IMG/VR virus record: IMGVR_UViG_3300023257_000008 | Location: 124,001 to 188,000 of that record | Direction: 5' to 3' (one strand) | Origin: a virus | DNA: 64,000 nt | Part shown: in pieces, positions 1 through 64,000 of the stretch | Layout of the letters: every line of letters starts with the position of its first letter | Numbering within the stretch: position 1 is the first letter of the stretch | The notes under the pieces: generated by a model | What the model was told of the DNA's origin: nothing | The model's input: the letters and a program-made list of their open reading frames with translations, nothing else | The model's database searches: none | Program-made: the position numbers and the translations under genes

Positions 1-359
1 CGCACCGCCAAGTCAATACCCAGATTCTGTGGGTCACCCAACCGACGTACCGAAACAATGCCCGAAGGAGTTGACAAGCTCGACGGATCAATAGCCCAAC
101 CACCCGGACCCAGAGCTTCTAGGATCGGTGACGAAGCACTCCTGCCTCTAGGGGTGTGACGCCCCGTCCGGAAGTAACGGTCCAGCGTCCAATGACGAGC
201 CTCAGGATGACCCGTTACCATGATGAGTAGCTTGCGTGCCGAGTCGAACGTCTCAGCACCTGTAGGCCGCTCTAGTGTATAGATACGGCCACCCTCCGTC
301 TCCCGTACTCGAACTTCATCACAACCATCATTCGACCGGGTGTAGAGAATCTGTGGCAT
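1..359 (-). CDS. Hypothetical protein, C-terminus off the window edge
   Basis: An open frame runs from an ATG at 359 to the left edge (about 119 codons seen). AGGAG lies about six bases before the ATG. The product begins MPQILYTRSNDGCDEV and includes PEARHWTLDRYFRTG. I recognise no family. A GAGTAG-like element lies upstream (about 510-515) without the usual distal half. The gene is truncated by the window, not visibly broken. Confidence 0.6.
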   Translation of the reverse strand, partial: MPQILYTRSNDGCDEVRVRETEGGRIYTLERPTGAETFDSARKLLIMVTGHPEARHWTLDRYFRTGRHTPRGRSASSPILEALGPGGWAIDPSSLSTPSGIVSVRRLGDPQNLGIDLAV

Positions 360-837
360 AAGCAACTCCTACAGAATCTAGATTTCAATTCGAGTCAAGC
401 AATCTCTTTCTTCGTGCCGGTTTGACATTCGGGCCACCTAGCGTTACGCCCCCGACCTGACTGACGCTGCCATTCTCAGCGATCCCCAGTCTGGGGCCTC
501 CCAACTTTCCTACTCCTTGGGCGTTGGGGTGTCAAGAAAACGGTGTGAAAAGGAGGGACTTTGCCGGTTTTTCCTCTATAACGATTGCCCGACCTATCAG
601 GGACGGTTCCGGCTATCGCTGGAATTGTCAGGGATACGTCCCTATAAACCCCCATGTGGCCTTCAGTGGCTATTTCCGATCACTTTGTGGTTGTTGTCAT
701 GTGGTCTTACGTTCTAGGGGATTGGGTACACTGGCTGTATATGCTTTTAGGGGATCCCACGTGGCCTTGTGTGGGCGTTTCTGGTCCTTCTGCGGGTTGT
801 GTATCCTTATTGGGGTGAAGGGGCTTAGGTGGGGGGC
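360..837. other. Gene-poor interval with diverged short repeats
   Basis: No convincing gene. The plus strand is G/T-rich toward 780-850, with repeated GGGGCTTAGGTGGGG-type tracts. Three related segments near 652, 699 and 759 share the form A(T/C)GTGG(C/T)CTT. A short palindrome CCCCAGTCTGGGG lies near 484. The interval separates the partial gene at the edge from the 0.8-5.7 kb operon and could hold an untranslated RNA or an origin-like region, but nothing decides this. Confidence 0.4.
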
Positions 838-1299
838 TTAGGTGGGCTGGCTGGGGTGTTCTATTCCTAACGCCTTTTGTGTAGGTGGGTCTAACCGGAT
901 GGTGTTGCTGTAGGGTGTGTCATAGTCCTCGTAGGCCCGCCATGGGCCTTCCCACTGCTGGTTTCCTATGGTCAGCGTGGCATTGAACTTTTCATTGACA
1001 TAGCTGGGCCATGTGCCGGGGCACAGACGTGTCCTCAGGTGGATGCGATGGTGGTCTCCGTCTTTACTCGTGGTATGACTCAGGACGGGGACATTGCGCC
1101 CCTGGGTCTTCAGCGTCCCGATCCTTGGGTTTGGGTAGGTTGTAACGACCGAGAGTCGGGGCAGGTCTTTGCCTTGGTCGATCCAGTTGATGTAGGGTCG
1201 CAGTTCGTCGTGGTAGGAGAGCCACCCCTCGTATCTGGTCAGCATCTTCCGGGCCATGTGCCAACCTTCCCAGTTGTCCCGGTAGGTGTTCTCCCACAC
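838..1299 (-). CDS. Hypothetical protein
   Basis: About 153 residues, beginning 8 bases after the stop of the tandem-repeat gene upstream, so probably the last gene of that operon. The frame can start at GTG 1299 or at ATG 1257, where a GAAGG sits at a plausible distance. The product is rich in Trp, Tyr and His (KMLTRYEGWLSYHDELRPY near the start). I recognise no domain. The wall of TAG/TGA stops in other frames and the operon position support coding. Confidence 0.6.
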   Translation of the reverse strand: MWENTYRDNWEGWHMARKMLTRYEGWLSYHDELRPYINWIDQGKDLPRLSVVTTYPNPRIGTLKTQGRNVPVLSHTTSKDGDHHRIHLRTRLCPGTWPSYVNEKFNATLTIGNQQWEGPWRAYEDYDTPYSNTIRLDPPTQKALGIEHPSQPT

Positions 1300-1307
1300 G
1301 ACGACTG

Positions 1308-3005
1308 CTACGGGGGCGTTTTCTTGATCGCTTTTGGGGTCCGGCGGCGATCATTCCAGAAGGCCATGAAGCCATTGGGGCCGTCCCAGGCTTCCTTGAA
1401 CGGCTTGTGTTCGCTCTTGATCCTGGGGAGATCTTCCAGATCGTGGGAGCAGCAGGCGCAGACGCTCCCTTGGAGATCCACGGTGCATTCCCAGATTGCC
1501 GTGGTATTCAGTCCCTGGATGTCCTTCAGCCATGCCTGATAGTCCCCCACCGCCCTTTTGACATCAATCTTGGTGGGCATCCTGGTAGATTCGTTCTCCC
1601 TGTCGTGTGCCACGTCGCTCGGGGTAGGCTCGGTCTCGGGATGCTCGGGTTCCGGCCATACCACCAGAAGGGCATGGAGGGCGTCGGTGGCCGTCATGAT
1701 CTTGGTCGTGACGCCTGCCTTGGTGAGCAGTTTGGACAGCAGTTCGTGGGTCTCCCCCCAGGTCTTGTTGATGGTGTCGGCCAACTTGCGGGGGTCGCTA
1801 GGGGGGAAGGTGCCAGGGCTGAGTGCTTGAAACACGGAGCGCAGGCACTGTTCCCACACGCCCATTGGTGTAACGGGAGTCTTCGGGATCTGGACCTTCT
1901 CGTGCCGGAGATTCCAGTAGGTGAGGAAGCCGAAATCGATGCCGTGCCACGCCGTGTGGAAGGCGTCGTCCGTTTTCGTAAACTGGTACAGGTCGGACAG
2001 GTCTTCGGATTGGCACCGGCTGAGGCCCAGCATCATGGTCCGATATCGTCCCCTTACAGCGCTGTGACGCCACCCGTGGCAGACCCTCAGCCACCGCTCG
2101 TAGTCGTCCAGGACATCCAGGGCTTCGGTCATGGTGGGGGGTTTCGGCTGGTCCGTGGACCCCTCGGAGGCGTCCTTGGGTCCATACTGAAACGCCCAGA
2201 AGGTGAGGAAGCCGAAATCGATGCCGTGCCACACAGCGTGGAGGTCGCCGTTTTCTACAAGGATCTGGGGGAGGTCATCCATATTTTCGGAGTGACACAG
2301 GCGAAGGATCCTCGCCATGGCCCATTGCCGTGCGGGGAGGTTGGTGGTGTCGAACCCGTCAGCCACCTGCAGCCACCTGTTGTACCGTGTCAGGTTTTTC
2401 AGGACGTTGTACCGGGTCAGAGGAGGGAGGGAGGTGTCCGCCTGCTCCGGGGCCTTCACGGGGGCCGGAGGTGCCGGTTGGGACGTTGCCGGGGGTTCCA
2501 GTGGGGGCTGGTCGATGGTGTCCCAGAACTTCAGGAAACGCTTCCAGGCCAACCTGTAGTGCCCGGAACGGTTGAGGGTCTCTTCCAGGTCACAGGACCG
2601 GAACGATTTGCCCTTGTGGGACAGCCCCGTAAGGGCATACATTGTATCGGTGGTGACCCGCTCGCTATAACGCTGTACGTTGGGGTCGTCCCCGTGTTGT
2701 AACCAACTGTAAAATCGGGTCTTGTGGGACTGGAAGTCACCCGGAGTGGGTCCGGTCTTGTCCTTCCAGAAGGCCAGGAAGCTGAATTGGGACGTGGCCC
2801 AAGCTTCTTGAAGGCCTATGCCTGTCGTTTGTATGACAGCGAGGGCCACGGTTTTTTCGTTAAAGGGCGAGTGTGTTTCTCGGAGCAGCATGTCAAGGCA
2901 CAGGGTGTTCGCTCTGATCCGCCTTGGGGCCACGCCCATCTGCTGGAGCCACTCAGCGTACTCGGGCTGGAAGGCCCTGACTTGTTTCCTGGTCGGGTGT
3001 TTCAT
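1308..3005 (-). CDS. Tandem core-binding (SAM)-like repeat protein, 565 aa
   Basis: The start has a strong AGGAGG site and a GATCATC-N13-GAGTAG promoter just upstream. I count about five copies of a roughly 70-residue unit, each with an early (Y/F)xxWL, a helical middle and a closing aromatic block such as GFLTFW or GFMAFWNDR. One other helical unit (WEQCLRSVFQAL, ending LLTKAGV) sits before the last copy. The unit looks like the N-terminal core-binding domain of tyrosine recombinases, but there is no catalytic Arg-His-Arg-Tyr domain. PT(K/R)xxV precedes several units. I infer a DNA-binding or scaffolding role. Paralogues lie at 3068-5659, 17459-18895 and 36081-38350. Confidence 0.8.
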   Translation of the reverse strand: MKHPTRKQVRAFQPEYAEWLQQMGVAPRRIRANTLCLDMLLRETHSPFNEKTVALAVIQTTGIGLQEAWATSQFSFLAFWKDKTGPTPGDFQSHKTRFYSWLQHGDDPNVQRYSERVTTDTMYALTGLSHKGKSFRSCDLEETLNRSGHYRLAWKRFLKFWDTIDQPPLEPPATSQPAPPAPVKAPEQADTSLPPLTRYNVLKNLTRYNRWLQVADGFDTTNLPARQWAMARILRLCHSENMDDLPQILVENGDLHAVWHGIDFGFLTFWAFQYGPKDASEGSTDQPKPPTMTEALDVLDDYERWLRVCHGWRHSAVRGRYRTMMLGLSRCQSEDLSDLYQFTKTDDAFHTAWHGIDFGFLTYWNLRHEKVQIPKTPVTPMGVWEQCLRSVFQALSPGTFPPSDPRKLADTINKTWGETHELLSKLLTKAGVTTKIMTATDALHALLVVWPEPEHPETEPTPSDVAHDRENESTRMPTKIDVKRAVGDYQAWLKDIQGLNTTAIWECTVDLQGSVCACCSHDLEDLPRIKSEHKPFKEAWDGPNGFMAFWNDRRRTPKAIKKTPP

Positions 3006-3027
3006 CGTGTTCCTCCTACTGGATCAT

Positions 3028-3053
3028 CTACTCCCTGGCGGCAGCAGATGATC
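3028..3053 (-). promoter_or_regulatory. Bipartite promoter for the 565-aa repeat protein
   Basis: Minus-strand GATCATC, 13 bases, GAGTAG, 23 bases before the ATG at 3005 and followed by AGGAGG. It is one member of the window-wide motif family. Confidence 0.7.
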
Positions 3054-3067
3054 CAGTGTTGAATCTG

Positions 3068-5659
3068 TCATGTGAGCTTGGCGAGGAGTGCATCCAGCAC
3101 CTTGGGGTCGGTTCCGGTCTTGGTCTCCCGCCAACGTGCGGCGAGGATCTCCTGGGTCAGGTTGGCCGGGGTACCCCTGTCAGGCCAGTTCCTTTTGAGG
3201 TACCGAAGTCCTTCGGGGAAGGTGAGGGTCTGCCCCTTGGACCATCCGGCCTTGTGCAGAAGCTCGGTCAGCAGCGTTTCGAGAACCATCCAGGTGTTGC
3301 GGATACTTTCCGCTACCTCGTGGGGGTCGGTGACCCCGGTGATGTTGAGGGTCTTCCTGATCTGCACCAGGGCGTCCTTGTAGGGGTTGTCCTGGGGTAC
3401 AGACTTGAAGTCCCAGTCGGCCTTGAGGAGGCGGATGGCCTCCCTGAGTGTGATGAGGGGATCCGCCCTGTTGATTCCCGCTTCGTCCATCCAGTTGTTG
3501 AGTCTAGCCCAATCCGTTGCCCAACCGTCACGGAAGGACTCAGTCAGTTCAGTAGGGTCAGTGAGGGCGCTGCCGTGGAACATGGTCTTGATCAGGGTGC
3601 GGAAACTCTGTTCATACACATCGGACTGCGGGGTGGTCTCGGGTTTGGGGGCCTCCGCTGCATCCAGGAGAAGCTGGAAACATTTGCCCATTGTGCTGTC
3701 CTGGGGTGTTTCGATACCTGCCTGGGTCATCAGGACATTCAACAAGTCATTGTCTTCCGACCATTCCTTGATGATGCTGTCGACCATTTCCTTGGCATTT
3801 GCCTTGGGATCATAGTTGGAGTCGAGGGACTTGGCCACGGTCTTGAGGCCCCCCTCCCAGGTCAGGGGCTTGGAGAGCGCCTCGGCGGGTTCAGGCGTCT
3901 CCACCGGGGGCGTCATGACGATGAGGGGCGTCTGAATGTCCCTGTATTCAGTCCAGAAGTGCATGAAGCCGGAGCCCCCGAGCCAAGCGTCCCGGTAGAA
4001 GTTGGACATTGGGATGTTCAGCACGGAGTAGATGTCATCCAAAGTGGGTGAGGTGGAGTGCTTGATGATCTGCCGGAGTCCACTCATACGGTTGCCGGTC
4101 GACTTCCGACTGAGCTTGCGGCTTGTGCTCAGCCAGAGTTCAAATGCGCCCTTGAGGGCCTCGACGTCGGCCTTGGTGGGCTTCCTGATGTCGGTGGGCG
4201 TGTCCGTTACCGGCTCAGGCTCGGGGACCGGCGTGGCCTTCGTGGGGGCCTCGACCGAGATGTCCTGGGCCTGGTAGAAGATCATGAACTTTCTCCAGGC
4301 GTTCCTGTAGTGCTTGGACTTGTTGAGCACCGGGGCGAGGTCGGTCGGGCTGAAGGACTTGACCTTAAGGGACAGCCCAAGGACTGCCTTGGCGTAGTCG
4401 CCAGCCACCCGCTCGGTGTGACCCTGTTCCCTCATCCAGGAGCGGAAGGCGGGAGTCAACGACTGGATCTGGTGGTGGCTGATCGGAAGGGCGTTCCGTT
4501 CGTTCCAGAAGGCCAGGAAGCCGTAGTTTCCGTTCCAGGCATAGTTGGGCGTCTGTTTCATTCCTGAGAGCGCCTTATTTACGGTTTCCTGGTCCCAGGA
4601 CGTGACGGTCTTCAGCAACTGCCGGAGGGCCTTGCGGTAAACCTCCGCCGTGTTGGGGGTGCAACCCCGGCGCACCACCCAATCGGGGTACTCAGACAGG
4701 GACTGGGCTACCTGGGCTTCGGTCGGGAACAGGTGACAATACTTCAAGGGGGTCTCCTTGTTCTTGTTGGGCGTCTTGGGCTTTGCAGGGATCGGATCCG
4801 GTTCCGTGACCTCGGACGGCTTGTTATACTGCTTCCAGAAGGGCACGAAACCGGAGGGGCCGATCCAGGCGTAGTAGTTGATGTAGGTCGCACGCACGAG
4901 GGTGTTGATGTTCATCGGGGTGCCCTTGTGGATCATGCGTTCCGCAGCACTGACCCAGACCCGAACGGAACTGGACTTGAAGTTTTGTTCCTTGACCAGC
5001 CATTCCCTGTACGCCGGGATGGCGGCAAGTGGGACGGAGAAGTCTTCGGGCATGTCCCAGGTGACGGTCGGGATGTTGGCGGGGAGCCTTGCCGTGTCCG
5101 GGGTTACCGTGACGTTCTTCCACCATGTCAGCAGCCCAGACTGCCCGAGTGTGGCATAACGGTAACGGAGAGGATGCCCGGTCAGGGCCTCCTTCAGGTT
5201 CTCGGTCGTGACGTTGGTCACACAGCCCAGGACGATGTGTGCGATTCGCAGGTACTCCTCTACCGTTTCGTGCTTGAGCAGCCCCCCCGCCTCCATCCAA
5301 ATCCTGTACTCGGGGAGCCGGTTGATGACGGTCTTGGGGGACACACCCCAGATGGCCGGGGGCGTGTCCTTGGCCAGGAGCAGGGTGAGACGGAACACCT
5401 GGAGGTTGCTCCAAACGGACGCCATATGCGTCTGCTTGTTCTTGCTCGTTTGGCTGGCCCAGTCGTCCGCCACTACCTTGTTCACGTCATCGATCGTGAA
5501 CGGGTCCGGGAGCACCTTCAGGAGGCGATCCAGGTTGAGCAGGTAGTACGTGATGGTCTTCTCGGCCAGTCCCTTGCCTTGTCGGGCCTTCGTGTAGAGC
5601 CAGTTGCGAAAATCGGGGATGAGTTTGCGGATCAAGGACTTGCGGATCTTTTCGTGCAT
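3068..5659 (-). CDS. Giant tandem core-binding (SAM)-like repeat protein, 863 aa
   Basis: The largest gene in the window; the start has AGGAGG and an upstream GATCATC-N13-GAGTAG. The N-terminal two thirds hold about six integrase core-binding-like units (for example YREWLVKEQNFKSSSVRVW closing with GFVPFWKQY, and YPDWVVRRGCTPNTAEVY closing with GFLAFWNER). The C-terminal third has about three units of a second type (WEGGLKTVAKSL, YEQSFRTLIKTM, YKDALVQIRKTL), each ending near AG(I/W). No catalytic residues are evident. It is followed by the 565-aa paralogue in the same orientation, suggesting duplication. The function is unknown; DNA coating or assembly is an inference. Confidence 0.85.
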   Translation of the reverse strand: MHEKIRKSLIRKLIPDFRNWLYTKARQGKGLAEKTITYYLLNLDRLLKVLPDPFTIDDVNKVVADDWASQTSKNKQTHMASVWSNLQVFRLTLLLAKDTPPAIWGVSPKTVINRLPEYRIWMEAGGLLKHETVEEYLRIAHIVLGCVTNVTTENLKEALTGHPLRYRYATLGQSGLLTWWKNVTVTPDTARLPANIPTVTWDMPEDFSVPLAAIPAYREWLVKEQNFKSSSVRVWVSAAERMIHKGTPMNINTLVRATYINYYAWIGPSGFVPFWKQYNKPSEVTEPDPIPAKPKTPNKNKETPLKYCHLFPTEAQVAQSLSEYPDWVVRRGCTPNTAEVYRKALRQLLKTVTSWDQETVNKALSGMKQTPNYAWNGNYGFLAFWNERNALPISHHQIQSLTPAFRSWMREQGHTERVAGDYAKAVLGLSLKVKSFSPTDLAPVLNKSKHYRNAWRKFMIFYQAQDISVEAPTKATPVPEPEPVTDTPTDIRKPTKADVEALKGAFELWLSTSRKLSRKSTGNRMSGLRQIIKHSTSPTLDDIYSVLNIPMSNFYRDAWLGGSGFMHFWTEYRDIQTPLIVMTPPVETPEPAEALSKPLTWEGGLKTVAKSLDSNYDPKANAKEMVDSIIKEWSEDNDLLNVLMTQAGIETPQDSTMGKCFQLLLDAAEAPKPETTPQSDVYEQSFRTLIKTMFHGSALTDPTELTESFRDGWATDWARLNNWMDEAGINRADPLITLREAIRLLKADWDFKSVPQDNPYKDALVQIRKTLNITGVTDPHEVAESIRNTWMVLETLLTELLHKAGWSKGQTLTFPEGLRYLKRNWPDRGTPANLTQEILAARWRETKTGTDPKVLDALLAKLT

Positions 5660-5679
5660 AGGGCACCTCCTGACATCCT

Positions 5680-5705
5680 CTACTCCCTGACGGTGTCAGA
5701 TGATC
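5680..5705 (-). promoter_or_regulatory. Bipartite promoter for the 863-aa repeat protein
   Basis: GATCATC-N13-GAGTAG read on the minus strand, ending 21 bases before the ATG at 5659. It faces a divergent plus-strand gene at 5752, whose own upstream region shows only a partial GGTAG match near 5724. Confidence 0.7.
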
Positions 5706-5751
5706 CAACAGTTCCGACTGGGGTAGAGTGATCTGACAAAAGGAGACCCCA

Positions 5752-6600
5752 ATGCGTTACCCACCGAATGCTGTATTTCCTCCAGGGTTCGATACCCCTC
5801 CCCGAGTCGAGTCCGCCCCACGGGCGTCCATGAAGTACGTGAACATCCGGGCAAGCGGTGTAGCCGTCCCGATCCTTGAGAAGGTACAGGGCACTCCAGC
5901 GTGGGCCATCGGGGATGACGGTGTGGGGGTGATTCAGATCCCAGAGCCGAACAAGCGGGTACTCCTTCCGATGTTCACCATCATTGTGACGGACAAGGTG
6001 TTCCCCAGCCCCCGGAACATTGTGGCCTCAGTCGGAACTCTCCTCCGGTCCAAGGTGGACGACCTGATGAAGGTCCAGTCGGGTTGTGACCTGATGGTCA
6101 TCGCCTTTGAGACGTTGGAAGCCCCCAAGAGAGATGGTAGTGAAGGAACCGTTTGGAGCCTGCAGTGTGGGGTCGGGTGTCTTCAGAACGATGACGATCT
6201 CTATGGTATCGCCACGGACGAGCTGCAGATCGGGGGGGGGGTAGAGTTGCCTGACTGCTGGGACAGGAAGGTCACGGAGATCAAGTTGTGGGAGGCTCTC
6301 CGGGCGTTAGAAGGGACCTTGTTTGGCCTGGGGGGTGAGCCGCTTGATCAATTTGACCCGTTTGAACAACAGCGTCCCCTCCGGGGGTTTGATGAGGTGG
6401 GGTTCCAGCGGCTGCGGGAGCCCCAGATGGTGATTGGACCAGAAGCGCTGAAGGGGCACATCGGAATACAGCATGCCCAGGACCATAGGCGGCGTTGCCA
6501 TTGGGCCTTCACACTCGCACCCCCAAACCTGACTTCGGAAAATGGATGCGCTGGCAAAGTTCATAGCTTGGTCCTGGGTGGCGAACACGAAAAGACCTGA
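5752..6600 (+). CDS. Hypothetical protein, paralogue of 20134-20658
   Basis: Starts at ATG 5752 after AAAGGAG. Residues about 60-190 resemble the plus-strand protein at 20134-20658: both have a NKRV-or-DRVIFPLF-like strand, an internal VIA segment, GCGIGV-type and (V/M)ELPD(C/T)WD motifs. The paralogue ends about 25 residues after the ELPD motif, whereas this frame continues about 85 more codons across the convergent gene at 6307. The tail is therefore probably not native; a G6 run at about 6330 could mark a lost stop. A G10 run at 6232-6241 lies within coding sequence. Function unknown. Confidence 0.6.
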   Translation: MRYPPNAVFPPGFDTPPRVESAPRASMKYVNIRASGVAVPILEKVQGTPAWAIGDDGVGVIQIPEPNKRVLLPMFTIIVTDKVFPSPRNIVASVGTLLRSKVDDLMKVQSGCDLMVIAFETLEAPKRDGSEGTVWSLQCGVGCLQNDDDLYGIATDELQIGGGVELPDCWDRKVTEIKLWEALRALEGTLFGLGGEPLDQFDPFEQQRPLRGFDEVGFQRLREPQMVIGPEALKGHIGIQHAQDHRRRCHWAFTLAPPNLTSENGCAGKVHSLVLGGEHEKT

Positions 6601-6915
6601 GCCAGGGAATGCGCTCATCCATTTCTCGGGGGTGTAGCTGTAGGCCCAGGCTGAGTACTGGGAAAAGGATTCTAAGTCACCCCGGAGAGTACTGACGACG
6701 ACTTTGTATGCCGTACAGGAGGCTTCCTGGCGAGTGAGGGCCTCCTTTGCGGCTCGTTCCAGGGCCTTCTGATCAGCTTCCCGCTGGGTCTTGTCCCGGA
6801 ACTCCTGGACATCCTTGTCCGTGAGGAACCAGGAGGGTAGCCCGAAAGAGGCGCTCAGGGTCCGTTTCCAGTTGGCCCGTTGCTCGGACGTGAGCTTGCC
6901 GTCGTCGGTGGTCAT
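6307..6915 (-). CDS. YKVV/GLFVF family protein with helical N-terminal extension
   Basis: One of four paralogues here (also 10790-11185, 11182-11577, 32354-32764). The shared order is YKVV, a variable segment with Y.P..W, GLFVF, an Ala/Phe-rich helix, W.CE(V/C), FW, then P.GT(L/A)(L/M)(F/Y).RV.L near the end. This copy has about 70 extra charged, helical N-terminal residues. The start MTTDDGK at 6915 is preferred over 6930. I know no named family; the conserved core suggests one small alpha/beta domain. Degraded insertion-sequence DNA lies immediately upstream. Confidence 0.7.
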   Translation of the reverse strand: MTTDDGKLTSEQRANWKRTLSASFGLPSWFLTDKDVQEFRDKTQREADQKALERAAKEALTRQEASCTAYKVVVSTLRGDLESFSQYSAWAYSYTPEKWMSAFPGSGLFVFATQDQAMNFASASIFRSQVWGCECEGPMATPPMVLGMLYSDVPLQRFWSNHHLGLPQPLEPHLIKPPEGTLLFKRVKLIKRLTPQAKQGPF

Positions 6916-6989
6916 TCCGTGATTTCGCACATGGTAATGTTGTCCTTGGCCTCGAATTTCTGTGCCTGTTGATATTTCAGTTTTACACC

Positions 6990-7649
6990 GATCAGGGTGG
7001 CCAGTGTTGCAATGTTTTTTCTGATGGTGAATTGTCGACCAGCTCTCAGGGAGCTACCAGGCAGGAAGGCCTGGGTTGGGTCATTCACGTATGCAGAAAG
7101 AAGAAGGGATCGAGGAATCGGGGGAAAGCAAAGCATCGTCTCGCCCGCCAACATTATCGAATTTCCTGCGTTCGTAAGGATGCGCTTCATAAGGCCACCA
7201 CTGCGATAGCCAAACGGTGTGTGATTGTTGGGATCGAGTCCTTGAATGTGTCAGGGATGATGAAAAACCATTGTCTGGCTCGAAGTTTATCTGACGCAAC
7301 GATGGGAAACTTCCTTCGTTGTCTGAAGTACAAGGTAGCTTGGCACGGTGGGACAATCGTAGAGGCAGATCGATGGTTCCCCTCGTCCAAGATGTGTTCG
7401 GTTTGTGGTGAGGTTAAGCACAAATTAACCTTGAGGGATCGTGTTTTCCATTGTGATTCCTGTGGACACATACAGGATCGTGATGAGAACGCAGCTTGTA
7501 ATTTAAGAAATTTGGCCGTCAGTTCGACGGTTACAGCCTGTGGAGAGGAAAGCGCTGGCTTGGTTCATCTGAACCAAGTGAAACTATCCTCAATGAAGCA
7601 GGAACCTAACCCTGATGGGGGGCCTGTGTCCTCGATTGGGTCAGTTTAG
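6990..7649 (+). pseudogene. tnpB: TnpB remnant (IS200/IS605 type), 5' truncated
   Basis: The C-terminal half of an IS605-type TnpB is clear: CRKKKGSRNRGKAKHRLARQ, the RuvC-II glutamate in GIESLNVSGM, the zinc ribbon CSVCGEVKH...CDSCGH, the RuvC-III aspartate in QDRDENAACNL, and the typical tail ACGEESAG...KQEPN. The N-terminal half is absent. The RuvC-I region survives only as a frameshifted trace around FSDGEL, at a T6 run near 7016. It is not the family of the other tnpB genes here and appears inactive. It lies directly upstream of the gene at 6307. Confidence 0.8.
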
Positions 7650-7670
7650 GAGAACGGTCCGTAAACGTTC

Positions 7671-8021
7671 CTACCTGTAGATGAGCTTCCCGAGCGCCGT
7701 GATGACCACCCGTAGGACAGCCCACCCGATCACCAGAGCGACCGTCAGCAGGGACGTCTTCCAGGCCCAGTTGAAGGACACCACCAGATAGTCTACGAAG
7801 AAGGCCCATGTGACCCCGAATTGTTCCACCCATTGCCCAAAAGCGAAGAGGACCCAGGCCAAAGCCAGCACGGAGAACAGGACCCACTGCCAAGTGGCCC
7901 AGCCTTTGTGTTTGGGTCGGCGTGTTCCGCTGGGCCTCCGAGGGGCATAGCCCTCTAAGTCGTCATCTCGGAGGTGTTCACCGTTCCGAAATCTCTCATC
8001 GTGGTCGTGCATGTCTCCCAT
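7671..8021 (-). CDS. Small membrane protein
   Basis: 116 residues: a charged, Arg/Asp-rich head (MGDMHDHDERF) followed by two hydrophobic helices (WVLFSVLALAWVLFAFGQWV and SLLTVALVIGWAVLRVVI). AGGAGGTCAC precedes the ATG, and a GATCATC-N13-GAGTAG promoter lies at 8041-8066. No family recognised; an inner-membrane protein with a cytoplasmic N-terminus is likely. Confidence 0.7.
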   Translation of the reverse strand: MGDMHDHDERFRNGEHLRDDDLEGYAPRRPSGTRRPKHKGWATWQWVLFSVLALAWVLFAFGQWVEQFGVTWAFFVDYLVVSFNWAWKTSLLTVALVIGWAVLRVVITALGKLIYR

Positions 8022-8040
8022 TGTGACCTCCTACCCTCAG

Positions 8041-8066
8041 CTACTCTGGTGGTGTCACAGATGATC
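8041..8066 (-). promoter_or_regulatory. Bipartite promoter for 7671-8021
   Basis: Full GATCATC-N13-GAGTAG match with GGG before GATC, located 20 bases before the start codon. Confidence 0.7.
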
Positions 8067-8095
8067 CCCTGTTGGGACTTACAGGCACAAAGGAG

Positions 8096-8332
8096 CTATT
8101 TCCGCATGTCTTCAGGGTGCTCGTCGGGGTCGAAGCGACGTTTGCCGTCCTTCGGGCCAGACCAGGGGTCGTATAGCGTTTTCAGGTCCGGGATGTTGTC
8201 CCCGTCCCCGTCAGTGAGAAGGCGCTGTGTGGCCCCTCTACGGACACGACGGTTCATATACCGCTTCCAGAGTTTCTCTGAATTACAACAAACGATAGTC
8301 TGTTTCGGGGTCTTCTTCCGTGAGCGTGACAT
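8096..8332 (-). CDS. Hypothetical basic protein, 78 aa
   Basis: Starts MSRSRKKTPKQT after GGAGGAGG. It is rich in Arg and Lys, with DGDGDNIPD in the middle, which resembles a calcium-binding loop but may be chance. No family recognised. Confidence 0.6.
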   Translation of the reverse strand: MSRSRKKTPKQTIVCCNSEKLWKRYMNRRVRRGATQRLLTDGDGDNIPDLKTLYDPWSGPKDGKRRFDPDEHPEDMRK

Positions 8333-8379
8333 GATGCCCTCCTCCTACATAAGGATTGTGCAGGAAGATCGTTCTAAAG

Positions 8380-8412
8380 TCAAGGGCTGGGCTGTGTATT
8401 GACTTCTGACAT
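8380..8412 (-). CDS. Possible 10-residue leader peptide
   Basis: ATG at 8412 has a consensus AGGAGG six bases before it and encodes MSEVNTQPSP before a TGA. It lies about 50 bases upstream of the gene at 8332. It could be a short upstream frame or the stump of a gene. Confidence 0.25.
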   Translation of the reverse strand: MSEVNTQPSP

Positions 8413-8445
8413 CAGACCTCCTATGCTACCATGTCCCGACAGTCT

Positions 8446-8495
8446 TTACACATTCACACGGGCGTGGAGTCGTTCTCCACGTCTTCCTTGTAAGG
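8446..8495 (-). pseudogene. 3' fragment of the gene interrupted by the TnpB element
   Basis: Joined to 10008-10308 across the GG core of the element, this stretch restores a continuous frame of 117 codons ending in a native stop at 8446-8448. The restored end reads DEHITLQGRRGERLHARVNV. Confidence 0.6.
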
Positions 8496-10007
8496 GTACT
8501 TGACAGCACCCGATTTAGTTGCTAAAATCTAACTATTCCTGTTTGAAACAGGAATCAGAGGTTAGTAAATGAAGTGTCGCATCTTTCGACTTCACAAGGA
8601 CACCAACCCGTCCAAAATCGATAAGTTGGAAGCCCTGCACAAAGTCTACGTCAAGTATGTCCGTATCTGCGTACAAACAATGCTCGACCAGCGAACCCAC
8701 AATCTCCCGAAGTCCGCCAAACAGACGTTCTTTCCACGAGCTACCAACCTTACATCCCAAATCGAAAAGATCGCACGAGACCACGCCATCCAGATCGTGA
8801 GCGCTTGGGCCAAGGCCACTTACGCTCGCAAATTGAAGCCGACTATCACCAATCTCAAACACGATGGTACCCTTACCGAACAAGACGCCAAAGCACTCTA
8901 CACCATTGGATTAAAATCCATCAGTAAGCCATGGAAATTCATTACCCAAGACCACCTCGACGCCTACCACGTTCTGCTGGACACATACGGAGGCAATAAG
9001 CCTATCGTAAGGGACAACCTGCCCATGATGTTGTCAGAAATGACGGCTCGATTGGAAGACACAACTAAAGCTCCTCTCGGGGATTTCTGGCTGAGGGTGT
9101 CTTCGTTAGAACCTCGCAAGTCCGTCTGGTTACCTCTCGTTGGGAATCCTTACATCCAGCAGGCTGACCAAGTTAGCAAAGGTGTTTCAGCCCGCAAGAC
9201 CAAGCGAGGCTTTTGGCGTTTTGAGGCGGTCAGCAAGGACGAATGGATTGTTCCTGAAGCACAGGAAGGTTGGCCTAAGTTGGGTGTGGACGTTGGTTTG
9301 AATGTGCTCGCAGCTACATCAGATGGCGTGACCTATGGTGAACACGTCAAACTCAAGTTCGATAAACTCTACGCTCGTGTCAGGAATCTCAGAGCAAATC
9401 GCCAACGACAGGACTTAAAGGACAACAGTCCAAAGTTGGACCACCTTGAGAGCAAACTGAGTGGGTTGATCAAAACAGAAACGGGTCGTGTAGTAAACAC
9501 CCTTATCGTTCGTCATCCTAAGACAGTGTTCGTGGTTGAGGATCTTGATCTTCGAGGTTGTCGGGGTCAAAAGAGGTTTGCTTACAGGGCGTTACAAGTC
9601 AACTTGGAAAGGAAGACTCCGGTTGAGAAGGTGAACCCAGCTTATACTTCGCAGGAGTGTCCTTCTTGTGGTTATGTTCATCGAGGAAACCGAAATTCAA
9701 CAAGGTTCCATTGCCGCTCGTGCGGCAGGAAAGCTCATGCTGATTGGGTGGGAAGTTCTGGTGTGCTCAGACGTTCTGGAGACGAACACATCGGTACTAA
9801 CGATCATCCGAGAGGCGTAAAACGAGTGCTGAGAGAGCGATTCCGTGTTAAGCGGACCAGTTCCTTGGGATTCGGGCGATTAGAGCGGTCGTCAATCGAG
9901 CCCTTACCGTTGGGCCGGAGGTTTACTACCGTTGGATCAGATTCGTCTGGCAGCGGCACAGCTTCAAACTTGATGCCTGTTACATTCCAGCAGGTTTTAA
10001 GGAACGG
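8496..10007 (+). mobile_element. TnpB-only element of the IS607-like family, with omega-RNA end
   Basis: The left end begins GTACTTGACAG just after GG (8494-8495). It carries TTGACA (8500-8505), 17 bases, TAAAAT (8523-8528), a good sigma-70 promoter, then an inverted repeat TTCCTG...CAGGAA before tnpB. The right end is GGTTTTAAGGAACGG at 10007. Related copies lie at 28636-30900, 44269-44619 and 61645-61995. No recombinase gene is present. Excision at GG rejoins the surrounding minus-strand gene in frame, which fixes both ends. Confidence 0.8.
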
Positions 10008-10035
10008 TGATGTGCTCATCCACAAGGGGCTGTAG
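8569..10035 (+). CDS. tnpB: TnpB RNA-guided endonuclease
   Basis: RuvC-like nuclease of the OrfB/TnpB family. RuvC-I aspartate in LGVDVGLNVLA, RuvC-II glutamate in FVVEDLDLRG, zinc ribbon CPSCGYVHRG...CRSCGRK, and RuvC-III aspartate in HADWVGS. The frame runs past the zinc ribbon through the putative omega-RNA segment and out of the element at 10007, so the last residues are host-derived and the functional protein is probably shorter. About 90 percent identical by eye to the copy at 28650-30074. TnpB proteins cut DNA guided by an RNA from the element's right end; here the adjacent guide would be the host sequence after 10007. Confidence 0.85.
   Translation: MKCRIFRLHKDTNPSKIDKLEALHKVYVKYVRICVQTMLDQRTHNLPKSAKQTFFPRATNLTSQIEKIARDHAIQIVSAWAKATYARKLKPTITNLKHDGTLTEQDAKALYTIGLKSISKPWKFITQDHLDAYHVLLDTYGGNKPIVRDNLPMMLSEMTARLEDTTKAPLGDFWLRVSSLEPRKSVWLPLVGNPYIQQADQVSKGVSARKTKRGFWRFEAVSKDEWIVPEAQEGWPKLGVDVGLNVLAATSDGVTYGEHVKLKFDKLYARVRNLRANRQRQDLKDNSPKLDHLESKLSGLIKTETGRVVNTLIVRHPKTVFVVEDLDLRGCRGQKRFAYRALQVNLERKTPVEKVNPAYTSQECPSCGYVHRGNRNSTRFHCRSCGRKAHADWVGSSGVLRRSGDEHIGTNDHPRGVKRVLRERFRVKRTSSLGFGRLERSSIEPLPLGRRFTTVGSDSSGSGTASNLMPVTFQQVLRNGDVLIHKGL
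9700..10007 (+). ncRNA. Putative omega RNA of the TnpB element
   Basis: The last ~300 bases of the element are conserved in all four copies, including the two without tnpB. The conservation includes the non-coding tail (CTTACCGTTGGGCCGGAGG, then GGTTTTAAGGAACGG), as expected if the RNA is the selected product. The 5' end is not defined from sequence. The guide would start after GG at 10007. Confidence 0.55.
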
Positions 10036-10308
10036 GATTTTGATGATTTCCTTTTTGGCATCAGCATAGGCCAGGGCTTTGTTGACCGTCTCGGCGGGAA
10101 GCTGGCAGTGCCCCACGACCTTGGTGTCGGGTGCCTCCTTCAGGTCGAAGCCGGTGAGTATGTACAGCCTGTCCTTGTGAACGGTGATTGCGAGGTTGTC
10201 CAACTCGGGCACAATGAAACGGATGACGGTAGTCATCATCCCGTGAATCCAGCCCGAGTCCCCGTCCGAGACCGTTTGTTCGACGATGATCGTTTCGTGA
10301 CTTTTCAT
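10008..10308 (-). CDS. Hypothetical protein, 3' end displaced by the TnpB element
   Basis: Start MKSHETIIVEQ at 10308; an alternative ATG at 10314 is too close to GGAGG. The frame now reads from DEHI straight into the element and stops as TVP. The native end lies at 8446-8495. The restored protein is 116 residues and of unknown function. It has an alternating strand pattern (TTVIRFIVPELDNLAITVHKD). Confidence 0.65.
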
Positions 10309-10310
10309 TG

Positions 10311-10793
10311 TCATCCTCCAGGTTTGTGTGTCCGCCGAAGAGCGGCGAGTTCTATTCGTACCGAATAATAGTGGACGAGCAGCGCCACGTAGATGAAATC
10401 TACAGCTAGGGCTAACATCGGTGGCAAGATGGTCCACGCCCGGATGCCCATGTAGCCCTCGTAGGTCTTTCGGACGGACTTCTCGTGGGCTACACGGACC
10501 TCCTCGGGGTCAGCGTCCTCCTTCCAGTGTGTCCCATGTCCGCTGTTGAACCAGCCGGGGGTCGGGTAGGTCGCTGCGGGACGGGCACAACCGTGGTCGT
10601 CAGGCACGCTGACCACGTGGTTTGCAAACCAATCGTACAACTCAGAGGACATATCCTCTATGGCCATTGTCGCTTCTTCGTCACCCACGCTGCAGTCCCC
10701 GATCCGACCTGTCATCCAGGCAACAAGGGATCGCTCGAAGTTGCCCGAGTACTGTTCCGTGTCCACAACGAAGACGTGCGTGTAGTTGATCAT
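10311..10793 (-). CDS. Hypothetical protein with C-terminal membrane helix
   Basis: ATG 10793 overlaps the stop of the upstream gene (ATGA), favouring this start over longer frames. About 160 residues: an N-terminal soluble part with Asp/Glu-rich segments (DCSVGDEEATMAIEDMSSEL) and His/Cys residues (DDHGCARPA), then a hydrophobic helix (LPPMLALAVDFIYVALLVHY) and a basic tail. Family unknown. Confidence 0.6.
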   Translation of the reverse strand: MINYTHVFVVDTEQYSGNFERSLVAWMTGRIGDCSVGDEEATMAIEDMSSELYDWFANHVVSVPDDHGCARPAATYPTPGWFNSGHGTHWKEDADPEEVRVAHEKSVRKTYEGYMGIRAWTILPPMLALAVDFIYVALLVHYYSVRIELAALRRTHKPGG

Positions 10794-11185
10794 CTTCGCA
10801 TCCTTCTCAGAAGCATCACCCGGTCGTACAGTGCCGTTCCGCAGGGTGTGTTCAAGAGCCAGGGCCACTTCGGGTGATCCGGGGTGAGCCAGAACTCCTG
10901 TAACAGGATTGATCTTTTCGTAAGGGGCATGATCTGAGGAGGCACGAACCTTGGTTTGGCAACCTTGCACCGCCAGATTTCGATGCTCTGTTTACACCCA
11001 TGTGAGTTCTTGGAAAAAATCCGTGCTGCTGGCAAACTTTTGAACACGAACAAGCCGCCCGTTTTCGCTTTGGCCCATTCGTCAGGTTTGTACTCCATCT
11101 GCCAGTCAGGGTTGTTAATAACGACCGAAAGGCGTTTCCTCCACCAGAGGTGACCTGTGACCCGGACGACCTTGTAAGCAATCAT
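10790..11185 (-). CDS. YKVV/GLFVF family protein
   Basis: Begins MIAYKVVRVTGHLWWRKR, then YKPDEWAKAKTGGLFVFKS, IEIWRCKV, FW, and CGTALYDRVMLLRRM near the end, so it carries every family mark. The start overlaps the stop of the sister gene 11182-11577 by ATGA, so the two are translated in tandem. Function unknown. Confidence 0.7.
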   Translation of the reverse strand: MIAYKVVRVTGHLWWRKRLSVVINNPDWQMEYKPDEWAKAKTGGLFVFKSLPAARIFSKNSHGCKQSIEIWRCKVAKPRFVPPQIMPLTKRSILLQEFWLTPDHPKWPWLLNTPCGTALYDRVMLLRRMRR

Positions 11186-11577
11186 GCTGCTTCCTTTTGG
11201 GCCGGGTTGGGCATCTTTTGGGTGAGCTTGACCCGTTGAAACAGCAGCGTACCCTTGGGGACGGGCATCAGGGCGTGGCCGTATGTGCCCCCCCAGAAGC
11301 ACTCAAAGTCCGCTGCTGTACATAAAATTGACATGTAGGGGATGCTCATGACAGTGAGGCATCGGTCCTCTACCTCACACTCCCAGATCTCGGGCATCCG
11401 AAAGTCGTTGGCCTGAGCGAAGACAGCAGCGTTGGTGTAGGTGTCGAATACGAAGAGACCCCCCGAGCGAGCCTCGGCCCATTTCTTCACTGGGTAAAAG
11501 GTCTGCCACCCAGGGACACCCATGAAGAGGCTCACTCGTTTGTCCCCGTGGCGTTGGACGACCTTGTACGCTTTCAC
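11182..11577 (-). CDS. YKVV/GLFVF family protein
   Basis: The most compact family member (131 residues): KAYKVVQRHGDKR, WAEARSGGLFVFDTY, PEIWECEVED, FWGG, then PKGTLLFQRVKLTQKM. GTG start at 11577 shares bases with the TAG of the preceding gene. The tandem arrangement with 10790-11185 suggests local duplication. Confidence 0.7.
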   Translation of the reverse strand: MKAYKVVQRHGDKRVSLFMGVPGWQTFYPVKKWAEARSGGLFVFDTYTNAAVFAQANDFRMPEIWECEVEDRCLTVMSIPYMSILCTAADFECFWGGTYGHALMPVPKGTLLFQRVKLTQKMPNPAQKEAA

Positions 11578-11816
11578 TAGAACCTCCCCGGATGATTCCA
11601 GGCTTTGCAGACGTTGTCATATTGTGTGGCCAGCTTGTTCCGCTCGCCCTGACCGAACTTGATCAGGCGTGCCCGCATGCGCTTGCGATACTTGGCCCAG
11701 AGCACCCTGTTGGCCATCGCAGGGCCGAGCAGATCCCCGAACTCATCCTCCGCAGCGTCCAGGAGACGCTGGATCTCCCGCTCCCGACTGTACCTCTCAC
11801 GTTTGGGTCGGCCCAC
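11577..11816 (-). CDS. Hypothetical basic protein
   Basis: I choose GTG 11816 (GRPKRERYSREREIQRLL) because AGGAGG lies 6 bases before it; the longer frame to 11927 overlaps the gene upstream heavily. About 79 residues, highly charged and helical. A nucleic-acid-binding role is possible but not shown. Confidence 0.55.
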   Translation of the reverse strand: MGRPKRERYSREREIQRLLDAAEDEFGDLLGPAMANRVLWAKYRKRMRARLIKFGQGERNKLATQYDNVCKAWNHPGRF

Positions 11817-12021
11817 GGGGCACCTCCTGTAATAGGGGTTCAAGTTCCGAGGCCATCCATCCGAAGTTTTCCCAAAGCCCAAAAATGTCGCCCATGTCAG
11901 TGGCTTGATCGTGTTTGACCAGGGCACCGCCTCGCTCCACGGAGATGACGGTTCCTACACGGCAAGGAGGGCCGTCTACGCCTTTCCTGAGCCGGACCCG
12001 TTGTTTGACCCAAAGTTTCAT
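11797..12021 (-). CDS. Hypothetical protein, small beta-barrel-like
   Basis: 74 residues, MKLWVKQRVRLRKGVDGPPCRVGTVISV..., with a VRL-x-GTVISVE-x-GGALVKHD pattern like KOW/SH3-type barrels. It overlaps the start of the next gene by about 20 bases. Upstream lies a near-complete bipartite promoter at 12085-12110. Confidence 0.6.
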   Translation of the reverse strand: MKLWVKQRVRLRKGVDGPPCRVGTVISVERGGALVKHDQATDMGDIFGLWENFGWMASELEPLLQEVPRGPTQT

Positions 12022-12084
12022 GCCGTGTCTCGCTCACGTTTCCGTTCCTGGCCCCACAGCAGCATGGAGCATCCGTTACTCCCT

Positions 12085-12110
12085 CTACTCGGCTGGTGCC
12101 CTGAATGATC
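12085..12110 (-). promoter_or_regulatory. Bipartite promoter for 11797-12021
   Basis: GATCATT-N13-GAGTAG: the distal half has one mismatch; the spacing is exactly 13. Confidence 0.55.
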
Positions 12111-12151
12111 TCTCCAGTTCTGTGGTTTGTTGTTCGAGGTGCATGCTTTTC

Positions 12152-12527
12152 CTAGTGCCAGCCCATCGGTGTCGCTCCTTCCCGCCGGGCTTCCCCCGGC
12201 ACGGGTCTGCAATCAATACGGCAGTCTAGTTGCCTCATGTTCGGGGTGTAGACCACGTCCTCCATGAACTCGTCCAGGTGACGGGTCGCTTCTAGGTAGT
12301 CTTGGGCTGAGGTTCCTGCTTCGGCCACGGCGAGGTGGAAGGCACCCTGGAAGAGTGAAATCTCGGTGCAAGCGTAGGACCGGACAAGGTGTGAGTCGTT
12401 CCATCGGGAGCCACACTCGTAGCTCCCGATGGAAAAATGTCAGGAAGCTTCTCAGGAGGCTTCTTAGCGGGGCGTCACAGAACGGGCACTTTGGGTGCAG
12501 GGTCCACATCGAAGTTGATTCAGTCAT
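12152..12527 (-). pseudogene. Zinc-ribbon protein with single-base frameshift
   Basis: Starts MTESTSMWTLHPKCPFCDAP at 12527, overlapping the stop of the gene upstream. After a T5 run (12433-12437) the coding frame is lost; removing one T continues as FSIGSYECGSRWNDS...LFQGAFHLAVAEAGTS...LDEFMEDV and ends at 12152, giving exactly 125 codons. CPFC plus YECGS fit a zinc ribbon. It may be a real lesion, a slippage site or a sequencing error. Confidence 0.55.
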
Positions 12528-12829
12528 CCAGTCCCCTCTTGGTAGTTTTTGGCCTTCTCCAGGGCTTCGCTCAGGAAGCCATCACAGATGATCCCCTCGT
12601 TAGCCAAACGGCCTCCCTCGGCCAGTCCGATGAGGTAGGTGGTTCGTCCCCCAGCCTTCATTCTGACCTCCTGGACGATGACCTGAATGGGCTGGTTGCT
12701 CAGGTTGCTTTCTTCCTTCCCAAACTGGCAATGGACGCACCGGAACTCGACGCCCCGGACGGTCTCGGTGTGTTGTCCCTGACAGTGCGAGCACGGGCGC
12801 AGGACGAAAGCATTATAAAAGTTCCTTGA
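12524..12829 (-). pseudogene. C-terminal part of a gene cut by the IS607-type element
   Basis: The frame LRPCSHCQGQHTETVRGVEFRCVHCQFGKEE... is a good zinc-ribbon protein (CSHC, CVHC) but has no native start; its upstream end runs into the left end of the recombinase/TnpB element. The 5' part may be the fragment at 14589-14674, though I could not restore a single frame through a GG core. Confidence 0.45.
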
Positions 12830-12860
12830 CTTTTGGCACAATCGGGCCTATGTTGTCCGT

Positions 12861-13469
12861 ATGAGGGATGAAAAACCACTTCGAGTTCGTGCGTCGGTGG
12901 CAGCCAAACTCCTTGGTCTTCAAGGAGTAGCTCTTCGTAGAAGAGCCGCCAAGGGAGAAATACCTGCTATCCGGTCCGACACTGGACGCTGGTTTATCCC
13001 CACATGGTGGGTCGAAGAACAGGCAGGAGTGACCCCGAAGACGACAGAGTGTCGGTGCGCTATCTACGCAAGGGAATCTTCATCTGAGAACAAGGCAGCA
13101 CTGGCTTCGCAAGTTGATGGGCTCCGTCGGTATGCTACAGCAAAAGGCTGGCAAATTGTTCAGGTGGTCACAGAAATCGGCTCTGGCATTAACGACGAGC
13201 GACGAAAACTCCACCGGCTTCTGGCTGCTAAGGATTTCGATGTGCTTCTTGTAGAGCACAAAGACAGGCTCACTCGATTCGGTTTCCGCTGGTTCGTAGC
13301 CCTTGCGCCGTTTCGGATCGAAGTCGTCAACGTCGCTGAAGACAAGACCTCCGATCTTATGGAAGACCTCGTGGCCATCATAACGTCCTTCTGTGCTCGT
13401 CTTTACGGGCAGCGACGAGGCAGGAAGAAGACAGAAGCAGCAATCCAAGCGCTGGAGAAGAAAAAGTAG
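12861..13469 (+). CDS. tnpA: IS607-family serine recombinase
   Basis: N-terminal MerR-like helix-turn-helix (RASVAAKLLGLQGVALRRR..., residues about 8-55) followed by a small serine resolvase domain. The nucleophile is the serine in AIYARESSS; EIGSGINDERRKL and EHKDRLTRFGF are conserved IS607 resolvase segments. It catalyses excision and integration, probably at a GG core. The stop abuts the tnpB start at 13470. Confidence 0.9.
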   Translation: MRDEKPLRVRASVAAKLLGLQGVALRRRAAKGEIPAIRSDTGRWFIPTWWVEEQAGVTPKTTECRCAIYARESSSENKAALASQVDGLRRYATAKGWQIVQVVTEIGSGINDERRKLHRLLAAKDFDVLLVEHKDRLTRFGFRWFVALAPFRIEVVNVAEDKTSDLMEDLVAIITSFCARLYGQRRGRKKTEAAIQALEKKK

Positions 13470-14582
13470 ATGCGTAAGGCGCACAAGACCTTCTCTGTCC
13501 CTACTATGCGACGCTCCAGTCGCATCTTCATCAACGATCTGAACACAGGAAAGCGGGACGAACTTGTAGATTTTCTGCGATTGTGCCACGACACCACGCA
13601 GTACTTTGTAGATCTCTTTTGGCAACGAAAGGACTTCTCGGCTACTCTCGCAGACCTCCCTACAGTACATCGAGGACGAGACAGGTTCAAAATCACGACC
13701 CGACTTGCTCAAGCCCTTGCCAAACAAGCGAAGGAAACGGTCCGATCTGCCCACGCCAACAAGCACAGGAAACCTAGTCTTCGTAGACACACAGCCACAC
13801 TGTGCTCGCATTTCGTAACCGTTTCGGAGTTCGATGGGGCATTCGATTACGCTATCAAACTGATCGGCTCTGGAGCCCCCCGAGTGGTCATTCCTACAAA
13901 GAGCACCGCACACATCAACAAGATGCTCAGTAACGGCTGGAAGATCAGCAAGTCTATTCGGCTCGGTCGTAGAAACGACGATCTCTACATAGACCTCTTG
14001 CTGGAGAAGCCCAAAGCCCCCAAGCGGAAGATCGGAAAAATCCTCGGGATGGATTCCAACTACAAGGCTGGTCTTGTCTTCTCTGATGGCCAACAGATCG
14101 CAGATGAACCATATGCCCTTATCCAACAATTTGGACGTCGCAGGAAGCACACAAGAACCTATATCAAATCGGTGGTCGGTCACGCCCTCAAGTCTCTTGA
14201 TTTGAGTGGTGTCCAAGAGCTGTGCATCGAGGACCTGAAACATGTGAAACGTGGTACACGGGGAAAGTTTCCTCGTCGGTTTAATAGGCGGTTGTCTCAT
14301 TGGCTTTATGCCTATACGGCGGATCTCATTGAACGGAAATGTGAGGAAGAGGGGGTCCGGCTGGAACGGAAGAACCCCTGGAAAACCTCGCAGTTCTGTC
14401 GAGTATGCCGTAGATGGGACAGGCGAAATCGGAGAGGGGACAAGTTCAAGTGTGTGCATTGTGGGCATTCCGAACATGCCGACCTCAATGCTGCCAAGAA
14501 CTTGGAGCTTCTTGGGTTGGCGGGAGTCTATGGTCTCCGTTTACTACCAAATCCTCTGCCGGTTTATGCCGGTTCTGGGTAA
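13470..14582 (+). CDS. tnpB: TnpB RNA-guided endonuclease, 370 aa
   Basis: Complete catalytic set: RuvC-I aspartate in KILGMDSNYKAGL, RuvC-II glutamate in LCIEDLKHVKRG, RuvC-III aspartate in EHADLNAAKNLE, and zinc ribbon CRVCRRWD...CVHCGHS. Length is usual for TnpB. It directly follows tnpA. Its guide RNA end would lie near 14480-14600 but I cannot delimit it. Confidence 0.9.
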   Translation: MRKAHKTFSVPTMRRSSRIFINDLNTGKRDELVDFLRLCHDTTQYFVDLFWQRKDFSATLADLPTVHRGRDRFKITTRLAQALAKQAKETVRSAHANKHRKPSLRRHTATLCSHFVTVSEFDGAFDYAIKLIGSGAPRVVIPTKSTAHINKMLSNGWKISKSIRLGRRNDDLYIDLLLEKPKAPKRKIGKILGMDSNYKAGLVFSDGQQIADEPYALIQQFGRRRKHTRTYIKSVVGHALKSLDLSGVQELCIEDLKHVKRGTRGKFPRRFNRRLSHWLYAYTADLIERKCEEEGVRLERKNPWKTSQFCRVCRRWDRRNRRGDKFKCVHCGHSEHADLNAAKNLELLGLAGVYGLRLLPNPLPVYAGSG

Positions 14583-14588
14583 CCATTA

Positions 14589-14674
14589 GGTAAACAGACC
14601 GTGAGAATGTCCCCTGGTGTAGCCAGGGCCTTGATGGTGACGTCTTTGCTGTACTCATCAATGGGAAAGGCCAT
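14589..14674 (-). pseudogene. 5' fragment of a gene paralogous to the next gene's N-terminus
   Basis: ATG 14674 (overlapping the stop of the gene upstream) encodes MAFPIDEYSKDVTIKALATP, matching MIYPLDEYSKDVTVKAL at the start of the neighbouring gene. The frame then runs into the right end of the IS607-type element. Confidence 0.5.
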
Positions 14675-15222
14675 CAGAAATCACCGTCCCCGTAGATGTC
14701 ATCGTATGTCAGGAGGCCCTCGTCGGGGTGCCTGTCGATTACCCAGTCGGGGATGTAACGATCGGCCCAGATGGACCGCATCACGTTGCCTCCTGTTGAC
14801 GGTATAGGGGTCTGCTGTTTCCTTGTGGCCTCTTCCGATTTCCACCATCTAAATTTGATCCCTTGCGGTCCGTCATAGATCTCTTTCAGCCGAGCGCCCT
14901 GTGCTCGGTCTTCCGTTTCAGCGTAGAGATACAGGACATAGTCGCCCCGTCTGGTCGTGGTACTTACCTTTGCCAGATGGAAGAGGCCTTCTGACAGCTC
15001 CTTTTCGGCCACCTCCACTAGTCGACCCATGCTCGGACCGAAGAAGAGCCATTTGCCGGACATTTTGGGATAGGTCCCATCCGCCGACATATGGAACCAA
15101 CCGTCTTCCGTGTGTACTCTCATGTCAGCTCCTCTCGTTACAAGCTCTACTCCAAGCGTACCCTGATGACCTAGCGCCTTGACAGTGACGTCCTTGCTGT
15201 ACTCATCAAGGGGGTAGATCAT
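14674..15222 (-). CDS. Hypothetical protein
   Basis: Longest frame 182 residues from ATG 15222. A second start, MRVHTEDGWFHMS at about 15123, has GAGGAG before it and a promoter-like GAGTAG at 15147, so the first ~33 residues (MIYPLDEYSKDVTVKAL...) may be a separate short frame fused to the main one. Product unknown, with a Trp/Tyr-rich C-terminal half (WADRYIPDWVID). Confidence 0.6.
   Translation of the reverse strand: MIYPLDEYSKDVTVKALGHQGTLGVELVTRGADMRVHTEDGWFHMSADGTYPKMSGKWLFFGPSMGRLVEVAEKELSEGLFHLAKVSTTTRRGDYVLYLYAETEDRAQGARLKEIYDGPQGIKFRWWKSEEATRKQQTPIPSTGGNVMRSIWADRYIPDWVIDRHPDEGLLTYDDIYGDGDF
15147..15171 (-). promoter_or_regulatory. Internal promoter-like motif (variant, 12-base spacer)
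   Basis: GGTCATC, 12 bases, GAGTAG within the 5' part of the gene at 14674-15222. It resembles the motif at 16567-16592, including the following GAGCTTGT. Confidence 0.4.
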
Positions 15223-15243
15223 GGTCCTGATTTTACCCCCCTA

Positions 15244-15597
15244 TTAGTCCTCTACCTTAAGTTTCATCAGGAACATGGGGTCGCCCCTTTTGTACAGGCC
15301 CAACATACAGCGGGGTCTGTAGTTTTGTCTGCTGAAACGCCAAAACAACCCGTCCTCTTTGCATTTCTGGCAGAGACCTAGATGGGGGTAGTCCGGGAGG
15401 GAAGCTCCCTCACAAGCCGCACAGTAGTGCCTTCCACAGTGTATGCAACGATGTTTGAGGAGTTCGGCCCACTCCTCCTCCGTTTTTTGTTGTACCGTTG
15501 TCCTGCTTAGTTGGACATCCTTATTTGTCACCAGTTTCCCGCAAAGATCGCATTGAACCCTTACTCGCAGTTTCAATCCGTCTAGCGCAATGCTCAT
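15244..15597 (-). CDS. Multi-cysteine zinc-binding protein
   Basis: 117 residues with CDLCGK, CIHCGRHYCAAC and CQKCK: three CxxC-type knuckles, a RING/treble-clef-like spacing. It lies close behind the DHH phosphoesterase gene. Binding partner unknown. Confidence 0.7.
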   Translation of the reverse strand: MSIALDGLKLRVRVQCDLCGKLVTNKDVQLSRTTVQQKTEEEWAELLKHRCIHCGRHYCAACEGASLPDYPHLGLCQKCKEDGLFWRFSRQNYRPRCMLGLYKRGDPMFLMKLKVED

Positions 15598-15600
15598 GAG

Positions 15601-16530
15601 TTACCGCCCATCCCTGGTCACAGAGATTGCTTCGGCCACTGTCCAGTCAGGCAGAGCGTCGCACCAGAACCCAGCGGCCCCGTCGTGACCGCCCCCTCCC
15701 ATGCTCTTAGCGATAGCGGCCATGGAGATGTCGTCACGGAGCGGATTGCGAAAAAGAGTGACCTTCCATTTGTTCCGAGAACCGTGGAAGGCGAAGACCA
15801 AGACCCCTACGTGGTTGTCCTTCCAGAGTCCGTCCACTACCTTGGAGTTGGACAGGGGGGCATTGATGGCAAGCCAGTCCTGGTCCTTCCATCGGATGTC
15901 CAAAGCACACGCCCGAGCCAACTTGTGATTCTGGGCCTGGACGTATTTCGAGATGGCGTTCCCCGCACGGAGGATCTTGGGCTCGAGTTCTCCGCAATAG
16001 ATCAGAAGGCCCTTCCAGAGCCAGGGGTTCTTGTGAGGATCAGTCTCTTCCTCCGCCTTCATCCCGTACTGGAAAGGGAGGACTTCGGGATCCTCGTGAT
16101 CCCAAACATCGTAGCGGCCAAGCATCCGCACGGTGTAGGGCATCGGCTTTCCGGGGAAGAAATGTACCCACGCCTTTTCGCAACCGGAGAGGCCGTCATC
16201 GAAGTGTAAAGCGTTGCCCTGGAAGACGGTGGCGTCCTTTCCCTTGCTCTGCACTGTTTTGACGATCTCCTGGATATTGGGCTCGTGATGGTCGAGCCAG
16301 ATGATTCTCTCGGGGTGCCAGTCCAGTTTCCCAGCGAGGCGTATGAAATCCTGAGCGGGAGGGGTCCAGTCCACAAGGACAACGGTATCCCTCGTCAGGA
16401 TGTCGTTATGGGGAAAGTCGTCCCCGTGGTCAATGGGATGCAGAATAGAGCCAGGAAGGGCCTTTGAACAGACGGCCCCGCCGCAATGCCCGTCCAGGTC
16501 TGCGGAGTGGTAGAAAATATGCGTTGCCAT
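15601..16530 (-). CDS. DHH-family phosphoesterase
   Basis: 309 residues with the DHH superfamily motifs in order: HSADLDGHCGG (DxDG, residues about 8-18), VLVDW, LDHHEP (the DHH motif), and the C-terminal GGGGHDGAAGF of the DHHA1 domain. Such enzymes are manganese-dependent and degrade short oligonucleotides, nucleotides such as pAp, or single-stranded DNA. A nucleotide-scavenging or nanoRNase role is likely; the exact substrate cannot be read. RBS AAGGAG and promoter at 16567-16592. Confidence 0.85.
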   Translation of the reverse strand: MATHIFYHSADLDGHCGGAVCSKALPGSILHPIDHGDDFPHNDILTRDTVVLVDWTPPAQDFIRLAGKLDWHPERIIWLDHHEPNIQEIVKTVQSKGKDATVFQGNALHFDDGLSGCEKAWVHFFPGKPMPYTVRMLGRYDVWDHEDPEVLPFQYGMKAEEETDPHKNPWLWKGLLIYCGELEPKILRAGNAISKYVQAQNHKLARACALDIRWKDQDWLAINAPLSNSKVVDGLWKDNHVGVLVFAFHGSRNKWKVTLFRNPLRDDISMAAIAKSMGGGGHDGAAGFWCDALPDWTVAEAISVTRDGR

Positions 16531-16566
16531 TAGTCAACTCTCCTTCAAGTTCCATCCACACAAGCT

Positions 16567-16592
16567 CTACTCCAATCGCACCCTTGATGATC
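16567..16592 (-). promoter_or_regulatory. Bipartite promoter for the DHH phosphoesterase
   Basis: Full GATCATC-N13-GAGTAG match upstream of 15601-16530; the 37-base leader carries AAGGAG. Confidence 0.7.
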
Positions 16593-16658
16593 TCTGAGGG
16601 TCTCCGATTGTGCCCTTGCCCGGTGTTACGGAGTAGACTTACAGAACGGAGGGGACCG

Positions 16659-16886
16659 ATGAAGACACCACTAGCAGCGATGGAGCTTGGTAAAGATCTG
16701 TGGAAGATCGTGTATGAAACAGAAGAGGCCGAAGCGCTGTTTGCCTGGCGGGTGGTGCTCATGCGGAAGCCTACCCCCTTGGAGTTCCGAGTCCTGGCAT
16801 CCTGCGCTTCCAAAACGGACGGCAAACCGGACGTTCACTACCTGTACGAGATCCTACCCCCGGCGGGAGAACCCTATGTCCTCTAG
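16659..16886 (+). CDS. Hypothetical protein, 75 aa
   Basis: ATG 16659 follows GGAGGGG. Product MKTPLAAMELGKDLWKIVY... has an alpha/beta pattern and no known motif. GAGTAG at 16631 is present but the distal promoter half is not. Its TAG at 16884-16886 is two bases from the solitary CRISPR-repeat-like unit. Confidence 0.6.
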   Translation: MKTPLAAMELGKDLWKIVYETEEAEALFAWRVVLMRKPTPLEFRVLASCASKTDGKPDVHYLYEILPPAGEPYVL

Positions 16887-16888
16887 GC

Positions 16889-16925
16889 CGTTTCAATCCA
16901 CGCATATTCTTTTCAGAAGATGCGA
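16889..16925 (-). repeat. Solitary CRISPR-repeat-like unit 1
   Basis: 37 bases that begin (plus strand) GTTTCAATCCACGCAT and end GATGCGAC, as in the array at 63-64 kb. The middle differs but keeps the hairpin: TTCT pairs with AGAA inside GCAT/ATGC. In crRNA orientation it ends ATTGAAAC. It stands alone between two plus-strand genes. Confidence 0.8.
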
Positions 16926-16992
16926 CAGCGATAAGCACCTAAAGAACACACGAATTGTCCCTCCTTGTCAAATGTTTTCTTAGGAGCAATTG

Positions 16993-17499
16993 ATGTCTAA
17001 GCGGATCACGAAGGCCCTCTGGAAAAAGTTCCGGCAGGAGAACGCTGTTGGTCAAGACTGCCAACTAATCACCGTGACCAACGCCCACACCTACTGGACG
17101 GGGCAGGTCGTGTCCCCCGAGGAGTACGAGGAACTGGTTGATCTCACAGGCTGCCGTTACGGAACCGCTAATGGCATCCAGGCTGCCCTGGACCGTTTCG
17201 GACTGGAGTTCGTGGAGGAGCCTGTGTGGCCCTCGTTCATGGGCACCAAGGATCTCCCCTGTGAGATCAACGTGTGGCACAAACGGTACGGTTCCCATTC
17301 CGTCCTGGCAGTAGACCTGTGTGCAAAAACTGAGGCTGTGAGGCTGCTGAACTTCGACTACCTCACAACTGCCGAAGGATGGATGTTCCTTGAGGATCTC
17401 CATCACTTTGAGTGCAAAAACCCGAACAGAAAGGAACCTCGCTGGTCCGGGCGGACGATCAGGCTTCGGGAGTCGTCGGGATCTGGGACAATTTCCTGA
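16993..17499 (+). CDS. Hypothetical protein
   Basis: 168 residues from ATG 16993 (TAGGAG before it). Contains VTNAHTYWTGQVVSPEEYEEL and a central CEINVWHKRYGSHSVLAVD. It overlaps the end of the convergent repeat-protein gene by about 40 bases. The promoter is unclear because the solitary repeat lies between it and the preceding gene. Function unknown. Confidence 0.6.
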   Translation: MSKRITKALWKKFRQENAVGQDCQLITVTNAHTYWTGQVVSPEEYEELVDLTGCRYGTANGIQAALDRFGLEFVEEPVWPSFMGTKDLPCEINVWHKRYGSHSVLAVDLCAKTEAVRLLNFDYLTTAEGWMFLEDLHHFECKNPNRKEPRWSGRTIRLRESSGSGTIS

Positions 17500-18895
17500 G
17501 TAGGTCGTCCACGGGGGTACTCGGGAGGGTGTTTTTCTCTTTCTCAATGTACCGAGCGGCGAGGGCCTGAGTCAGCATTTCCTTGAAGCCCGACACCTTG
17601 GCCTGGGTGTCCGCATCCCGCAGCCGGATCAGTTTCGCCATCAGGGTGTAACAGTCGTCAGGGTCCGCTCCGGGCTTCACCAGATCATCACCATCCAGCA
17701 GGACTGACAGTTTGCGGAACGCCGCCAACCAGTCACGGGAGGTACGCCCCCGCATCAGCGACGGTGACCCCTTGAGGTGACGGATGAACATGCCAGCGAA
17801 CTGCCGGGCCGGTCGTCCGGGGTCACCCTCTGGGGGGTAGCCGAAGGCATTGGTCACGGACAAGAGCGCTTCCTTCCACGGGTTGGGCCGGTTCGTCACG
17901 ATCTGGACGACATCCTGGATCTTGTCCGCCACGACTTCTGCGGACATGTTCTCACTATCATAGATCCTTAAGGAACGGGCCACACGATGCATCGCTGTTT
18001 CCCAGGGATTGTTCTGTTCATCATAGAACTTTTTATTTGGGGAGAAGTTGTCTTCTGATGTCACTATCGGATTGTAGGTGTCCTCCGTTGGGGTCTCTGA
18101 GGCGCTGTACTCCTTGAGGAAGGTCAGGAAGCCTTTGGGGCCTTCCCAGGCGTCGGTGTACCACTCTGGCTGGGTTTTTAAAGCTAGAGCGATGACCATC
18201 TGGCTGACGCCCCTCTTCCCAATCACGTTTTGGATGTACCGACAGAAATTGACCAAACTGAGGCCCCTCAGATCATGATGTCTGTCGACCCAGGTCCGGT
18301 ATTCAGGGAAGAGGTTGATGACGTCTTCGGTGGTCAACCGGCCTATCGGTCCCTTGGCTTCGTTCCAGTAGGCCATGAACCCGGACTGTCCTAACCAATG
18401 GCTTGTGTCAAAGTTAGACTGCCCCGATTGTTTGAGGGCAACCCACTCTTCCGTGAACCGTTCTGGGGACACATCGATCAATCGCTGGATGTACAGGAGA
18501 TGGTGCTTGATCGTCTCCCCCTGCAATCCCCGGTTATGAGCGGTCCACCGGATGTATTCCGGAAGGTGCTTTTTGACTTCGGCTTTGGTAGGGAAGCTCA
18601 TAACTCCTCCATTGTTCTGACTCAGAGAGGGAGACGCCTCCGTCCTCCGCCAATAGGCCATGAATCCGGCTGGCCCATTCCAAAAGGATGACTGGAAGGT
18701 CAGGATGGTCTGCAGACGGGTTGTCACCCTTTCTTCGAACTGGTGTGCGGGTACGTCTAACAGGTCTTGGATCAGGTCTAGGATACACTGGACATAGTAC
18801 CGGACCGTTTTCTGTGAGAGATTGTGGGTCGCTTCCACCCACCGGACGTACTCCGGGAGGTGCTTTTGGATCTCGGCTTTGGTAGGGAAGCTCAT
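17459..18895 (-). CDS. Tandem core-binding (SAM)-like repeat protein, 478 aa
   Basis: Three units of the W...GF..(F/Y)W type: LPEYVRWVEATHNLSQKTV...GFMAYWRR, LPEYIRWTAHNRGLQGETI...GFMAYWNE and FPEYRTWVDRHHDLRGLSL...GFLTFLKE. These are followed by helical units (PWETAMHRVARSL, PWKEALLSVTNAF). It begins MSFPTKAEIQKH, and an almost identical FPTKAEVKKHLPEY opens unit 2, showing recent internal duplication. Paralogous to the proteins at 1.3-5.7 and 36-38 kb. No catalytic domain. Confidence 0.8.
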   Translation of the reverse strand: MSFPTKAEIQKHLPEYVRWVEATHNLSQKTVRYYVQCILDLIQDLLDVPAHQFEERVTTRLQTILTFQSSFWNGPAGFMAYWRRTEASPSLSQNNGGVMSFPTKAEVKKHLPEYIRWTAHNRGLQGETIKHHLLYIQRLIDVSPERFTEEWVALKQSGQSNFDTSHWLGQSGFMAYWNEAKGPIGRLTTEDVINLFPEYRTWVDRHHDLRGLSLVNFCRYIQNVIGKRGVSQMVIALALKTQPEWYTDAWEGPKGFLTFLKEYSASETPTEDTYNPIVTSEDNFSPNKKFYDEQNNPWETAMHRVARSLRIYDSENMSAEVVADKIQDVVQIVTNRPNPWKEALLSVTNAFGYPPEGDPGRPARQFAGMFIRHLKGSPSLMRGRTSRDWLAAFRKLSVLLDGDDLVKPGADPDDCYTLMAKLIRLRDADTQAKVSGFKEMLTQALAARYIEKEKNTLPSTPVDDLLRKLSQIPTTPEA

Positions 18896-19066
18896 GCCGT
18901 TTTCGCCCCTGGTGTTCTGGTCATTCTCTCTGATCTACTCCAACGAGAGCAAAAAGGCCTGGAAAGACACAGATTCTGTGGGTAGGGTAATCGGGCGGGT
19001 GGACGAACAGTCCGCTCGCACCACAACCCTGGATGGCAGATGCACAGTCTGTTGCGGAGGAATCTG

Positions 19067-20134
19067 ATGATGTCCAAACAACGAGCACGCAAACGGATCC
19101 GTAACCTCAAGGGCAAATGGGACATCTTCCCCCAGCTTTACCTTGTAGATGGGATGAGTCCCCTGTACACCCAGGAGGGGACACGACTGGAACCCATGAG
19201 GATCAGGCTGGCCGGGGTTGGTACAGAGAAGGTGGAGGACGTCCCGGAGGGTTATGCCACGGAGGCAGACGCCCATACCGTGGTTAAGTACACCCCCCAG
19301 ATCCTGGATCTTATTCAGGGGTGGGACATCGTCAGGCACCTCCCGGAGGGACTCCATTTTTACGTTCCTTCACAGGCGCTCGCCACCTACGAATTCCTTA
19401 TCGGACAGGCCCACATGCTGGCCACCAGCGGCCTGTTGACAGGGTACGACACGATGATCCGGGAGATGCTGATTGACACCTGGCTTCCGATGGTCCGTTA
19501 CGCCATCAGTTTCCTGTTCGACTACGTGGACAGTCCTTCTCTTCTGTTGCCCGGCATGGACGCTACCCTGGACGCCCCGGCACTTCAGGGAGGCAGACTC
19601 AAGGTGGAGGAGACCAAGGTTTTTGACGCCAACGATGGGCCGGTCATTGACCCTGGCCGGGATGCCTCCTACCAGCTTCGGCGTTTCTATCGGAGTCTGC
19701 TGACGTTCGAGGTGTTCGCTCGGCTGGGCCTTAACGTGGAGGGTAGCGTTTTCGAATCTACCGGGATGGGAGAGTTCTACACGTTGCCCTTTGTTAATGT
19801 GCCCAAGAACGCCATGTGGACGATCTCCAATTATAACCCGGAAGGTCACCCATCCTGCCCGAAGTGCGGCTGCATCAAGCGGGTCGACTACAGCCTCCCC
19901 GCCACAATCTGGAAGCTGGTGAGCGACCAGTACCCCCGGAACAGCCTCTGCCTTGAGTGCTTCCTGGGAGAGATAGAGGAGGATGCCCGGATCGAAGGGC
20001 GTCCTCTTGAGTTGGGGCACTTCGAACACCTAAACATTGCCCCCCTCAAGGGGAAGGCAATGGGGTTTTCGCACCTGGTCGATCCGCACGGTAAAGCGAA
20101 GTGGTGGCCCTGTGAAAAACAAGGAGAGGACTGA
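19067..20134 (+). CDS. Hypothetical protein with zinc-binding cysteines
   Basis: ATG 19067 lies 6 bases after GGAGG (ATG 19070 also possible). About 355 residues. Basic N-terminus (SKQRARKRIRNLKGKWD), a long mixed region, and CPKCGC...CLECF near residues 260-300, fitting one zinc knuckle. First of three co-directional genes; its TGA overlaps the next ATG. Function unknown. Confidence 0.65.
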   Translation: MMSKQRARKRIRNLKGKWDIFPQLYLVDGMSPLYTQEGTRLEPMRIRLAGVGTEKVEDVPEGYATEADAHTVVKYTPQILDLIQGWDIVRHLPEGLHFYVPSQALATYEFLIGQAHMLATSGLLTGYDTMIREMLIDTWLPMVRYAISFLFDYVDSPSLLLPGMDATLDAPALQGGRLKVEETKVFDANDGPVIDPGRDASYQLRRFYRSLLTFEVFARLGLNVEGSVFESTGMGEFYTLPFVNVPKNAMWTISNYNPEGHPSCPKCGCIKRVDYSLPATIWKLVSDQYPRNSLCLECFLGEIEEDARIEGRPLELGHFEHLNIAPLKGKAMGFSHLVDPHGKAKWWPCEKQGED

Positions 20135-20658
20135 TGCGCTACTTTGTGTACCAGATGAGGGAAAACGAACTGCCGATCTTTAGGAAGGCCCCGAATTCCG
20201 ATGCATTGGTCTTGGGCTGTGAGGGTGAGAATGTCCTCCAGATTATTAAGCCTGACCGAGTGATCTTCCCGCTGTTTTCGTCTTCGTTGAGGGACGCCAA
20301 TCCCCGGAAGGCGTGGGCTTTCTTTAGGAATGTCACAATCAAGGAACGGGTGCAGGCGCTGGCTGATGTGGCCCATGAGGCTGCTGAAGCCAACCTCGTT
20401 ATCGTGGCCGTGTCCCAGCAGCCGGACGCTGTGCGCCTGGATGACGGATCCGTGGAGTGGTCTATGGTCTGCGGCATCGGCGTCATACGGGCCGTCCCAG
20501 GGCCTCTGTGGGACGCTTCCAGCGACACGCTCAAGGTCGGGGTGAAGTCGTGGATGGAACTGCCCGACACCTGGGATGGTACAGAATCTGGGGTCCAGGC
20601 CGTGCGGTCCCTTCTGTTTGGGGACTTGCCGGAACGACCGGACTCACAAACTGACTGA
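20134..20658 (+). CDS. Hypothetical protein, paralogue of 5752
   Basis: 174 residues, translationally coupled to the gene before it (TGATG). Shares with the protein at 5752 the RVIFPLF-like strand, NLVIVAVSQQPDAV against a similar strand, GCGIGV/CGVGC and ELPDTWD. The ending here is probably the natural family length. Function unknown. Confidence 0.65.
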   Translation: MRYFVYQMRENELPIFRKAPNSDALVLGCEGENVLQIIKPDRVIFPLFSSSLRDANPRKAWAFFRNVTIKERVQALADVAHEAAEANLVIVAVSQQPDAVRLDDGSVEWSMVCGIGVIRAVPGPLWDASSDTLKVGVKSWMELPDTWDGTESGVQAVRSLLFGDLPERPDSQTD

Positions 20659-20668
20659 GGAGGATCCG

Positions 20669-21037
20669 ATGTGTGAAAGTGAAAGCGGGACTCAGAGGCC
20701 CTGGACGGTTGAGAGGGTACGGGAGGAGTATGACACAGCCGTAGCGAGCGGGGAGGACTGCGGGTTCGGTCCTGAGCACGTGGGGACATTATTTCGGGCA
20801 CTGGATGCCTGGAAGAACCGGGCGGAACAGTGCTGGGATCTCCTGGACGACGTCAGCACCTTGAATGACGCAGCCAAAAGTGATGACAGTCTTTTCCGTA
20901 GACTTGTAGAGAACAGGGTTGAACTGCGTAGCCGGTTGGCACAGTCAGAGGACGGCTACACGCTGACGTGGAAGACCCCGGTTCCTAGTCCGGTAACTGA
21001 TGTGCTTCCTGCGGACAGCAAGGAACTCAAGACTTAG
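20669..21037 (+). CDS. Hypothetical protein
   Basis: 122 residues from ATG 20669 after GAGGAGG. Acidic and helical (WTVERVREEYDTAV, LFRALDAWKNRAEQCWDLL). Last gene of the 19.1-21.0 kb plus-strand operon; tail-to-tail overlap of about 11 bases with the next gene. Confidence 0.6.
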   Translation: MCESESGTQRPWTVERVREEYDTAVASGEDCGFGPEHVGTLFRALDAWKNRAEQCWDLLDDVSTLNDAAKSDDSLFRRLVENRVELRSRLAQSEDGYTLTWKTPVPSPVTDVLPADSKELKT

Positions 21038-21566
21038 TTCGTTTCGTGTAGGCAAGGATGCCTCTTTGCTTCCTTTGCCAGCAGACGGCTGCGGTCGAGA
21101 TCCCCAGTTTTCGAGCCAACGTAGAGTCAGTCATCGTTCCTAAAAAGACAGCCTGCTGACTCCAGTTTACCCTGTGGTATGCTGGACCCCTCCTTCGTCG
21201 GCGTTCCGCATGTACTGCAGACCAATGGCTTCCTGTTTTTCGAGCTACCTCTAGGTAGTGTTGGTCGAAAAGGTCTTCGTCCGTAAGGTTGGCAAAGGAA
21301 CTTTTAGATGCTCTTGGGATGCCCCTTTGTTGCCGTTGAAGACCTATTGCTTGAATGGATATCCCGTACTCTGCTGCAATCTGAACGTCCGTCACCTTTC
21401 CTAAAGGGATGACGCTCCAGTCGATGGGTTGCTTGTGTGCGGGGATTCCCCGTGTCCTCCGATAAAGGGCTACAGCGGCTCTGGTGACCCCAGCTTTTTT
21501 GGCGACTACCGAGTCAGATACGGTGCCCACCAGATCCTTGAAGGGTTCGACTTTGCTGTGTGGCAT
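21027..21566 (-). CDS. Tandem helix-turn-helix protein
   Basis: 179 residues made of four copies of a ~45-residue unit. Copies read DSVVAKKAGVTRAAVALYRR, DVQIAAEYGISIQAIGLQRQ and DSTLARKLGISTAAVCWQRK, plus a diverged one, and three are followed by RGI(P/L)A. Each looks like a HTH with an Arg-rich recognition helix. It probably binds repeated DNA elements. Start ATG 21566 has AGGAGA. Confidence 0.7.
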   Translation of the reverse strand: MPHSKVEPFKDLVGTVSDSVVAKKAGVTRAAVALYRRTRGIPAHKQPIDWSVIPLGKVTDVQIAAEYGISIQAIGLQRQQRGIPRASKSSFANLTDEDLFDQHYLEVARKTGSHWSAVHAERRRRRGPAYHRVNWSQQAVFLGTMTDSTLARKLGISTAAVCWQRKQRGILAYTKRTKS

Positions 21567-21576
21567 GAAACGTCTC

Positions 21577-21891
21577 CTAGAACTGTGGAATCTTCTTCAC
21601 TTCATCCTTGGTCCGAATAGTCGTCCGGGTGGTGCCACAGATTCGGCAGGTCTGCATCCACTGGGGGGTCTCTTTCCGGGGGACGTGACAGGGGCCTCGA
21701 AAGTCGACGCCCATCGTGCCGGGCGCATCGCCAGGGATGGTATAGGCTTCCTGGACGATCGGCTTGTAGACCGGGTCGGTGTAGTCGTGCTGGCAGGACC
21801 GAACGATGTGAGCCAGGGCGTGCTGTGCCGCCTTGAGATCCCGCTTGGCGGTGGCGGCACGTTCTCTTGCTTGTGTTGCTTCGACGTTCAT
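21577..21891 (-). CDS. Hypothetical protein with one CxxC
   Basis: 104 residues: helical, Ala-rich N-terminus (EATQARERAATAKRDLKAAQ) then a segment with CQHDYTDPVY and CRICGTTRTT. One zinc site (C/H plus CRIC) is plausible. It overlaps the stop of the gene upstream by ATGA. Confidence 0.6.
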   Translation of the reverse strand: MNVEATQARERAATAKRDLKAAQHALAHIVRSCQHDYTDPVYKPIVQEAYTIPGDAPGTMGVDFRGPCHVPRKETPQWMQTCRICGTTRTTIRTKDEVKKIPQF

Positions 21892-22106
21892 TTCAGCACC
21901 CCCTTGTCATTGAGGAAACGGAACAGTTTGCGGAGCCGCTTGGGGACTTGAATCGTATTCCAGCCCTTCTCCTGGCAAGGCCAGCAAGGCTGGAACACCC
22001 CCGAGTTGATGTTCAGAACAGCCACGTTCTCCTTACAGACCGGACAGGGCATGTCATGATCGACACCCATCCCAGCGTTTACAATCTTGATCGTCAGAGG
22101 ATCCAT
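21888..22106 (-). CDS. Small zinc-ribbon protein
   Basis: 72 residues with CPVCKEN...CWPCQEKG, a two-knuckle zinc ribbon, followed by a basic helix. GGAGGTTGGCGG precedes ATG 22106 and a bipartite promoter is at 22127-22152. Confidence 0.65.
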   Translation of the reverse strand: MDPLTIKIVNAGMGVDHDMPCPVCKENVAVLNINSGVFQPCWPCQEKGWNTIQVPKRLRKLFRFLNDKGVLK

Positions 22107-22122
22107 CCGCCAACCTCCTGGT

Positions 22123-22449
22123 TCATCTACTCAGGCGGGGACTCGGATGATCTTTGGGCTGTTTGCCCAGGTCCAACCAGCCAGCCCTCTGGTACCTGCG
22201 GGAATGTATGTACCCAGCATATTCTAGGGCATTTGCTGCCGCCACCTTCCGCACCACAGCAAAGGGTCGGTGTCCGCACCGTTGACAGATGGACTGGTCA
22301 AACCAGACCAGGAAGTGCCTTGTGTGGGGGTACCTCCTGGTCCAGGCTGGGGCTAGTGACGTTCGGGGGGCCAGGGCGAGTCGTTTCTCAAGCCCGTAGC
22401 TGTGAACTTCGCAGGGCTCTCGCCTGAACCATTGCCAGGGCCACCTCAT
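22123..22449 (-). CDS. Hypothetical Trp/Arg-rich protein
   Basis: 108 residues, MRWPWQWFRREPCEVHS, with CQRCGHRPF in the middle. The last nine residues are encoded by the promoter of the next gene. No family recognised. Confidence 0.55.
   Translation of the reverse strand: MRWPWQWFRREPCEVHSYGLEKRLALAPRTSLAPAWTRRYPHTRHFLVWFDQSICQRCGHRPFAVVRKVAAANALEYAGYIHSRRYQRAGWLDLGKQPKDHPSPRLSR
22127..22152 (-). promoter_or_regulatory. Bipartite promoter for 21888-22106
   Basis: GATCATC-N13-GAGTAG, overlapping the last codons of the upstream gene, whose C-terminus it encodes in the DHPSPRLSR frame. Confidence 0.65.
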
Positions 22450-22490
22450 GACTTATCCTTCAAGGGCGACTTGGCGAGATCGCTCATGGG

Positions 22491-22703
22491 TCAGTCCCCT
22501 GGGTCCATTACATACTTACCCCCTGCACACAGGGGACAGGTGGTGAAGCGCTCCTTATAGGTCCAACCATATGGATCTACCACCCGGCCACTGCCTTTGC
22601 ACTTCGGACACGGCTCCAATTCCGGGGGCTTCACCCGCCCGTCCTTCGGCTTATCCAGGTTCGGGGGCAGTCTCTCACACTTTGGCTTTCGTTTGCGGCT
22701 CAT
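22491..22703 (-). CDS. DnaJ-like zinc-knuckle protein, 70 aa
   Basis: ATG 22703 (MSRKRKPKCERLPP). CPKCKGSGRVVD and CPLCAGGKYV are CxxCxGxG-like repeats of the DnaJ central domain, without a J domain. It probably binds one zinc. Confidence 0.65.
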   Translation of the reverse strand: MSRKRKPKCERLPPNLDKPKDGRVKPPELEPCPKCKGSGRVVDPYGWTYKERFTTCPLCAGGKYVMDPGD

Positions 22704-22719
22704 GCTGTTGCTCCTTCCC

Positions 22720-23031
22720 TCAGCCGTTCCCGTGTAATTTGGGGTCGTAGTCTTCTCCATAAACTTCTCTGCCAGCTTCCGCCAACACTTTGACCCTTAT
22801 TTCCTTGGTGCAGGCATTCATTACCGACCATGCCTCCCCAAACCGCTCCACTATTTTGGTTTTGAACAGGGCTCGGACTTGCTCTCTTCGGGCTTGGACG
22901 TAGTTGTAGCCCTCGAAGTTCTCTTCGATTCGGGGGTCCATTGCAAAGAGGGCCTCCTTCAAGTCTTCCGACAGTCCATTGGCGTACTCCACTATCAAGT
23001 AGCCAATGTGGTCACAGTCGGCGGCGTTCAT
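22720..23031 (-). CDS. Hypothetical protein
   Basis: 103 residues, MNAADCDHIGYLIVEYANGLSED..., mostly helical and acidic. RBS GGGAGG. No family recognised. Confidence 0.55.
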   Translation of the reverse strand: MNAADCDHIGYLIVEYANGLSEDLKEALFAMDPRIEENFEGYNYVQARREQVRALFKTKIVERFGEAWSVMNACTKEIRVKVLAEAGREVYGEDYDPKLHGNG

Positions 23032-23064
23032 CTGGTTCCTCCCTTGTTTGCCTCTTGTGCATTC

Positions 23065-23358
23065 CTAACCAGCTATCTTGAGCGCACTGAAAACGATAAC
23101 ACAGGCGACGATGACGGCGAGTGATCCGATGAGGGATAGGAAGGGCCGGGGGTTGACTTCTCTTTTCCCAATGAGGTACAGGACGACCCCGGCCAGGAAG
23201 AAGACTGAGAAAAGGGTCTTGAAAGCTACGTGCGCTTCCCACGCAGCCGTCATTTCAGCGTGCATGAAATGAACCACCGTCAGGAGAAACACAGACCCCG
23301 TTAGAGCGAGGTCGTGCGCTAGACGTTTTAGCGAATCGGCCAGAGCATTGTTAGTCAT
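23065..23358 (-). CDS. Small membrane protein with three helices
   Basis: ATG 23358 after AAGGAG. 97 residues with three hydrophobic segments (TGSVFLLTVVHFMHA, LFSVFFLAGVVLYLIG, SLAVIVACVIVFSAL). The longer frame upstream belongs to the shadow of the next gene. Confidence 0.65.
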   Translation of the reverse strand: MTNNALADSLKRLAHDLALTGSVFLLTVVHFMHAEMTAAWEAHVAFKTLFSVFFLAGVVLYLIGKREVNPRPFLSLIGSLAVIVACVIVFSALKIAG

Positions 23359-23393
23359 CTGTATCTCCTTGGCTTGCTGGGGGAAGCGGCTCA

Positions 23394-24107
23394 TCAGCAA
23401 GACCCCTTGGTCACCATCGTGTTCTTCTGGGGGCAGTCGGGAGCGTGGTCCTCGATGGTATAGAGCAGCTTTCCGCACGCTTCGCAGCGGCAGACTCGCC
23501 CGTGGTACTCGTCCAGGGCACACTTGGCGTCGTCCTGTAGATCCTCCAGGACAGGGGACGGCATGATGCCGTAATCGACCAGGGCCTCCAGGGCCTCCAC
23601 CAGGGTGCTCACGCACACCGGCTTCGGGTTGTAGAGCTTGTGGAACTCGGGCGAGTCCCCGGTTATGAGCAGGGTGTCGATGGCCCTGTAGGCGCTCGTT
23701 ACGGTCCTGAACCACCCGGCACCGGGGATCGGGTTGATCCTGTCCTTGGACACGCCCCAGCCGCCCGTGACGGACTCACCGTCGCAGAGACGGGGCTGAG
23801 CGAAGGTCATCCTGTAGACCTTGAGCCCCCTGTACTCATACTCGTCTCGCCCCTTGGGTATCATGTTGCGGAGGTGACCAAGGGCCGTCTGAATGGCGGA
23901 AGTGACCTTTGTACGCCCCAGGAAGTTCGGGGCCATGATGTCCAGTATTTCCGTTAGATGGGCAATGACGACCCGTCGTTCTTCGAGATCCTGGATGGTC
24001 CCCACGTTGTGGATCTCTTCGGGGTTCCCGCTGAGTACGGCTACCAGGCAGTGTGATGAGATCAGGTTGGCTTGCTTGCTCAGGCCGTCTTTCGTCTTTC
24101 TGGGCAT
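23394..24107 (-). CDS. Hypothetical protein with C-terminal zinc finger
   Basis: 237 residues; the C-terminal CRCEACGKLLYTIEDHAPDCP fits a C-x2-C...H-x4-C finger. The central part has GWGVSKDRINPIPGAGWF. AGGAGG and a full promoter lie upstream. Function unknown. Confidence 0.65.
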   Translation of the reverse strand: MPRKTKDGLSKQANLISSHCLVAVLSGNPEEIHNVGTIQDLEERRVVIAHLTEILDIMAPNFLGRTKVTSAIQTALGHLRNMIPKGRDEYEYRGLKVYRMTFAQPRLCDGESVTGGWGVSKDRINPIPGAGWFRTVTSAYRAIDTLLITGDSPEFHKLYNPKPVCVSTLVEALEALVDYGIMPSPVLEDLQDDAKCALDEYHGRVCRCEACGKLLYTIEDHAPDCPQKNTMVTKGSC

Positions 24108-24128
24108 TGTGGTGTCCTCCTACCCAGA

Positions 24129-24154
24129 CTACTCTGCCGCCTGACGAGATGATC
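24129..24154 (-). promoter_or_regulatory. Bipartite promoter for 23394-24107
   Basis: GGGATCATC then 13 bases and GAGTAG; a perfect match to the family. Confidence 0.7.
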
Positions 24155-24195
24155 CCATAGGACACCCACTTAAGGTGATCGACAGTGTTAGTTCT

Positions 24196-24447
24196 TTATG
24201 TTCCCCTGACATGCGGTCGGCTCATTGACCAGCCGCCGCCCACGGACGTGGTGGACACCCCTCGTTTCCGGTTCTTGTACCGAGGGATCCACCCTGCGGT
24301 GCAGCCGCCGAGGACATATGCCACCCCATTCTTGTAGCGACCCCTCACCGGCTTGTTGCCGTCAAGACACCGACCCCGGCGCTTCTGTCCGCAGGCTTTG
24401 CACGTCCCGAACCCCGGCATCTGCTGCATCTGTTCCCAGCTAGGCAT
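24196..24447 (-). CDS. Small Cys-containing basic protein
   Basis: 83 residues with CKACGQKRRGRC and many Gly/Arg residues (RYKNRKRGVS). A zinc knuckle is likely. It directly follows the membrane protein gene at 24453. Confidence 0.55.
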   Translation of the reverse strand: MPSWEQMQQMPGFGTCKACGQKRRGRCLDGNKPVRGRYKNGVAYVLGGCTAGWIPRYKNRKRGVSTTSVGGGWSMSRPHVRGT

Positions 24448-24452
24448 CGGGG

Positions 24453-25088
24453 CTACTCCTCGACGGGCTTGTCCGAGACCAGAGGGTTGGCCGGAAGGAT
24501 GAAGTCGAACTCGTCTTCATCCAGTTTGGGGATGAAGGAGGAGAAGGGTACCCACAGGTCCTGGGTGCGGTAGCGCATGGCCTGTTTCGTATCCTCGATT
24601 TCCTCAGCCAGCGCCCACATCTCGTCGTAGAGTCCCTGGAGGCGTTTGCAGAACTCCAAAAGGGTGGTGGCAGACTGAAGTTCAGGGAAGTCCGCAGCTA
24701 ACCCTGTGAGATCCTTTTGTGACAGAGAGGCGAAGATCTCCTTCTCTAGTGTCGGGTATTTCTCCCCCACGTAGTTTTTGAGGATGTCCGACAGAACCAA
24801 CCATCTGGAGTGCCGGTGACCGAACTTGGCCAGCATACAACGAAGGGACTCTTTGCCAAAGACTTGTTCCGACCGTTCGATCAGGCTGGTCATAAGGGCT
24901 ATGATGACCAGAACGAGAGCAATGAAGAAAAAGATCATGGACAACGTAAGCGGGACGGAGGACCACGACACAGCGTCTGGAGCGCACATTTTTGCGGCGG
25001 TGCTTACGCAAGGTTCCGTCCACCCACAGATTCGCTCTATGAGGAACCCACACCCGGTGGAAATAGCGGCCAGTACGAAAAGATACAT
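24453..25088 (-). CDS. Membrane protein with long cytoplasmic domain
   Basis: 211 residues: two hydrophobic helices (YLFVLAAISTGCGFLIE, and TLSMIFFFIALVLVIIALM near residue 50-70) and a helical cytoplasmic C-terminus (EFCKRLQGLYDEMWALAEEI). AAGGAGGTCCCA precedes the ATG. Family unknown. Confidence 0.65.
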   Translation of the reverse strand: MYLFVLAAISTGCGFLIERICGWTEPCVSTAAKMCAPDAVSWSSVPLTLSMIFFFIALVLVIIALMTSLIERSEQVFGKESLRCMLAKFGHRHSRWLVLSDILKNYVGEKYPTLEKEIFASLSQKDLTGLAADFPELQSATTLLEFCKRLQGLYDEMWALAEEIEDTKQAMRYRTQDLWVPFSSFIPKLDEDEFDFILPANPLVSDKPVEE

Positions 25089-25133
25089 TGGGACCTCCTT
25101 CGGTCAGTTACACATTGAACACAACACTAGACA

Positions 25134-25433
25134 TCATCGCTCTACTCCAACGACACCCCACCAGTCACGGGCGGGGTCGATATAGTAGGCGCAGTCGAAC
25201 ATTGAAAGAGCGTCGTAGTAGATGTGCCGGGGTTCCCGGTCCACCACGGTCTCGTCACGTAGGACGAGCGTGATCGGGACTTTCATCCAGGACTGTGAAA
25301 GCGCTGCGTCCAGTATCACACTCTTATTTTCCCCAGCACCTCCGCCGTCAAAGGTCACCTTGAATGAAAGGTCTCCTCCCTCGGCGTGGATTGTCAGTGT
25401 CCCCATTGGGTCGTTGCCGCATTTGAAGCCCAT
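25134..25433 (-). CDS. Hypothetical protein
   Basis: 99 residues from ATG 25433 (GGAGGGGGG before it). Alternating strands (GTLTIHAEGGDLSFKVTFDGGG). The end GVVGVER uses a GGAGTAGAG element; only the proximal promoter half is present at 25142-25147. Function unknown. Confidence 0.55.
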   Translation of the reverse strand: MGFKCGNDPMGTLTIHAEGGDLSFKVTFDGGGAGENKSVILDAALSQSWMKVPITLVLRDETVVDREPRHIYYDALSMFDCAYYIDPARDWWGVVGVER

Positions 25434-25439
25434 GTCAGC

Positions 25440-25779
25440 CCCCCTCCGCACGATGCAGAGCCGCAAGCCGCTCCTTGTCGATGTCCCCCAGGATCTCAGT
25501 GGCCAGTGCATCCACAGCGGCGTGGTTCTTTACACCCTCTGGGTGCCGGGTCAGCATACGGGAAACGAACTCCCTGACAAGCGCTGGGTCGGGGCACTCG
25601 TTGCACGGACACCGCTCACTGGTCACGAGGTCGATGTACCCCTGTCCCCGTGTCCGCTGGAGGATCTGGTACAACTGCGTCGTGTGCCTGGGGGTGTTGG
25701 CTCCCAGGGTATGGAGCACCCTCAGGGTCACATGGAAGTCCCTGCGGAGTTTGGCCCATTGCTCGCAACAGGTGATCAT
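25440..25779 (-). CDS. Hypothetical protein with CPCNEC motif
   Basis: About 113 residues; helical, with SERCPCNECPDPALV in the middle. ATG 25779 overlaps the stop of the preceding gene. No family recognised. Confidence 0.55.
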
Positions 25780-25967
25780 CGGATCAGCCCTTCCTTTTTT
25801 GGATCCCCACAGTCGTCTTGCAATCCGACCAACCCCGTTTTAAGGAGGTGCTCAGTCAGACGTCCTATACCATCCTCGATACCCTCACCGGGTAGAAGTT
25901 GTGCTAAGACCCACAACTCCGTGGCGAGATCCTCAATCTTCGGTATCGCTTGGTTGGCAGTTCCCAC
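25776..25967 (-). CDS. Hypothetical acidic helical protein
   Basis: 63 residues from GTG 25967, nine bases after GGAGG. Leu-rich helices (EDLATELWVLAQLL). Unknown. Confidence 0.5.
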   Translation of the reverse strand: MGTANQAIPKIEDLATELWVLAQLLPGEGIEDGIGRLTEHLLKTGLVGLQDDCGDPKKEGLIR

Positions 25968-26006
25968 CTAAGTCGTCCTCCGTTTTTTTCTCTACGGTCA
26001 CTTGAG

Positions 26007-26032
26007 CTACTCTGCGGAGTCCTCAGATGATC
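26007..26032 (-). promoter_or_regulatory. Bipartite promoter for 25776-25967
   Basis: Full match; its GAGTAG supplies the last Glu codon and stop of the upstream gene. Confidence 0.7.
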
Positions 26033-26222
26033 CCTTGATGGGAAGGACCGGGTCAAAGGGCCAGGGTTCGCTGGGACCAGCCTCACCCCTCAGTTGTTTC
26101 CCCACTGCATCCACGATGACTCCCTTAAGTTTCCTGAGTGTCTCCTCAGATGGTTCGTACTTTCCGCAGTGCAGACCGCCTGTACTGATCACGATGCGGG
26201 TCTTCTTTGTTGCGTCTGTCAT
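26007..26222 (-). CDS. Hypothetical protein ending in promoter-encoded tail
   Basis: ATG 26222 after GGAGTGATT. About 71 residues. The last residues, GSSEDSAE plus TAG, are encoded by the GATCATC-N13-GAGTAG promoter of the next gene. Function unknown. Confidence 0.55.
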   Translation of the reverse strand: MTDATKKTRIVISTGGLHCGKYEPSEETLRKLKGVIVDAVGKQLRGEAGPSEPWPFDPVLPIKGSSEDSAE

Positions 26223-26270
26223 AATCACTCCTTGGGTTCGGGCCTGTTTTTCCGGGTACCCCTACTACAT

Positions 26271-26296
26271 CTACTCTAAGGATGCCTCGGATGACC
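26271..26296 (-). promoter_or_regulatory. Bipartite promoter for 26007-26222
   Basis: GGTCATC-N13-GAGTAG, one mismatch in the distal half. Confidence 0.6.
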
Positions 26297-26480
26297 CTCT
26301 TTGCAAGGTGTCTGTGATGTCAACCTGGATGGCCCGCAACCGTCGCCGGATCAGGAGGGCCTCGTTGCGGGTCCGGGTGTCGGCTACAACGTAACCTGAA
26401 GCGTGCTTCACCTCCCAGCGTTTCGTGTCGTAGTTGAGTTCTACCCTATAGGTCAGGAAGTGGCAGTCGTGTCCGGGCAT
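26271..26480 (-). CDS. Hypothetical protein, 69 aa
   Basis: MPGHDCHFLTYRVELNYDTKRWEVKHASGYVVADT...: strands then a basic helix (LLIRRRLRAI). It ends GSSEASLE plus TAG, again from the overlapping promoter. Confidence 0.55.
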   Translation of the reverse strand: MPGHDCHFLTYRVELNYDTKRWEVKHASGYVVADTRTRNEALLIRRRLRAIQVDITDTLQRGSSEASLE

Positions 26481-26486
26481 GTTGCC

Positions 26487-27074
26487 CTAGCGGGAAAGTG
26501 GGTGCGAACCGTCGTCGGGAACTGTCCAGGCTTCATGTCGAGTCTGAAGGGAGTCCTTCTTGGTGGTCCGGCGTTCCTCGGCATCCAGCCGTCGTCGGTT
26601 TAAGACCTCCACAATGGCACACTCCACAGCGACCAAGGCTTGTTCTACAGCGGGGTTCCAAGGTCCATTCTCCCACGTCTGAGCTACACTGTCGGCTACG
26701 AGCATCCAGTGGGACCTGTTCAGATCCGAGATCGTTTTCGGGGGTGAATGCTCGGGTGTGTCAGCGATGCTAACACAAAGGCCCGAGTGCGCCCAGAACA
26801 CAAGTACACCATTCCGATAGTAGGTGAGCCGGACCTGCAACATGTCGTCACGGAGGAAGACGAAGTGGGCAGGCATGACAGACTGCTTGAACAGGTCCTG
26901 TTGGTTGAAAATGTCCCTGAAGCGTCCGACCCACTCAGGGACTCGACGGGCCTTGATGCGATTGCGGGCTGCTCGGACCCCAAGCACGATAGCCAGGATT
27001 CCGGCTGTACTAAGGACCGCCAAAAGTAAGGCCAAACCCGAACCTGATGAGGAAGCAGCACCTGAGTCTAACAT
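26487..27074 (-). CDS. Single-pass membrane protein
   Basis: ATG 27074 after GGAGAGG. 195 residues: a hydrophobic helix near residues 12-33 (LALLLAVLSTAGILAIVLGV), a basic stop-transfer (RAARNRIKARR), then a soluble alpha/beta domain. Unknown family. Confidence 0.6.
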   Translation of the reverse strand: MLDSGAASSSGSGLALLLAVLSTAGILAIVLGVRAARNRIKARRVPEWVGRFRDIFNQQDLFKQSVMPAHFVFLRDDMLQVRLTYYRNGVLVFWAHSGLCVSIADTPEHSPPKTISDLNRSHWMLVADSVAQTWENGPWNPAVEQALVAVECAIVEVLNRRRLDAEERRTTKKDSLQTRHEAWTVPDDGSHPLSR

Positions 27075-27268
27075 GTGACCTCTCCTTTGTGCCTGGCTTT
27101 GCACACCCATCCCGTCAAGTTCGAGCAAAGCCACAGGTGGGTTTCGTCCGGGAAGTGGATGGTGATTCTTCGGTCCTTGGTAGGACTACGCACGATCCGC
27201 ACACAACGAGTAAGCTGTTCCACCGAATAGTGGTGCCGAATGGGGTTGGGAAGCTCGTCAGCCCTCAT
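27068..27268 (-). CDS. Hypothetical protein, 66 aa
   Basis: MRADELPNPIRHHYSVEQL...: small, with two cysteines at the end. It overlaps both neighbours by a few bases. Unknown. Confidence 0.5.
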   Translation of the reverse strand: MRADELPNPIRHHYSVEQLTRCVRIVRSPTKDRRITIHFPDETHLWLCSNLTGWVCKARHKGEVTC

Positions 27269-27701
27269 CAGTAACCTCCGGTTCCAGTAGACCAGCAGTT
27301 TCCACGATCTGGAGGATCAGGTCGCTGACCAAGTCGGCCCGCTGTTCGTCCTCCACAACACGCTGATCCTCGGTCTGGCCTCCGGGCTCGAAGGGGTTGT
27401 CCGTGAGCACGTGCCCAAGCTCGTGTCCGAGCACCTGGAGCTTCCGCCTGGGGGAGCATCCTTCCTCGAACCAGATGTGGATCTCGTTGGTGGCTTCTTC
27501 TACCCAGCCCCAGGCCCCCATCCTTTCGATGAAGCCGAGCATGTCCTGAACGGGGACACTGACGTCGTCGCCCTCGGCGCTGACCGCCTCCATGGAGCAC
27601 TCCGTTAGGTCAACCCCGGCGTCCTCCGAGATGCTCTTGATGTAGGCGTCCCAGACGGCCTGAGCCGTGCTGTAAGGCGTTATCGAGATGCTTAGGGGCA
27701 T
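27258..27701 (-). CDS. Zinc metallopeptidase-like protein (HExxH)
   Basis: 147 residues with LGHELGHVL (HExxH) preceded by EEGCSPRRKLQV and followed by an acidic segment that may give the third ligand (VVEDEQRADLVSDL). The layout resembles ImmA/IrrE-type small metallopeptidases, which in mobile elements often cleave regulators. The substrate is not visible. No HTH is fused. Confidence 0.65.
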   Translation of the reverse strand: MPLSISITPYSTAQAVWDAYIKSISEDAGVDLTECSMEAVSAEGDDVSVPVQDMLGFIERMGAWGWVEEATNEIHIWFEEGCSPRRKLQVLGHELGHVLTDNPFEPGGQTEDQRVVEDEQRADLVSDLILQIVETAGLLEPEVTDEG

Positions 27702-28114
27702 GGGCCGGGCTCTTTGCGGGAGGCGTGCTTGGCCAGGGCTGTTTCCAGTCTGTCCACGGCGATCGTGGGCACCTTGACGGGATGAGTCTGGCCCCGGAGT
27801 AAAATGACGTCGGATCTTATCTTGGGATCATGATAGACCGCTTCGACGGATGGCATATGTATCCACCCAAAGTCCACGATGAAGGTCAGGTGCCTGAACT
27901 CAAGGGCGTCCCTCAGTTCCCGCCTGAAGTTCGCATCCCCCATTGCAGGGATGGGGATGATATGGGTGTGTCCATCAAGGAGCATCACCGTGCGGTACTT
28001 GCCCGTCCCGTTCTTCTTGTCCGTGAAGACCGCTAGGACACGTCGGGGAATGAGCCATCCGAGTTCCTTGTACTGTCGTAGCAGTTCCTTGGGGTGTCGT
28101 AGCATGTGGCTCAT
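27692..28114 (-). CDS. Hypothetical protein
   Basis: ATG 28114 after GGAG. 140 residues, MSHMLRHPKELLRQYKELGW..., with repeated His and a strand-rich core (TVMLLDGHTHIIPIPA, VILLRGQTHPVKVP). Unknown family. Confidence 0.55.
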   Translation of the reverse strand: MSHMLRHPKELLRQYKELGWLIPRRVLAVFTDKKNGTGKYRTVMLLDGHTHIIPIPAMGDANFRRELRDALEFRHLTFIVDFGWIHMPSVEAVYHDPKIRSDVILLRGQTHPVKVPTIAVDRLETALAKHASRKEPGPCP

Positions 28115-28152
28115 TGGATGCTCCTTGTCCGGGTCTTTGTCCCTCACACACT

Positions 28153-28178
28153 CTACTCAGCCACTGGCCAGGATGATC
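28153..28178 (-). promoter_or_regulatory. Bipartite promoter for 27692-28114
   Basis: Full GATCATC-N13-GAGTAG match. Confidence 0.7.
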
Positions 28179-28185
28179 CCGGCAG

Positions 28186-28437
28186 CTACCTCTGGCGGCG
28201 GTTGTATTCCTGGACCAAGATGTTGAGCACCCGGACGGCTTTGTCGACCTTCACGTCCCCGGCAGTGGACCGCATGTCCTCCAGGGCCTTGTGGACATCA
28301 GCGACGGCGTCCCGCATGATCAGGTCCGTGGCTTGGCGTGCGCCCTTTGCGTCCGCACGTAGGCCCAGGATCCAACGGACGAAGAAGTATGCCCCGACTG
28401 CGACGAGGATGATAACGATGGCGACGAGAAGTGGCAT
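28186..28437 (-). CDS. Small membrane-anchored protein
   Basis: 83 residues: N-terminal hydrophobic helix (LLVAIVIILVAVGAYFFV) then an amphipathic helical tail. AAGGAGG precedes ATG 28437. Confidence 0.6.
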   Translation of the reverse strand: MPLLVAIVIILVAVGAYFFVRWILGLRADAKGARQATDLIMRDAVADVHKALEDMRSTAGDVKVDKAVRVLNILVQEYNRRQR

Positions 28438-28439
28438 TT

Positions 28440-28635
28440 CAGTCCTCCTTAAGTAGTTTCCACACGGGCCGATCAAAGACGAACCCGTAGCTTGCGACCT
28501 TACCCGTGTCCTCGAAAAGTCCGCTGGCCAGGAGAGCCCTGATCAGCGGGTGTTTGATGTCGTGATGCAGGATGAAAGCATTCGGGTCCAGGGTTTGCAC
28601 CAAGTCTCTTACACAGATGGAGAGGGTGGCGTAAA
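28440..28635 (-). pseudogene. 3' fragment of a gene cut by the IS607-type element
   Basis: The minus-strand frame VYATLSICVRDLVQTLDP...LLASGLFEDTGKVASYGF...WKLLKED ends in TGA at 28440 but has no start; it begins right at the GG of the element's right end (28636-28637). The lost 5' part should lie beyond the left end near 30.8-30.9 kb. Confidence 0.55.
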
Positions 28636-28649
28636 CCGTTCCTCAAAAC

Positions 28650-30074
28650 CTACTTGAATCTACTAGGCATCAAGTTTGAAGCTGTGCCGCTGCCAGACGA
28701 ATCTGATCCAACGGTAGTAAGCCTCCGGCCCAACGGTAAGGGCTCGAATGACGGTTGCTCTTTTCGCCCGAATCCCAAGGAACTGGTCCGTCGAAGACGG
28801 AATCGCTCTCTCAGCACTCGTTTTACGCCTCGTGGGTGATCACCAGTTCCAATGTGTTCGTTCCCAGAACGTCTGAGCACACCAGCACTTCCTACCCAAT
28901 CAGCGTGAGCCTTCCTGCCACAACAGCGGCAACGGAACCTTATTGAACTTCGGTTTCCTCGATGAACATAACCACAAGAAGGACACTCCTGCGACGTGTA
29001 AGCAGGGTTCACTTTCTTTGTTGGAGCCTTCCTTTCCAAGTTGATCTGTAACGCCCTGTAAGCGAACCGCTTTTGACCCCGGCAACCTCGAAGATCAAGA
29101 TCTTCGACTACGAACACCGTCTCGGGATGACGGGCGATGAGGGTATTCACCACACGACCCGTTTCTGTCTTGATCAACCCACTCAACTTGCTCTCAAGGT
29201 GATCTAACCTTGGACTGTTGTCTTTCAAATCCTGTCGTTGGCGATTTGCTCGGAGATTTCTGACACGAGCATAGAGCTTATCGAATTTGGGCTTGACGTG
29301 CTCACCATAGGTCACTCCATCTGAGGTAGCTGCAAGGACGTTCAGACCAACGTCAACGCCCAACTTAGGCCAACCCTCCTGTGCTTCAGGAACGGCCCAC
29401 TCGGCCTTGCTGACAGCTTCAAAGCGCCAGAAGCCTCGCTTGGTCTTGCGGACCGAAATGCCTTTACTGACCTGATCAGCCTGTTGGATGTAAGGATTCC
29501 CAACGAGGGGTAACCAGACGGACTTACGAGCTTCTAACGAGGATACTCTCAGCCAGAAATCCCCGAGAGGGGCCTTCGATGTATCTTCCAATCGAGCCGT
29601 CATCTCCGACAACCTCATGGGTAGGTTGTTTCTTACGATAGGCTTATTACCTCCGTAGGTGTCCAACAGGGTGTGGTAGGCGTCGAGATGGTCTTGAGTA
29701 ATAACTTTCCACGGTTTACTGATGGACTTCAATCCGATGACATAGAGTGCTTTGGCATCCTGATCGGTAAGGGTACCGTCATGCTTAAGGTTGGTAATGG
29801 TTGGCTTCAACTTACGAGCATAAGTAGCTTTCGCCCAAGCGCTCACGATTTGTATTGCATGGTCTCGTGCGTTCTTTTCGATCTGAGACGTAAGGTTGGT
29901 GGCCCGTGGGAAGAACGTTTGTTTGGCGGCTTTCGGGAGATTATAGACCCGCTGGTCAAGCATCGTTTGTACGCAGATACGGACGTACTTGACGTAGGCA
30001 TTGTGTAGGACTTCCAACTTGTCGATTTTGGACTGATTGGTATCTTTATGAAGTCGGAAGATGCGACATTTCAT
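28650..30074 (-). CDS. tnpB: TnpB RNA-guided endonuclease
   Basis: 474 residues, near-identical to the copy at 8569. RuvC-I in LGVDVGLNVLA, RuvC-II in FVVEDLDLRG, zinc ribbon CPSCGYVHRG...CRCCGRK, RuvC-III in HADWVGS. ATG 30074 overlaps the recombinase stop. The C-terminal ~100 codons overlap the putative omega RNA (about 28636-28950), so the functional C-terminus is uncertain. Confidence 0.9.
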   Translation of the reverse strand: MKCRIFRLHKDTNQSKIDKLEVLHNAYVKYVRICVQTMLDQRVYNLPKAAKQTFFPRATNLTSQIEKNARDHAIQIVSAWAKATYARKLKPTITNLKHDGTLTDQDAKALYVIGLKSISKPWKVITQDHLDAYHTLLDTYGGNKPIVRNNLPMRLSEMTARLEDTSKAPLGDFWLRVSSLEARKSVWLPLVGNPYIQQADQVSKGISVRKTKRGFWRFEAVSKAEWAVPEAQEGWPKLGVDVGLNVLAATSDGVTYGEHVKPKFDKLYARVRNLRANRQRQDLKDNSPRLDHLESKLSGLIKTETGRVVNTLIARHPETVFVVEDLDLRGCRGQKRFAYRALQINLERKAPTKKVNPAYTSQECPSCGYVHRGNRSSIRFRCRCCGRKAHADWVGSAGVLRRSGNEHIGTGDHPRGVKRVLRERFRLRRTSSLGFGRKEQPSFEPLPLGRRLTTVGSDSSGSGTASNLMPSRFK

Positions 30075-30712
30075 TTGACTGTCTCTGCCGCTTCTGCTGC
30101 TTTCTTGGCCTTACGTCGTTCTGCCGAACGTTTGCCATAAATCTTAGCGGAGAACGACGACATGAGCGTCAAAATGTCTTCGACCAACTCTTCCTGATAG
30201 CCTTTGCCAAGGACTTCTTGTGTCCACTCGATGGTGACACCATGACTGTTGAAGTAAGCATTGACCAGATTGAACCCGAAGCGAGTCAGGCGGTCTTTGT
30301 GTTCAACAACCACCCTATCTATTTCATGGGCATTGACCAGTTTGAACAACTTTCGGAGTTTTGGGCGTGTGTCTGACATGCCCGACCCAACGTCTTGAAG
30401 CACTTCGACCAACTTGTACTGCTTCGTGATGCTGTGTATCGTGACCCGTCCAGCCTGACGTTCAAGATCGCCTGACTTTTTCTGATCGTGGCTGGACACA
30501 CGGCAGTAGATAACAACTCGTTCCGTTTGCTGTTTATCGATTGGGAGATTGCCCAGCAACCTGTCAATGTCTGATTGCTTGAAACGGCGATGCCCACCCA
30601 CGGTGCGAACGTGAGGGATCTTGTCTTCATCAGCCCAGTCCCGAAGCGTATTCCGGTGAACACCAAGAGCTTCGGCTGCTTTGGTGAGAGCTAGGAGACG
30701 ATCAGTCAGCAT
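30071..30712 (-). CDS. tnpA: IS607-family serine recombinase
   Basis: N-terminal MerR-like HTH (LTKAAEALGVHRNTLRDWAD, then GGHRRFKQSDIDRLL) and a resolvase domain with the nucleophile in YCRVSSHDQ, VGSGMSDTRPKL and EHKDRLTRFGFNL. Start chosen at ATG 30712 (GAGATGAGG before it); ATG 30718 is an alternative. Coupled to tnpB by a 4-base overlap. Confidence 0.9.
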   Translation of the reverse strand: MLTDRLLALTKAAEALGVHRNTLRDWADEDKIPHVRTVGGHRRFKQSDIDRLLGNLPIDKQQTERVVIYCRVSSHDQKKSGDLERQAGRVTIHSITKQYKLVEVLQDVGSGMSDTRPKLRKLFKLVNAHEIDRVVVEHKDRLTRFGFNLVNAYFNSHGVTIEWTQEVLGKGYQEELVEDILTLMSSFSAKIYGKRSAERRKAKKAAEAAETVK

Positions 30713-30908
30713 CCTCATCTCCCGCATCAGGTATGGGAAACACCAGTCCTTGATCTTCAAAGACCTTGCGCCACCTGTTGTACTGTTGTTGGAACTCTTC
30801 GACGGTAGGCACCTCATCGGGATCAAACGGAATGGGGTGTGGGATCACCCGTCCATCAGACGTTTCAAATTCGGTTGTGGTCACTCGGACGATCATGGTT
30901 CGTTTCAT
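30702..30908 (-). CDS. Small protein upstream of the IS607 recombinase
   Basis: 68 residues: MKRTMIVRVTTTEFETSDG...FDPDEVPTVEEFQQQYNRW. Its stop overlaps the recombinase start. It may be an accessory gene of the element, or its first ~20 codons may be the missing 5' end of the gene truncated at 28635 (joining at CGG/G gives an open frame). Undecided. Confidence 0.5.
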   Translation of the reverse strand: MKRTMIVRVTTTEFETSDGRVIPHPIPFDPDEVPTVEEFQQQYNRWRKVFEDQGLVFPIPDAGDEDAD

Positions 30909-30909
30909 G

Positions 30910-30932
30910 CCTCCACTATACCAACGTGGAGG
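30910..30932 (-). promoter_or_regulatory. Hairpin covering the ribosome-binding site
   Basis: CCTCCAC (30910-30916) and GTGGAGG (30926-30932) form a 7-bp stem with a 9-base loop. On the minus strand the GGAGG lies in the 3' arm immediately before ATG 30908, so the hairpin could limit translation of that gene. Confidence 0.45.
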
Positions 30933-30986
30933 TTATAAAAGGATCACCGAGAAAAAAGGAGAGTCAGGTAGGTTTTTGGTTGCTGC

Positions 30987-31136
30987 TCATGCACCCTTGG
31001 TGCCCCCGACGACGTGTTTGAGCGTACCCGTGCGCTTGCAATAGTAGATGTCGCCGTCTTCGGTCACGATAACCAGGAAGTTGTCGGCACGCAGGACCTT
31101 GACCGTCGCTCGCTTGGATTCATACTCGTGGGCCAT
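30987..31136 (-). CDS. Small hypothetical protein, 49 aa
   Basis: MAHEYESKRATVKVLRADNF...: ATG 31136 after AGGAGG, beta-rich (LVIVTEDGDIYYCKR). The longer frame upstream is a shadow of 31156-31494. A GAGTAG element lies at 31156-31161 without a good distal half. Confidence 0.6.
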   Translation of the reverse strand: MAHEYESKRATVKVLRADNFLVIVTEDGDIYYCKRTGTLKHVVGGTKGA

Positions 31137-31155
31137 TGTGTTCCTCCTATCCCGT

Positions 31156-31494
31156 CTACTCGTCAGAGTCCTTGGGTGGGTATTGCTGCTCCAGGATACC
31201 CCGGAAGTGGGTGACCTGGGCGGTGGCTTTCCTGATGGTTTTGTCCCCCGCCTCGATCTGACGCTGGAGCCACTCCTCCGTGAGGTACGCATCGAGAACA
31301 GCCTCGACCGTGGTTCCCCGGTACTGATCTGACCAGTTGCACTCCTGGCCAATTCTGTCCCGGAGTAGTTCCATCTCCTTCTTGAGGGTTGATCCCGGCG
31401 TGATTTCCAGGACGACGAGGACCCAGGCTGAGTGGCCCCAGGAGTGACCTGTACAGTACCGAACGGTGATGTACCTTGTTTCTTGTGCAGCCAT
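31156..31494 (-). CDS. Hypothetical protein
   Basis: 112 residues: strand-rich start (RYITVRYCTGHSWGHSAWVLVVL) then charged helices. The stop TAG belongs to the GAGTAG element of the next gene. AGGAGG site present. Confidence 0.6.
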   Translation of the reverse strand: MAAQETRYITVRYCTGHSWGHSAWVLVVLEITPGSTLKKEMELLRDRIGQECNWSDQYRGTTVEAVLDAYLTEEWLQRQIEAGDKTIRKATAQVTHFRGILEQQYPPKDSDE

Positions 31495-31511
31495 GAAGCC
31501 TCCTACCCTGT

Positions 31512-31537
31512 CTACTCAGACAGAGGCACCGATAATC
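31512..31537 (-). promoter_or_regulatory. Bipartite promoter for 31156-31494
   Basis: GATTATC-N13-GAGTAG: one mismatch, correct spacing. Confidence 0.6.
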
Positions 31538-31540
31538 TCT

Positions 31541-31834
31541 CTAGTCCGGTGGGAGGTGCTCGTTGTGGACTTTCCTGAGCCTGTTCTGGGCAACCACGAA
31601 CCTGGTAGCCAGCTTTGAGTCACTGAGGCACCTGTCCCAACCACTAAGTTCAGCCATTACGAAACGGCGAGCTTCCAGTTCTTCCTGCATCCCCTGGATT
31701 GCTGTCATCAGTGTTCGACCTGTCTCCGTCAGGGGGTTGACCGTGCAAGGTGTGGGCATCGTAACGAGAGCGGCTGCGCCCAGTACGTTGAAAGCCTCTT
31801 GAATTTCAGCATCGGTCGGTCGTTCCCTACTCAT
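31541..31834 (-). CDS. Hypothetical helical protein
   Basis: MSRERPTDAEIQEAFNVLG...: ATG 31834 preferred over 31840 because GGAG abuts the latter. About 97 residues, helical. Unknown. Confidence 0.55.
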   Translation of the reverse strand: MSRERPTDAEIQEAFNVLGAAALVTMPTPCTVNPLTETGRTLMTAIQGMQEELEARRFVMAELSGWDRCLSDSKLATRFVVAQNRLRKVHNEHLPPD

Positions 31835-31836
31835 CG

Positions 31837-32349
31837 TCATCTCCTTACAGCCTGGGTGCAGGCTGTCTTGATCGCTTCCTGTACCATCCAGATCGTGTCG
31901 TATCCGACTCCCGTGAACCGGAGGCTATTACTACGGGTTACCATTTCCCACCGTTTGGTGTGGACATTCACTGAACCGTCCCACGTCCCCCGCCGGATCA
32001 CCCGCTCACCATCCCGGTTGGGGGCTTCAAGTGCAGCCAGTTGCAACAACTGACAGGCCCAAGCCCGTGCCGTTGACGGGGCGTATATAATGTCAGCTTT
32101 GCCCTGACGGAGACGCACCCGCCCCTTATCCGTGAGGGTGATGCGGACGGGGTGTTTGTTGTGCACGTCGATGGTCCTCATCAGGTCACCTTTGGGTTGT
32201 ACGGGACGGACGGAAACGAAAAGCCTCCCATGATCTCCTTGCTCCATCGGGACACAGAACCTGCCGCCACCCTCACGAACAACATGGCTCTCGGGATAGC
32301 GTTCGTTAGGCCACAGGATTGCTTCGTGCTGCCGCTCCCTCATCAACAT
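31837..32349 (-). CDS. Hypothetical protein
   Basis: Possible starts at 32349, 32343 and an internal MRTIDVHNKHPVRITLTD. About 170 residues; the C-terminal half (AWACQLLQLAALEAPNRDG...RWEMVTRSN) is strand-rich. It follows the YKVV-family gene directly. Unknown. Confidence 0.5.
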   Translation of the reverse strand: MLMRERQHEAILWPNERYPESHVVREGGGRFCVPMEQGDHGRLFVSVRPVQPKGDLMRTIDVHNKHPVRITLTDKGRVRLRQGKADIIYAPSTARAWACQLLQLAALEAPNRDGERVIRRGTWDGSVNVHTKRWEMVTRSNSLRFTGVGYDTIWMVQEAIKTACTQAVRR

Positions 32350-32353
32350 AGCT

Positions 32354-32764
32354 CTAAACCCGTTCGAGGAGCTTGACTCGCTTGTACATCGCCGTCCCCT
32401 TGGGCGTGGTACGCAGGAAAGGGAAGGACCAGTTCCAACCCCATTTGAGGGGCTTTCGCATAACATCCCAGAAGGCTTTGAAATCCTTGGGTCTTCCCTT
32501 TACGACGTAACCCAGGATGTGGGTCTTTACCCGGATGGACTTCTCGGTCTGACACTGCCAGATCTCGGTGTCATCCTTGAATTTCTCACTGCTACAGAAG
32601 ACTTTGGCATCATAAAGAGTTCTGAACACAAAGAGACCAGTCTCGGCCTCAGCCCAACGGTTCGGGATGTACCGTTTCCGCCAGCCCCGACATCGGACGG
32701 CGGCGGAATAGAGTTTGCCTTCGCCTGCTACGGAAACGACCTTGTAGAAGCTCCTCTGTGCCAT
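32354..32764 (-). CDS. YKVV/GLFVF family protein
   Basis: ATG 32764 after GGAG. SFYKVVSVAG, YIPNRWAEAETGLFVFRT, TEIWQCQTE, FW, and PKGTAMYKRVKLLERV show the whole family signature. The fourth and most distant copy in the window, 21 kb from the tandem pair. Confidence 0.7.
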   Translation of the reverse strand: MAQRSFYKVVSVAGEGKLYSAAVRCRGWRKRYIPNRWAEAETGLFVFRTLYDAKVFCSSEKFKDDTEIWQCQTEKSIRVKTHILGYVVKGRPKDFKAFWDVMRKPLKWGWNWSFPFLRTTPKGTAMYKRVKLLERV

Positions 32765-32780
32765 TCTAGTTCTCCTTCTG

Positions 32781-32990
32781 TCAATACGACCCGAACCGGA
32801 AAGATTTGAAGCAGCACTCACTACCAATCTCAGCAGCATGGAAGCCCAGTTTGTTCAGTTTTGCTGTGTCATCCTCGGACACATCTTCGGGATCGATACC
32901 GACGTAGAGAATGTCGTGTCCGCAACACGTGGGAGACTGTGGGTTCCCGTACTCTTTGAGGATCTGGAGCGCTTCAATCAGGTCACCCAT
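32781..32990 (-). CDS. Hypothetical protein, 69 aa
   Basis: ATG 32990 after AGGAGG. MGDLIEALQILKEYG...CCGHDILYVGIDPEDVSEDD...: helix then strand, CC pairs that could bind metal. Unknown. Confidence 0.55.
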   Translation of the reverse strand: MGDLIEALQILKEYGNPQSPTCCGHDILYVGIDPEDVSEDDTAKLNKLGFHAAEIGSECCFKSFRFGSY

Positions 32991-33411
32991 CGGTTTCCTC
33001 CTGATCAATCAGGGCCATCCCGTCGTTCTGGAACAACAGCTTGGCTCTCCGTTCCTTGACGTGTCGGCCTCGGAACCACCAGTCAGCCCCGAACTCAGAC
33101 CCGAGGGAAAGAAGGGAACACATCACCCAGGTCAGCACGGGCCACCACCAGTTTATGTTCAGTTTGGCAATGGCCCCCAGGACCGTCCCGATGAGGACCC
33201 CTACCGTAATGAAGATTATGCCACGGAAGGGAGAGGTCCAGGGGATGACCAGGAGTCTTAACGCTCCCTCCTTCATCTCAGCGTCGTACACCGTGAACTT
33301 GGTCCCGTCGAGGGTGGCGTGCCCCCTGTTGAGGGACTGCAGCCCCAGGTTCAAAGGGGTTAGCCCCCGTTCCTCCACCATCCAGGGTGACACCCCAATC
33401 CAGGTAGCCAT
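32983..33411 (-). CDS. Two-helix membrane protein, paralogue of 33669-34091
   Basis: 142 residues: soluble N-terminus, two membrane helices (IIFITVGVLIGTVLGAIA, WPVLTWVMCSLLSLG), then GRHVKERRAKLLFQNDG, which matches GRHKKEWLDKFLRDNG in the gene at 33669. The pair arose by duplication. Function unknown. Confidence 0.65.
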   Translation of the reverse strand: MATWIGVSPWMVEERGLTPLNLGLQSLNRGHATLDGTKFTVYDAEMKEGALRLLVIPWTSPFRGIIFITVGVLIGTVLGAIAKLNINWWWPVLTWVMCSLLSLGSEFGADWWFRGRHVKERRAKLLFQNDGMALIDQEETDG

Positions 33412-33668
33412 CAGTCCTCTTCCTCCTCCTGCTCTACGGGACGTAGCACGTCCCCGAGTCTTTTATGCAGGCAATGCTGACACAGATCGGCCCTGAAGGT
33501 CTCCATGTCCCCGAAGACCGAGCTATAGCCCCCGGTAAAACAGATGGTGATGGCTTCCTGAGCATCCAACTCATCTTCCGCTGTGGGTCCGATGTCTTTA
33601 CCGCACAGGTCACATTTGATTTCGGTGATAACCGTGGTCTCCACCATTTGCTTGGTGAGTTTTCTCAT
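33411..33668 (-). CDS. Zinc-ribbon protein
   Basis: 85 residues: CDLCGKDIG...CQHC, two CxxC pairs ~40 residues apart, ending in an acidic tail. Lies between the two paralogous membrane protein genes. Confidence 0.65.
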   Translation of the reverse strand: MRKLTKQMVETTVITEIKCDLCGKDIGPTAEDELDAQEAITICFTGGYSSVFGDMETFRADLCQHCLHKRLGDVLRPVEQEEEED

Positions 33669-34091
33669 TTACTCCTCCGAAGGGGGTGGGAACCCATTAT
33701 CCCGAAGGAACTTGTCCAACCATTCCTTCTTGTGCCGCCCAATGATCCCCCAGTAGATGCCTTTTTCCAGACCGCTGGTCGCCAGCACCAGCCCAATACA
33801 AAGGCCAAGGGTCCACCAGTCAGGTGCTTTGCCATTGAGCCATCCCATACTCAGGCCCGCACATAAACCTAAGGTGACGATGAGGGGTGTTTGGAAGGAA
33901 CTCCTGTAGGGTGTCACCCAAAACTGAAGATTCCCATGTTTGTTGATCCGGGTGTTCCCTACCTGATAGTGGTGACTGCCACCATCATAGGGGTGTGTCA
34001 ACTGCCCTTTTTGGAGGATGATCACCCCACGAGAGAGCATCTCGTCCTTTGTTGCCGAACCATTGAGCATGTCCGTGATCCAGAAGGCCAT
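33669..34091 (-). CDS. Two-helix membrane protein, paralogue of 32983-33411
   Basis: 140 residues with LIVTLGLCAGLSMGWLNG and WTLGLCIGLVLATSGLEKG helices and the shared GRHKKEW...RDNG end. Start ATG 34091 overlaps the stop of the gene upstream. Confidence 0.65.
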   Translation of the reverse strand: MAFWITDMLNGSATKDEMLSRGVIILQKGQLTHPYDGGSHHYQVGNTRINKHGNLQFWVTPYRSSFQTPLIVTLGLCAGLSMGWLNGKAPDWWTLGLCIGLVLATSGLEKGIYWGIIGRHKKEWLDKFLRDNGFPPPSEE

Positions 34092-34312
34092 TAGTCGTCC
34101 CCTTTGGCCAGGACGAGACGATCAGGGATGTTCCCGCACCCTTTGCAGTAGCATGTCTCAGAGATGCCACCGCCCTCGTTCACCTGGGTGTGGATGTACA
34201 TCCGTTCCAACAAGAAGTTCCCACCGCAGGCGAGACACTCCCTAGCACTCCAGACGAAGACCAGCTTGAACGGTTCGTGGGGGTTCTGTGACGCTTTACT
34301 TTTCCAACGCAT
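34091..34312 (-). CDS. Zinc-ribbon protein, 73 aa
   Basis: CLACGGNF...CYCKGCGN: two zinc knuckles. RBS and start overlap the upstream gene's end at 34296. Unknown partner. Confidence 0.6.
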   Translation of the reverse strand: MRWKSKASQNPHEPFKLVFVWSARECLACGGNFLLERMYIHTQVNEGGGISETCYCKGCGNIPDRLVLAKGDD

Positions 34313-34655
34313 CTACGGCCTCCTGGATCAAGTCATTGGGGATGAAGACGTCGTTCAGATCAGGGACTCCGTTGGAGTTCGTGGGGTAGATCCTGTGTTC
34401 CCAACCCGTAAGGGGGAAATGGGGGAGAAGCGCCACCACCCAGGCATCGTCCTCCCGCTTGGTGAAGGTCGCTGCCCTGACTGCGGTGTGCATTTCCTTG
34501 GCCAGCGCCTGCTCCAGGATCTGCCTCAGGGTGCCTTTATGGTACATCCCAACGGCATCACCCCGGTCCACGAACATCACGGGCTTCTGGGGGTTGATCC
34601 CAGCAGCCTTGTTCTCCTCCAGGTACTCCACACACAGTGCCAGGAACTCGTCCAT
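34296..34655 (-). CDS. Hypothetical protein
   Basis: ATG 34655 after GGAGG (34670 is a less likely start). 119 residues, mixed alpha/beta with RGDAVGMYHKGTLRQILEQ. Unknown. Confidence 0.55.
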   Translation of the reverse strand: MDEFLALCVEYLEENKAAGINPQKPVMFVDRGDAVGMYHKGTLRQILEQALAKEMHTAVRAATFTKREDDAWVVALLPHFPLTGWEHRIYPTNSNGVPDLNDVFIPNDLIQEAVDALEK

Positions 34656-34656
34656 T

Positions 34657-34905
34657 TCAACCTCCGTCAAGCCGATGAACAGCCCGTCTCAGCCCCTCTA
34701 TCGTAGGTGCTACTAGCAGTACTGGGTCGTCCCCGTCCCTGTGGAGGTGCCACACGTCCGGGTGATCATTGTCCTCACCCGGACGTTGTTGGACGTATCG
34801 TCCGTCATCGCAGTCCCATTGAGTCTGCTTGCGATTGTACGTCCATTTGCCGCCGTAATTGGCCGTAAGGATGAGCATGACGCTCATTGGGTTCGAAAGG
34901 CTCAT
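34657..34905 (-). CDS. Hypothetical protein, 82 aa
   Basis: Starts within an ATGA overlap with the preceding gene. TYNRKQTQWDCDDGRYVQQR and HLHRDGDDPVLLVA. Unknown. Confidence 0.5.
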   Translation of the reverse strand: MSLSNPMSVMLILTANYGGKWTYNRKQTQWDCDDGRYVQQRPGEDNDHPDVWHLHRDGDDPVLLVAPTIEGLRRAVHRLDGG

Positions 34906-35213
34906 GACTGCGTCGTTTCCGCCAACAGCCGGGCGAAGACGCTCTTTCGTTTTTGGAAGCCGGTCAGCTTTGTGGACGTTTCAGTGATGCACCCGTCCAT
35001 CTTGGCGATGTGGGCCAGGAGCAGGGGCTTGGGGTCAGAGTACACTGAAATGGTCCCGATGCTGCCCTTCCCATCGGGGGTCGCAACACGGGCAACCTTT
35101 TCCCCACCTGTGGAGGGCCGGAGAACGAACGACAAGAGGGTCTTCTCGTCCTCGCTTATTATGTAGCCTGTGGTTTCCCCCAACACGATCTCGACGCCGT
35201 CTGCGGTTTTCAT
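34902..35213 (-). CDS. Hypothetical beta-rich protein
   Basis: 103 residues, MKTADGVEIVLGETTGYIIS...: alternating strands, Gly-rich turns (GKGSIGTISVYSD). GGAGG site. Unknown. Confidence 0.55.
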   Translation of the reverse strand: MKTADGVEIVLGETTGYIISEDEKTLLSFVLRPSTGGEKVARVATPDGKGSIGTISVYSDPKPLLLAHIAKMDGCITETSTKLTGFQKRKSVFARLLAETTQS

Positions 35214-35401
35214 GTGTTCCTCCAGAACACCTTGGGTGGCCGAGGAACGAACTCCTTGTGGAGTTCAGTCACAACGACCTCTTTCAGGCAGTGCATACAG
35301 GTGGTGGGGTCACCCACCAACGGATAAGCCCCCGTAAACTGTGCTGAATGACCACAAGAATAGGTGGCCACCATGACCTGACGGGTTTCATTTAAGGGCA
35401 T
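35210..35401 (-). CDS. Small CxxC protein, 63 aa
   Basis: ATG 35401 after AAGGAG, overlapping the gene upstream. CGH and CMHC give one likely zinc site. Unknown. Confidence 0.55.
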   Translation of the reverse strand: MPLNETRQVMVATYSCGHSAQFTGAYPLVGDPTTCMHCLKEVVVTELHKEFVPRPPKVFWRNT

Positions 35402-35603
35402 CGGGTGGCTCCTTCTCGGCACAGTCCGGGCACAGCAACGACTCGCTGCCCCGTGGACCCCTGCGAGGTCTGATGGGTTTACCACACCCGACACAAATGG
35501 TGAAGAAACGGAGGAATTTGAAGTCGAGCCGGTCGACGCTGATGAGCAACTCTTGGAGTTTCCTGCGGAGTACACCATCTTCGAACTGAAGCAACCTGCC
35601 CAT
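35388..35603 (-). CDS. Zinc-ribbon protein, 71 aa
   Basis: N-terminal helices, then CVGCGKPIRPRRGPRG...CPDC. Promoter 35622-35647 upstream. Likely nucleic-acid or protein binding. Confidence 0.6.
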   Translation of the reverse strand: MGRLLQFEDGVLRRKLQELLISVDRLDFKFLRFFTICVGCGKPIRPRRGPRGSESLLCPDCAEKEPPDALK

Positions 35604-35621
35604 CCTTCCTCCTCACAGGGT

Positions 35622-35647
35622 CTACTCCCGAATGTCCGAGGATGATC
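35622..35647 (-). promoter_or_regulatory. Bipartite promoter for 35388-35603
   Basis: Full GATCATC-N13-GAGTAG match; the GAGTAG also ends the (frameshifted) upstream gene. Confidence 0.7.
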
Positions 35648-35853
35648 TTCCGAGGATCTCTCGGCGGAGTTGCCCCCAGAACAGTACGGTGATGGCAGGG
35701 GAGGCCTTCCGTCCCTTTACTACAGTCGGGGCAACCCAGGACCAAGTCATTGCCCTCCACATGGTGGGCGTGCCTGTTCCATTCAAGGTGGCGACCACAC
35801 TTCAGGCACGGCGTGGCGCAGTCTACGTTCTGGAGTGTTTCGAGGAGGCTCAA
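35622..35853 (-). pseudogene. Zinc-ribbon protein with single-base frameshift
   Basis: The first frame gives MSLLETLQNVDCATPCLKCG...GCPDCSKG. Near 35740, at AAAGGG, the sensible frame shifts: removing one G continues as RKASPAITVLFWGQLRREIL and ends SSSDIRE plus TAG in the promoter, exactly 77 codons. Without correction the frame wanders into the next gene. Confidence 0.5.
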
Positions 35854-36062
35854 ACCGTCGTCTTGTTGTTCTGTCCGGGGATCCGGGGGGTGTTACAGTT
35901 GGGGAAGAGGCTCTGCAGAACCTCCATGGGGACGTCCTCCAAGGGAGCGAGGAGGTAGCCGTCCAGGGACACCACGACGGCGTCCCCGGTGTTGTCGATG
36001 ATCTTCCGGCAGAGGACCATGCAGTTGTTGAACTTACTCTCGAAAGGCTTGTTGTCGCTCAT
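35850..36062 (-). CDS. Hypothetical protein, 70 aa
   Basis: MSDNKPFESKFNNCMVLCRKIIDNTGDAVVVSLDGYLL...: start and end overlap or abut neighbours; GGGAGCAACACC before ATG. Unknown. Confidence 0.55.
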   Translation of the reverse strand: MSDNKPFESKFNNCMVLCRKIIDNTGDAVVVSLDGYLLAPLEDVPMEVLQSLFPNCNTPRIPGQNNKTTV

Positions 36063-36080
36063 GGTGTTGCTCCCATTGGT

Positions 36081-38350
36081 TCAAGTTTTGAGCAGTACCT
36101 GGAGGGTGCCCAACAGATCGTCCACCGCAGACTTGGGCACCTCCAGGTGCGTCCTCTCACCATACCGAGCAGCCATTGCGAGAATGACATGATCGGCGGA
36201 AACTGGCGATGCGGTCTTCCTCAGGAAGAGTTTACGGATGCCCTCGCTCAAGGTCCTCTTGGCATCAACGAGGCTGACAACTGCCACCTCCTGTTCCGAC
36301 AAAGTGGGGCAATAGTACTTGAGGTCCGTGAGGCGCAGGTCGAGCATGGCCTGTCGCCATCCAGCCATCTCCTTCCACTGCTCAACGATGAGGTTGACGA
36401 TGTACTCGGTCTTGGCCTCGTCGGTGGTTCCCGCCTCCTTGGGTGCCGAAGCGATGTCCCCCACCAGCGGACTGCCAAGCAGGGTGACCAGCTTGAACAG
36501 GTTGTAGGGGAGGCCCGAGGGTTTCTCCTCGGGTGCCGTGCGGTCCTGCGAGACAGCCTTCACAAGGGCCACCAGGACATCATGTTCCACATCCTGGTGG
36601 GAACCTCCCACACCCTCAGGTCCAACGGCATCGTCCACGACCTCCATATAGGAGTCGCCCATCATCCCTGCCAGTTTGGACAGGACACACAACCGTTCCC
36701 GCTGCTCCAGGGATCGCACCAGAGCTACGGTCTCGTCCCGGATCTCCTCAGGGGTTTCAGCGTTAGTCCAGTCGTCCCCCCCGATCAAACCGGCAATGGA
36801 ACGAAGCGCCTGTTCCCACATGACAGGTGCTCCTGTGGGTGTCCCCGTCCCGGCTTGCAACGTTTTGAGATCCCGTTCCTTGAGCAGGGCACCGATGATC
36901 TCCAACGCCCTCTGCGGGGTCGCATCCCCGTTGGGTTCCCCTCCCAACATCGGGATGATGTTCAGAAGAGCGGCCCGCCACTGGACTGCCTCGGACTGGA
37001 TGGCTTTGACCTTGTCCTGGACTGCTCCAATGATCCCCTCGGGGGAAGCCGTACCGGGAGGGGCAGACTCTACCACCATCCGGTACACAGTCCAGAGGGT
37101 CTGTTCCCACCGGCGACCCCCGGTGGACAGCCCCTGCAAGTCAGACACCTTGTGCTGGATGTGCTGCTCCAACATTTCAGGGCTCAAACCGGGGGGGAGT
37201 TTGAGGCCCAGGGTCTTCTCGGCCACCCGCCGCAGGGCCGCTACAACGAGGCCGTTCTCCTGTTTTGTCCGTATCCTGTGGATGCTTTCGATGATCCGTT
37301 CCGACGTCATCTCGGGCTTCCAAGCGATCCCCGTGTCCACGTCCGACGTGTCGAACACCCTGGCCAGCCCCATGAGGAGGCTGTTGGTGAAGGTGAGCAG
37401 ACCCGATTCGTCCGAAGGCTTATCCCCGAGGATCTCCTCGATGAGATCCTTCTGAGGGAGCGCTTTCAGGATCGCCTGGGCCTTCCGTCCCGCCCCGTCC
37501 CCCAGATCCTCCGGGACAGCCCCGAGCAGGGTCTCGTAGACGAGGTTCAGTCCGTTCCTGTAGGACGCCTGCGCCTGCACCAACTCCAGGATGAAGTCCT
37601 TGAGTTCGTTGTCCTTAGCGTGGGAGTACCGAGCGATGTCGTTGACTTCCGTCTTGGTCTTCCCAACAACCTGCCGATGATCTCTTTCAGGATGTTCCGG
37701 GCGGAGTCACGACCCGCACGACCCTCCTTCCCCCGGTCCTCTTCCAGTGCCTGCTGGAGATCCTCATCCGTGTATCGGGGCTGCTTGGTCGGGTCCGCCG
37801 GGACCAACCTCAGGGGGAGGCCCTCCAGCACCATTTTGGCGAGGTTACTGTTACGAGCGATGCACATAGTGACGTGGAGGTGACCCTGGTCATCCGTTTT
37901 GACGGCATCCACGTGGCCTTCTGCCAACTGGGAGAAGTCAGGAAGCTGACGCGACGGCTTCGGTGCCCCACAAATCTTCTCGAACTCCTTCTGGGAGATG
38001 GGTTCTACCTTCATAGGTGACCCCTTGGTCGGCTTTGGTGCCCCACCACCCGACATTGCTGCCAGAACGTCCAGGACACCACAGGCCTGGGTCACCTCTT
38101 TCTCCCGCTGCGCCCAGTAGGCCATGAAACCGTTTTTGCCCGCCCACGCTGTCCGATAGACACGGGTGTTGACCTTGAGCACTTTCTCGACATTTTCGGC
38201 GGTGAAATAATAACCAGAGGTGTGTTTCTCTACTGCCCGGACACATCGGGCGTAGTCCCTGGCGGGTTTTCCCCCAAGCCCCTGCCTGCGAAGCCACGCT
38301 TTAAAATCGGCACAGCACTGGGACACATCGGAACGGGTCGGATAGCTCAT
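36081..38350 (-). pseudogene. Tandem-repeat protein (one core-binding unit plus many helical units), frameshifted
   Basis: The N-terminal part (from 38350) begins MSYPTRSDVSQCCADFKAWLR and closes its single core-binding-like unit with GFMAYWAQREKEV. The frame breaks near 37660; inserting one base in GGGAAG continues as GKTKTEVNDIARYSHAKDNEL and then the long downstream frame, and the total is exactly 757 codons. The C-terminal two thirds are units like WEQTLWTVYRMVV, WEQALRSIAGLIG and YRNGLNLVYETLLG, matching the second unit type of the paralogues. It may be a real lesion, a programmed shift or a sequence error. Confidence 0.7.
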
Positions 38351-38419
38351 CTCTTTTTCTCCTGCTAAAAGGCCACAACTGCTCTACTCAACGGGCTCCT
38401 GAAAGGAACAGCCCAGGAA

Positions 38420-39028
38420 TTAATAAAGCATAGGTCCTCGGAACTGCCCTTTGCGAACCAGTGCGTAAAACTCCTCAGACGTGGTTAGGCTAAGACACTG
38501 CTCATCGATGTCATCAAGGCGAGCCGTTGGGTCCTCCGCCAGGATCGGATTAATGATCCGATAATCTGAGTTCCAGGTGAAGTAGGTACCGGGATTGACT
38601 CGCACGGTCTCCATTAGGTCCACACACCACAAAGAAATTCTTGACATGTTTTGAAAAACAGGATGAGCCGTTTTTTTGGTCTGCATCAACATGAGGTGCT
38701 CGTCCAGGGTGTCCGCCGCTAAGGACAACCAACCAATGAGGGACTCATCCAGATAGTGCTGCAGTTCAAAGGTGTGAAGGGGCTTTTGTTGTAGGACCAA
38801 TCGAACACGCAAACTGTCTTTGCGAAACTGGAACCCAAGGCTGATATGTGGTGTTTGACACAGGGTCACAATAAGAATCGTTTCCTTTCCCTCCGACTGG
38901 CCCCACCACCAGCAATGGTTTTGGAGGGCCACAGGAAACACCTGGAGGATGTATTCCGCTACGACAGTTGCATAGGGATGCGCTCCAATAGGGACGGCTT
39001 TCCCGATGGTGGCGGGCATAACAGACAA
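38420..39028 (-). CDS. Hypothetical protein
   Basis: 202 residues. A TTG at 39028 sits seven bases after GGAGG and is a better start than ATG 39019. Features include FPVALQNHCWWWGQSEGKE and repeated Leu/His segments. Function unknown. Promoter 39050-39075. Confidence 0.55.
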   Translation of the reverse strand: MSVMPATIGKAVPIGAHPYATVVAEYILQVFPVALQNHCWWWGQSEGKETILIVTLCQTPHISLGFQFRKDSLRVRLVLQQKPLHTFELQHYLDESLIGWLSLAADTLDEHLMLMQTKKTAHPVFQNMSRISLWCVDLMETVRVNPGTYFTWNSDYRIINPILAEDPTARLDDIDEQCLSLTTSEEFYALVRKGQFRGPMLY

Positions 39029-39049
39029 AGCGGAACCTCCTACAGGGAT

Positions 39050-39075
39050 CTACTCGCACAGCTAGGTCGATGATC
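39050..39075 (-). promoter_or_regulatory. Bipartite promoter for 38420-39028
   Basis: GATCATC-N13-GAGTAG; its distal end overlaps the stop of the upstream gene at 39075. Confidence 0.65.
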
Positions 39076-39386
39076 TACTGGCGGCTCTTGGCGATGCGGA
39101 TGGCGGCGTTCAGGGATATCTCCCCGGCGCAGACCTTATGGGCAATCGTGCTCTTGGTGGGCTTGGCAGTTTCGAACTCTACGTCCTCGGAGTCCAGGTC
39201 AGCGTCCTTGAAGGCCCTGGCGACCTTGACATCCCAGCAGCCAGCTTCCAACCAGAACTGTGTGTCCTCGGGGGAAAACCTTGCGGAGAGCCAGTCACGA
39301 GCGGTATCAGTCAGTTTGCTGTCGTCCCCGTAGGCGGACGTACCAGCAGCGACGAGAACGGCAACCATCTGCTGTTCCTCAAGCAT
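39075..39386 (-). CDS. Hypothetical acidic protein
   Basis: 103 residues, MLEEQQMVAVLVAAGTSAYGDDSK...: Ala-rich helices and many Asp/Glu. AGGAGTGATCA precedes ATG 39386, right at the border of the neighbouring TnpB-like gene. Unknown. Confidence 0.55.
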   Translation of the reverse strand: MLEEQQMVAVLVAAGTSAYGDDSKLTDTARDWLSARFSPEDTQFWLEAGCWDVKVARAFKDADLDSEDVEFETAKPTKSTIAHKVCAGEISLNAAIRIAKSRQ

Positions 39387-40809
39387 TGATCACTCCTGAT
39401 CGTGAGGGTTTATCCGCACACGGTTGAGAGCCTCTCGACTGCAACTCGTGCCTTTTGACGGTCAGTTCCGCCGGAGAACGTGCCAACAAGATGCGTTTTA
39501 CCTCTTGATAAGGGGTGAAACACCCGATGTCCTTGTCAGACAACCGGGCTAACACGTTCAGCGCAGCATTGTGATCGGCCTGAATAACATCCCCGTTAAT
39601 ACGGTAAAATTTGTCTCCAACACGCTTGCCTTGCAGCAAACCCGTTACAGAGTCCATTTGCGATGTGTAAGCACAGTTTACCAACTCATGGCTGGCTTCA
39701 CGCTGCGTACAAACTGAATCGAGGGCCTCAGCAAGTGCTCCCTTTGCCCAGCCACTCATTCTTCTATTAAACCTTTTCCAAGGTCGCTTTTTTGCGATCG
39801 GAGAGGTTAAGTCTTCTGACACGACCACCGCTGCCTTATCCACGATGGCATGAGCAGCCTTAAAGGCTACACCCCGTAGTCGTGTTTGAGCCAATCGTTT
39901 ACGAGCATCAATCTTTTTACACCCAAGGTTGTGTGCCCTGATGTTGTCAGCTTTTCTGGAGTTTCCGCTTTGACGATGCTTTTTTTCTAGGGCGTACAAC
40001 TTGTTTCTAGCGGAACCCGTCTTGCTGACCTTGTCGCTGTACTCAGTCATCACAGCACCGAACTGCTCACCCTGATGCTCACCATCCGAATCAACAAATG
40101 CTTCGGTGTAGCCTTTATCAACGCCCAGCGTCCGGCTACCATGCGGACGCCCACTGCTTTTATCCACGCTGTAGTGGATCTCAGTTGTACCACCCTTCAC
40201 AATGATGCGTAGGTTACAGCTACTCAGATCCACACTCGTGCCGTTTGACGTTGTCGTTAGAACTATGTCGTCACCGTATTTACGGGCAATTTGGATGACG
40301 ATCGTCAGATACCCATTAACGTGCTCTATTTTGAATTTGTCGGACCTCACGATAAACTGATTTTTCGTGTGTGAGACGCCGTGCTTGAAGTGTTTACGCA
40401 TTTGGCGGTGAAGGAAGGGATCCTCCATCCATGCGTCTGATCGCAGAAGCGTGTAGAGTCGTTTGCGTTCCATTTCATTGTCGGTGCGCTGCCAAATGGC
40501 TTTGCGAACCTTTCCTTTCGCTGCTGCTTTGTAGAACAGGATGTCGTTCACGACATCTTTGGTTGTTTCGTTACGTATGGTCCCGTCTATGGCGAGAGTG
40601 ACGTAGATGCCACCTGCTACAATTTCTTTACGGATAGCCAAGGCACTTTTACCCACGTTCTTCAGGGCACCGTACCGACGCCAGACATCTGCACGAAGAA
40701 ATCTGGTAGCTCGACACACCTGCAACAAAGCAGGCGGAACATCTGCCTGAAGAATGCGAGTGACTTTCAAGACGTCAATCCTTCGCTCTCTGTTTCCTGA
40801 GTTTCTCAA
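39379..40809 (-). CDS. TnpB-like protein lacking the zinc ribbon
   Basis: 476 residues. RuvC-like triad visible: aspartate in TLGVDKGYTEAFVDSDG, glutamate in AVVVSEDLTSPIAKK, aspartate in VIQADHNAALNVLAR. The usual CxxC...CxxC ribbon is absent; the corresponding segment reads NCAYTSQMDSVTGLLQGKRVGDKFY with a single Cys. It overlaps a small MerR-type HTH gene instead of a full recombinase. It could be a divergent transposon nuclease or a domesticated relative. The guide RNA, if any, would lie near 39379-39500. Confidence 0.75.
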   Translation of the reverse strand: MRNSGNRERRIDVLKVTRILQADVPPALLQVCRATRFLRADVWRRYGALKNVGKSALAIRKEIVAGGIYVTLAIDGTIRNETTKDVVNDILFYKAAAKGKVRKAIWQRTDNEMERKRLYTLLRSDAWMEDPFLHRQMRKHFKHGVSHTKNQFIVRSDKFKIEHVNGYLTIVIQIARKYGDDIVLTTTSNGTSVDLSSCNLRIIVKGGTTEIHYSVDKSSGRPHGSRTLGVDKGYTEAFVDSDGEHQGEQFGAVMTEYSDKVSKTGSARNKLYALEKKHRQSGNSRKADNIRAHNLGCKKIDARKRLAQTRLRGVAFKAAHAIVDKAAVVVSEDLTSPIAKKRPWKRFNRRMSGWAKGALAEALDSVCTQREASHELVNCAYTSQMDSVTGLLQGKRVGDKFYRINGDVIQADHNAALNVLARLSDKDIGCFTPYQEVKRILLARSPAELTVKRHELQSRGSQPCADKPSRSGVINA

Positions 40810-40960
40810 TAAATAGCATCACGGCATCAGTTTCGAACCGCAGCGACTTATCGATCTTAAGAAAGGGTAGTCTGCCATCGCCCATGAGTTTACGGATCGA
40901 ATTTGGGTGCATCCCGAACAAACGGGCAACCTCGTTGATAGTCAGAAGGATGGGCTCCAT
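40775..40960 (-). CDS. Small MerR/excisionase-type HTH protein
   Basis: 61 residues: LTINEVARLFGMHPNSIRKLM, GDGRLPFLKIDKSLRF and a C-terminal helix are a typical winged MerR-like DNA-binding domain as found at the N-terminus of IS607 recombinases, but with no catalytic domain attached. Promoter TTGACA-N17-TACCAT lies upstream (about 41008 down to 40980). Overlaps the TnpB-like gene by 35 bases. Confidence 0.75.
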   Translation of the reverse strand: MEPILLTINEVARLFGMHPNSIRKLMGDGRLPFLKIDKSLRFETDAVMLFIEKLRKQRAKD

Positions 40961-41109
40961 AGTTCTCCCTTGCTCTCCCTAATGGTACATAGACACCCAT
41001 GGTGTGTCAAGCGGTTTTCAGTGGCGGCTTATGGAGCACGTTTGCCTAGCTTTTCGGGAACAGTTCAAACTTCTACCTCCGAGCAACATGATCCGGGTAA
41101 AGTAGCTGC

Positions 41110-41745
41110 ATGACACTTTTAGAACAGCACCGTGACCTGGCCCTCATGATCCTCGTAGGCAGGGCACTTCCCGAAGGACTGCCCTGGACCCCGGATGAGG
41201 ACCAGGGCTTCGTGTCCCGTGAGCGCCTCCTGTGGGTCCAGTTGACCGAAGAGGAGCAGGCACAGGAACAGGAGGCTCTGGGGGCGCTGTGGGGCAAGCG
41301 TGGCGCTCCCCGTACCGTTCCCGTGAATCCCCAGTGGGGTGCTTGGACAGAGGGCCTCACCGAGGTCTCGATCCCTGACTCGGCGTTCGGTTTACCGGAC
41401 AACGCCTTCCGCCCCTTGGTGAAGGGCATCCAGATCCTGGCCGAGGAGCACCCCGAGTTGATCGTCCTGTTAGAGTGGTTGTGGAAGCGGGGGTTCCATC
41501 CCGTTGCTTTCGATGGGGACACCCTCACGCTGCTCATCCCGCCCCACAGAATCGTCCAGGAGTCCGAGCGGCTGGTTGGGATCCTCATCCGGGACTGGCC
41601 CAAGATCCCCGTGGTGTCCCGCCCGGCGGAGGCGTCCCTGACCGTTAAGGGTTCCTATGACCCCGTGAGCGGTCAGGCGATCATCTATCTGTCAGGGGTC
41701 ACGCCGTTTCAATCCACGCACCTTTTGCCAAAAGATGCGACTTAG
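41110..41745 (+). CDS. Hypothetical protein whose C-terminus is encoded by a CRISPR-like repeat
   Basis: 211 residues. Acidic, with ERLLWVQLTEEEQAQEQEAL and HPELIVLLEWLWKRGF. The last residues, FQSTHLLPKDAT, come from the solitary repeat unit at 41704-41739, the same frame that gives FQSTHPLLEDAT in the array. The weak ribosome-binding region (GGGTAAAG) makes the start uncertain. Function unknown. Confidence 0.6.
   Translation: MTLLEQHRDLALMILVGRALPEGLPWTPDEDQGFVSRERLLWVQLTEEEQAQEQEALGALWGKRGAPRTVPVNPQWGAWTEGLTEVSIPDSAFGLPDNAFRPLVKGIQILAEEHPELIVLLEWLWKRGFHPVAFDGDTLTLLIPPHRIVQESERLVGILIRDWPKIPVVSRPAEASLTVKGSYDPVSGQAIIYLSGVTPFQSTHLLPKDAT
41704..41739 (-). repeat. Solitary CRISPR-repeat-like unit 2
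   Basis: 36 bases with the array's ends (plus strand GTTTCAATCCACGCAC ... GATGCGAC) but a different stem, CTTTTG/CAAAAG, showing compensated changes. It overlaps the 3' end of the plus-strand gene and lies 11 bases from the end of the convergent gene. Confidence 0.8.
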
Positions 41746-41749
41746 GCAC

Positions 41750-42517
41750 TCAGACGTAAAACACTCTCCACTGCGTGGCGTGCTTGAAACCGTCCTCCTC
41801 GAACTGCGGTTGCGGGGGGCAGTGACAGAGGATGACGTGTTCCCGGCATCCTTCGGGGAACGCCTGGAGGATTTTTTGGTAGGAACAGTGGACGTCGTAC
41901 TTGGAATCGTCCCCGTAGACCTGACAGTCCTGGAAGATGATGTCTGCGTCCTTGTCCGAGGGGTTAACGGTGTCGCCTGTGAAGTAAACCTTACGCAAGG
42001 AGGGCACCCGGATCTTGACCCCATAGACAGGGAAATCTTCGATGTTGTGATCCTCGGGGAAGAACTCCGCCGTGAAACCCTCCACCTCCAGGTCAGCACC
42101 ATTCCCCAGGAAGCAGCCCTGCCAGTAGTCCAACCACACGTTAGCTGGGCCACCTGATGTCCGTGTCAACTCCACCATCGTTTGTTCCAGCAGCACTTGG
42201 AGCTTGCTGGGGATCACGAGAGGGATCTTGCGCTTCAACATGTATTTGAAGGTGTAGGCCAGCCCGAGTAGGCCCCCAGTGTGATCGTAGTGTACGTGCG
42301 TGATGAAGATCCCCTTCAGGTTCTTCAGGGCACGCAACCCGACCAGGGTGGCGAGGGTCTCTGGTCCGCAGTCGACCAACCAGAAGGGATGGCTTTGGAG
42401 CAACTCTGGTCCGGGGATCCCTCTGGGGGCATTCGGGACGATGGCGAAGTTCGTGTTGCCCATCCCAGGGACGGGGATCCCACCACCATGACCGAGTACG
42501 ATGATTGCGGTGCTCAT
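41750..42517 (-). CDS. Metallo-beta-lactamase-fold hydrolase (RNase Z-like)
   Basis: 255 residues. Metal-binding HxHxDH in FITHVHYDHTGGLLG, an early IIVLGHGGGIPVPGMGNTNFAI, the later VYFTGDT aspartate and VILCHC histidine: the standard order for this fold. The GTG(I)P/N opening resembles RNase Z-type and related phosphodiesterases. It may act on nucleic acid or cyclic nucleotides; the substrate is not deducible. The start overlaps the previous stop by 4 bases. Confidence 0.8.
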   Translation of the reverse strand: MSTAIIVLGHGGGIPVPGMGNTNFAIVPNAPRGIPGPELLQSHPFWLVDCGPETLATLVGLRALKNLKGIFITHVHYDHTGGLLGLAYTFKYMLKRKIPLVIPSKLQVLLEQTMVELTRTSGGPANVWLDYWQGCFLGNGADLEVEGFTAEFFPEDHNIEDFPVYGVKIRVPSLRKVYFTGDTVNPSDKDADIIFQDCQVYGDDSKYDVHCSYQKILQAFPEGCREHVILCHCPPQPQFEEDGFKHATQWRVFYV

Positions 42518-43119
42518 TCGGTGTCCTCCGTGAGAAGGGCCGCAGTCTGGACGAGTTGTTCAACCACCGATTTCCGGGGCGTCCTTGTACCATCAAAACC
42601 GAGTTTTTCACAGGCAGCGAGACCGGCAGCGACGCAGTGTCCCACACGCTCCTGGAGGAGGGTGAAACCCGAACGGCCTGAGTCGTATCCAAAAGGGTAA
42701 AGAGCACGTCCCGCCGTCAAGAGGTGGTAGCAGACGCCTTCTCGGATTGTCTCAGGAAAAGCGAGCCACCCAAGAAGTACCCTGACATGGGGCATCACCC
42801 CGGCACAGGAAATTGCAGGGTCCATTACCGTGGTGTTCATGGTGATAAAGTTTCGTTGGTAGCTCGGGAAAAGGGGGCCTGGATCCGGGAGGTTCAGGTA
42901 AATCATCGCTGCCTGATGCGCCTCCATATTGAGGAGGTGCCGTTCCTCGAACACGGGCAGCACCCCTGCGATTTCCTCCAAGATTTTCAGGTGCTCCAGT
43001 CGAGCTTTGAGAAGCTGGTGGCCCACGTACTCCTGATACTGCTGGTCGGTGTCCTCCCACGAGGGGGGAGTGGTACCCTTTTCGATGGCAATGCCTTTCT
43101 TGGTGAATTTGACGGACAT
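42514..43119 (-). CDS. Hypothetical protein
   Basis: 201 residues, MSVKFTKKGIAIEKGTTPPSWEDTDQQYQEYVG...: mainly helical. AGGAGGTGTTCC precedes the ATG; a GAGTAG element (43140) lies upstream but lacks a clear distal half. Coupled to the beta-lactamase-fold gene, suggesting a shared task. Confidence 0.6.
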   Translation of the reverse strand: MSVKFTKKGIAIEKGTTPPSWEDTDQQYQEYVGHQLLKARLEHLKILEEIAGVLPVFEERHLLNMEAHQAAMIYLNLPDPGPLFPSYQRNFITMNTTVMDPAISCAGVMPHVRVLLGWLAFPETIREGVCYHLLTAGRALYPFGYDSGRSGFTLLQERVGHCVAAGLAACEKLGFDGTRTPRKSVVEQLVQTAALLTEDTE

Positions 43120-43148
43120 GGAACACCTCCTGACTTGGTCTACTCCAT

Positions 43149-43346
43149 TCAGCCGAAAAGCGACCCCGTGTGAGACCTTACGGACAACCCGATGAGACGT
43201 TTTAACCGCCCGTCCTTGCAGCGTCGTTCACAGGCATCTCGATCTAGGCACTCTATCACCGGGACGCCCCGGACACGGGTTTGCCGGAGAGCGCTCATTT
43301 TTTGAGTGGCCCCGCAGCATGTGCAGAAGCCCGTCTTCTCTAGCAT
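43149..43346 (-). CDS. Zinc-finger-like protein, 65 aa
   Basis: CTCCGATQK near the start and CLDRDACERRC in the middle: four to five Cys that can bind zinc. Unknown. Confidence 0.55.
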   Translation of the reverse strand: MLEKTGFCTCCGATQKMSALRQTRVRGVPVIECLDRDACERRCKDGRLKRLIGLSVRSHTGSLFG

Positions 43347-43353
43347 TTAGGGC

Positions 43354-43446
43354 CTACTCCTCGTCAATAATGGTCTGGGCCGTGTGGATCATTTCGGCCC
43401 CGAAGGCCACAAGGAAGGAACCAGCGAAATAAAGGAACAGGGGCAT
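43354..43446 (-). CDS. 30-residue membrane peptide
   Basis: Short frame from ATG 43446, after GGAGGCATTGAC, to TAG 43354: MPLFLYFAGSFLVAFGAEMI then HTAQTIIDEE. Hydrophobic helix with an acidic tail. The gene-dense context and good ribosome site support it. Confidence 0.55.
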   Translation of the reverse strand: MPLFLYFAGSFLVAFGAEMIHTAQTIIDEE

Positions 43447-43548
43447 GTCAATGCCTCCTCTGTTATTCGTATGATACCGGCGATGGTGGGGTTGTCTAGG
43501 CTTCGAACTTTTCCAGATGGGAGGTGCCCCTGGATTTACGCTTCAGGA

Positions 43549-43902
43549 CTACGTTTGGTTTTTGAAGGCTTCCTTGTCCAGTCTGAATCCAACGGCGGTA
43601 GCCTTCGTAATGTCCTCGCCTGTACGAGCCAGGCCCGTCAGAAAAATTATTTCACCCTTTGCAGCCACTGCATAACGGTTCCATCCCCACCAGCCGTAGA
43701 TGGCACTGCCACCCTTTACATGGAGGCAAGGTCTGAGCTTGTCAGTACCCTTCAAAGAGGTGTATCCGGCCTCCCAAACGTCCTTGAAGGCGTCAAAGGA
43801 ACAGTGCCCCATCCGCTCCTGGGTGCCAAGACGTCGGTAATCCTCGCCTTCTACCTCAATGAGTTTTTCAAAGGCATCAGGTTGGTATATGTAAACGGAC
43901 AT
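43549..43902 (-). CDS. Hypothetical protein
   Basis: 117 residues with GSAIYGWWGWNRYAVAAKGEIIF and a Phe-rich middle. GGAG site. Unknown. Confidence 0.6.
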   Translation of the reverse strand: MSVYIYQPDAFEKLIEVEGEDYRRLGTQERMGHCSFDAFKDVWEAGYTSLKGTDKLRPCLHVKGGSAIYGWWGWNRYAVAAKGEIIFLTGLARTGEDITKATAVGFRLDKEAFKNQT

Positions 43903-44268
43903 GTTGCGCTCCTCGGATTTCCCTAATGTAGCTTAGTCCCAACAGCACCATACCACAAGGTGCCGACAGTGCCATCCGGCCAAACGACCAGGACGGGGCG
44001 TTTCCGTTTTTGAGCATACCTGACGGTTGCCCATGTACCTGAGCGCTGTATCTCATGCATTGCTTTCGAGCACGCCACTAGAATTTGAGAGGCGTCTACA
44101 ATGTCATGGTCACGGACGGTATAGGGTTTGAGGGGATGGGTTTCATCAGCTACACAGTAGGCTCGGTTTTTCGGGTTTTCAGGCGGGTGTGTGACACGGT
44201 ACAAACCAAGCTCCTCAGCAACAGAGTCAGCCTCAGAATCTGCCCCCACACAATCCCCATGGTGGAGG

Positions 44269-44619
44269 GTACTTGACAGTACCCCTCAAACTTACTAAAG
44301 TCTAACTATTCCTGCTTGAAACAGGGAGCTGTTGTGGCAGGAAGGCTTATGCTGATTGGGTAGGAGGTTCTGGTGTGCCCAGATGTTCTGGGAATGAACA
44401 CACCAAAGCTGGCGATCATCCACGAGGCGTAAAACGAGTGCTGAGAGAGCGATTCCGTCTTCGACGGACCAGTTCCTTAGGATTCGGGCGATTAGAGCGG
44501 TCGTCAATCGAGCCCTTACCGTTGGGCCGGAGGTTTACTACCGAGGTACTTGGGTCACCAAGATTCGGCACAGCTTCAAACTTGATGCCTGTTACATTTT
44601 AGCAGGTTTTAAGGAACGG
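44269..44619 (+). mobile_element. 351-bp TnpB-less element carrying promoter and omega RNA
   Basis: Left end GTACTTGACAG after GG; TTGACA, 17 bases, TAAAGT promoter; then the last ~290 bases of the IS607-family tnpB/omega-RNA region; right end AAGGAACGG. No tnpB or recombinase. Same length as the copy at 61645-61995. Excision restores the host frame. Confidence 0.8.
44330..44619 (+). ncRNA. Putative stand-alone omega RNA
   Basis: The RNA-coding end of the family, with its own promoter at 44273-44301. The guide would begin TTGAGTACCTCC, from the interrupted gene. It would need TnpB supplied in trans by the copies at 8.6 or 28.7 kb. Confidence 0.5.
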
Positions 44620-44676
44620 TTGAGTACCTCCTCGGGGCAGTCAAGGATAGCAGCAGCATCGGTTCGTGTCATTGAT

Positions 44677-44940
44677 TCAGTCATCTGCTTCCTCTTCCGC
44701 TTTCAGGCGTTTCAGTTCCGCCTTCCGAACCTGACGCTTCAACGCTCGTCCGTTGGGACAGATGCAGAAGCCCTTGAGACGGGCATCCCACCCCGGTACC
44801 GGCTGATCAAGGCGTCCGCTGCACCCACAGAGGCCACAGATGGGGACCGTCATGTTGGCACTGTGGACCTTCGGGTCGAACCATTTTGGGAGTGTCCGTA
44901 CAATGAACTCGTACCAGAGGGGATCTCGCTTTGAAGCCAT
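44677..44940 (-). CDS. Hypothetical zinc-binding protein, 87 aa
   Basis: MASKRDPLWYEFIVRTLPKW... CGLCGCSGR...FCICPNG, then a basic helix. Zinc knuckle likely. Stop lies 4 bases before the ATG of the interrupted SLOG-like gene. Confidence 0.6.
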   Translation of the reverse strand: MASKRDPLWYEFIVRTLPKWFDPKVHSANMTVPICGLCGCSGRLDQPVPGWDARLKGFCICPNGRALKRQVRKAELKRLKAEEEADD

Positions 44941-44944
44941 CGGA

Positions 44945-45412
44945 CTAACCCCCCGCTGCGGTGCCACCACCCTGAGTGGACGGCTGTGGGGGTAGCATTC
45001 CCTGGAGGAGTGCCGGACAGGCTGAGGCTGGAACCACGACCCACCCCGTGTCCGTGTGCATCTCACACCGGGTGGCGCTCCCAACCCCAACGACCTGGAG
45101 TTTCCCGTCCACAGCGCCTCCGGTGTTGCTTACGGGGGGCGGCGGGCAGGGCACCTTGATCACCTTCTCCTCCACCACGGTCTCGACCTTGGTGACGACC
45201 AGGGGGTCCATCGCTTCGAGGGTGTCCACTGCCTTGCCGAGGCCCCACACCACTACGAAGGCAGTGATGATTAGCAGAGCGGATGCGCTGAGGCTCAGCC
45301 AAAAGGCCAGCCCTTTTAGGTACTCACCCTTCTTGTAGAGGTCGAGCCGTTCCCGCCGGTTCCGTTGTAGTTTAGCGTAGAAAACCTGGTCCCTTTCGGT
45401 CTGGTCCGTCAT
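44945..45412 (-). CDS. Membrane-anchored protein with Pro-rich exterior
   Basis: 155 residues: basic N-terminus, one membrane helix (SASALLIITAFVVVWGLG), a heptad-like segment, PCPPPPV, then two Cys (TRCEMH, SACPAL). Spanin-like or a surface protein are possibilities; neither is proven. Confidence 0.6.
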   Translation of the reverse strand: MTDQTERDQVFYAKLQRNRRERLDLYKKGEYLKGLAFWLSLSASALLIITAFVVVWGLGKAVDTLEAMDPLVVTKVETVVEEKVIKVPCPPPPVSNTGGAVDGKLQVVGVGSATRCEMHTDTGWVVVPASACPALLQGMLPPQPSTQGGGTAAGG

Positions 45413-45424
45413 CCTTTATTCTCC

Positions 45425-45691
45425 TCAGGTCCCTAGCAGGGGCCATAGTGTTTGGGTTGTCAACCAAAAGCCGTAGAGCGGTGTCACCAGCATCAGGAAG
45501 GTCAGGCACATGTTGATTATGTACATTGGCCATACCAGGAGGATTCGTTCAACGGAATACTTGTGATAAACCGGGTTGCGACACAGACTGTCGAGAAACT
45601 GTGTCACAGGGGGCAGGATCATCCTGTTGAAAGCGAAAACGATGAAACCAAAAAGCACCCACACTCCCGCTATTGCCAGTTCCATCCACAT
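45425..45691 (-). CDS. Small membrane protein
   Basis: 88 residues with two hydrophobic helices (AGVWVLFGFIVFAF, MYIINMCLTFLMLV). AAGGAG precedes ATG 45691. It may pair with the following membrane protein gene. Confidence 0.6.
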   Translation of the reverse strand: MWMELAIAGVWVLFGFIVFAFNRMILPPVTQFLDSLCRNPVYHKYSVERILLVWPMYIINMCLTFLMLVTPLYGFWLTTQTLWPLLGT

Positions 45692-45739
45692 GGTCGTCTC
45701 CTTGTTTCAGCGGGGCCTCACATCCCCCAGTTACTTGAT

Positions 45740-45766
45740 CTACTCCTACAGGCACACAGGATGATC
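45740..45766 (-). promoter_or_regulatory. Bipartite promoter (14-base spacer) for 45425-45691
   Basis: GATCATC and GAGTAG separated by 14 instead of 13 bases, overlapping the end of the XRE-type gene. Confidence 0.55.
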
Positions 45767-46240
45767 CGAGGTTTCCTCTGCCGTCCCCTGAACGGAGCAC
45801 TTGGCGCTCCGTAGTATGCGATACAGGCGTATTTCCTCGAAGGGGAATGTCATGGGCAGTACCCGCACACCCCACATCAGCGACCCGTCGTCCTGCATAA
45901 TGGGGCAACACTCCGCTTTGACTTCGCCCCGCTCACGGAACTCATACTCCCAGATGCTGATCTGGACCCACTTGGCATTGTCCTTGGGATCAGCATCGTT
46001 GTCCCTCAGTAGTGCATACAACTCAGGGAGGGGCAACTGCTGGAGGTAGTCCAGGCGAACCCTGTCCGCAATCGTCAGGGAGCGGCGGGGTGTCCCGTCC
46101 GGGAGCCTCTGCTCACTGTGTGCCATCGTGGTAGAACGCTGACCCACGTACCCCATGAGGACACCGAGGGCATGTTGATTGAGGCCACGTTTCTCTCGGA
46201 AGGTTTTGACTGTTTCCGGCGTCCACTTTTCCTGGCTCAT
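45746..46240 (-). CDS. XRE-type HTH regulator
   Basis: 164 residues: ETVKTFREKRGLNQHALGVL then a second helix region (YVGQRSTTMAHSEQ) forms an N-terminal Cro/CI-like HTH. The C-terminal domain is unassigned. A candidate transcriptional regulator, one of few in the window. Confidence 0.7.
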   Translation of the reverse strand: MSQEKWTPETVKTFREKRGLNQHALGVLMGYVGQRSTTMAHSEQRLPDGTPRRSLTIADRVRLDYLQQLPLPELYALLRDNDADPKDNAKWVQISIWEYEFRERGEVKAECCPIMQDDGSLMWGVRVLPMTFPFEEIRLYRILRSAKCSVQGTAEETSDHPVCL

Positions 46241-46518
46241 GTCGTCTCTCCCGTTTGTTCCTGTGCTCCGTTGATGAGGGCGGCGACCCGAGTCAGGGAC
46301 TTCAGGAACCGTCGCTCCAGGCCCTTGATAGCGTGGGCTTCCGTTTTCCCATATGCCAGTTTGCTGACCGTTGAGGCAGAGAAGGTTGTGCCGTCCTCAT
46401 GGGAAAACTGGAAAACACCACGGCCAGCCACCGACCAGGAGTTGCCACGCTCCTCAGGGTCCGTGTGCTCGACCCAGTAGGTCACCCGCCCGTCCTGGGT
46501 CTTGTTCGTTTTACGCAC
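46237..46518 (-). CDS. Hypothetical protein
   Basis: 93 residues, strand-rich then helical (AHAIKGLERRFLKSLTRVAALI). Overlaps the start of the XRE-type gene by 4 bases. Unknown. Confidence 0.55.
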   Translation of the reverse strand: MRKTNKTQDGRVTYWVEHTDPEERGNSWSVAGRGVFQFSHEDGTTFSASTVSKLAYGKTEAHAIKGLERRFLKSLTRVAALINGAQEQTGETT

Positions 46519-46520
46519 GA

Positions 46521-46763
46521 TCAGTCTCCCCGTTTCTTGTCCAGTGTCCTACTGATCTGCAGGATTCGGACCACCGTCCCCCCAGGGGACACCTTGAGAT
46601 GACCCTGGTCCAGAGGGAACCGGGCCGGTGCCTCCGTAGACCCATCAGCACCGATAGCACCAATCAGCCAAGGAACACTCAACAGGTCTCCCACCGTCAC
46701 ATCCTGAGCTGCCTTCCAGGTCATGTCGGCCATGAGAACCTTATGCTGTCCTGTGATCATCAT
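46521..46763 (-). CDS. Hint-like small protein
   Basis: 80 residues: MMITGQHKVLMADMTWKAAQDVTVGDLLSV resembles intein/Hint block B and the following strand (TxxHxVL...W..A.D...GD.L). There is no block A cysteine, no block F/G and no extein. It may be a relic of a Hint domain or chance similarity. Confidence 0.5.
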   Translation of the reverse strand: MMITGQHKVLMADMTWKAAQDVTVGDLLSVPWLIGAIGADGSTEAPARFPLDQGHLKVSPGGTVVRILQISRTLDKKRGD

Positions 46764-46791
46764 TGGCTTGTCTCCTTGTCCTGTAACTGTG

Positions 46792-47415
46792 TCATTGCCG
46801 GGGCCATTCTTGGAGAGACCAATTGGCCCAACGGTGCGTCAAAAGTGGTGCCGATGAGCAGGCGTATTCATGCCATCGTTTGGTTTTCATCAGGTCCCAG
46901 TCCGCTGCCTCCAATTCGCCGTCAAATTGTCGAATGAAGGCAAGTACTCTGGGGTGTTTGCGCCATCCCTTTGTGTGGTATTTGTTCATGATGGGAGCAA
47001 ATCTTCGTTCTCCCCGAGTAATAGCCTCGGGGACAATACACGTTACGGCATCCCCGGCATCCCCGCAGTTCCCACAACCACAAGGACGAAAGACAAAGCG
47101 AACATCCAAGTACCACTGACTGATCGTGTATTCCAAGGCATCCTCATCATCGAGGTTGTCTGGGTTGATGGGGTTTTTGAGGATGTCATCACTGAAGTTT
47201 GCGATGATCATATCAAACAGGTCAAGCCCTTCCCGCTGCCAGGGACCTTCGGGCCAAGTGTGATGGCCTTTACCTCCAGGCAACCGAGCGGCCATCTCCT
47301 TTATTTCCTCGTCCGTGACGAGTTCCGGGTGGTCAATGAACTTCCGATCCAGCGGATCCTTCATCTGGTTAAAGGCAAACTGAAGCGTGCCCGGCCCTGG
47401 TATGACATTGTCCAT
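46792..47415 (-). CDS. Hypothetical protein, paralogue of 48089-48715
   Basis: 207 residues: VIPGPGTLQFAFNQMKDP, W..GPW.R.GLD, CGCGNCGDAG, then ITRGERRFAPIMNK and WRKHPRVLAFIRQFDGEL. All these recur in the gene at 48089 in the same order. The pair flanks the sigma factor gene. Function unknown. Confidence 0.7.
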   Translation of the reverse strand: MDNVIPGPGTLQFAFNQMKDPLDRKFIDHPELVTDEEIKEMAARLPGGKGHHTWPEGPWQREGLDLFDMIIANFSDDILKNPINPDNLDDEDALEYTISQWYLDVRFVFRPCGCGNCGDAGDAVTCIVPEAITRGERRFAPIMNKYHTKGWRKHPRVLAFIRQFDGELEAADWDLMKTKRWHEYACSSAPLLTHRWANWSLQEWPRQ

Positions 47416-47448
47416 CAGTCATCCTCTAAGTCTAGTGCCTCATCCACA

Positions 47449-47474
47449 CTACTCTGCCGCCGCCACAGATGATC
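47449..47474 (-). promoter_or_regulatory. Bipartite promoter for 46792-47415
   Basis: GGGATCATC, 13 bases, GAGTAG, immediately after the sigma factor gene's stop. Confidence 0.7.
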
Positions 47475-47477
47475 CCG

Positions 47478-48089
47478 TCAACTGCAAAGGGCCTCCCGGA
47501 AGGGCTGAAACTCCCGACGAACACGCTGGAGAACACGACCGATCCGACCCTTAGTAGAACCGAACTCTGCGGCTATCTCAGTCTGGCTGTAACCTTCAAC
47601 CCTTCGTTTGATGATAGCCACGTACCGTTCAGCGTTGTCCGGAAAGATCTGAGTGCAAACGGACTCCACAAGCTCCATTTGACAACCCGCTGTCCATTGG
47701 CTGTTCGACGGGTCCACTTCATACGATGTGGGCGGCTGTGGTGCTGTGGTTTTGCCTTGCCACTCCCATTTTGTCTGTGCCCCCAGGCTGCTACGGGGAA
47801 CTACGTCTTGACCGGCTCGTTGGAGCCACTTGATGGCCTTACGGGCTATAAACAGACCTAGTCGGTCTAAGGTCAGAGAGCTTTTCAGTTCCTCCCCTTC
47901 CCGGTGAATGAAGAAGCGAAGAGCATCGACATGAATGAATTGTATGGCCGTGTCCTGGATCACGTCCTCCACATCACTTGAAGGGATGGGCACCGCCCAG
48001 GTACGGAGACCGTAATGTCCCGCTTCCTGAAAGGTCTGCCAGTTCTGTCCCAACCACTGGCTGGTGACGTTTGTAGCCTCAGTGTTCAT
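47478..48089 (-). CDS. ECF-like RNA polymerase sigma factor
   Basis: 203 residues. Region 2-like SSDVEDVIQDTAIQFIHV (as in the ECF DAEDxVQxxF motif) and C-terminal region 4.2-like GYSQTEIAAEFGSTKGRIGR then VLQRVRREF. ATG 48089 overlaps the stop of the upstream gene by one base. Sigma factors direct host RNA polymerase; the many GATCATC-N13-GAGTAG sites have ECF-type geometry, so this is the natural candidate to read them (inference). Confidence 0.75.
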   Translation of the reverse strand: MNTEATNVTSQWLGQNWQTFQEAGHYGLRTWAVPIPSSDVEDVIQDTAIQFIHVDALRFFIHREGEELKSSLTLDRLGLFIARKAIKWLQRAGQDVVPRSSLGAQTKWEWQGKTTAPQPPTSYEVDPSNSQWTAGCQMELVESVCTQIFPDNAERYVAIIKRRVEGYSQTEIAAEFGSTKGRIGRVLQRVRREFQPFREALCS

Positions 48090-48715
48090 CACCAACTGTA
48101 CTCCCGAGGCCATTCCCGAAGGGTCCATTCCTTTCCGATTGGCCCGGTTGCCTCAGGTGCTGTATCCCCAGCGTAGTTGTCCCCCCGTGCCGTCCGCATG
48201 AGATCGTTGCCTGCTGCCTTCAGTTCCTGGTCAAACTTGGCAATGAGGGCCAGCACTTTAGGCTGTTTTCTCCACCCCCGTGGCAGGCGTTTGTTCATTA
48301 CGGCTGCGTAGTGCCTTTCACCACGGGCAATTGCAGCGGGCGCTGTCATCGTTTTTGCCTCTCCAATCTGCATGCAGTTTTGGCACCCACACTCTTGGAA
48401 TGCGAGTCTCACACCTCGGTACCACTCCCAGATTGTGTTCTCCAGGTATTCATCTGTCTCCTTATCACAGGAGCCAAAAACCGTAGTGTCCTTCAAATAA
48501 TCAAGGGCGAGCATATCCGGGTCGTCCCGTTTCCAGGGGCCATGACCCCAAGGCACATGCTCAGGACCAGGAAGCCCCATCTTTTCCCTCAGATGATTTT
48601 GGTCTTCAGGGGTGAGGGGCTGCTGGTCCTTAACCTTTTGCAACACCGGATCATTTATGCTGTCCAGCGCAAACTGAAGCGTCCCTGGTCCTGGTACGAC
48701 CTCACCCATCGTCAC
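48089..48715 (-). CDS. Hypothetical protein, paralogue of 46792-47415
   Basis: 208 residues with VVPGPGTLQFALDSINDP, WGHGPWKR, CGCQNC, RGERHYAAVMNK and WRKQPKVLALIAKFDQEL. The stop overlaps the sigma factor start; the ATG overlaps the end of ligA. One CxxxC-type metal site is plausible. Confidence 0.7.
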   Translation of the reverse strand: MTMGEVVPGPGTLQFALDSINDPVLQKVKDQQPLTPEDQNHLREKMGLPGPEHVPWGHGPWKRDDPDMLALDYLKDTTVFGSCDKETDEYLENTIWEWYRGVRLAFQECGCQNCMQIGEAKTMTAPAAIARGERHYAAVMNKRLPRGWRKQPKVLALIAKFDQELKAAGNDLMRTARGDNYAGDTAPEATGPIGKEWTLREWPREYSW

Positions 48716-50577
48716 ACCCCCGCCAGCTTGTACGCCTCGTCCAAGCCGATCACCTTCACGCCGTACTGCTTGGCCTTTTTCGCTTTGCCCGAGGTACTGT
48801 CCGGGTCCAGGGCGATCAGGTAGGATAGTTTCTTGGACACGCTGCCCTTCATTGTGCCACCCGCCTTTTCGATAGCATCGAGCAGGGCGGGTTCACGGGT
48901 GCCAGTCAGGCAAAAGGTCATCCCGAGCAACGGCCCGGAGATGTCCTGGATGGTGATGTCGGCTCCGCCAAGGTCTTGCGTGGCCCGCAACTTGACGATC
49001 AGCCCGGCCTTGGCAGCAAATCCCGTCACGAAGGCCAGCGCTTTCGTGTCCCCCATTCCAGGGATGCTGGCAACTGCCGGGAGGGTCTTGCCCCTGGTGA
49101 CGATGGGAACATGCACCTTGGCCTTGAAGAGCAGGTTCAGGGTGGTGTATCCAGCGTCCACAACCACCTTGGCCATGCTGCGCCCGATCAGGGGGATACC
49201 CAGGCTCCCTATCAGGACGTGCAGGGGCAGCGTCTTCTTGGCGTTAAGGTTCCTGAGGGCTTTGTCCGCCGAGCCGCCGACACGCCGTCCGCTCAACTCC
49301 AGGGAGGCGACCTCGTCCAGGTCCAGGTTGTAGAGGTCAGCGATGTCCATTGGGGCGTTGCGTATCCGTTCCTGATCCGCTGCCGGGAGGGTCTTCACGT
49401 CATCCTTCTTTACGCCGAAGGTGACTTCAAACACTTCCTCGGTGAGGGTGAAAGGGAACGCATCCACCATTGCGTCGATCAGGGTCTCGCCAACGTGTAG
49501 GACACCGAGCTTCTTGACCCAGCGTCTGATGGCCCCGGTTGCCTGGGCGGGGCACTCCTCGCTGCGGCACACAAGGTACTCGCCGTCCCGCACCAAGGCT
49601 CCCTGGCAGGAGGGGCACTGGGTCGGGGTGCGGAGTCCCGTGCCTGTACCGAACTTGTTCAGGACTTCCTCTACATAGGGGATAACATCATTTCTGCGAG
49701 AAACGAGAATTGCGTCGCCGGGTACCGGAACAGTGGCTTTGCCCCACAGCCCTTCGATGTTGCTGATGTTGTGAAGGCTCGCCTGTTTGACGTTCGCCCC
49801 TGCGAGGTTCACAACGTCAAATTCGGCCACCGGGGTGATGCGCCCGCTGTTGCCTACCTGCCAACGGATGCTCCGCAGCGTGGTCGGCTTGGACTCATGA
49901 GGAAACTTATAAGCGCAGGCACCCTTGGGGCGGTTGTTCAGTTCCCCAAGCATCGCACGGGCGTTGGCGTCAGCCACCTCGATCACCAGCCCGTCGATAT
50001 CGTAACCCAGGCTCTTCCTGACGGTGGCGATGTAGTCCTGGTAGAGGGCCTCCACTGCTGCCAGTCCCTTGTACTCACCCCAGCGGGGTACCTGGAAGCC
50101 CATCGTGGCCAGGGCCTTCAACTCGGCGCTCTTGGACGCCATCGGGCGACCACCGGGCAGGAGTTGATAGCAGATAACCGTCAGGAAGGCACATTTGCTG
50201 TTGTCAGTTTGACGTTTCGCAGTGCCGCTCGCCGTGTTACGGGGGTTGGATTCGCCCTTGAAGTGGGTGACGAAGTCATCGTGGGTCACCACAACCTCGG
50301 CCCGCACCCACACATCGTCTGGGGTGGGGGTGCCATCCGGTAACGTCGGGGGCAGTACCTTGACTGCACCCTTCATCAGCAGGACGTTCCGGGTGATATC
50401 CTCGCCTATCGTCCCGTCGCCCCGTGTCAGCGCCTGCACTAGCTTCCTGTTTTCGTATCTCATCCCACAGTTGTGTGCTAAAATTCCAGGCCCCACAAAG
50501 TAACAGGACGTATTGCGGATTGTCAGATCAAAGGCTCTTCTGGGTCCCGGTACTTTCTCAACGGATGCAACTCGCAT
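48712..50577 (-). CDS. ligA: NAD-dependent DNA ligase, C-terminal extein with split-intein C half
   Basis: Residues 1-36 are an intein C-fragment: block F RRAFDLTIRNTSCYFVG and block G GILAHN, followed by the +1 Cys. The ligase resumes at CGMRYENRKLVQALTRGDG. It then has the OB fold, the four-Cys zinc finger (CPSCQGALV...CRSEECPAQ), HhH motifs (SIPGMGDTKAL) and a BRCT domain (LLGMTFCLTGTREP). Trans-splicing with the product of 51630-52265 would give a 691-residue ligase, normal LigA length. Promoter at 50609-50634. Confidence 0.9.
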   Translation of the reverse strand: MRVASVEKVPGPRRAFDLTIRNTSCYFVGPGILAHNCGMRYENRKLVQALTRGDGTIGEDITRNVLLMKGAVKVLPPTLPDGTPTPDDVWVRAEVVVTHDDFVTHFKGESNPRNTASGTAKRQTDNSKCAFLTVICYQLLPGGRPMASKSAELKALATMGFQVPRWGEYKGLAAVEALYQDYIATVRKSLGYDIDGLVIEVADANARAMLGELNNRPKGACAYKFPHESKPTTLRSIRWQVGNSGRITPVAEFDVVNLAGANVKQASLHNISNIEGLWGKATVPVPGDAILVSRRNDVIPYVEEVLNKFGTGTGLRTPTQCPSCQGALVRDGEYLVCRSEECPAQATGAIRRWVKKLGVLHVGETLIDAMVDAFPFTLTEEVFEVTFGVKKDDVKTLPAADQERIRNAPMDIADLYNLDLDEVASLELSGRRVGGSADKALRNLNAKKTLPLHVLIGSLGIPLIGRSMAKVVVDAGYTTLNLLFKAKVHVPIVTRGKTLPAVASIPGMGDTKALAFVTGFAAKAGLIVKLRATQDLGGADITIQDISGPLLGMTFCLTGTREPALLDAIEKAGGTMKGSVSKKLSYLIALDPDSTSGKAKKAKQYGVKVIGLDEAYKLAGV

Positions 50578-50608
50578 TGTAGACCTCGTTTGATGACCGT
50601 CACTAGGT

Positions 50609-50634
50609 CTACTCTGTGGGGTCCGCAGATGATC
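50609..50634 (-). promoter_or_regulatory. Bipartite promoter for the ligA 3' half
   Basis: GATCATC-N13-GAGTAG lying inside the last codons of the homing endonuclease gene (GSSADPTE plus TAG). It lets the second ligA piece be transcribed on its own. Confidence 0.7.
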
Positions 50635-51580
50635 CCGTTTTAAACTGATTCAGAAATGTCCGCACTCTGCTCAACACATCTTCAGGGTTTTTACGCCAGT
50701 CACTTTCCCATACCACTAGAATACGGTACCCTACTTTTCTGAGTCCCGCTAAACGACGGCGATCATACTGCCATTTTTGGGCCGATGTCATTCGGATTGT
50801 TGTGTTGTAGAACTCAGGGTCTGAGAATTTGGGGTTACTCGGGTTACAATGATAGTAGTCCCCAAAGAACTCAAGGATCACTTTCAAGGTCTCATTAGCC
50901 TCATCAACGGTGAAACCTGAAATGACTTGTTCACTTACAAAGCCTGCATACAATCTCGCATCTATCAGATGTTGTCGAAAATCATCCGATATCTTTGATC
51001 GAGGGAGCCCCTTGATCATCCGAGCAACCCGTTGGTTTCTTTGTTCTGGCGTTAATGAGGCCCAAACTTTTTTGGCACCCTCGCCTATTTTTTTTGCTCT
51101 CCGTTGTTTAGCCTCCTCCGTCATTGTTTGCCATTGCTTGACGACACCTCTGCGTCGTTCCTTCGGTGTCATGCGGGAATAGGTGGCAATACGGGTTTGA
51201 CGTGCTCTTTCATATCGTTCTGCATTTTTGTCTGACGGTATTAAAGCCAGACCCAAAGCTACTTGACGACCAAAGTTCTCACTCCATCCGGGCGTTGCTC
51301 TCGTAATAGCTGCCTTTTTGCGTGCCTCCTTACGAGCACATTTGGGGCAAAGATGCAGACCCCACTTCTGTTCCTGTTCTACAGCTTGTTTAACCACGTG
51401 CCGAACCCGAGATAATGGACTCGATAAGGTGATCTCTTTATGTCCACAGCGGTCACAAATTTTTGTCAGGACAGGTTTTTCTTGCTTTACTCGCAAGGTC
51501 CATTGACGACCAGCTATCGTGTTACCCCGTTTTCTGGTTTTCCTGAAATGTTCAACAAACCAAGCGTCCCCTAATAACAT
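50609..51580 (-). CDS. Vsr-like free-standing homing endonuclease
   Basis: Frame open from 51706, but ATG 51580 (MLLGDAWFVEHF) directly after a strong hairpin is the likelier start, giving 323 residues. Cys pairs (CDRCGH, CPKC) form a zinc ribbon near residue 50-95, then Arg/Lys-rich helices of NUMOD-like character (MTPKERRRGVVKQW, LTPEQRNQRVAR). The C-terminus (LEFFGDYYHCNPSNP, YDRRRLAGLRKVGYRILVVW) resembles Vsr-type endonuclease folds. Vsr-like endonucleases are known between split-intein halves in phage genes. Confidence 0.75.
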   Translation of the reverse strand: MLLGDAWFVEHFRKTRKRGNTIAGRQWTLRVKQEKPVLTKICDRCGHKEITLSSPLSRVRHVVKQAVEQEQKWGLHLCPKCARKEARKKAAITRATPGWSENFGRQVALGLALIPSDKNAERYERARQTRIATYSRMTPKERRRGVVKQWQTMTEEAKQRRAKKIGEGAKKVWASLTPEQRNQRVARMIKGLPRSKISDDFRQHLIDARLYAGFVSEQVISGFTVDEANETLKVILEFFGDYYHCNPSNPKFSDPEFYNTTIRMTSAQKWQYDRRRLAGLRKVGYRILVVWESDWRKNPEDVLSRVRTFLNQFKTGSSADPTE

Positions 51581-51586
51581 AAGGCC

Positions 51587-51620
51587 CCCCAGGACACCCG
51601 CTAGATGGGGTATCCTGGGG
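51587..51620 (-). promoter_or_regulatory. Hairpin before the homing endonuclease start
   Basis: CCCCAGGACACCC (51587-51599) pairs with GGGTATCCTGGGG (51608-51620), 13 bp with one G-T pair and an 8-base loop. On the minus strand the 3' arm holds the G-rich region just before ATG 51580, so it could hide the ribosome-binding site or end upstream transcription. Confidence 0.55.
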
Positions 51621-51629
51621 TCTAAACTA

Positions 51630-52265
51630 TCAGGGTTGTTCGGTACAGTCAAGCACGTCTTCACCCGTGAGATCTTTAGCTTCAACCCACCCTTTATCCT
51701 TGACATAGAAGAGATGGTCTTCAGTCACCACAACAGAGGATCCCAGATGCAGGGGATCCGTTTCAAAGGTAACCCGAACCCAGTTATCCTTGATGCCGTT
51801 GTCTTTGACGGCCACGACTTGTTCAGTGGTGACCCCCCTTTCAGGATCCCAGGTTAAAACTTGGGGCATCAGTCCCTTTTCTACGACCTCTTGAAGGGGG
51901 ACAGTTTCCCCATTAGCCAGATGCAGTGGGGTAGCCCCATCAAAACACGAGATACCATCAAGTTTGTCCATCACAGCGACATCGGCGTTGCTCACCGAGG
52001 CGAACCACGCAGCCAGATCCGTTTCGACCTGGGCCTTGTTCAGGCTGGACATTGGGATGCTGTGCCGGACCTTCGGCCATGCACCCTTGACCGGGGCGGG
52101 GGCTGCACCGACCTTGAGGAGTTCCGGGTGCTTGGGGTCGAGCGCTCGAAGCTGATCTTCCAGGGCGTCGTAAACCACATCCGTCATGATGGGGGAGCCG
52201 TTGTAATAAGCGTCCCGAGCGGCGGCGATCCGTTTGACCAGGGTATCTATCTGAGGGTTGCTCAT
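51630..52265 (-). CDS. ligA: NAD-dependent DNA ligase, N-terminal extein with split-intein N half
   Basis: 211 residues from ATG 52265 (AAGGAG). Residues 1-106 are the NAD-binding Ia domain and start of the adenylation domain (HSIPMSSLNKAQ, then MDKLDGIS with the adenylated Lys at about 101). From Cys 107 the sequence is an intein N-fragment: block A CFDGATPLHLANGE and block B VVVTEDHLFYVKDKGW with the TxxH motif. It stops after 105 intein residues. The break is in the KxDG nucleotidyltransferase motif, the most conserved part of the enzyme. Confidence 0.9.
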   Translation of the reverse strand: MSNPQIDTLVKRIAAARDAYYNGSPIMTDVVYDALEDQLRALDPKHPELLKVGAAPAPVKGAWPKVRHSIPMSSLNKAQVETDLAAWFASVSNADVAVMDKLDGISCFDGATPLHLANGETVPLQEVVEKGLMPQVLTWDPERGVTTEQVVAVKDNGIKDNWVRVTFETDPLHLGSSVVVTEDHLFYVKDKGWVEAKDLTGEDVLDCTEQP

Positions 52266-52309
52266 TGCGTTGGTCTCCTTGTCAGGGGTCATTTGCCCCC
52301 TCACTTTAA

Positions 52310-52335
52310 CTACTCAGCAGGTCGGTGAGATGATC
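52310..52335 (-). promoter_or_regulatory. Bipartite promoter for the ligA 5' half
   Basis: Full GATCATC-N13-GAGTAG match; the leader contains the AGGGG/CCCCT hairpin (about 52284-52302) before AAGGAG. Confidence 0.75.
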
Positions 52336-52351
52336 CCTTTTTGTCGTGCTC

Positions 52352-52741
52352 CTAGTAGGCAGCGGGGATGTGTACCCACAGGTCCTTCCACAGCGTGTCG
52401 CTTCCATCGGGGCTTCCCCACGTCAGCGTCAGACTCCCGTCCGCTCCCTTCTCTAACTCAATGTCAAAGTTGTGATCCTGAGAGTCCCCTCGCCAGAGGG
52501 TGCCATCGGACAACTCCACCATGCACAGCAGTCGGGGGTTGTCCCCCATGAGGGAACACTCCCGGATGACCCCGACAGCCTTCCGCACTTCTGGGGCTTG
52601 CTGACCGCCTTCTTCCGCCGTGGTGACAGTCCACGGGACGGGGAGAGGCCCCCCCTGGCTCCATCCCTCCTGCTGCCACTCCATCTCTCCCACCCACTCG
52701 TACACGGTGCAGGGTTTCCCTACAAACTTTTGCATGTCCAT
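52352..52741 (-). CDS. Hypothetical protein
   Basis: 129 residues, MDMQKFVGKPCTVYEWVGEMEW...: strand-rich with SLTLTWGSPDGSDTLWKD near the end. GGGAGG site; ATG 52735 is an alternative start. Unknown. Confidence 0.6.
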   Translation of the reverse strand: MDMQKFVGKPCTVYEWVGEMEWQQEGWSQGGPLPVPWTVTTAEEGGQQAPEVRKAVGVIRECSLMGDNPRLLCMVELSDGTLWRGDSQDHNFDIELEKGADGSLTLTWGSPDGSDTLWKDLWVHIPAAY

Positions 52742-52779
52742 CGGTGAGCCTCCCAGGGGACGTTTGCCCCTCACTTGGA

Positions 52780-52805
52780 CTACTCAACAGGGTGGTGAGA
52801 TGATC
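52780..52805 (-). promoter_or_regulatory. Bipartite promoter for 52352-52741
   Basis: Full match followed by the AGGGG/CCCCT leader hairpin (about 52754-52771). Confidence 0.7.
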
Positions 52806-52814
52806 CCTTCCTTC

Positions 52815-53126
52815 TTAAGCGTCAGGTACCCAACCTTCTAACTCAAACTCTTGGGCAACGTGACACACGTTGTGGTCATCGGCGTTCAGGACGAGTAAAT
52901 CGCTGGGGTCCAGACCAAGTTGCTGCTCATGCCGCTCCGCCCATATGGCCTTGTTGGGAGTGGCCTCAGCAGTTACCTTGTGCAGAGTGGCACCGTCAGC
53001 CACCAATGCGTCGATGTCTTTCTGCATGATGGCTTTGGCCGCTTCGGGTGTTGCGGCAACACCGAGGAAGTTAGCCGCTTGAAGGTGTGCATAGGTGACA
53101 TGCTGGAACACGGCCAAGACTTTCAT
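52815..53126 (-). CDS. Hypothetical protein
   Basis: 103 residues, MKVLAVFQHVTYAHLQAANFLGVAATPEAAKAIMQKDI...: alpha/beta. Overlaps the stop of the coiled-coil gene by 4 bases. Unknown. Confidence 0.6.
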   Translation of the reverse strand: MKVLAVFQHVTYAHLQAANFLGVAATPEAAKAIMQKDIDALVADGATLHKVTAEATPNKAIWAERHEQQLGLDPSDLLVLNADDHNVCHVAQEFELEGWVPDA

Positions 53127-53779
53127 GTGGTAGTCTCCTCTTCAGACAAACCCTTTTCGTGGTCTGCCTGACGGGCCAAGGCACCCTTGGCCCAATTGAA
53201 CAGGTGACGGAGTCCTTCCTGTGTTTCGGTGGAAGGCCAGAGCGCCTGAAGATGACGATTACTCGCCCGCAGGGCTGAACCGAAGTGTCTGTTCAGGATC
53301 TTCGCCGTGTCCGTACCGAGCACGCCCTTACGGTAGAGATCCTTCAGTTCCACGGACAGGGTTACCCGTGCCCTGGTCTCCTCCCGGAGAGCCTCGGTCA
53401 GATCCTCAACCTGAGCGGTCGCCTGGTCTCGTTCCTCTGTAAGGACCCCGATAGTCATCAGGGCTTCCTTAACGGCATCTGCCGACCCTTTGTTGCCGAA
53501 CTGGTCGGTGGCAAGAGAGTTGGCTAAGGTCCCCAACGTGTCGCTCTGTGTCGCCATGCCCTTGAGAGCATCCAGGACTGTCGTCTGGAGGGTCTTCCCC
53601 ATTGCCCTTGCCTTGTCAGCCTCCTGGGAAAGGGATACAGCAGCCTCCCGGATTTTGGTCCGTTCCAACTCGATCAGATGGTCCTGCGTCCCCTGGATCA
53701 ACGCCGCCCGTTTCAGGGCAGCAAGTGCCTGAGCCGTTTCCTTGTACCGGAGCTTCCAGTTCACTTTGTCTTTGGACAT
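53123..53779 (-). CDS. Coiled-coil protein
   Basis: ATG 53779 after AAGGAGAGAG. 218 residues dominated by heptad-like helices (IELERTKIREAAVSLSQEAD, ERDQATAQVEDLTEALREET) with no membrane segment. Structural or scaffold role possible. Confidence 0.6.
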   Translation of the reverse strand: MSKDKVNWKLRYKETAQALAALKRAALIQGTQDHLIELERTKIREAAVSLSQEADKARAMGKTLQTTVLDALKGMATQSDTLGTLANSLATDQFGNKGSADAVKEALMTIGVLTEERDQATAQVEDLTEALREETRARVTLSVELKDLYRKGVLGTDTAKILNRHFGSALRASNRHLQALWPSTETQEGLRHLFNWAKGALARQADHEKGLSEEETTT

Positions 53780-53796
53780 CTCTCTCTCCTTTTCGT

Positions 53797-54066
53797 TTAT
53801 TTCTGTTCCGCCTCGGGCACCAGTTCTCGCACACAGTTGGCCATCCTTGCATATCCTGTATCGTCTGAATCCCTGACGTGTGACCAGTTCCAACCGCTGT
53901 GTTCCAGTTGTTCGGAAGTACAGTTTCCGAATCCGTTACCACGGCAAAACACATACCATTGTTCGTTGGCAGTCAGGTACCGGGAGTTGCTTCCATGGTT
54001 GTGGAGGAAGGAAATAACGACCACATGGTCGTCGTCCCAGTCAACGGGGTTCAGTGATGTCGTCAT
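53797..54066 (-). CDS. Hypothetical protein, 89 aa
   Basis: MTTSLNPVDWDDDHVVVISFLHNHGSNSR...: acidic start, aromatic middle (EQWYVFCRGNGFGNC). AAAGGAG site and promoter 54109-54134. Unknown. Confidence 0.55.
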   Translation of the reverse strand: MTTSLNPVDWDDDHVVVISFLHNHGSNSRYLTANEQWYVFCRGNGFGNCTSEQLEHSGWNWSHVRDSDDTGYARMANCVRELVPEAEQK

Positions 54067-54108
54067 CGTTGGGCTCCTTTGTCAGGGGTCCTTTGCCCCT
54101 CACCTGTA

Positions 54109-54134
54109 CTACTCAACCGGACACCAGGATGATC
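54109..54134 (-). promoter_or_regulatory. Bipartite promoter for 53797-54066
   Basis: GATCATC-N13-GAGTAG plus the AGGGG/CCCCT leader hairpin (about 54083-54099). Confidence 0.7.
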
Positions 54135-54171
54135 TCTTCCTTCTCAGGTATCCGTTGATGATCGTCCTTCA

Positions 54172-54672
54172 TCAGACCGCTTCCCGGATAGGCTTCTTCC
54201 AGAACACTCGCTCACCCTGGATCATTGCTCGGCGGGCCAACTCATCAACCCGTGTGTTCAGGTATGCCTGCACGTTGCGATTCCTCGGCTGGTGGCTTTC
54301 CACCCACTTCACAATCAGAGTCACGCCCGCAGCCTCAACGGCGGCGAGGGTCTCGGTTACTACCTGCGTCTCCCGATCCCCGCACCCCATCCCCTTTTTA
54401 AACCACCCAACGACCCCTTTGTTGTCCGTCTTCACAACGAGATGCGTCCCGGTCTCGCTGTCCAGATGTTTTAAGGCGCAGAGGACAGTCTGGTAGACAG
54501 CGAACAACTCCACCTGTGTGTTGCCCTTGAGCCAATCCACCGATGACGGGATCGGTGCTGCCACCAAGACCCGTGTCTTGCTGTCCCGTAGCCATGCGCC
54601 CCACCCGGCCTGCCCAGTCACATAGTAATAACTAGCGTCGCAATACGCTGAGAGATAGACCGGGGCGCTCAT
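54172..54672 (-). CDS. Ribonuclease H (type I)
   Basis: 166 residues from ATG 54672, which overlaps the previous stop (TAATG). The four acidic active-site residues are in place: Asp in SAYCDASYYY, Glu in TQVELFAVY, Asp in VVKTDNKGVVGW, Asp in TRVDELARRAM. VKWVESHQPRNRN supplies the conserved His loop. It degrades RNA in RNA-DNA hybrids, fitting primer removal alongside the ligase. Longer upstream frames are shadows. Confidence 0.9.
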   Translation of the reverse strand: MSAPVYLSAYCDASYYYVTGQAGWGAWLRDSKTRVLVAAPIPSSVDWLKGNTQVELFAVYQTVLCALKHLDSETGTHLVVKTDNKGVVGWFKKGMGCGDRETQVVTETLAAVEAAGVTLIVKWVESHQPRNRNVQAYLNTRVDELARRAMIQGERVFWKKPIREAV

Positions 54673-55439
54673 TAGGACGTTCCCAGGTGCTTCTGGATTG
54701 CGTCGGGGATCTCGGTGTGCTGTACACCGTTGAGGTAGGGTGTCGGGTGCGCCTGGACTTTGCCCCCCACCTCCATCTGCTTGAGGAAGAAGGGGATGCC
54801 AAAGTGGTCGCATTCGCCATGAAGCTGGGTCACCCAAGCGGGGTCCATCGGCCTCCGGTCGTCCCCAGACTCGCAACCCACGATCACCCACTCGACAAGA
54901 TCCCAGTTGTGGTGTGGGGACGGGGCGAGGGTCACCGACCCGATCAGCGGCTCCATCGAGACCCAGGTGTGCCATCCACGTTCCGCCAGTTGTGCAAGGA
55001 TAGGCAGGCGCTCAATAGCGCCCGCCATATTTTCCACGGACACACCGAGCCATACGTTCGGGACCGGGTCCACCCCGAGGAGGGCCTCTCCCAGCCTGTC
55101 TGCTCGTTTCGTCAGCCACAGGTAGGTGTGCTGGTTTGCGATCCTGCAGGACTGGAGCACACACGCCAGGGCGTCCTCCGGGAGATCCGGGTGGCAGATG
55201 TCCCCCATGAAGCCCACACCGATTACTGACGGCGTCTTGCGGTGGGAGGGCTCGTCCAGCCTGTCCCGGTGCAGCGTAGGCTTGAAGGGGTCCTTCGGGT
55301 CGTACCACTTCGACCCCGTTGCAGCGTTCTCGGTGGCCCTCTTCTTGGCCCAGCAGTTCTGGCACCCGGCAGACACCGGGGAACATCCCGTGAGGGGGTT
55401 CCACGAGTAGTCCAGGTAGCCGATTCCTGTCTTGTTCAT
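54672..55439 (-). CDS. Gp37/Gp68 family protein (DUF5131)
   Basis: 255 residues from ATG 55439 (AGGAGTCC). The family Cys cluster CSPVSAGCQNCWAKK lies at residues about 18-32; GYLDYSWNPLTG precedes it; VGFMGDICHP, HTYLWLTKRADR and LGVSVEN follow. Common in phage and plasmids; proposed to be radical-SAM-like from the Cys triad, with no established reaction. Forms an operon with RNase H. Confidence 0.85.
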   Translation of the reverse strand: MNKTGIGYLDYSWNPLTGCSPVSAGCQNCWAKKRATENAATGSKWYDPKDPFKPTLHRDRLDEPSHRKTPSVIGVGFMGDICHPDLPEDALACVLQSCRIANQHTYLWLTKRADRLGEALLGVDPVPNVWLGVSVENMAGAIERLPILAQLAERGWHTWVSMEPLIGSVTLAPSPHHNWDLVEWVIVGCESGDDRRPMDPAWVTQLHGECDHFGIPFFLKQMEVGGKVQAHPTPYLNGVQHTEIPDAIQKHLGTS

Positions 55440-55475
55440 CAGGACTCCTGGTTTTGAGAAGTTGACCACATGTCC

Positions 55476-55700
55476 CTAGTAGTCACCGCCGTCGTCGGCG
55501 CTCCCGTTGGGCAGATCCGCCATGCGGACCCACGGCCCGTCCGGGTCCAGGATGGAGGTGAGCTTCTCGGCCAACTCCTTCATCTCGTTGTCGACGTAGT
55601 CCTCGAAGTCCCTGTCCGGGGTCCGCCCCCGCTGCTCCAGTTCCTTGAGTTTACGCTGACGAACCATCTCACGCAGCCGTCCACAAAAGACACAGGTCAT
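55476..55700 (-). CDS. Hypothetical protein, 74 aa
   Basis: MTCVFCGRLREMVRQRKLKELEQRG...: one CxxC at the start, then a charged helix. The stop of the small upstream frame is 2 bases away. Unknown. Confidence 0.55.
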   Translation of the reverse strand: MTCVFCGRLREMVRQRKLKELEQRGRTPDRDFEDYVDNEMKELAEKLTSILDPDGPWVRMADLPNGSADDGGDY

Positions 55701-55701
55701 A

Positions 55702-55800
55702 TCAGCCTCCCTTCTCCAGGTAGTTGCCGATGATCAGGGTGGCGAAGCCCGCAACCGCCATCCCAGCGCACAACAGGGTCATGCCACTGTGGAACGTCAT
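55702..55800 (-). CDS. 32-residue membrane peptide
   Basis: ATG 55800 after GGAG to TGA 55702: MTFHSGMTLLCAGMAVAGFA then TLIIGNYLEKGG. One hydrophobic helix. Tight packing between two genes supports it. Confidence 0.55.
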   Translation of the reverse strand: MTFHSGMTLLCAGMAVAGFATLIIGNYLEKGG

Positions 55801-55808
55801 TGGGTCTC

Positions 55809-56063
55809 CTAGCGCCACATTGTGATGGCGTTATAGTTGCACTTCGTGTTGCAGGCGAAGCGGTCAGCCATCAGGATCGTGATGGCGTCGCACATCGGCT
55901 TCACCTTCCGTTCCTGAACAAGCCGCCTCAGGAAGGCCAGGGCCGTGGGCAGCACATCCCCGTACTCATCGAACAGCAGATCCGTGGTTGGGTTGCTGTT
56001 CCGGTAGGGGTCGCCCATGGTCGGGCAGTTCCCATGCTTGTCAAACAGTTGCTCCAGGGTCAT
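55809..56063 (-). CDS. Hypothetical protein, 84 aa
   Basis: MTLEQLFDKHGNCPTMGDPYRN...: helical C-terminal half (LPTALAFLRRLVQERKV). GGGAGG site; promoter 56100-56125. Unknown. Confidence 0.6.
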   Translation of the reverse strand: MTLEQLFDKHGNCPTMGDPYRNSNPTTDLLFDEYGDVLPTALAFLRRLVQERKVKPMCDAITILMADRFACNTKCNYNAITMWR

Positions 56064-56099
56064 CGCATCCTCCCAGGGGTCATTTGCCCCTCACCTTAA

Positions 56100-56125
56100 C
56101 TACTCTGTGGGTCGGGGAGATGATC
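56100..56125 (-). promoter_or_regulatory. Bipartite promoter for 55809-56063
   Basis: Full match; encodes the last residues GSSPRPTE and TAG of the upstream gene; leader hairpin AGGGG/CCCCT follows (about 56075-56092). Confidence 0.75.
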
Positions 56126-56675
56126 CCGCCGATCCGCCTTCAAGAGTCATTTCACTCTCTGCGGTTTGGTTAAGTCGCACCTCCAGGGTGTCATACAGTT
56201 CTTGCAGTGTTTTGTTCGGTTTCTCAAAGGGGAGAGGCCGATGATCGAAAACACCCTTATGCTTGTAACGACAAGAGGGGCACTCAAACCAACCAGTTAT
56301 GATGGACGGTTCTACCTGTTCATGTAGGCAAGGAACGCCATCCCGTTTTGGGAGGTTGTTAAGTGCTTTGGCCACCTGAAGGGGGACCATTGTTCCGCAG
56401 GTCTCACAGGTACGCCATCCTGAGGGAGCCTTGCCCTTACGTTTGTAATTGGGTGCGTAACAACATCGGGCGTTCTCAACGTCTGGTTTGGGTTTCAGAT
56501 AGGGGCACCCATGAAGATGTCTCTGCATACAGACGGGGAGCGGTTTCTTGTGATAACGAGTGTAGCCCCGGCCCTGGGCAAGGATCCCCTTGTCCTCACC
56601 CGGCCACATACAGGAACGGTACACACATTGGCTGTCACAACCTTCTGCAGTATATCGTGTGGGGTAGCCACTCAT
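56100..56675 (-). CDS. Cysteine-rich multi-zinc protein
   Basis: 191 residues with about 14 Cys: CDSQCVYRSC, C...H..C, CCY, CETCGTMV, CLHE and CPSCRYKH. Probably three zinc sites. Its end, GSSPRPTE, is written by the next gene's promoter. GAGGAGG site. Unknown partner. Confidence 0.65.
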   Translation of the reverse strand: MSGYPTRYTAEGCDSQCVYRSCMWPGEDKGILAQGRGYTRYHKKPLPVCMQRHLHGCPYLKPKPDVENARCCYAPNYKRKGKAPSGWRTCETCGTMVPLQVAKALNNLPKRDGVPCLHEQVEPSIITGWFECPSCRYKHKGVFDHRPLPFEKPNKTLQELYDTLEVRLNQTAESEMTLEGGSAGSSPRPTE

Positions 56676-56694
56676 TTAAGATCCTCCTCGGGGG

Positions 56695-57144
56695 TCATTC
56701 CCCCTCACCCTGTCTACTCTGTGGGTGCCGGGGATGATCCCAACACCCTAGCAGTTCCTGAGCTTCTCGGTACAGGCGTTGTTCCAGGTCCTTGAAGTCT
56801 GCTCCGTGATTGGGATGTCGGAGGTGGGCAACCTCATGGGCAACCGTCAATACGATCTGATCCCAGGGGTCTGGCTTCGACCACCACCCCCCGCCGTCTT
56901 CTACACGATCCTTACACCGGAGCCGGATTGCAATACGCCTCTCGTGGCAATAGCATACTCCCGCTGCTCCATCGGACAGGGGTCTACGTTTGGGTTCTAC
57001 AAAATGGAGGGGTAGACCGTGACTGTTCGCAAGAACCCAAGCCAGCCGTTCCATTGTTTCCCATAAAGGATGATCGTCCGGGTGCAGGCACAGGGACGGA
57101 CGTGGGGCTTCGATGATAACCCCCGGTGGTTGTCGGAGTCCCAA
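56695..57144 (-). CDS. SprT/WLM-like zinc metalloprotease
   Basis: 149 residues, probable TTG start right after the previous TAG. VLTVAHEVAHLRHPNHGADF contains HExxH plus a downstream HG..F as in SprT/WLM-type peptidases. The C-terminal tail (DHPRHPQSRQGEGE) overlaps the downstream promoter. Related proteases remove protein-DNA crosslinks, but function here is inference. Confidence 0.7.
   Translation of the reverse strand: MGLRQPPGVIIEAPRPSLCLHPDDHPLWETMERLAWVLANSHGLPLHFVEPKRRPLSDGAAGVCYCHERRIAIRLRCKDRVEDGGGWWSKPDPWDQIVLTVAHEVAHLRHPNHGADFKDLEQRLYREAQELLGCWDHPRHPQSRQGEGE
56714..56739 (-). promoter_or_regulatory. Bipartite promoter for 56100-56675
   Basis: Full match, inside the 3' end of the SprT-like gene; leader hairpin GGGGG/CCCCC with changed but paired bases (about 56690-56705). 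Confidence 0.7.
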
Positions 57145-57345
57145 CTACCGCACGGTGACGGACAGTGCGAGGAAGGCTCTGTTGTCCTCGGCATCGGCAA
57201 TGGTACTGATCCGAATGATCGTTCCGTCGCTGCACCGGATCTGGACCTCGCCGCTGTCACACCAAGAGGTCATCTCCCCGACTTTTATGTCTTTGATGAC
57301 TTTTCCCTGTACGCCTTGAAGTGCCTGACTCTGTTCTGTGGTCAT
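57145..57345 (-). CDS. Hypothetical protein, 66 aa
   Basis: ATG 57345 after GGAGG. MTTEQSQALQGVQGKVIKDI...: strand-rich barrel-like small protein (GTIIRISTIADAEDNRAFLA). Promoter 57368-57393. Confidence 0.55.
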   Translation of the reverse strand: MTTEQSQALQGVQGKVIKDIKVGEMTSWCDSGEVQIRCSDGTIIRISTIADAEDNRAFLALSVTVR

Positions 57346-57367
57346 TTGCCACCTCCATACACCCTGT

Positions 57368-57393
57368 CTACTCTGTGGGTGCCGGAGATGATC
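57368..57393 (-). promoter_or_regulatory. Bipartite promoter for 57145-57345
   Basis: Full match; also encodes GSSPAPTE and the TAG of the upstream gene. Confidence 0.75.
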
Positions 57394-57931
57394 CCACGGG
57401 GCTAAGGGCAGCGGCAGCGTGGGCGTCGTAGAGGCCCCGCACGAACTCGTAACAGGCGAGCACAAGCTGTCCGTACTGCATCTGATAGGCGGCATCGTCC
57501 TGCGCTGATTCGGGGAAGAGTATCGTGTCGTAGTGCTCTACCTGACCCTGGAATTTGCCGACTCGGAGATTGCCAACGAACATGCCGTACAGGGTGAGGT
57601 GGTAGTTGACGACCTCATCCTCACCCTTTTCGAAATCCGGTTTGCTGTCCCCCTCAGACTGGAAGGTGATGGTTTTCCTTTGCAGCGGGGTAGGGACGGC
57701 ACCAAGGATGGCGTTGAAGCTGACAACTGCGTCCGCTTCCTCCGTAGTGGATGAGCACACCGACCACCAGTGGCGCCGTGGGTCAAACAGGCCGATTTTG
57801 TGCTCCCCAGCCTTGTTCAGCAGGAACCGGATCTCCAGTTCCTCCCCTTCGTGCAACCCGAGCGGCACCGAACGGAAGGTATCCCAACTGACCTTCTTGT
57901 GATCTTGGAGGTCTTCTAGTGTGAGGCTCAT
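57368..57931 (-). CDS. Hypothetical protein
   Basis: 187 residues, MSLTLEDLQDHKKVSWDTFRSV...: mixed alpha/beta with HLTLYGMFVGNLRVGKFQG. AAGGAG site. It follows the SPFH gene across a strong hairpin, so the two may share transcripts. The last eight residues come from promoter DNA. Confidence 0.6.
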   Translation of the reverse strand: MSLTLEDLQDHKKVSWDTFRSVPLGLHEGEELEIRFLLNKAGEHKIGLFDPRRHWWSVCSSTTEEADAVVSFNAILGAVPTPLQRKTITFQSEGDSKPDFEKGEDEVVNYHLTLYGMFVGNLRVGKFQGQVEHYDTILFPESAQDDAAYQMQYGQLVLACYEFVRGLYDAHAAAALSPVGSSPAPTE

Positions 57932-57954
57932 GAGGGGTCTCCTTGACCAGGGAC

Positions 57955-57980
57955 CGCCCCCTCCCCGTAGGGAAGGGGGC
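57955..57980 (-). terminator. GC hairpin with UACG loop between SPFH gene and 57368
   Basis: Minus strand: GCCCCCTTCCC, TACG, GGGAGGGGGCG. It is a near-perfect stem closed by C(UACG)G. There is no T-run, so it may stabilise the SPFH message end or attenuate rather than terminate. Confidence 0.45.
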
Positions 57981-57989
57981 AGCAGGGGA

Positions 57990-59903
57990 CTAATTGGCGG
58001 GTCCGGCCTTCTCTTGGAGCATCATGGCCATCAGTGCCTCGAAGGCGTTGTTGCCCCCGTTGGCACCTCCGCCGCTGACTGCGACGTTCGGGGTGATCTT
58101 GATCTTGCCCTCGGAGATGATCAGGAAGGCTTCCAGCATTGCCACCCCCTGGGGACCAAGGGCGGCAACCTTCAGGGTGTAGCCGTCCGCTTCCGCCTTC
58201 TTGATCTTGAAGATCCGCTCGGCTTCAGCCGTGGCTGCAATCGTCACCTTCTCGGCAGCGGCCTCAGCGTCGGTGATGGTCTTCTTCTTGTTTTGTACGG
58301 CGACCTGGGCCTGATACGCAGCGGCGGCGAGCTTCTTCTCCTCCTCCGCCTCCTGCATCGTCTTGTTCAGCCGCTTCTGCTGTTCCGCTGCCTTCTGCTG
58401 TACGGCGAAGGTGACCTGCTGCTGCACGGCGATCTCACGGTCCCGCTGGGTTTTCATCAGTTCACCCAGGGAAGCCTCGTCGCCCACACGCCCGATGAGT
58501 ACCTCATCGACCGTCACACCGTACACGGCGCACTTCTTGGCGATGAGATCCTTAGCGTCCTTCTGCCGGACCTCCAGGTCTGCGAAGAAGTCCAGCACGT
58601 TGGACCGACCTGCCAGCACACGGGAGATTGAGAGGACCGTAGGGGTCATCACGACATCCCCGATCTTCTCGTCGTCACCTACCATTGCACGGACCCAAGG
58701 GGCGTTCATTGGTTCCACATGGTACACAATGCGTATGTCCATCGGGAACTCGTACCCATCCTTGCTACGGACGATGACCCGCCCGTCGTCTTCCCCTTCC
58801 TCACCAGGCGGAGTGTAGGAGATTCGCAGGCGCATCGTATTGATATCCGTCATCTCGTGGGCGAACGGATGCATTGGATACTTGTTGGGGACCAGCGCAT
58901 CACGCCAGATGCCCGCCTCACCCACATCGACCAGCGGGTCGGGGATCTTCCGTTTGACCTCCACCAGCACGATCTTGGTCTTTCGCACCTTCAAGCTCTT
59001 GCGGTCGATCCTGATGTCCTTCTCCGCCACCCCCGCAGCCAGCAGCCGTCGCTGCTCGGCGTCTTCCGCCTCCAGATATGCCGCTTCCAGTTCATCCTTG
59101 GACAGGGCAATCTCCTTCTCCACGAGATCCGTGATCTCGATGGTTGCCCGCTCCTCGGGCACATCGCCGTAGTTGGCCTTCACGACCATCACATGGCCCA
59201 TCTCCACGTTGGTCATAGGTGCCTCTGTCATCGAGTACACCCCTGAGTGGAACTTCCACGTTCCCGGCAGGGCCACTGTCACCTGTTGGCCCTTGTACCC
59301 GTCCTCATGATCCAGGAAGACCTGGGCGTCGAGGAAACCGTCGAAGTCCGTGAACTTGGGGCCGTAGATCATTCCCTCCGGCATGGACTTGCCCGCCTTG
59401 GTGGTGATCACGCCGATCATCCCGTCCGGGATAACCACAGGCTCCCGTTCATTCGTGGAGTACATGAAGGGCATGACCCACTTGAGACCGGGGGACAGCA
59501 GCGCTGCCTGGGGGCCGTTCTCGCCTTGTGTAGCGATGATCTGGCCTGCGGGCATCGAAGCCCCACCGAAGTTCCGCTCCAGTTCCATGAACCCGGATTG
59601 CGGCACGTCCACCATCATGGAACTGAAGAAAATGGCCAACAGGGCGTACAGGAAGAGCGGGATGCTCAACAAGCCCAAGCCCTTCGGTACGTTCGCCTCC
59701 GCAGCGTCCATCTCGACCTGCACCTGAGCGTCGAAGTCTGTCTGTGTCACCCGTTGGTCCATCATCTGGACCTTGTCCGTGACCTTGCGGGTGACCTTTC
59801 GCCACGTCTTCAGCATCCAGATTTTGCGTCTTGCGATGAGCCAGACGCCGAGACCGACCGCTCCGATGCCCGTAAGCATCAGGATCCAGATAAGAAACCC
59901 CAT
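57990..59903 (-). CDS. SPFH/band-7 (flotillin/prohibitin-like) membrane protein
   Basis: 637 residues. N-terminal helix (GFLIWILMLTGIGAVGLGVW), a second helix near residue 75-95 (LLSIPLFLYALLAIFFSSMM), then the SPFH domain (IPDGMIGVITTKAGK; later RIVYHVEPMNAP). A long Ala/Glu/Lys/Gln coiled coil follows (AVQQKAAEQQKRLNKTMQEA), with TIAATAEAERIFKIKKAEAD, and a Gly/Asn-rich end. Such proteins oligomerise at membranes. Unusual in a phage-like context; may remodel or protect the host membrane (inference). Confidence 0.85.
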   Translation of the reverse strand: MGFLIWILMLTGIGAVGLGVWLIARRKIWMLKTWRKVTRKVTDKVQMMDQRVTQTDFDAQVQVEMDAAEANVPKGLGLLSIPLFLYALLAIFFSSMMVDVPQSGFMELERNFGGASMPAGQIIATQGENGPQAALLSPGLKWVMPFMYSTNEREPVVIPDGMIGVITTKAGKSMPEGMIYGPKFTDFDGFLDAQVFLDHEDGYKGQQVTVALPGTWKFHSGVYSMTEAPMTNVEMGHVMVVKANYGDVPEERATIEITDLVEKEIALSKDELEAAYLEAEDAEQRRLLAAGVAEKDIRIDRKSLKVRKTKIVLVEVKRKIPDPLVDVGEAGIWRDALVPNKYPMHPFAHEMTDINTMRLRISYTPPGEEGEDDGRVIVRSKDGYEFPMDIRIVYHVEPMNAPWVRAMVGDDEKIGDVVMTPTVLSISRVLAGRSNVLDFFADLEVRQKDAKDLIAKKCAVYGVTVDEVLIGRVGDEASLGELMKTQRDREIAVQQQVTFAVQQKAAEQQKRLNKTMQEAEEEKKLAAAAYQAQVAVQNKKKTITDAEAAAEKVTIAATAEAERIFKIKKAEADGYTLKVAALGPQGVAMLEAFLIISEGKIKITPNVAVSGGGANGGNNAFEALMAMMLQEKAGPAN

Positions 59904-59963
59904 CCCATTCTCCTTCTCGGGGGTCCACCCCGATGTTAGTGAGCCTTCCTCAGGCTACCCACA

Positions 59964-59989
59964 CTACTCCAACGGAATCTGAGATGATC
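59964..59989 (-). promoter_or_regulatory. Bipartite promoter for the SPFH gene
   Basis: GATCATC-N13-GAGTAG; the leader holds GGGG-TGGA-CCCC before AAGGAG. Divergent from the DUF262 promoter at 60062. Confidence 0.7.
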
Positions 59990-60061
59990 AACAAAAGTTC
60001 TGGGGGTCTTTGCTCAAGGGCCGTTTCGGACACACCTTCCTTAGATCCTTACGTGCAATGG

Positions 60062-60087
60062 GATCATCTGCTGACCCCGCTGAGTAG
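60062..60087 (+). promoter_or_regulatory. Bipartite promoter for the DUF262 gene (plus strand)
   Basis: GGGATCATC, 13 bases, GAGTAG on the plus strand, followed by the AGGGG/CCCCT leader hairpin (about 60096-60112). The motif flips with gene direction, which is strong evidence that it is a promoter. Confidence 0.8.
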
Positions 60088-60127
60088 AGTAAGTGAGGGG
60101 CAAATGACCCCTGAGGAGAATGAAACG

Positions 60128-60715
60128 ATGGGAAGCAATGTCAAAAACAGGCCGGAAGTGGACTCGACCCTGCGTAGCTACCAGGACTGGCCCTTGCCAA
60201 CTGGTCAGTTAGACTTTCCCCTAGACTTCCTGCTGGAGGAGGTTCGGGCGATTGGGCGGAAAAACAAGGTCCCTTGGGACCTGAACCCAGACTATCAGAG
60301 GGGGCTGGTCTGGACGGACTCGCAGGCGTCCCGCTTCATAGGGCACCTGATCACAGGTGGTCCGGTTCCGCCGATATACATCCAGAGGTACGAGACGGAC
60401 GAGAATCTTCCAGAGGGGGTGTCCTGGCTGGACGCAGCGGCTGAGGTGATCGACGGACAACAGAGGATCCGGGCGACGCTCCGTTGGCTAGAAGGGGTGA
60501 TCCCAGCGGAGATGGACGACGGGAAGGCGTTCTGGTTCCGTGACCTGTCACTGCGGGATGTGCGTCGGTTACCCAATGTCCATGTTTCGTTTGTGGACCT
60601 TTCCCGTAAAGAGCGGCTGCGGTTCTACCTGCGGCTGAACAGCGGTGGCACCATACACACCACCGAGGAAATCCAGCGGGTCCAGGAGTTGCTCCTGGCG
60701 GAAGAAAACAAATGA
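60128..60715 (+). CDS. DUF262 (ParB/GmrSD-like N-domain) protein
   Basis: 195 residues from ATG 60128 (GAGGAG); an in-frame ATG at 60104 is inside the leader hairpin. Motifs: NPDYQRGLVWTDSQASRFIG, EVIDGQQRIRATLRWL (DGQQR) and FYLRLNSGGTIHTTEEI. This is the ParB-like nucleotide-hydrolysing half of GmrSD-type proteins; no HNH half is present. A role in DNA modification or defence is possible but unproven. Confidence 0.8.
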   Translation: MGSNVKNRPEVDSTLRSYQDWPLPTGQLDFPLDFLLEEVRAIGRKNKVPWDLNPDYQRGLVWTDSQASRFIGHLITGGPVPPIYIQRYETDENLPEGVSWLDAAAEVIDGQQRIRATLRWLEGVIPAEMDDGKAFWFRDLSLRDVRRLPNVHVSFVDLSRKERLRFYLRLNSGGTIHTTEEIQRVQELLLAEENK

Positions 60716-60766
60716 TGAGGGGTGGACCCACTGGACACCTCTTCCCGAAGACCCCACGGAGGCCAC

Positions 60767-61000
60767 ATGAAATATATTTGTAGTCATGCTACAGATCCTC
60801 GGTGTCCTTACCCCAACACTTGTCCCCACTTCGGACATCATGAGTGGAATAGCGACGAGTTTGATGATGAGGAGTGTGGCGAAGCTGAATGTGAGATTCG
60901 GGAAGGGGACTCCATCGGGGTAATCCTCTGTGTCAATTGCGTGCCTGTGCAGGAAAACGGCAGCGCAGAGACGCTTCCCGTTCCGTCCAGGGCACTGTAG
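60767..61000 (+). CDS. Small Cys/His-rich protein
   Basis: ATG 60767 after GGAGG. 77 residues: CSHATDPRCPYPNTCPHFGHH then acidic and CVNC. Several zinc ligands. It follows the DUF262 gene in the same direction. Confidence 0.6.
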   Translation: MKYICSHATDPRCPYPNTCPHFGHHEWNSDEFDDEECGEAECEIREGDSIGVILCVNCVPVQENGSAETLPVPSRAL

Positions 61001-61014
61001 TTGAGGAGAAGAAT

Positions 61015-61083
61015 ATGGCCGATTGTATTTCTAGTGGACTTAGAGCTAGGATGAGTAAAGACCCCTCACTGGGGGGGCTATAG
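61015..61083 (+). CDS. 22-residue peptide
   Basis: ATG 61015 after GAGGAG encodes MADCISSGLRARMSKDPSLG then GL. Good ribosome site and co-directional context; function unknown. Confidence 0.4.
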   Translation: MADCISSGLRARMSKDPSLGGL

Positions 61084-61089
61084 TTCACG

Positions 61090-61185
61090 CCGCTTCCTTG
61101 CGGAATACGAAAAGGCGCATATTGGCCCTCAAGAAACTTGGACTTAAACTTGTGGCCAATATGCGAGTGCCACGCTAGGAAGTCC
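61090..61185 (+). ncRNA. Structured leader or small RNA
   Basis: A perfect 12-bp stem CGCATATTGGCC (61116-61127) / GGCCAATATGCG (61154-61165) encloses 26 bases. An outer pairing CTTCCT/AGGAAG extends it. It lies 80 bases upstream of the gene at 61245, so it may be a regulatory leader or an independent RNA. Confidence 0.5.
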
Positions 61186-61244
61186 TCAGCGTCGAGTTTG
61201 AAGAAGAGTACTGAACGAACTGAAAACCGAACAGGAGCGATATC

Positions 61245-61511
61245 ATGACGAAGTCTACACCCGTAATCACCAAGGGTCATTCCTACACCAAGGGTCCGTA
61301 CCGCTGGTCGGAGGATTATCAGGAGGTGACCATCTCGGTCCCCGGTTACGGTGGCACCAAGCGTGTCCTCAACGTGACCCGGAAGGAAGCCACCCCCGAG
61401 AAGCTGGAAGTGCTCCGCATCGCTGAGGGTACCCGGATCGTGGAGATCATCGAGGCCCATTCCCTGACGTTCGGTAAGGAAGAGGTCGCTAAAAAGAAAG
61501 TGGCTGCGTAG
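61245..61511 (+). CDS. Hypothetical protein, 88 aa
   Basis: ATG 61245 after AGGAG. Basic ends, strand-rich core (YQEVTISVPGYGGTKRVLNV), C-terminal Lys/Ala tail (KKKVAA). Codon use looks strongly biased, suggesting high expression. Unknown. Confidence 0.65.
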   Translation: MTKSTPVITKGHSYTKGPYRWSEDYQEVTISVPGYGGTKRVLNVTRKEATPEKLEVLRIAEGTRIVEIIEAHSLTFGKEEVAKKKVAA

Positions 61512-61644
61512 CCGTTCTCCTAACCGTCAAAAACGCACAACCACAAGGCCCCGACTTTTAGGAGCGTTGATCCAGCCCCCTGAGCGGCCACTCCTGAGTC
61601 AGGTCATCAAGGTGGAACATCAACATCGTGTTTCAATCCACATA

Positions 61645-61930
61645 CCGTTCCTTAAAACCTGCTAAAATGTAACAGGCATCAAGTTTGAAGCTGTGCCGAA
61701 TCTTGGTGTCCCAAGTACCTCGGTAGTAAACTTCCGGCCCAACGGTAAGGGCTCGAATGACGGTTGCTCCTTCCGTCCGAATCCCAAGGAACTGGTCCGT
61801 TTAACACGGAATCGCTCTCTTAGCACTCGTTTTATGCCTCTCGGATGATCGTTAGTTTTGATGCGTTCGTCCCCAGAACATCTGGGCACACCAGAACCTC
61901 CTACCCAATCAGCATGAGCTTTCCTGCCGC
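61645..61930 (-). ncRNA. Putative stand-alone omega RNA with CRISPR-handle guide
   Basis: Same RNA end as the other family copies. The guide read after GG is TATGTGGATTGAAAC, that is, the handle part of the repeat. It needs TnpB from elsewhere. Confidence 0.5.
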
Positions 61931-61995
61931 AACAGCTCCCTGTTTCAAGCAGGAACAGTTAGACTTTAGCAGGTATGAAGGGCACTGTCAAGTAC
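61645..61995 (-). mobile_element. 351-bp TnpB-less element inserted in a CRISPR-like repeat
   Basis: Minus-strand copy of the element at 44269-44619, identical in length. Promoter TTGACA, 17 bases, TAAAGT at its left end (about 61990 down to 61962); right end AAGGAACGG at 61645. No protein gene. Confidence 0.8.
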
Positions 61996-62044
61996 CCTTT
62001 GTCAAAGGATACGACTCGACTCTTTATATTGCGTCTGCCCTGCT

Positions 62045-62944
62045 TCAAACTACCTTTTGTCCTTTCAGGGGCACAATGAGGTAGCCCAAGAGCGGCCATT
62101 TCTCGGCAATCTCATCAATACGGTACCGCAACATCGTCAGACGGACGTGGAAGTCCCGCATCTCAACCAGGGGAGCAGTGTGGTCTGCATGGTTCCTGGC
62201 GCTCTTGCAACCGTTCCACAGGCCCATCCACTTCCATTCGTCAGGGAGACCCCGGCAGTTGGCCTTACCAACGCCCCTGTGGGCCGCTGCAAGCTGTTCC
62301 TCCCGGAGGGTGTGTACGGCGTGGATCATTGCGTCACGGGCACAGAAACGCTCCAGGGCGCACTCAGAGGACACATCCCGACCCGTGTCCCGTTCAAAGT
62401 CTCGCAACCAGGACCACCCGCAGAACCGCTTGGAGTCCTCAGGGCCACCGACCCGCTCGACCACGTCCCGAAGCTGATACAGACCGACGTCGAGGTGGTT
62501 CCTCCAAACATGCCGCTTTTTCCGGCAGTTCGTGTAGCAGGAGCCGAGCTTGACGCACTTCTTCTCCCAGCGTTCTTTGCTCTCGTTGTAGAAGGGCTCA
62601 CCCCACACCTTACAGTAGTTGATGACGTCACGGTCCCCACCGCTTTCCGTGGAAACAATGTGGGCGATGAGCATCGGCTCCTCTGCCGTGTGCAAGGCCA
62701 CATGTAGGATGTCCTCTATTACGGTGTCATCGAACCCGAAGTGCTCCTTGATCATCCAGTAGTTGATCTCCTCCTCCACGTCAACGGTGAGGATCAACTC
62801 AGCCTCTTCCGCTGTGATGGTCTCCGCCACTGCAGTGAGGGTCTGGTCGTAAGAGTACGGGGTATATGCAGGGTGGGTGGTCTGCTCCGGGGTCGTTGTC
62901 CCCAGGACGGCTAAGACCGCCAGTTTCATCCAAAGCGTCATCAT
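62045..62944 (-). CDS. Secreted lytic-transglycosylase-like protein
   Basis: 299 residues. Short N-terminal hydrophobic stretch (MMTLWMKLAVLAVLG) as a signal peptide. The catalytic-type glutamate is in LIAHIVSTESGGDRDV, followed by DVGLYQLRDVVERVGG as in the SLT/goose-lysozyme fold (ES.G ... GLYQ). Many Cys (CVKLGSCYTNCRKK, CGWSW, CALERFC) suggest disulfides outside the cytoplasm. Probably cuts peptidoglycan. AAGGAGG site; upstream promoter weak (GAGTAG at 62970). Confidence 0.75.
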   Translation of the reverse strand: MMTLWMKLAVLAVLGTTTPEQTTHPAYTPYSYDQTLTAVAETITAEEAELILTVDVEEEINYWMIKEHFGFDDTVIEDILHVALHTAEEPMLIAHIVSTESGGDRDVINYCKVWGEPFYNESKERWEKKCVKLGSCYTNCRKKRHVWRNHLDVGLYQLRDVVERVGGPEDSKRFCGWSWLRDFERDTGRDVSSECALERFCARDAMIHAVHTLREEQLAAAHRGVGKANCRGLPDEWKWMGLWNGCKSARNHADHTAPLVEMRDFHVRLTMLRYRIDEIAEKWPLLGYLIVPLKGQKVV

Positions 62945-63027
62945 TTGAACCTCCTTTCAGGCCCCTTGTCTACTCCGTTCTAGGGGAAGGGGCGTGCCTG
63001 GATCGGGAGTATAACTGGATCACCGAT

Positions 63028-64000
63028 GTTTCAATCCACGCCCCCTCATGGGAACGACGAGGTTGTCTACACTTACTACCCTAATGTTTCAATCCACACA
63101 CCCGTGAGGGAGTGACCCCTTCTGCCTCGCTGCGGTTTCGTTTCAATCCACGCATCCCCTTGTTAGATGGTACGACGGCAGGGTTGCGCCTTCTCAGGGA
63201 TCAGTCCGAATCAGCGTTTCAATCCACGCACCCCTTGTTAGAGGATGCGACGTGAGCCGACCAGCCAGTTCCCCGTAAATCGGATTTAGTTTCAATCCAC
63301 GCATCCTTTTTTCAGAGGATGCGACAGTAAGGCAGGCATGGCTCGTGGGGCGCTGGCTCACTGCGTTTCAATCCACGCACCCTTTGTTAGAGGATGCGAC
63401 CGGTCACCCACGGACCAGGGGTGGAGTTCGCTTACGTTTCAATCCACGCACCCTTTGTTAGAGGATGCGACTTCGCCAGCGCCTTCAGGGCGGGAGTCGC
63501 AAGGGGGATCTCGTTTCAATCCACGCACCCTTTGTTAGAGGATGCGACGCTCCAAGGGCGGACAGGAAAGGGAAGTGTCATCGGATTGTTTCAATCCACG
63601 CATCCTTTGTTAGAGGATGCGACTTGTGACCGTCATTCCTGGATTTCGCCCAACTTCGAGTTTCAATCCACGCATCCTTTGTTAGAGGATGCGACGAGGA
63701 AGACCGTCTTGTCCCGTCGAGCAGTCCTCTGAGCGTTTCAATCCACGCATCCTTTGTTAGAGGATGCGACACGGCGTCCCCAGGCCGTGGGAGCCGTTCT
63801 GTGGGCCTGTTTCAATCCACGCATCCTTTGTTAGAGGATGCGACTTCAGCTTCCCCTCTGGATCCTTGACGGCGAGGCACTTGTTTCAATCCACGCATCC
63901 TTTGTTAGAGGATGCGACACCCACCAAGTCGCACTCGACTGGGTCGCTGTTTGAAAGTTTCAATCCACGCATCCTTTGTTAGAGGATGCGACACCACCAT
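63028..64000 (-). CRISPR. CRISPR array, continues beyond the window
   Basis: Fourteen repeat starts at 63028, 63086, 63140, 63216, 63289, 63365, 63436, 63513, 63588, 63660, 63735, 63809, 63883 and 63957. The canonical repeat is 36 bases (plus strand GTTTCAATCCACGC(A) ... GTTAGAGGATGCGAC); spacers are 35-41 bases. Repeats 1-3 and 5 are degenerate, marking the leader-distal end. The crRNA strand is minus, since the repeat then ends ATTGAAAC as in I-B/I-C/III-type repeats, so the leader should lie to the right of the window. No cas genes are seen. Confidence 0.95.

Follow-up and report, generated by a model that had tools for sequence, protein, structure and literature searches.

Organization of the ligA Locus

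The window analyzed here, a stretch of 64,000 bases, covers bases 124001-188000 of a 188,175-base phage record, which may be incomplete. Its minus strand carries ligA, the gene of an NAD+-dependent DNA ligase, which is uninterrupted in relatives and is coded here as two separate halves (Table 1). A 1,478-bp insert, running from 51947 down to 50470, breaks the gene just 3′ of the catalytic KLDG motif. Both ends of the insert are flush with codon boundaries, and it separates the Ser106 codon of LigA from that of Cys107. It consists of a 105-aa IntN, a free-standing endonuclease gene of the Vsr/EDxHD type, and a 36-aa IntC.

Table 1. Features of the ligA locus in the window and of one related locus (window positions unless a contig is given).
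Feature	Position	Strand	Description
LigN-IntN gene	51630-52265	-	211 aa; junction ...VMDKLDGIS/CFDGATPLHLANGETV...
N-extein, LigA residues 1-106	51948..52265	-	Domain Ia and adenylation motif KLDGIS with catalytic Lys; TIGR00575 E = 6e-15
IntN	51633..51947	-	105 aa, begins CFDG; Cys1, TEDH block B motif; TIGR01445 above cut-off
Hairpin	51587..51620	-	13-bp stem (one G-U pair), 8-nt loop; z = -3.6
Free-standing Vsr/EDxHD-type homing endonuclease gene	50609..51580	-	323 aa; Cys-rich (zinc-finger-like) N-terminal region
IntC-LigC gene	48712-50577	-	621 aa; N-terminus MRVASVEKVPGPRRAFDLTIRNTSCYFVGPGILAHN/CGMRYENRK
IntC	50470..50577	-	36 aa, C-terminus ...GILAHN; direct reading; L003 homologue passes TIGR01443
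C-extein	48712..50469	-	585 aa (rest of adenylation domain, OB, Zn finger, HhH, BRCT), first residue Cys+1; TIGR00575 E = 8e-99
Promoter-like element of ligN	52310..52337	-	GGGATCATCT...GAGTAG (ATCATC-N13-GAGTAG); matrix score 45.9
Promoter-like element of IntC-ligC	50609..50636	-	In-frame last endonuclease codons (GSSADPTE-stop); matrix score 46.8
Split-intein ligA of L131	G001:C1:8300-15600		Halves 3.8 kb apart; Vsr-endonuclease relic before IntC

All parts of a bacterial-type LigA (Ia, adenylation, OB, Zn, HhH, and BRCT) are present and spread over both halves. TIGR00575 spans the whole LigA; Nlig-Ia (E = 0.003) and HHH_5 (E = 0.013) score below their own cut-offs. In LigA the KLDG lysine motif lies in the N-half and the other ligase motifs in the C-half, so that neither half should be active alone. 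The predicted spliced ligase has 691 aa. Two proteins coded on the same strand at 46792-47415 and 48089-48715 look paralogous (PGPGTLQFA... and CGC.NC motifs) and matched no family.

The Split Intein

IntN matched TIGR01445 (intein_Nterm) with 28.0 bits at a cut-off of 24.5, and this was the sole match of the profile in the whole record. The window IntC was not called by TIGR01443, and its homologue in the related contig L003 was. The residues of a class 1 intein are all there, namely Cys1, the TEDH block B motif, the penultimate His35, the terminal Asn36, and Cys+1, and they are likewise kept in L003 and L131. Sequence matches of the split intein at the ligA break to inteins included NrdJ-1, with weak similarity. 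The AlphaFold2 model of IntN, built from a two-row alignment, is of low confidence (mean pLDDT 46). Matches found by phmmer to designed PPR repeat proteins were rejected as short repeat artefacts. Human-gut phage ligases that aligned from residue 14 of the C-half are ordinary contiguous ligases, and their seeming extension into IntC is spurious.

The original prediction had described a fractured ligA at 48712-52265, with a split intein in the adenylation motif, IntN of 105 aa after MDKLDGIS, IntC of 36 aa before CGMRYENRK, complete splice motifs on both halves, and a 691-aa product. Its coordinates and part sizes were right, the profiles TIGR00575 (both halves) and TIGR01445 bear out the gene and the intein, and the splice motifs were read directly. 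Neither a second ligase nor mutated splice residues were found: in the 188-kb record, possibly incomplete, PF01653 gave one match and PF01068 none, and the residues are intact. Judging from their sequences, LigN-IntN and IntC-LigC probably trans-splice. The ligase is presumably essential for the phage; a host ligase could stand in for phage LigA.

The Endonuclease Gene

The endonuclease likely starts at 51580 (MLLGDAW) and not at the listed ATG at 51706, because the L003 copy starts to align at 51580. Taken alone, the window protein has a weak link to Vsr (PF04480, E = 3e-4, just over the cut-off); its C-terminal region matched REase_MTES_1575 (PF18741) with E = 4e-6, below the cut-off, and DUF559 as well. 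The L003 copy matches TIGR00632 vsr (E = 2e-5). A two-row profile reached Vsr with no better than E = 0.12, and a nine-row profile compared with the PDB placed first 3r3p_A, "Mobile intron protein" (E = 0.006, weak), with Vsr among the other nearest entries. We take 3r3p_A to be the catalytic domain of I-Bth0305I. In the nine-member alignment Asp226, Glu237, Gly240, and His244 are invariant. The insert endonuclease is thus similar to the EDxHD/Vsr homing endonuclease family, of the I-Bth0305I kind. A Vsr-like frame between the ligase halves had been part of the original prediction, and the family matches and the nine-row profile agree with it, the start being amended as above. The AlphaFold2 model, again made from two rows, has low confidence (mean pLDDT 47).

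Relatives of this endonuclease occur in similar surroundings. In phiKp_21, PTm1, and CP21 they lie inside polB, with IntN before and IntC after. In L009 the relative sits between the split-intein halves of a gp41/DnaB-type helicase; this fractured gene (L009:2772-5801) combines a short IntN with a long IntC and adjoins a ribonucleotide-reductase-like gene bearing an intein start. The relative in the huge-phage record LR756508 is near a ribonucleotide-reductase-like gene, and no intein is visible in the stretch read.

Other endonuclease-like genes were also seen. A second, distant Vsr-like protein with a DUF7487 match is coded in the same phage record outside the window (G000:C1:65247-65501) and also in L027:661-1773. 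Directly upstream of ligA, L002 (341-1237) and L003 (3415-4305) have a GIY-YIG/NUMOD3 homing endonuclease gene (151/293 identical), which is absent at the corresponding position upstream of the window ligA.

Promoter-Like Elements and Hairpins

The motif ATCATC-N13-GAGTAG occurs in the window at 20 sites with a spacing of 13 and at one with a spacing of 14, and at no other spacing from 0 to 30. Examples (GGGATCATCT-N11-GAGTAG-like) are found at 60059, 57396, 56742, 56128, 52338, and 50637. The elements of ligN and IntC-ligC are two of the six top-scoring sites in the window; none of five shuffles exceeded 11.4. L003 has the motif at the same two places, and it is also present in L002, L003, and L013. 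Its rigid spacing suggests a dedicated sigma-like factor. A 216-aa protein with weak Sigma70_r4/ECF similarity, coded at 47478-48128 (-), two genes downstream of ligA, is a candidate for reading this promoter.

A GATCATC-type promoter for each half had been proposed from the start, and the matrix scores support both as predicted promoters, which may drive the ligase halves separately. The second element forms the C-terminal codons of the endonuclease (GSS....E-stop) in the window and L003 alike. This ending is shared by the GIY-YIG endonuclease genes that precede ligA in L002 and L003 and by a few other frames.

The matrix found no promoter before the endonuclease in the window. Both in the window (Table 1) and in L003 (z = -3.0), the 49-51 nt between the IntN stop and the endonuclease start form hairpins in which part of the start region is base-paired. 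The window hairpin ranks in the strongest 0.2% of 68-nt stretches of the same strand, and its 3′ arm includes part of the G-rich ribosome-binding region of the endonuclease; it probably represses this gene. The L003 hairpin contains a near-match, ATCATT-N13-GAGTAG, below the matrix threshold. A common function of the two can be offered only as a hypothesis, because their structures differ. T4 offers examples of homing endonuclease genes that contain promoters of the displaced genes, and its endonucleases are kept low by hairpins over the ribosome-binding site (PMC2988022). Two other hairpins were observed, a perfect 16-bp one at 12399-12434 (-) and one at 3018-3057 (-) that encloses an entire promoter motif.

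Alleles of the Insertion Site in Related Phages

The original prediction had called for a comparison with relatives lacking the insert. In the sister phage L002, ligA is uninterrupted at the insertion codon (MDKLDGISCAMHY), and this empty site aligns flush with the predicted junction. Compared with the window without its insert, L002 is nearly 100% identical across the ligA 3′ end and the downstream genes. Identity drops to about 65-90% near the insertion site, and upstream of ligA no clear similarity is left. This pattern fits the replacement of a tract around the insert, which homing with co-conversion would produce; plain recombination would look alike.

L003 has the same three-part insert with both splice junctions and all frames open. 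Between it and the window the identity is 83% for IntC, the most conserved part of the pair, 63% for IntN, 53% and 62% for the exteins, and 52% for the endonuclease, the least conserved part of the insert. The arrangement is not due to chance, because the whole layout recurs in L003 and the empty site of L002 is flush at the junction. In either phage the composition of the insert marks it as foreign: its third-codon-position GC is 0.43-0.58 vs 0.73-0.87 in the exteins (in the window alone, 0.50 for IntN, 0.43 for the endonuclease, and 0.44 for IntC vs 0.74-0.78).

A survey of ligA in 80 of 145 relatives yielded a third lineage, L051/L055/L111, with the same split codon (KLDGFS/C...HN/C). About 3.8 kb separates its ligA halves, and this stretch holds a gene for a 902-aa SF2 helicase as well as smaller frames. 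Directly 5′ of IntC there is a relic, about 35 codons of the C-terminus of a Vsr-type endonuclease (LVVWEDWKRGPSRVLEKVNAFL; E = 2.4e-5, 34.3 bits, where 20 shuffles reach at most 23.1 bits). The intein composition in these phages is that of the host gene. Identity to the third lineage is 59-63% for the intein vs 32-45% for the ligase, which could reflect transfer or a stronger constraint on the intein.

The three split rows are scattered over a tree built from 76 ligases and require three state changes. The window is sister to the intein-free L002 with support 100/100, and L051 is on a long branch, so its placement is unsure. Two scans of genome contigs found no relatives, and a scan with an upstream neighbour gene found nothing.

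L002, the window with L003, and the L051-type phages look like empty, occupied, and eroded stages of homing at one site, and the relic suggests that they followed in this order.

Several further observations concern these phages and other ligA breaks. The L051-type phages have a second intein-like N-terminal region in a 1,379-codon frame (G001:C1:24211-24495, G002:C1:18041-18325, and G003:C1:53667-53951). In L090 (2683-5466) a TnsA-like endonuclease gene, accompanied by no intein, interrupts ligA beyond the part coding for the OB domain, and the ligA of L110 ends at the point of this split. In L098 (2455-4569) about 190 nt, with no intein seen, come between the ligA parts for domain Ia and the adenylation motif and break the frame; this may be a genuine split or an error in the sequence.

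Proposed Mechanism and Alternative Explanations

The fractured ligA very probably represents a mobile unit of split intein and homing endonuclease, whose host protein would be restored by trans-splicing to the 691-aa ligase and which would home into empty alleles; splicing, cleavage, and homing are all deduced here from sequence comparison. The unit would comprise the IntN tail, the homing endonuclease gene, and the IntC head, set between the Ser106 and Cys107 codons. The promoter at 52337 would yield LigN-IntN, and the one carried in the 3′-terminal part of the endonuclease gene would yield IntC-LigC. The two intein halves would then associate, and the acyl shift at Cys1, transesterification to Cys+1, and cyclisation of Asn36 would join the KLDG catalytic Lys to the remaining enzyme. 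The endonuclease would be translated from the ligN transcript, probably held down by the start-region hairpin. It would cut insert-free ligA alleles, and repair would copy the unit in.

How much of this scheme could be otherwise? Trans-splicing may be real while the endonuclease no longer homes here, either because it is fixed and drifting or because it has another target site. We consider this improbable, though it deserves some weight: no other part of the insert is as poorly conserved as the endonuclease, homing enzymes decay once they are fixed, and L051 carries a copy that has done so. However, both copies are intact frames with Asp226, Glu237, and His244 of all nine aligned relatives, and a close relative has an empty site that could be invaded.

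It is distinctly less probable, and indeed quite unlikely, that the ligase halves associate without splicing and that the intein halves are dead passengers. Split phage enzymes acting as separate polypeptides exist, such as NrdA of phage Aeh1 and gp43 of phage 25 (PMC2988022), and the L090 ligA, broken elsewhere, suggests that the ligase may tolerate breaks. The window break, however, parts the catalytic Lys motif from the remaining adenylation domain, IntC is the best conserved part, and the splice residues are complete in three lineages, one of them without its endonuclease.

As the origin of the split, an assembly error or decay into a pseudogene, as might be asked of a metagenome-derived record, has practically no probability, and both readings were dropped because the structure recurs with open frames: L003 is an independent contig with 52-83% protein identity and all frames open, and the same split site is on three further contigs.

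Comparison with Known Systems

The reading as a mobile unit places the window locus in a class that is already known. Dassa et al. in 2009 reportedly described fractured genes, enzymes broken by a split intein with a Vsr-related endonuclease between the halves, in eight gene types. The window ligA is a further case of this kind, as had been predicted. It shares with those genes a DNA-metabolism enzyme, a split intein, a free-standing Vsr-related endonuclease gene, the phage context, and control elements that arrive with the endonuclease gene. Its host gene, which may set it apart from them, codes for an NAD+-dependent ligase and is broken at the catalytic-Lys motif. Empty and endonuclease-eroded alleles of one site come in addition; what the present comparison contributes is this allele series, above all the relic beside an intact split intein.

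The polB genes of Tenacibaculum PTm1, Campylobacter CP21, and Klebsiella phiKp_21 have the same order (N-half-IntN, Vsr-type endonuclease, IntC-C-half) and a homologous endonuclease domain, but they differ in host gene and insertion site, and the endonucleases are 18-25% identical over the full alignment. A long IntN (about 100-120 aa) with a short IntC (about 35-40 aa) is the usual division of split inteins (PMC12707363). The 105/36 split resembles Npu DnaE, gp41-1, and NrdJ-1 in this respect, although the similarity is weak and both insertion site and host protein are different. As in the control of T4 I-TevI, SegB, MobE, and SegG, the promoter-like element of the next gene lies inside the endonuclease gene and a hairpin covers the ribosome-binding site (PMC2988022); unlike there, the endonuclease family and promoter type are others and no promoter can be recognised inside the window hairpin.

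Since the split parts the catalytic lysine from the remaining ligase, it offers a clean activity read-out of trans-splicing, and the locus may provide a new split intein for protein engineering. The fractured gene has been proposed as the intermediate in the origin of split inteins. On balance we lean to the view that one ligA codon documents the complete life course of a fractured gene and that split inteins with distant halves, like that of cyanobacterial dnaE, could arise by its decay. With the same ligA codon empty, invaded, and eroded with the halves apart, the proposal of a fractured-gene intermediate becomes testable in one gene family.
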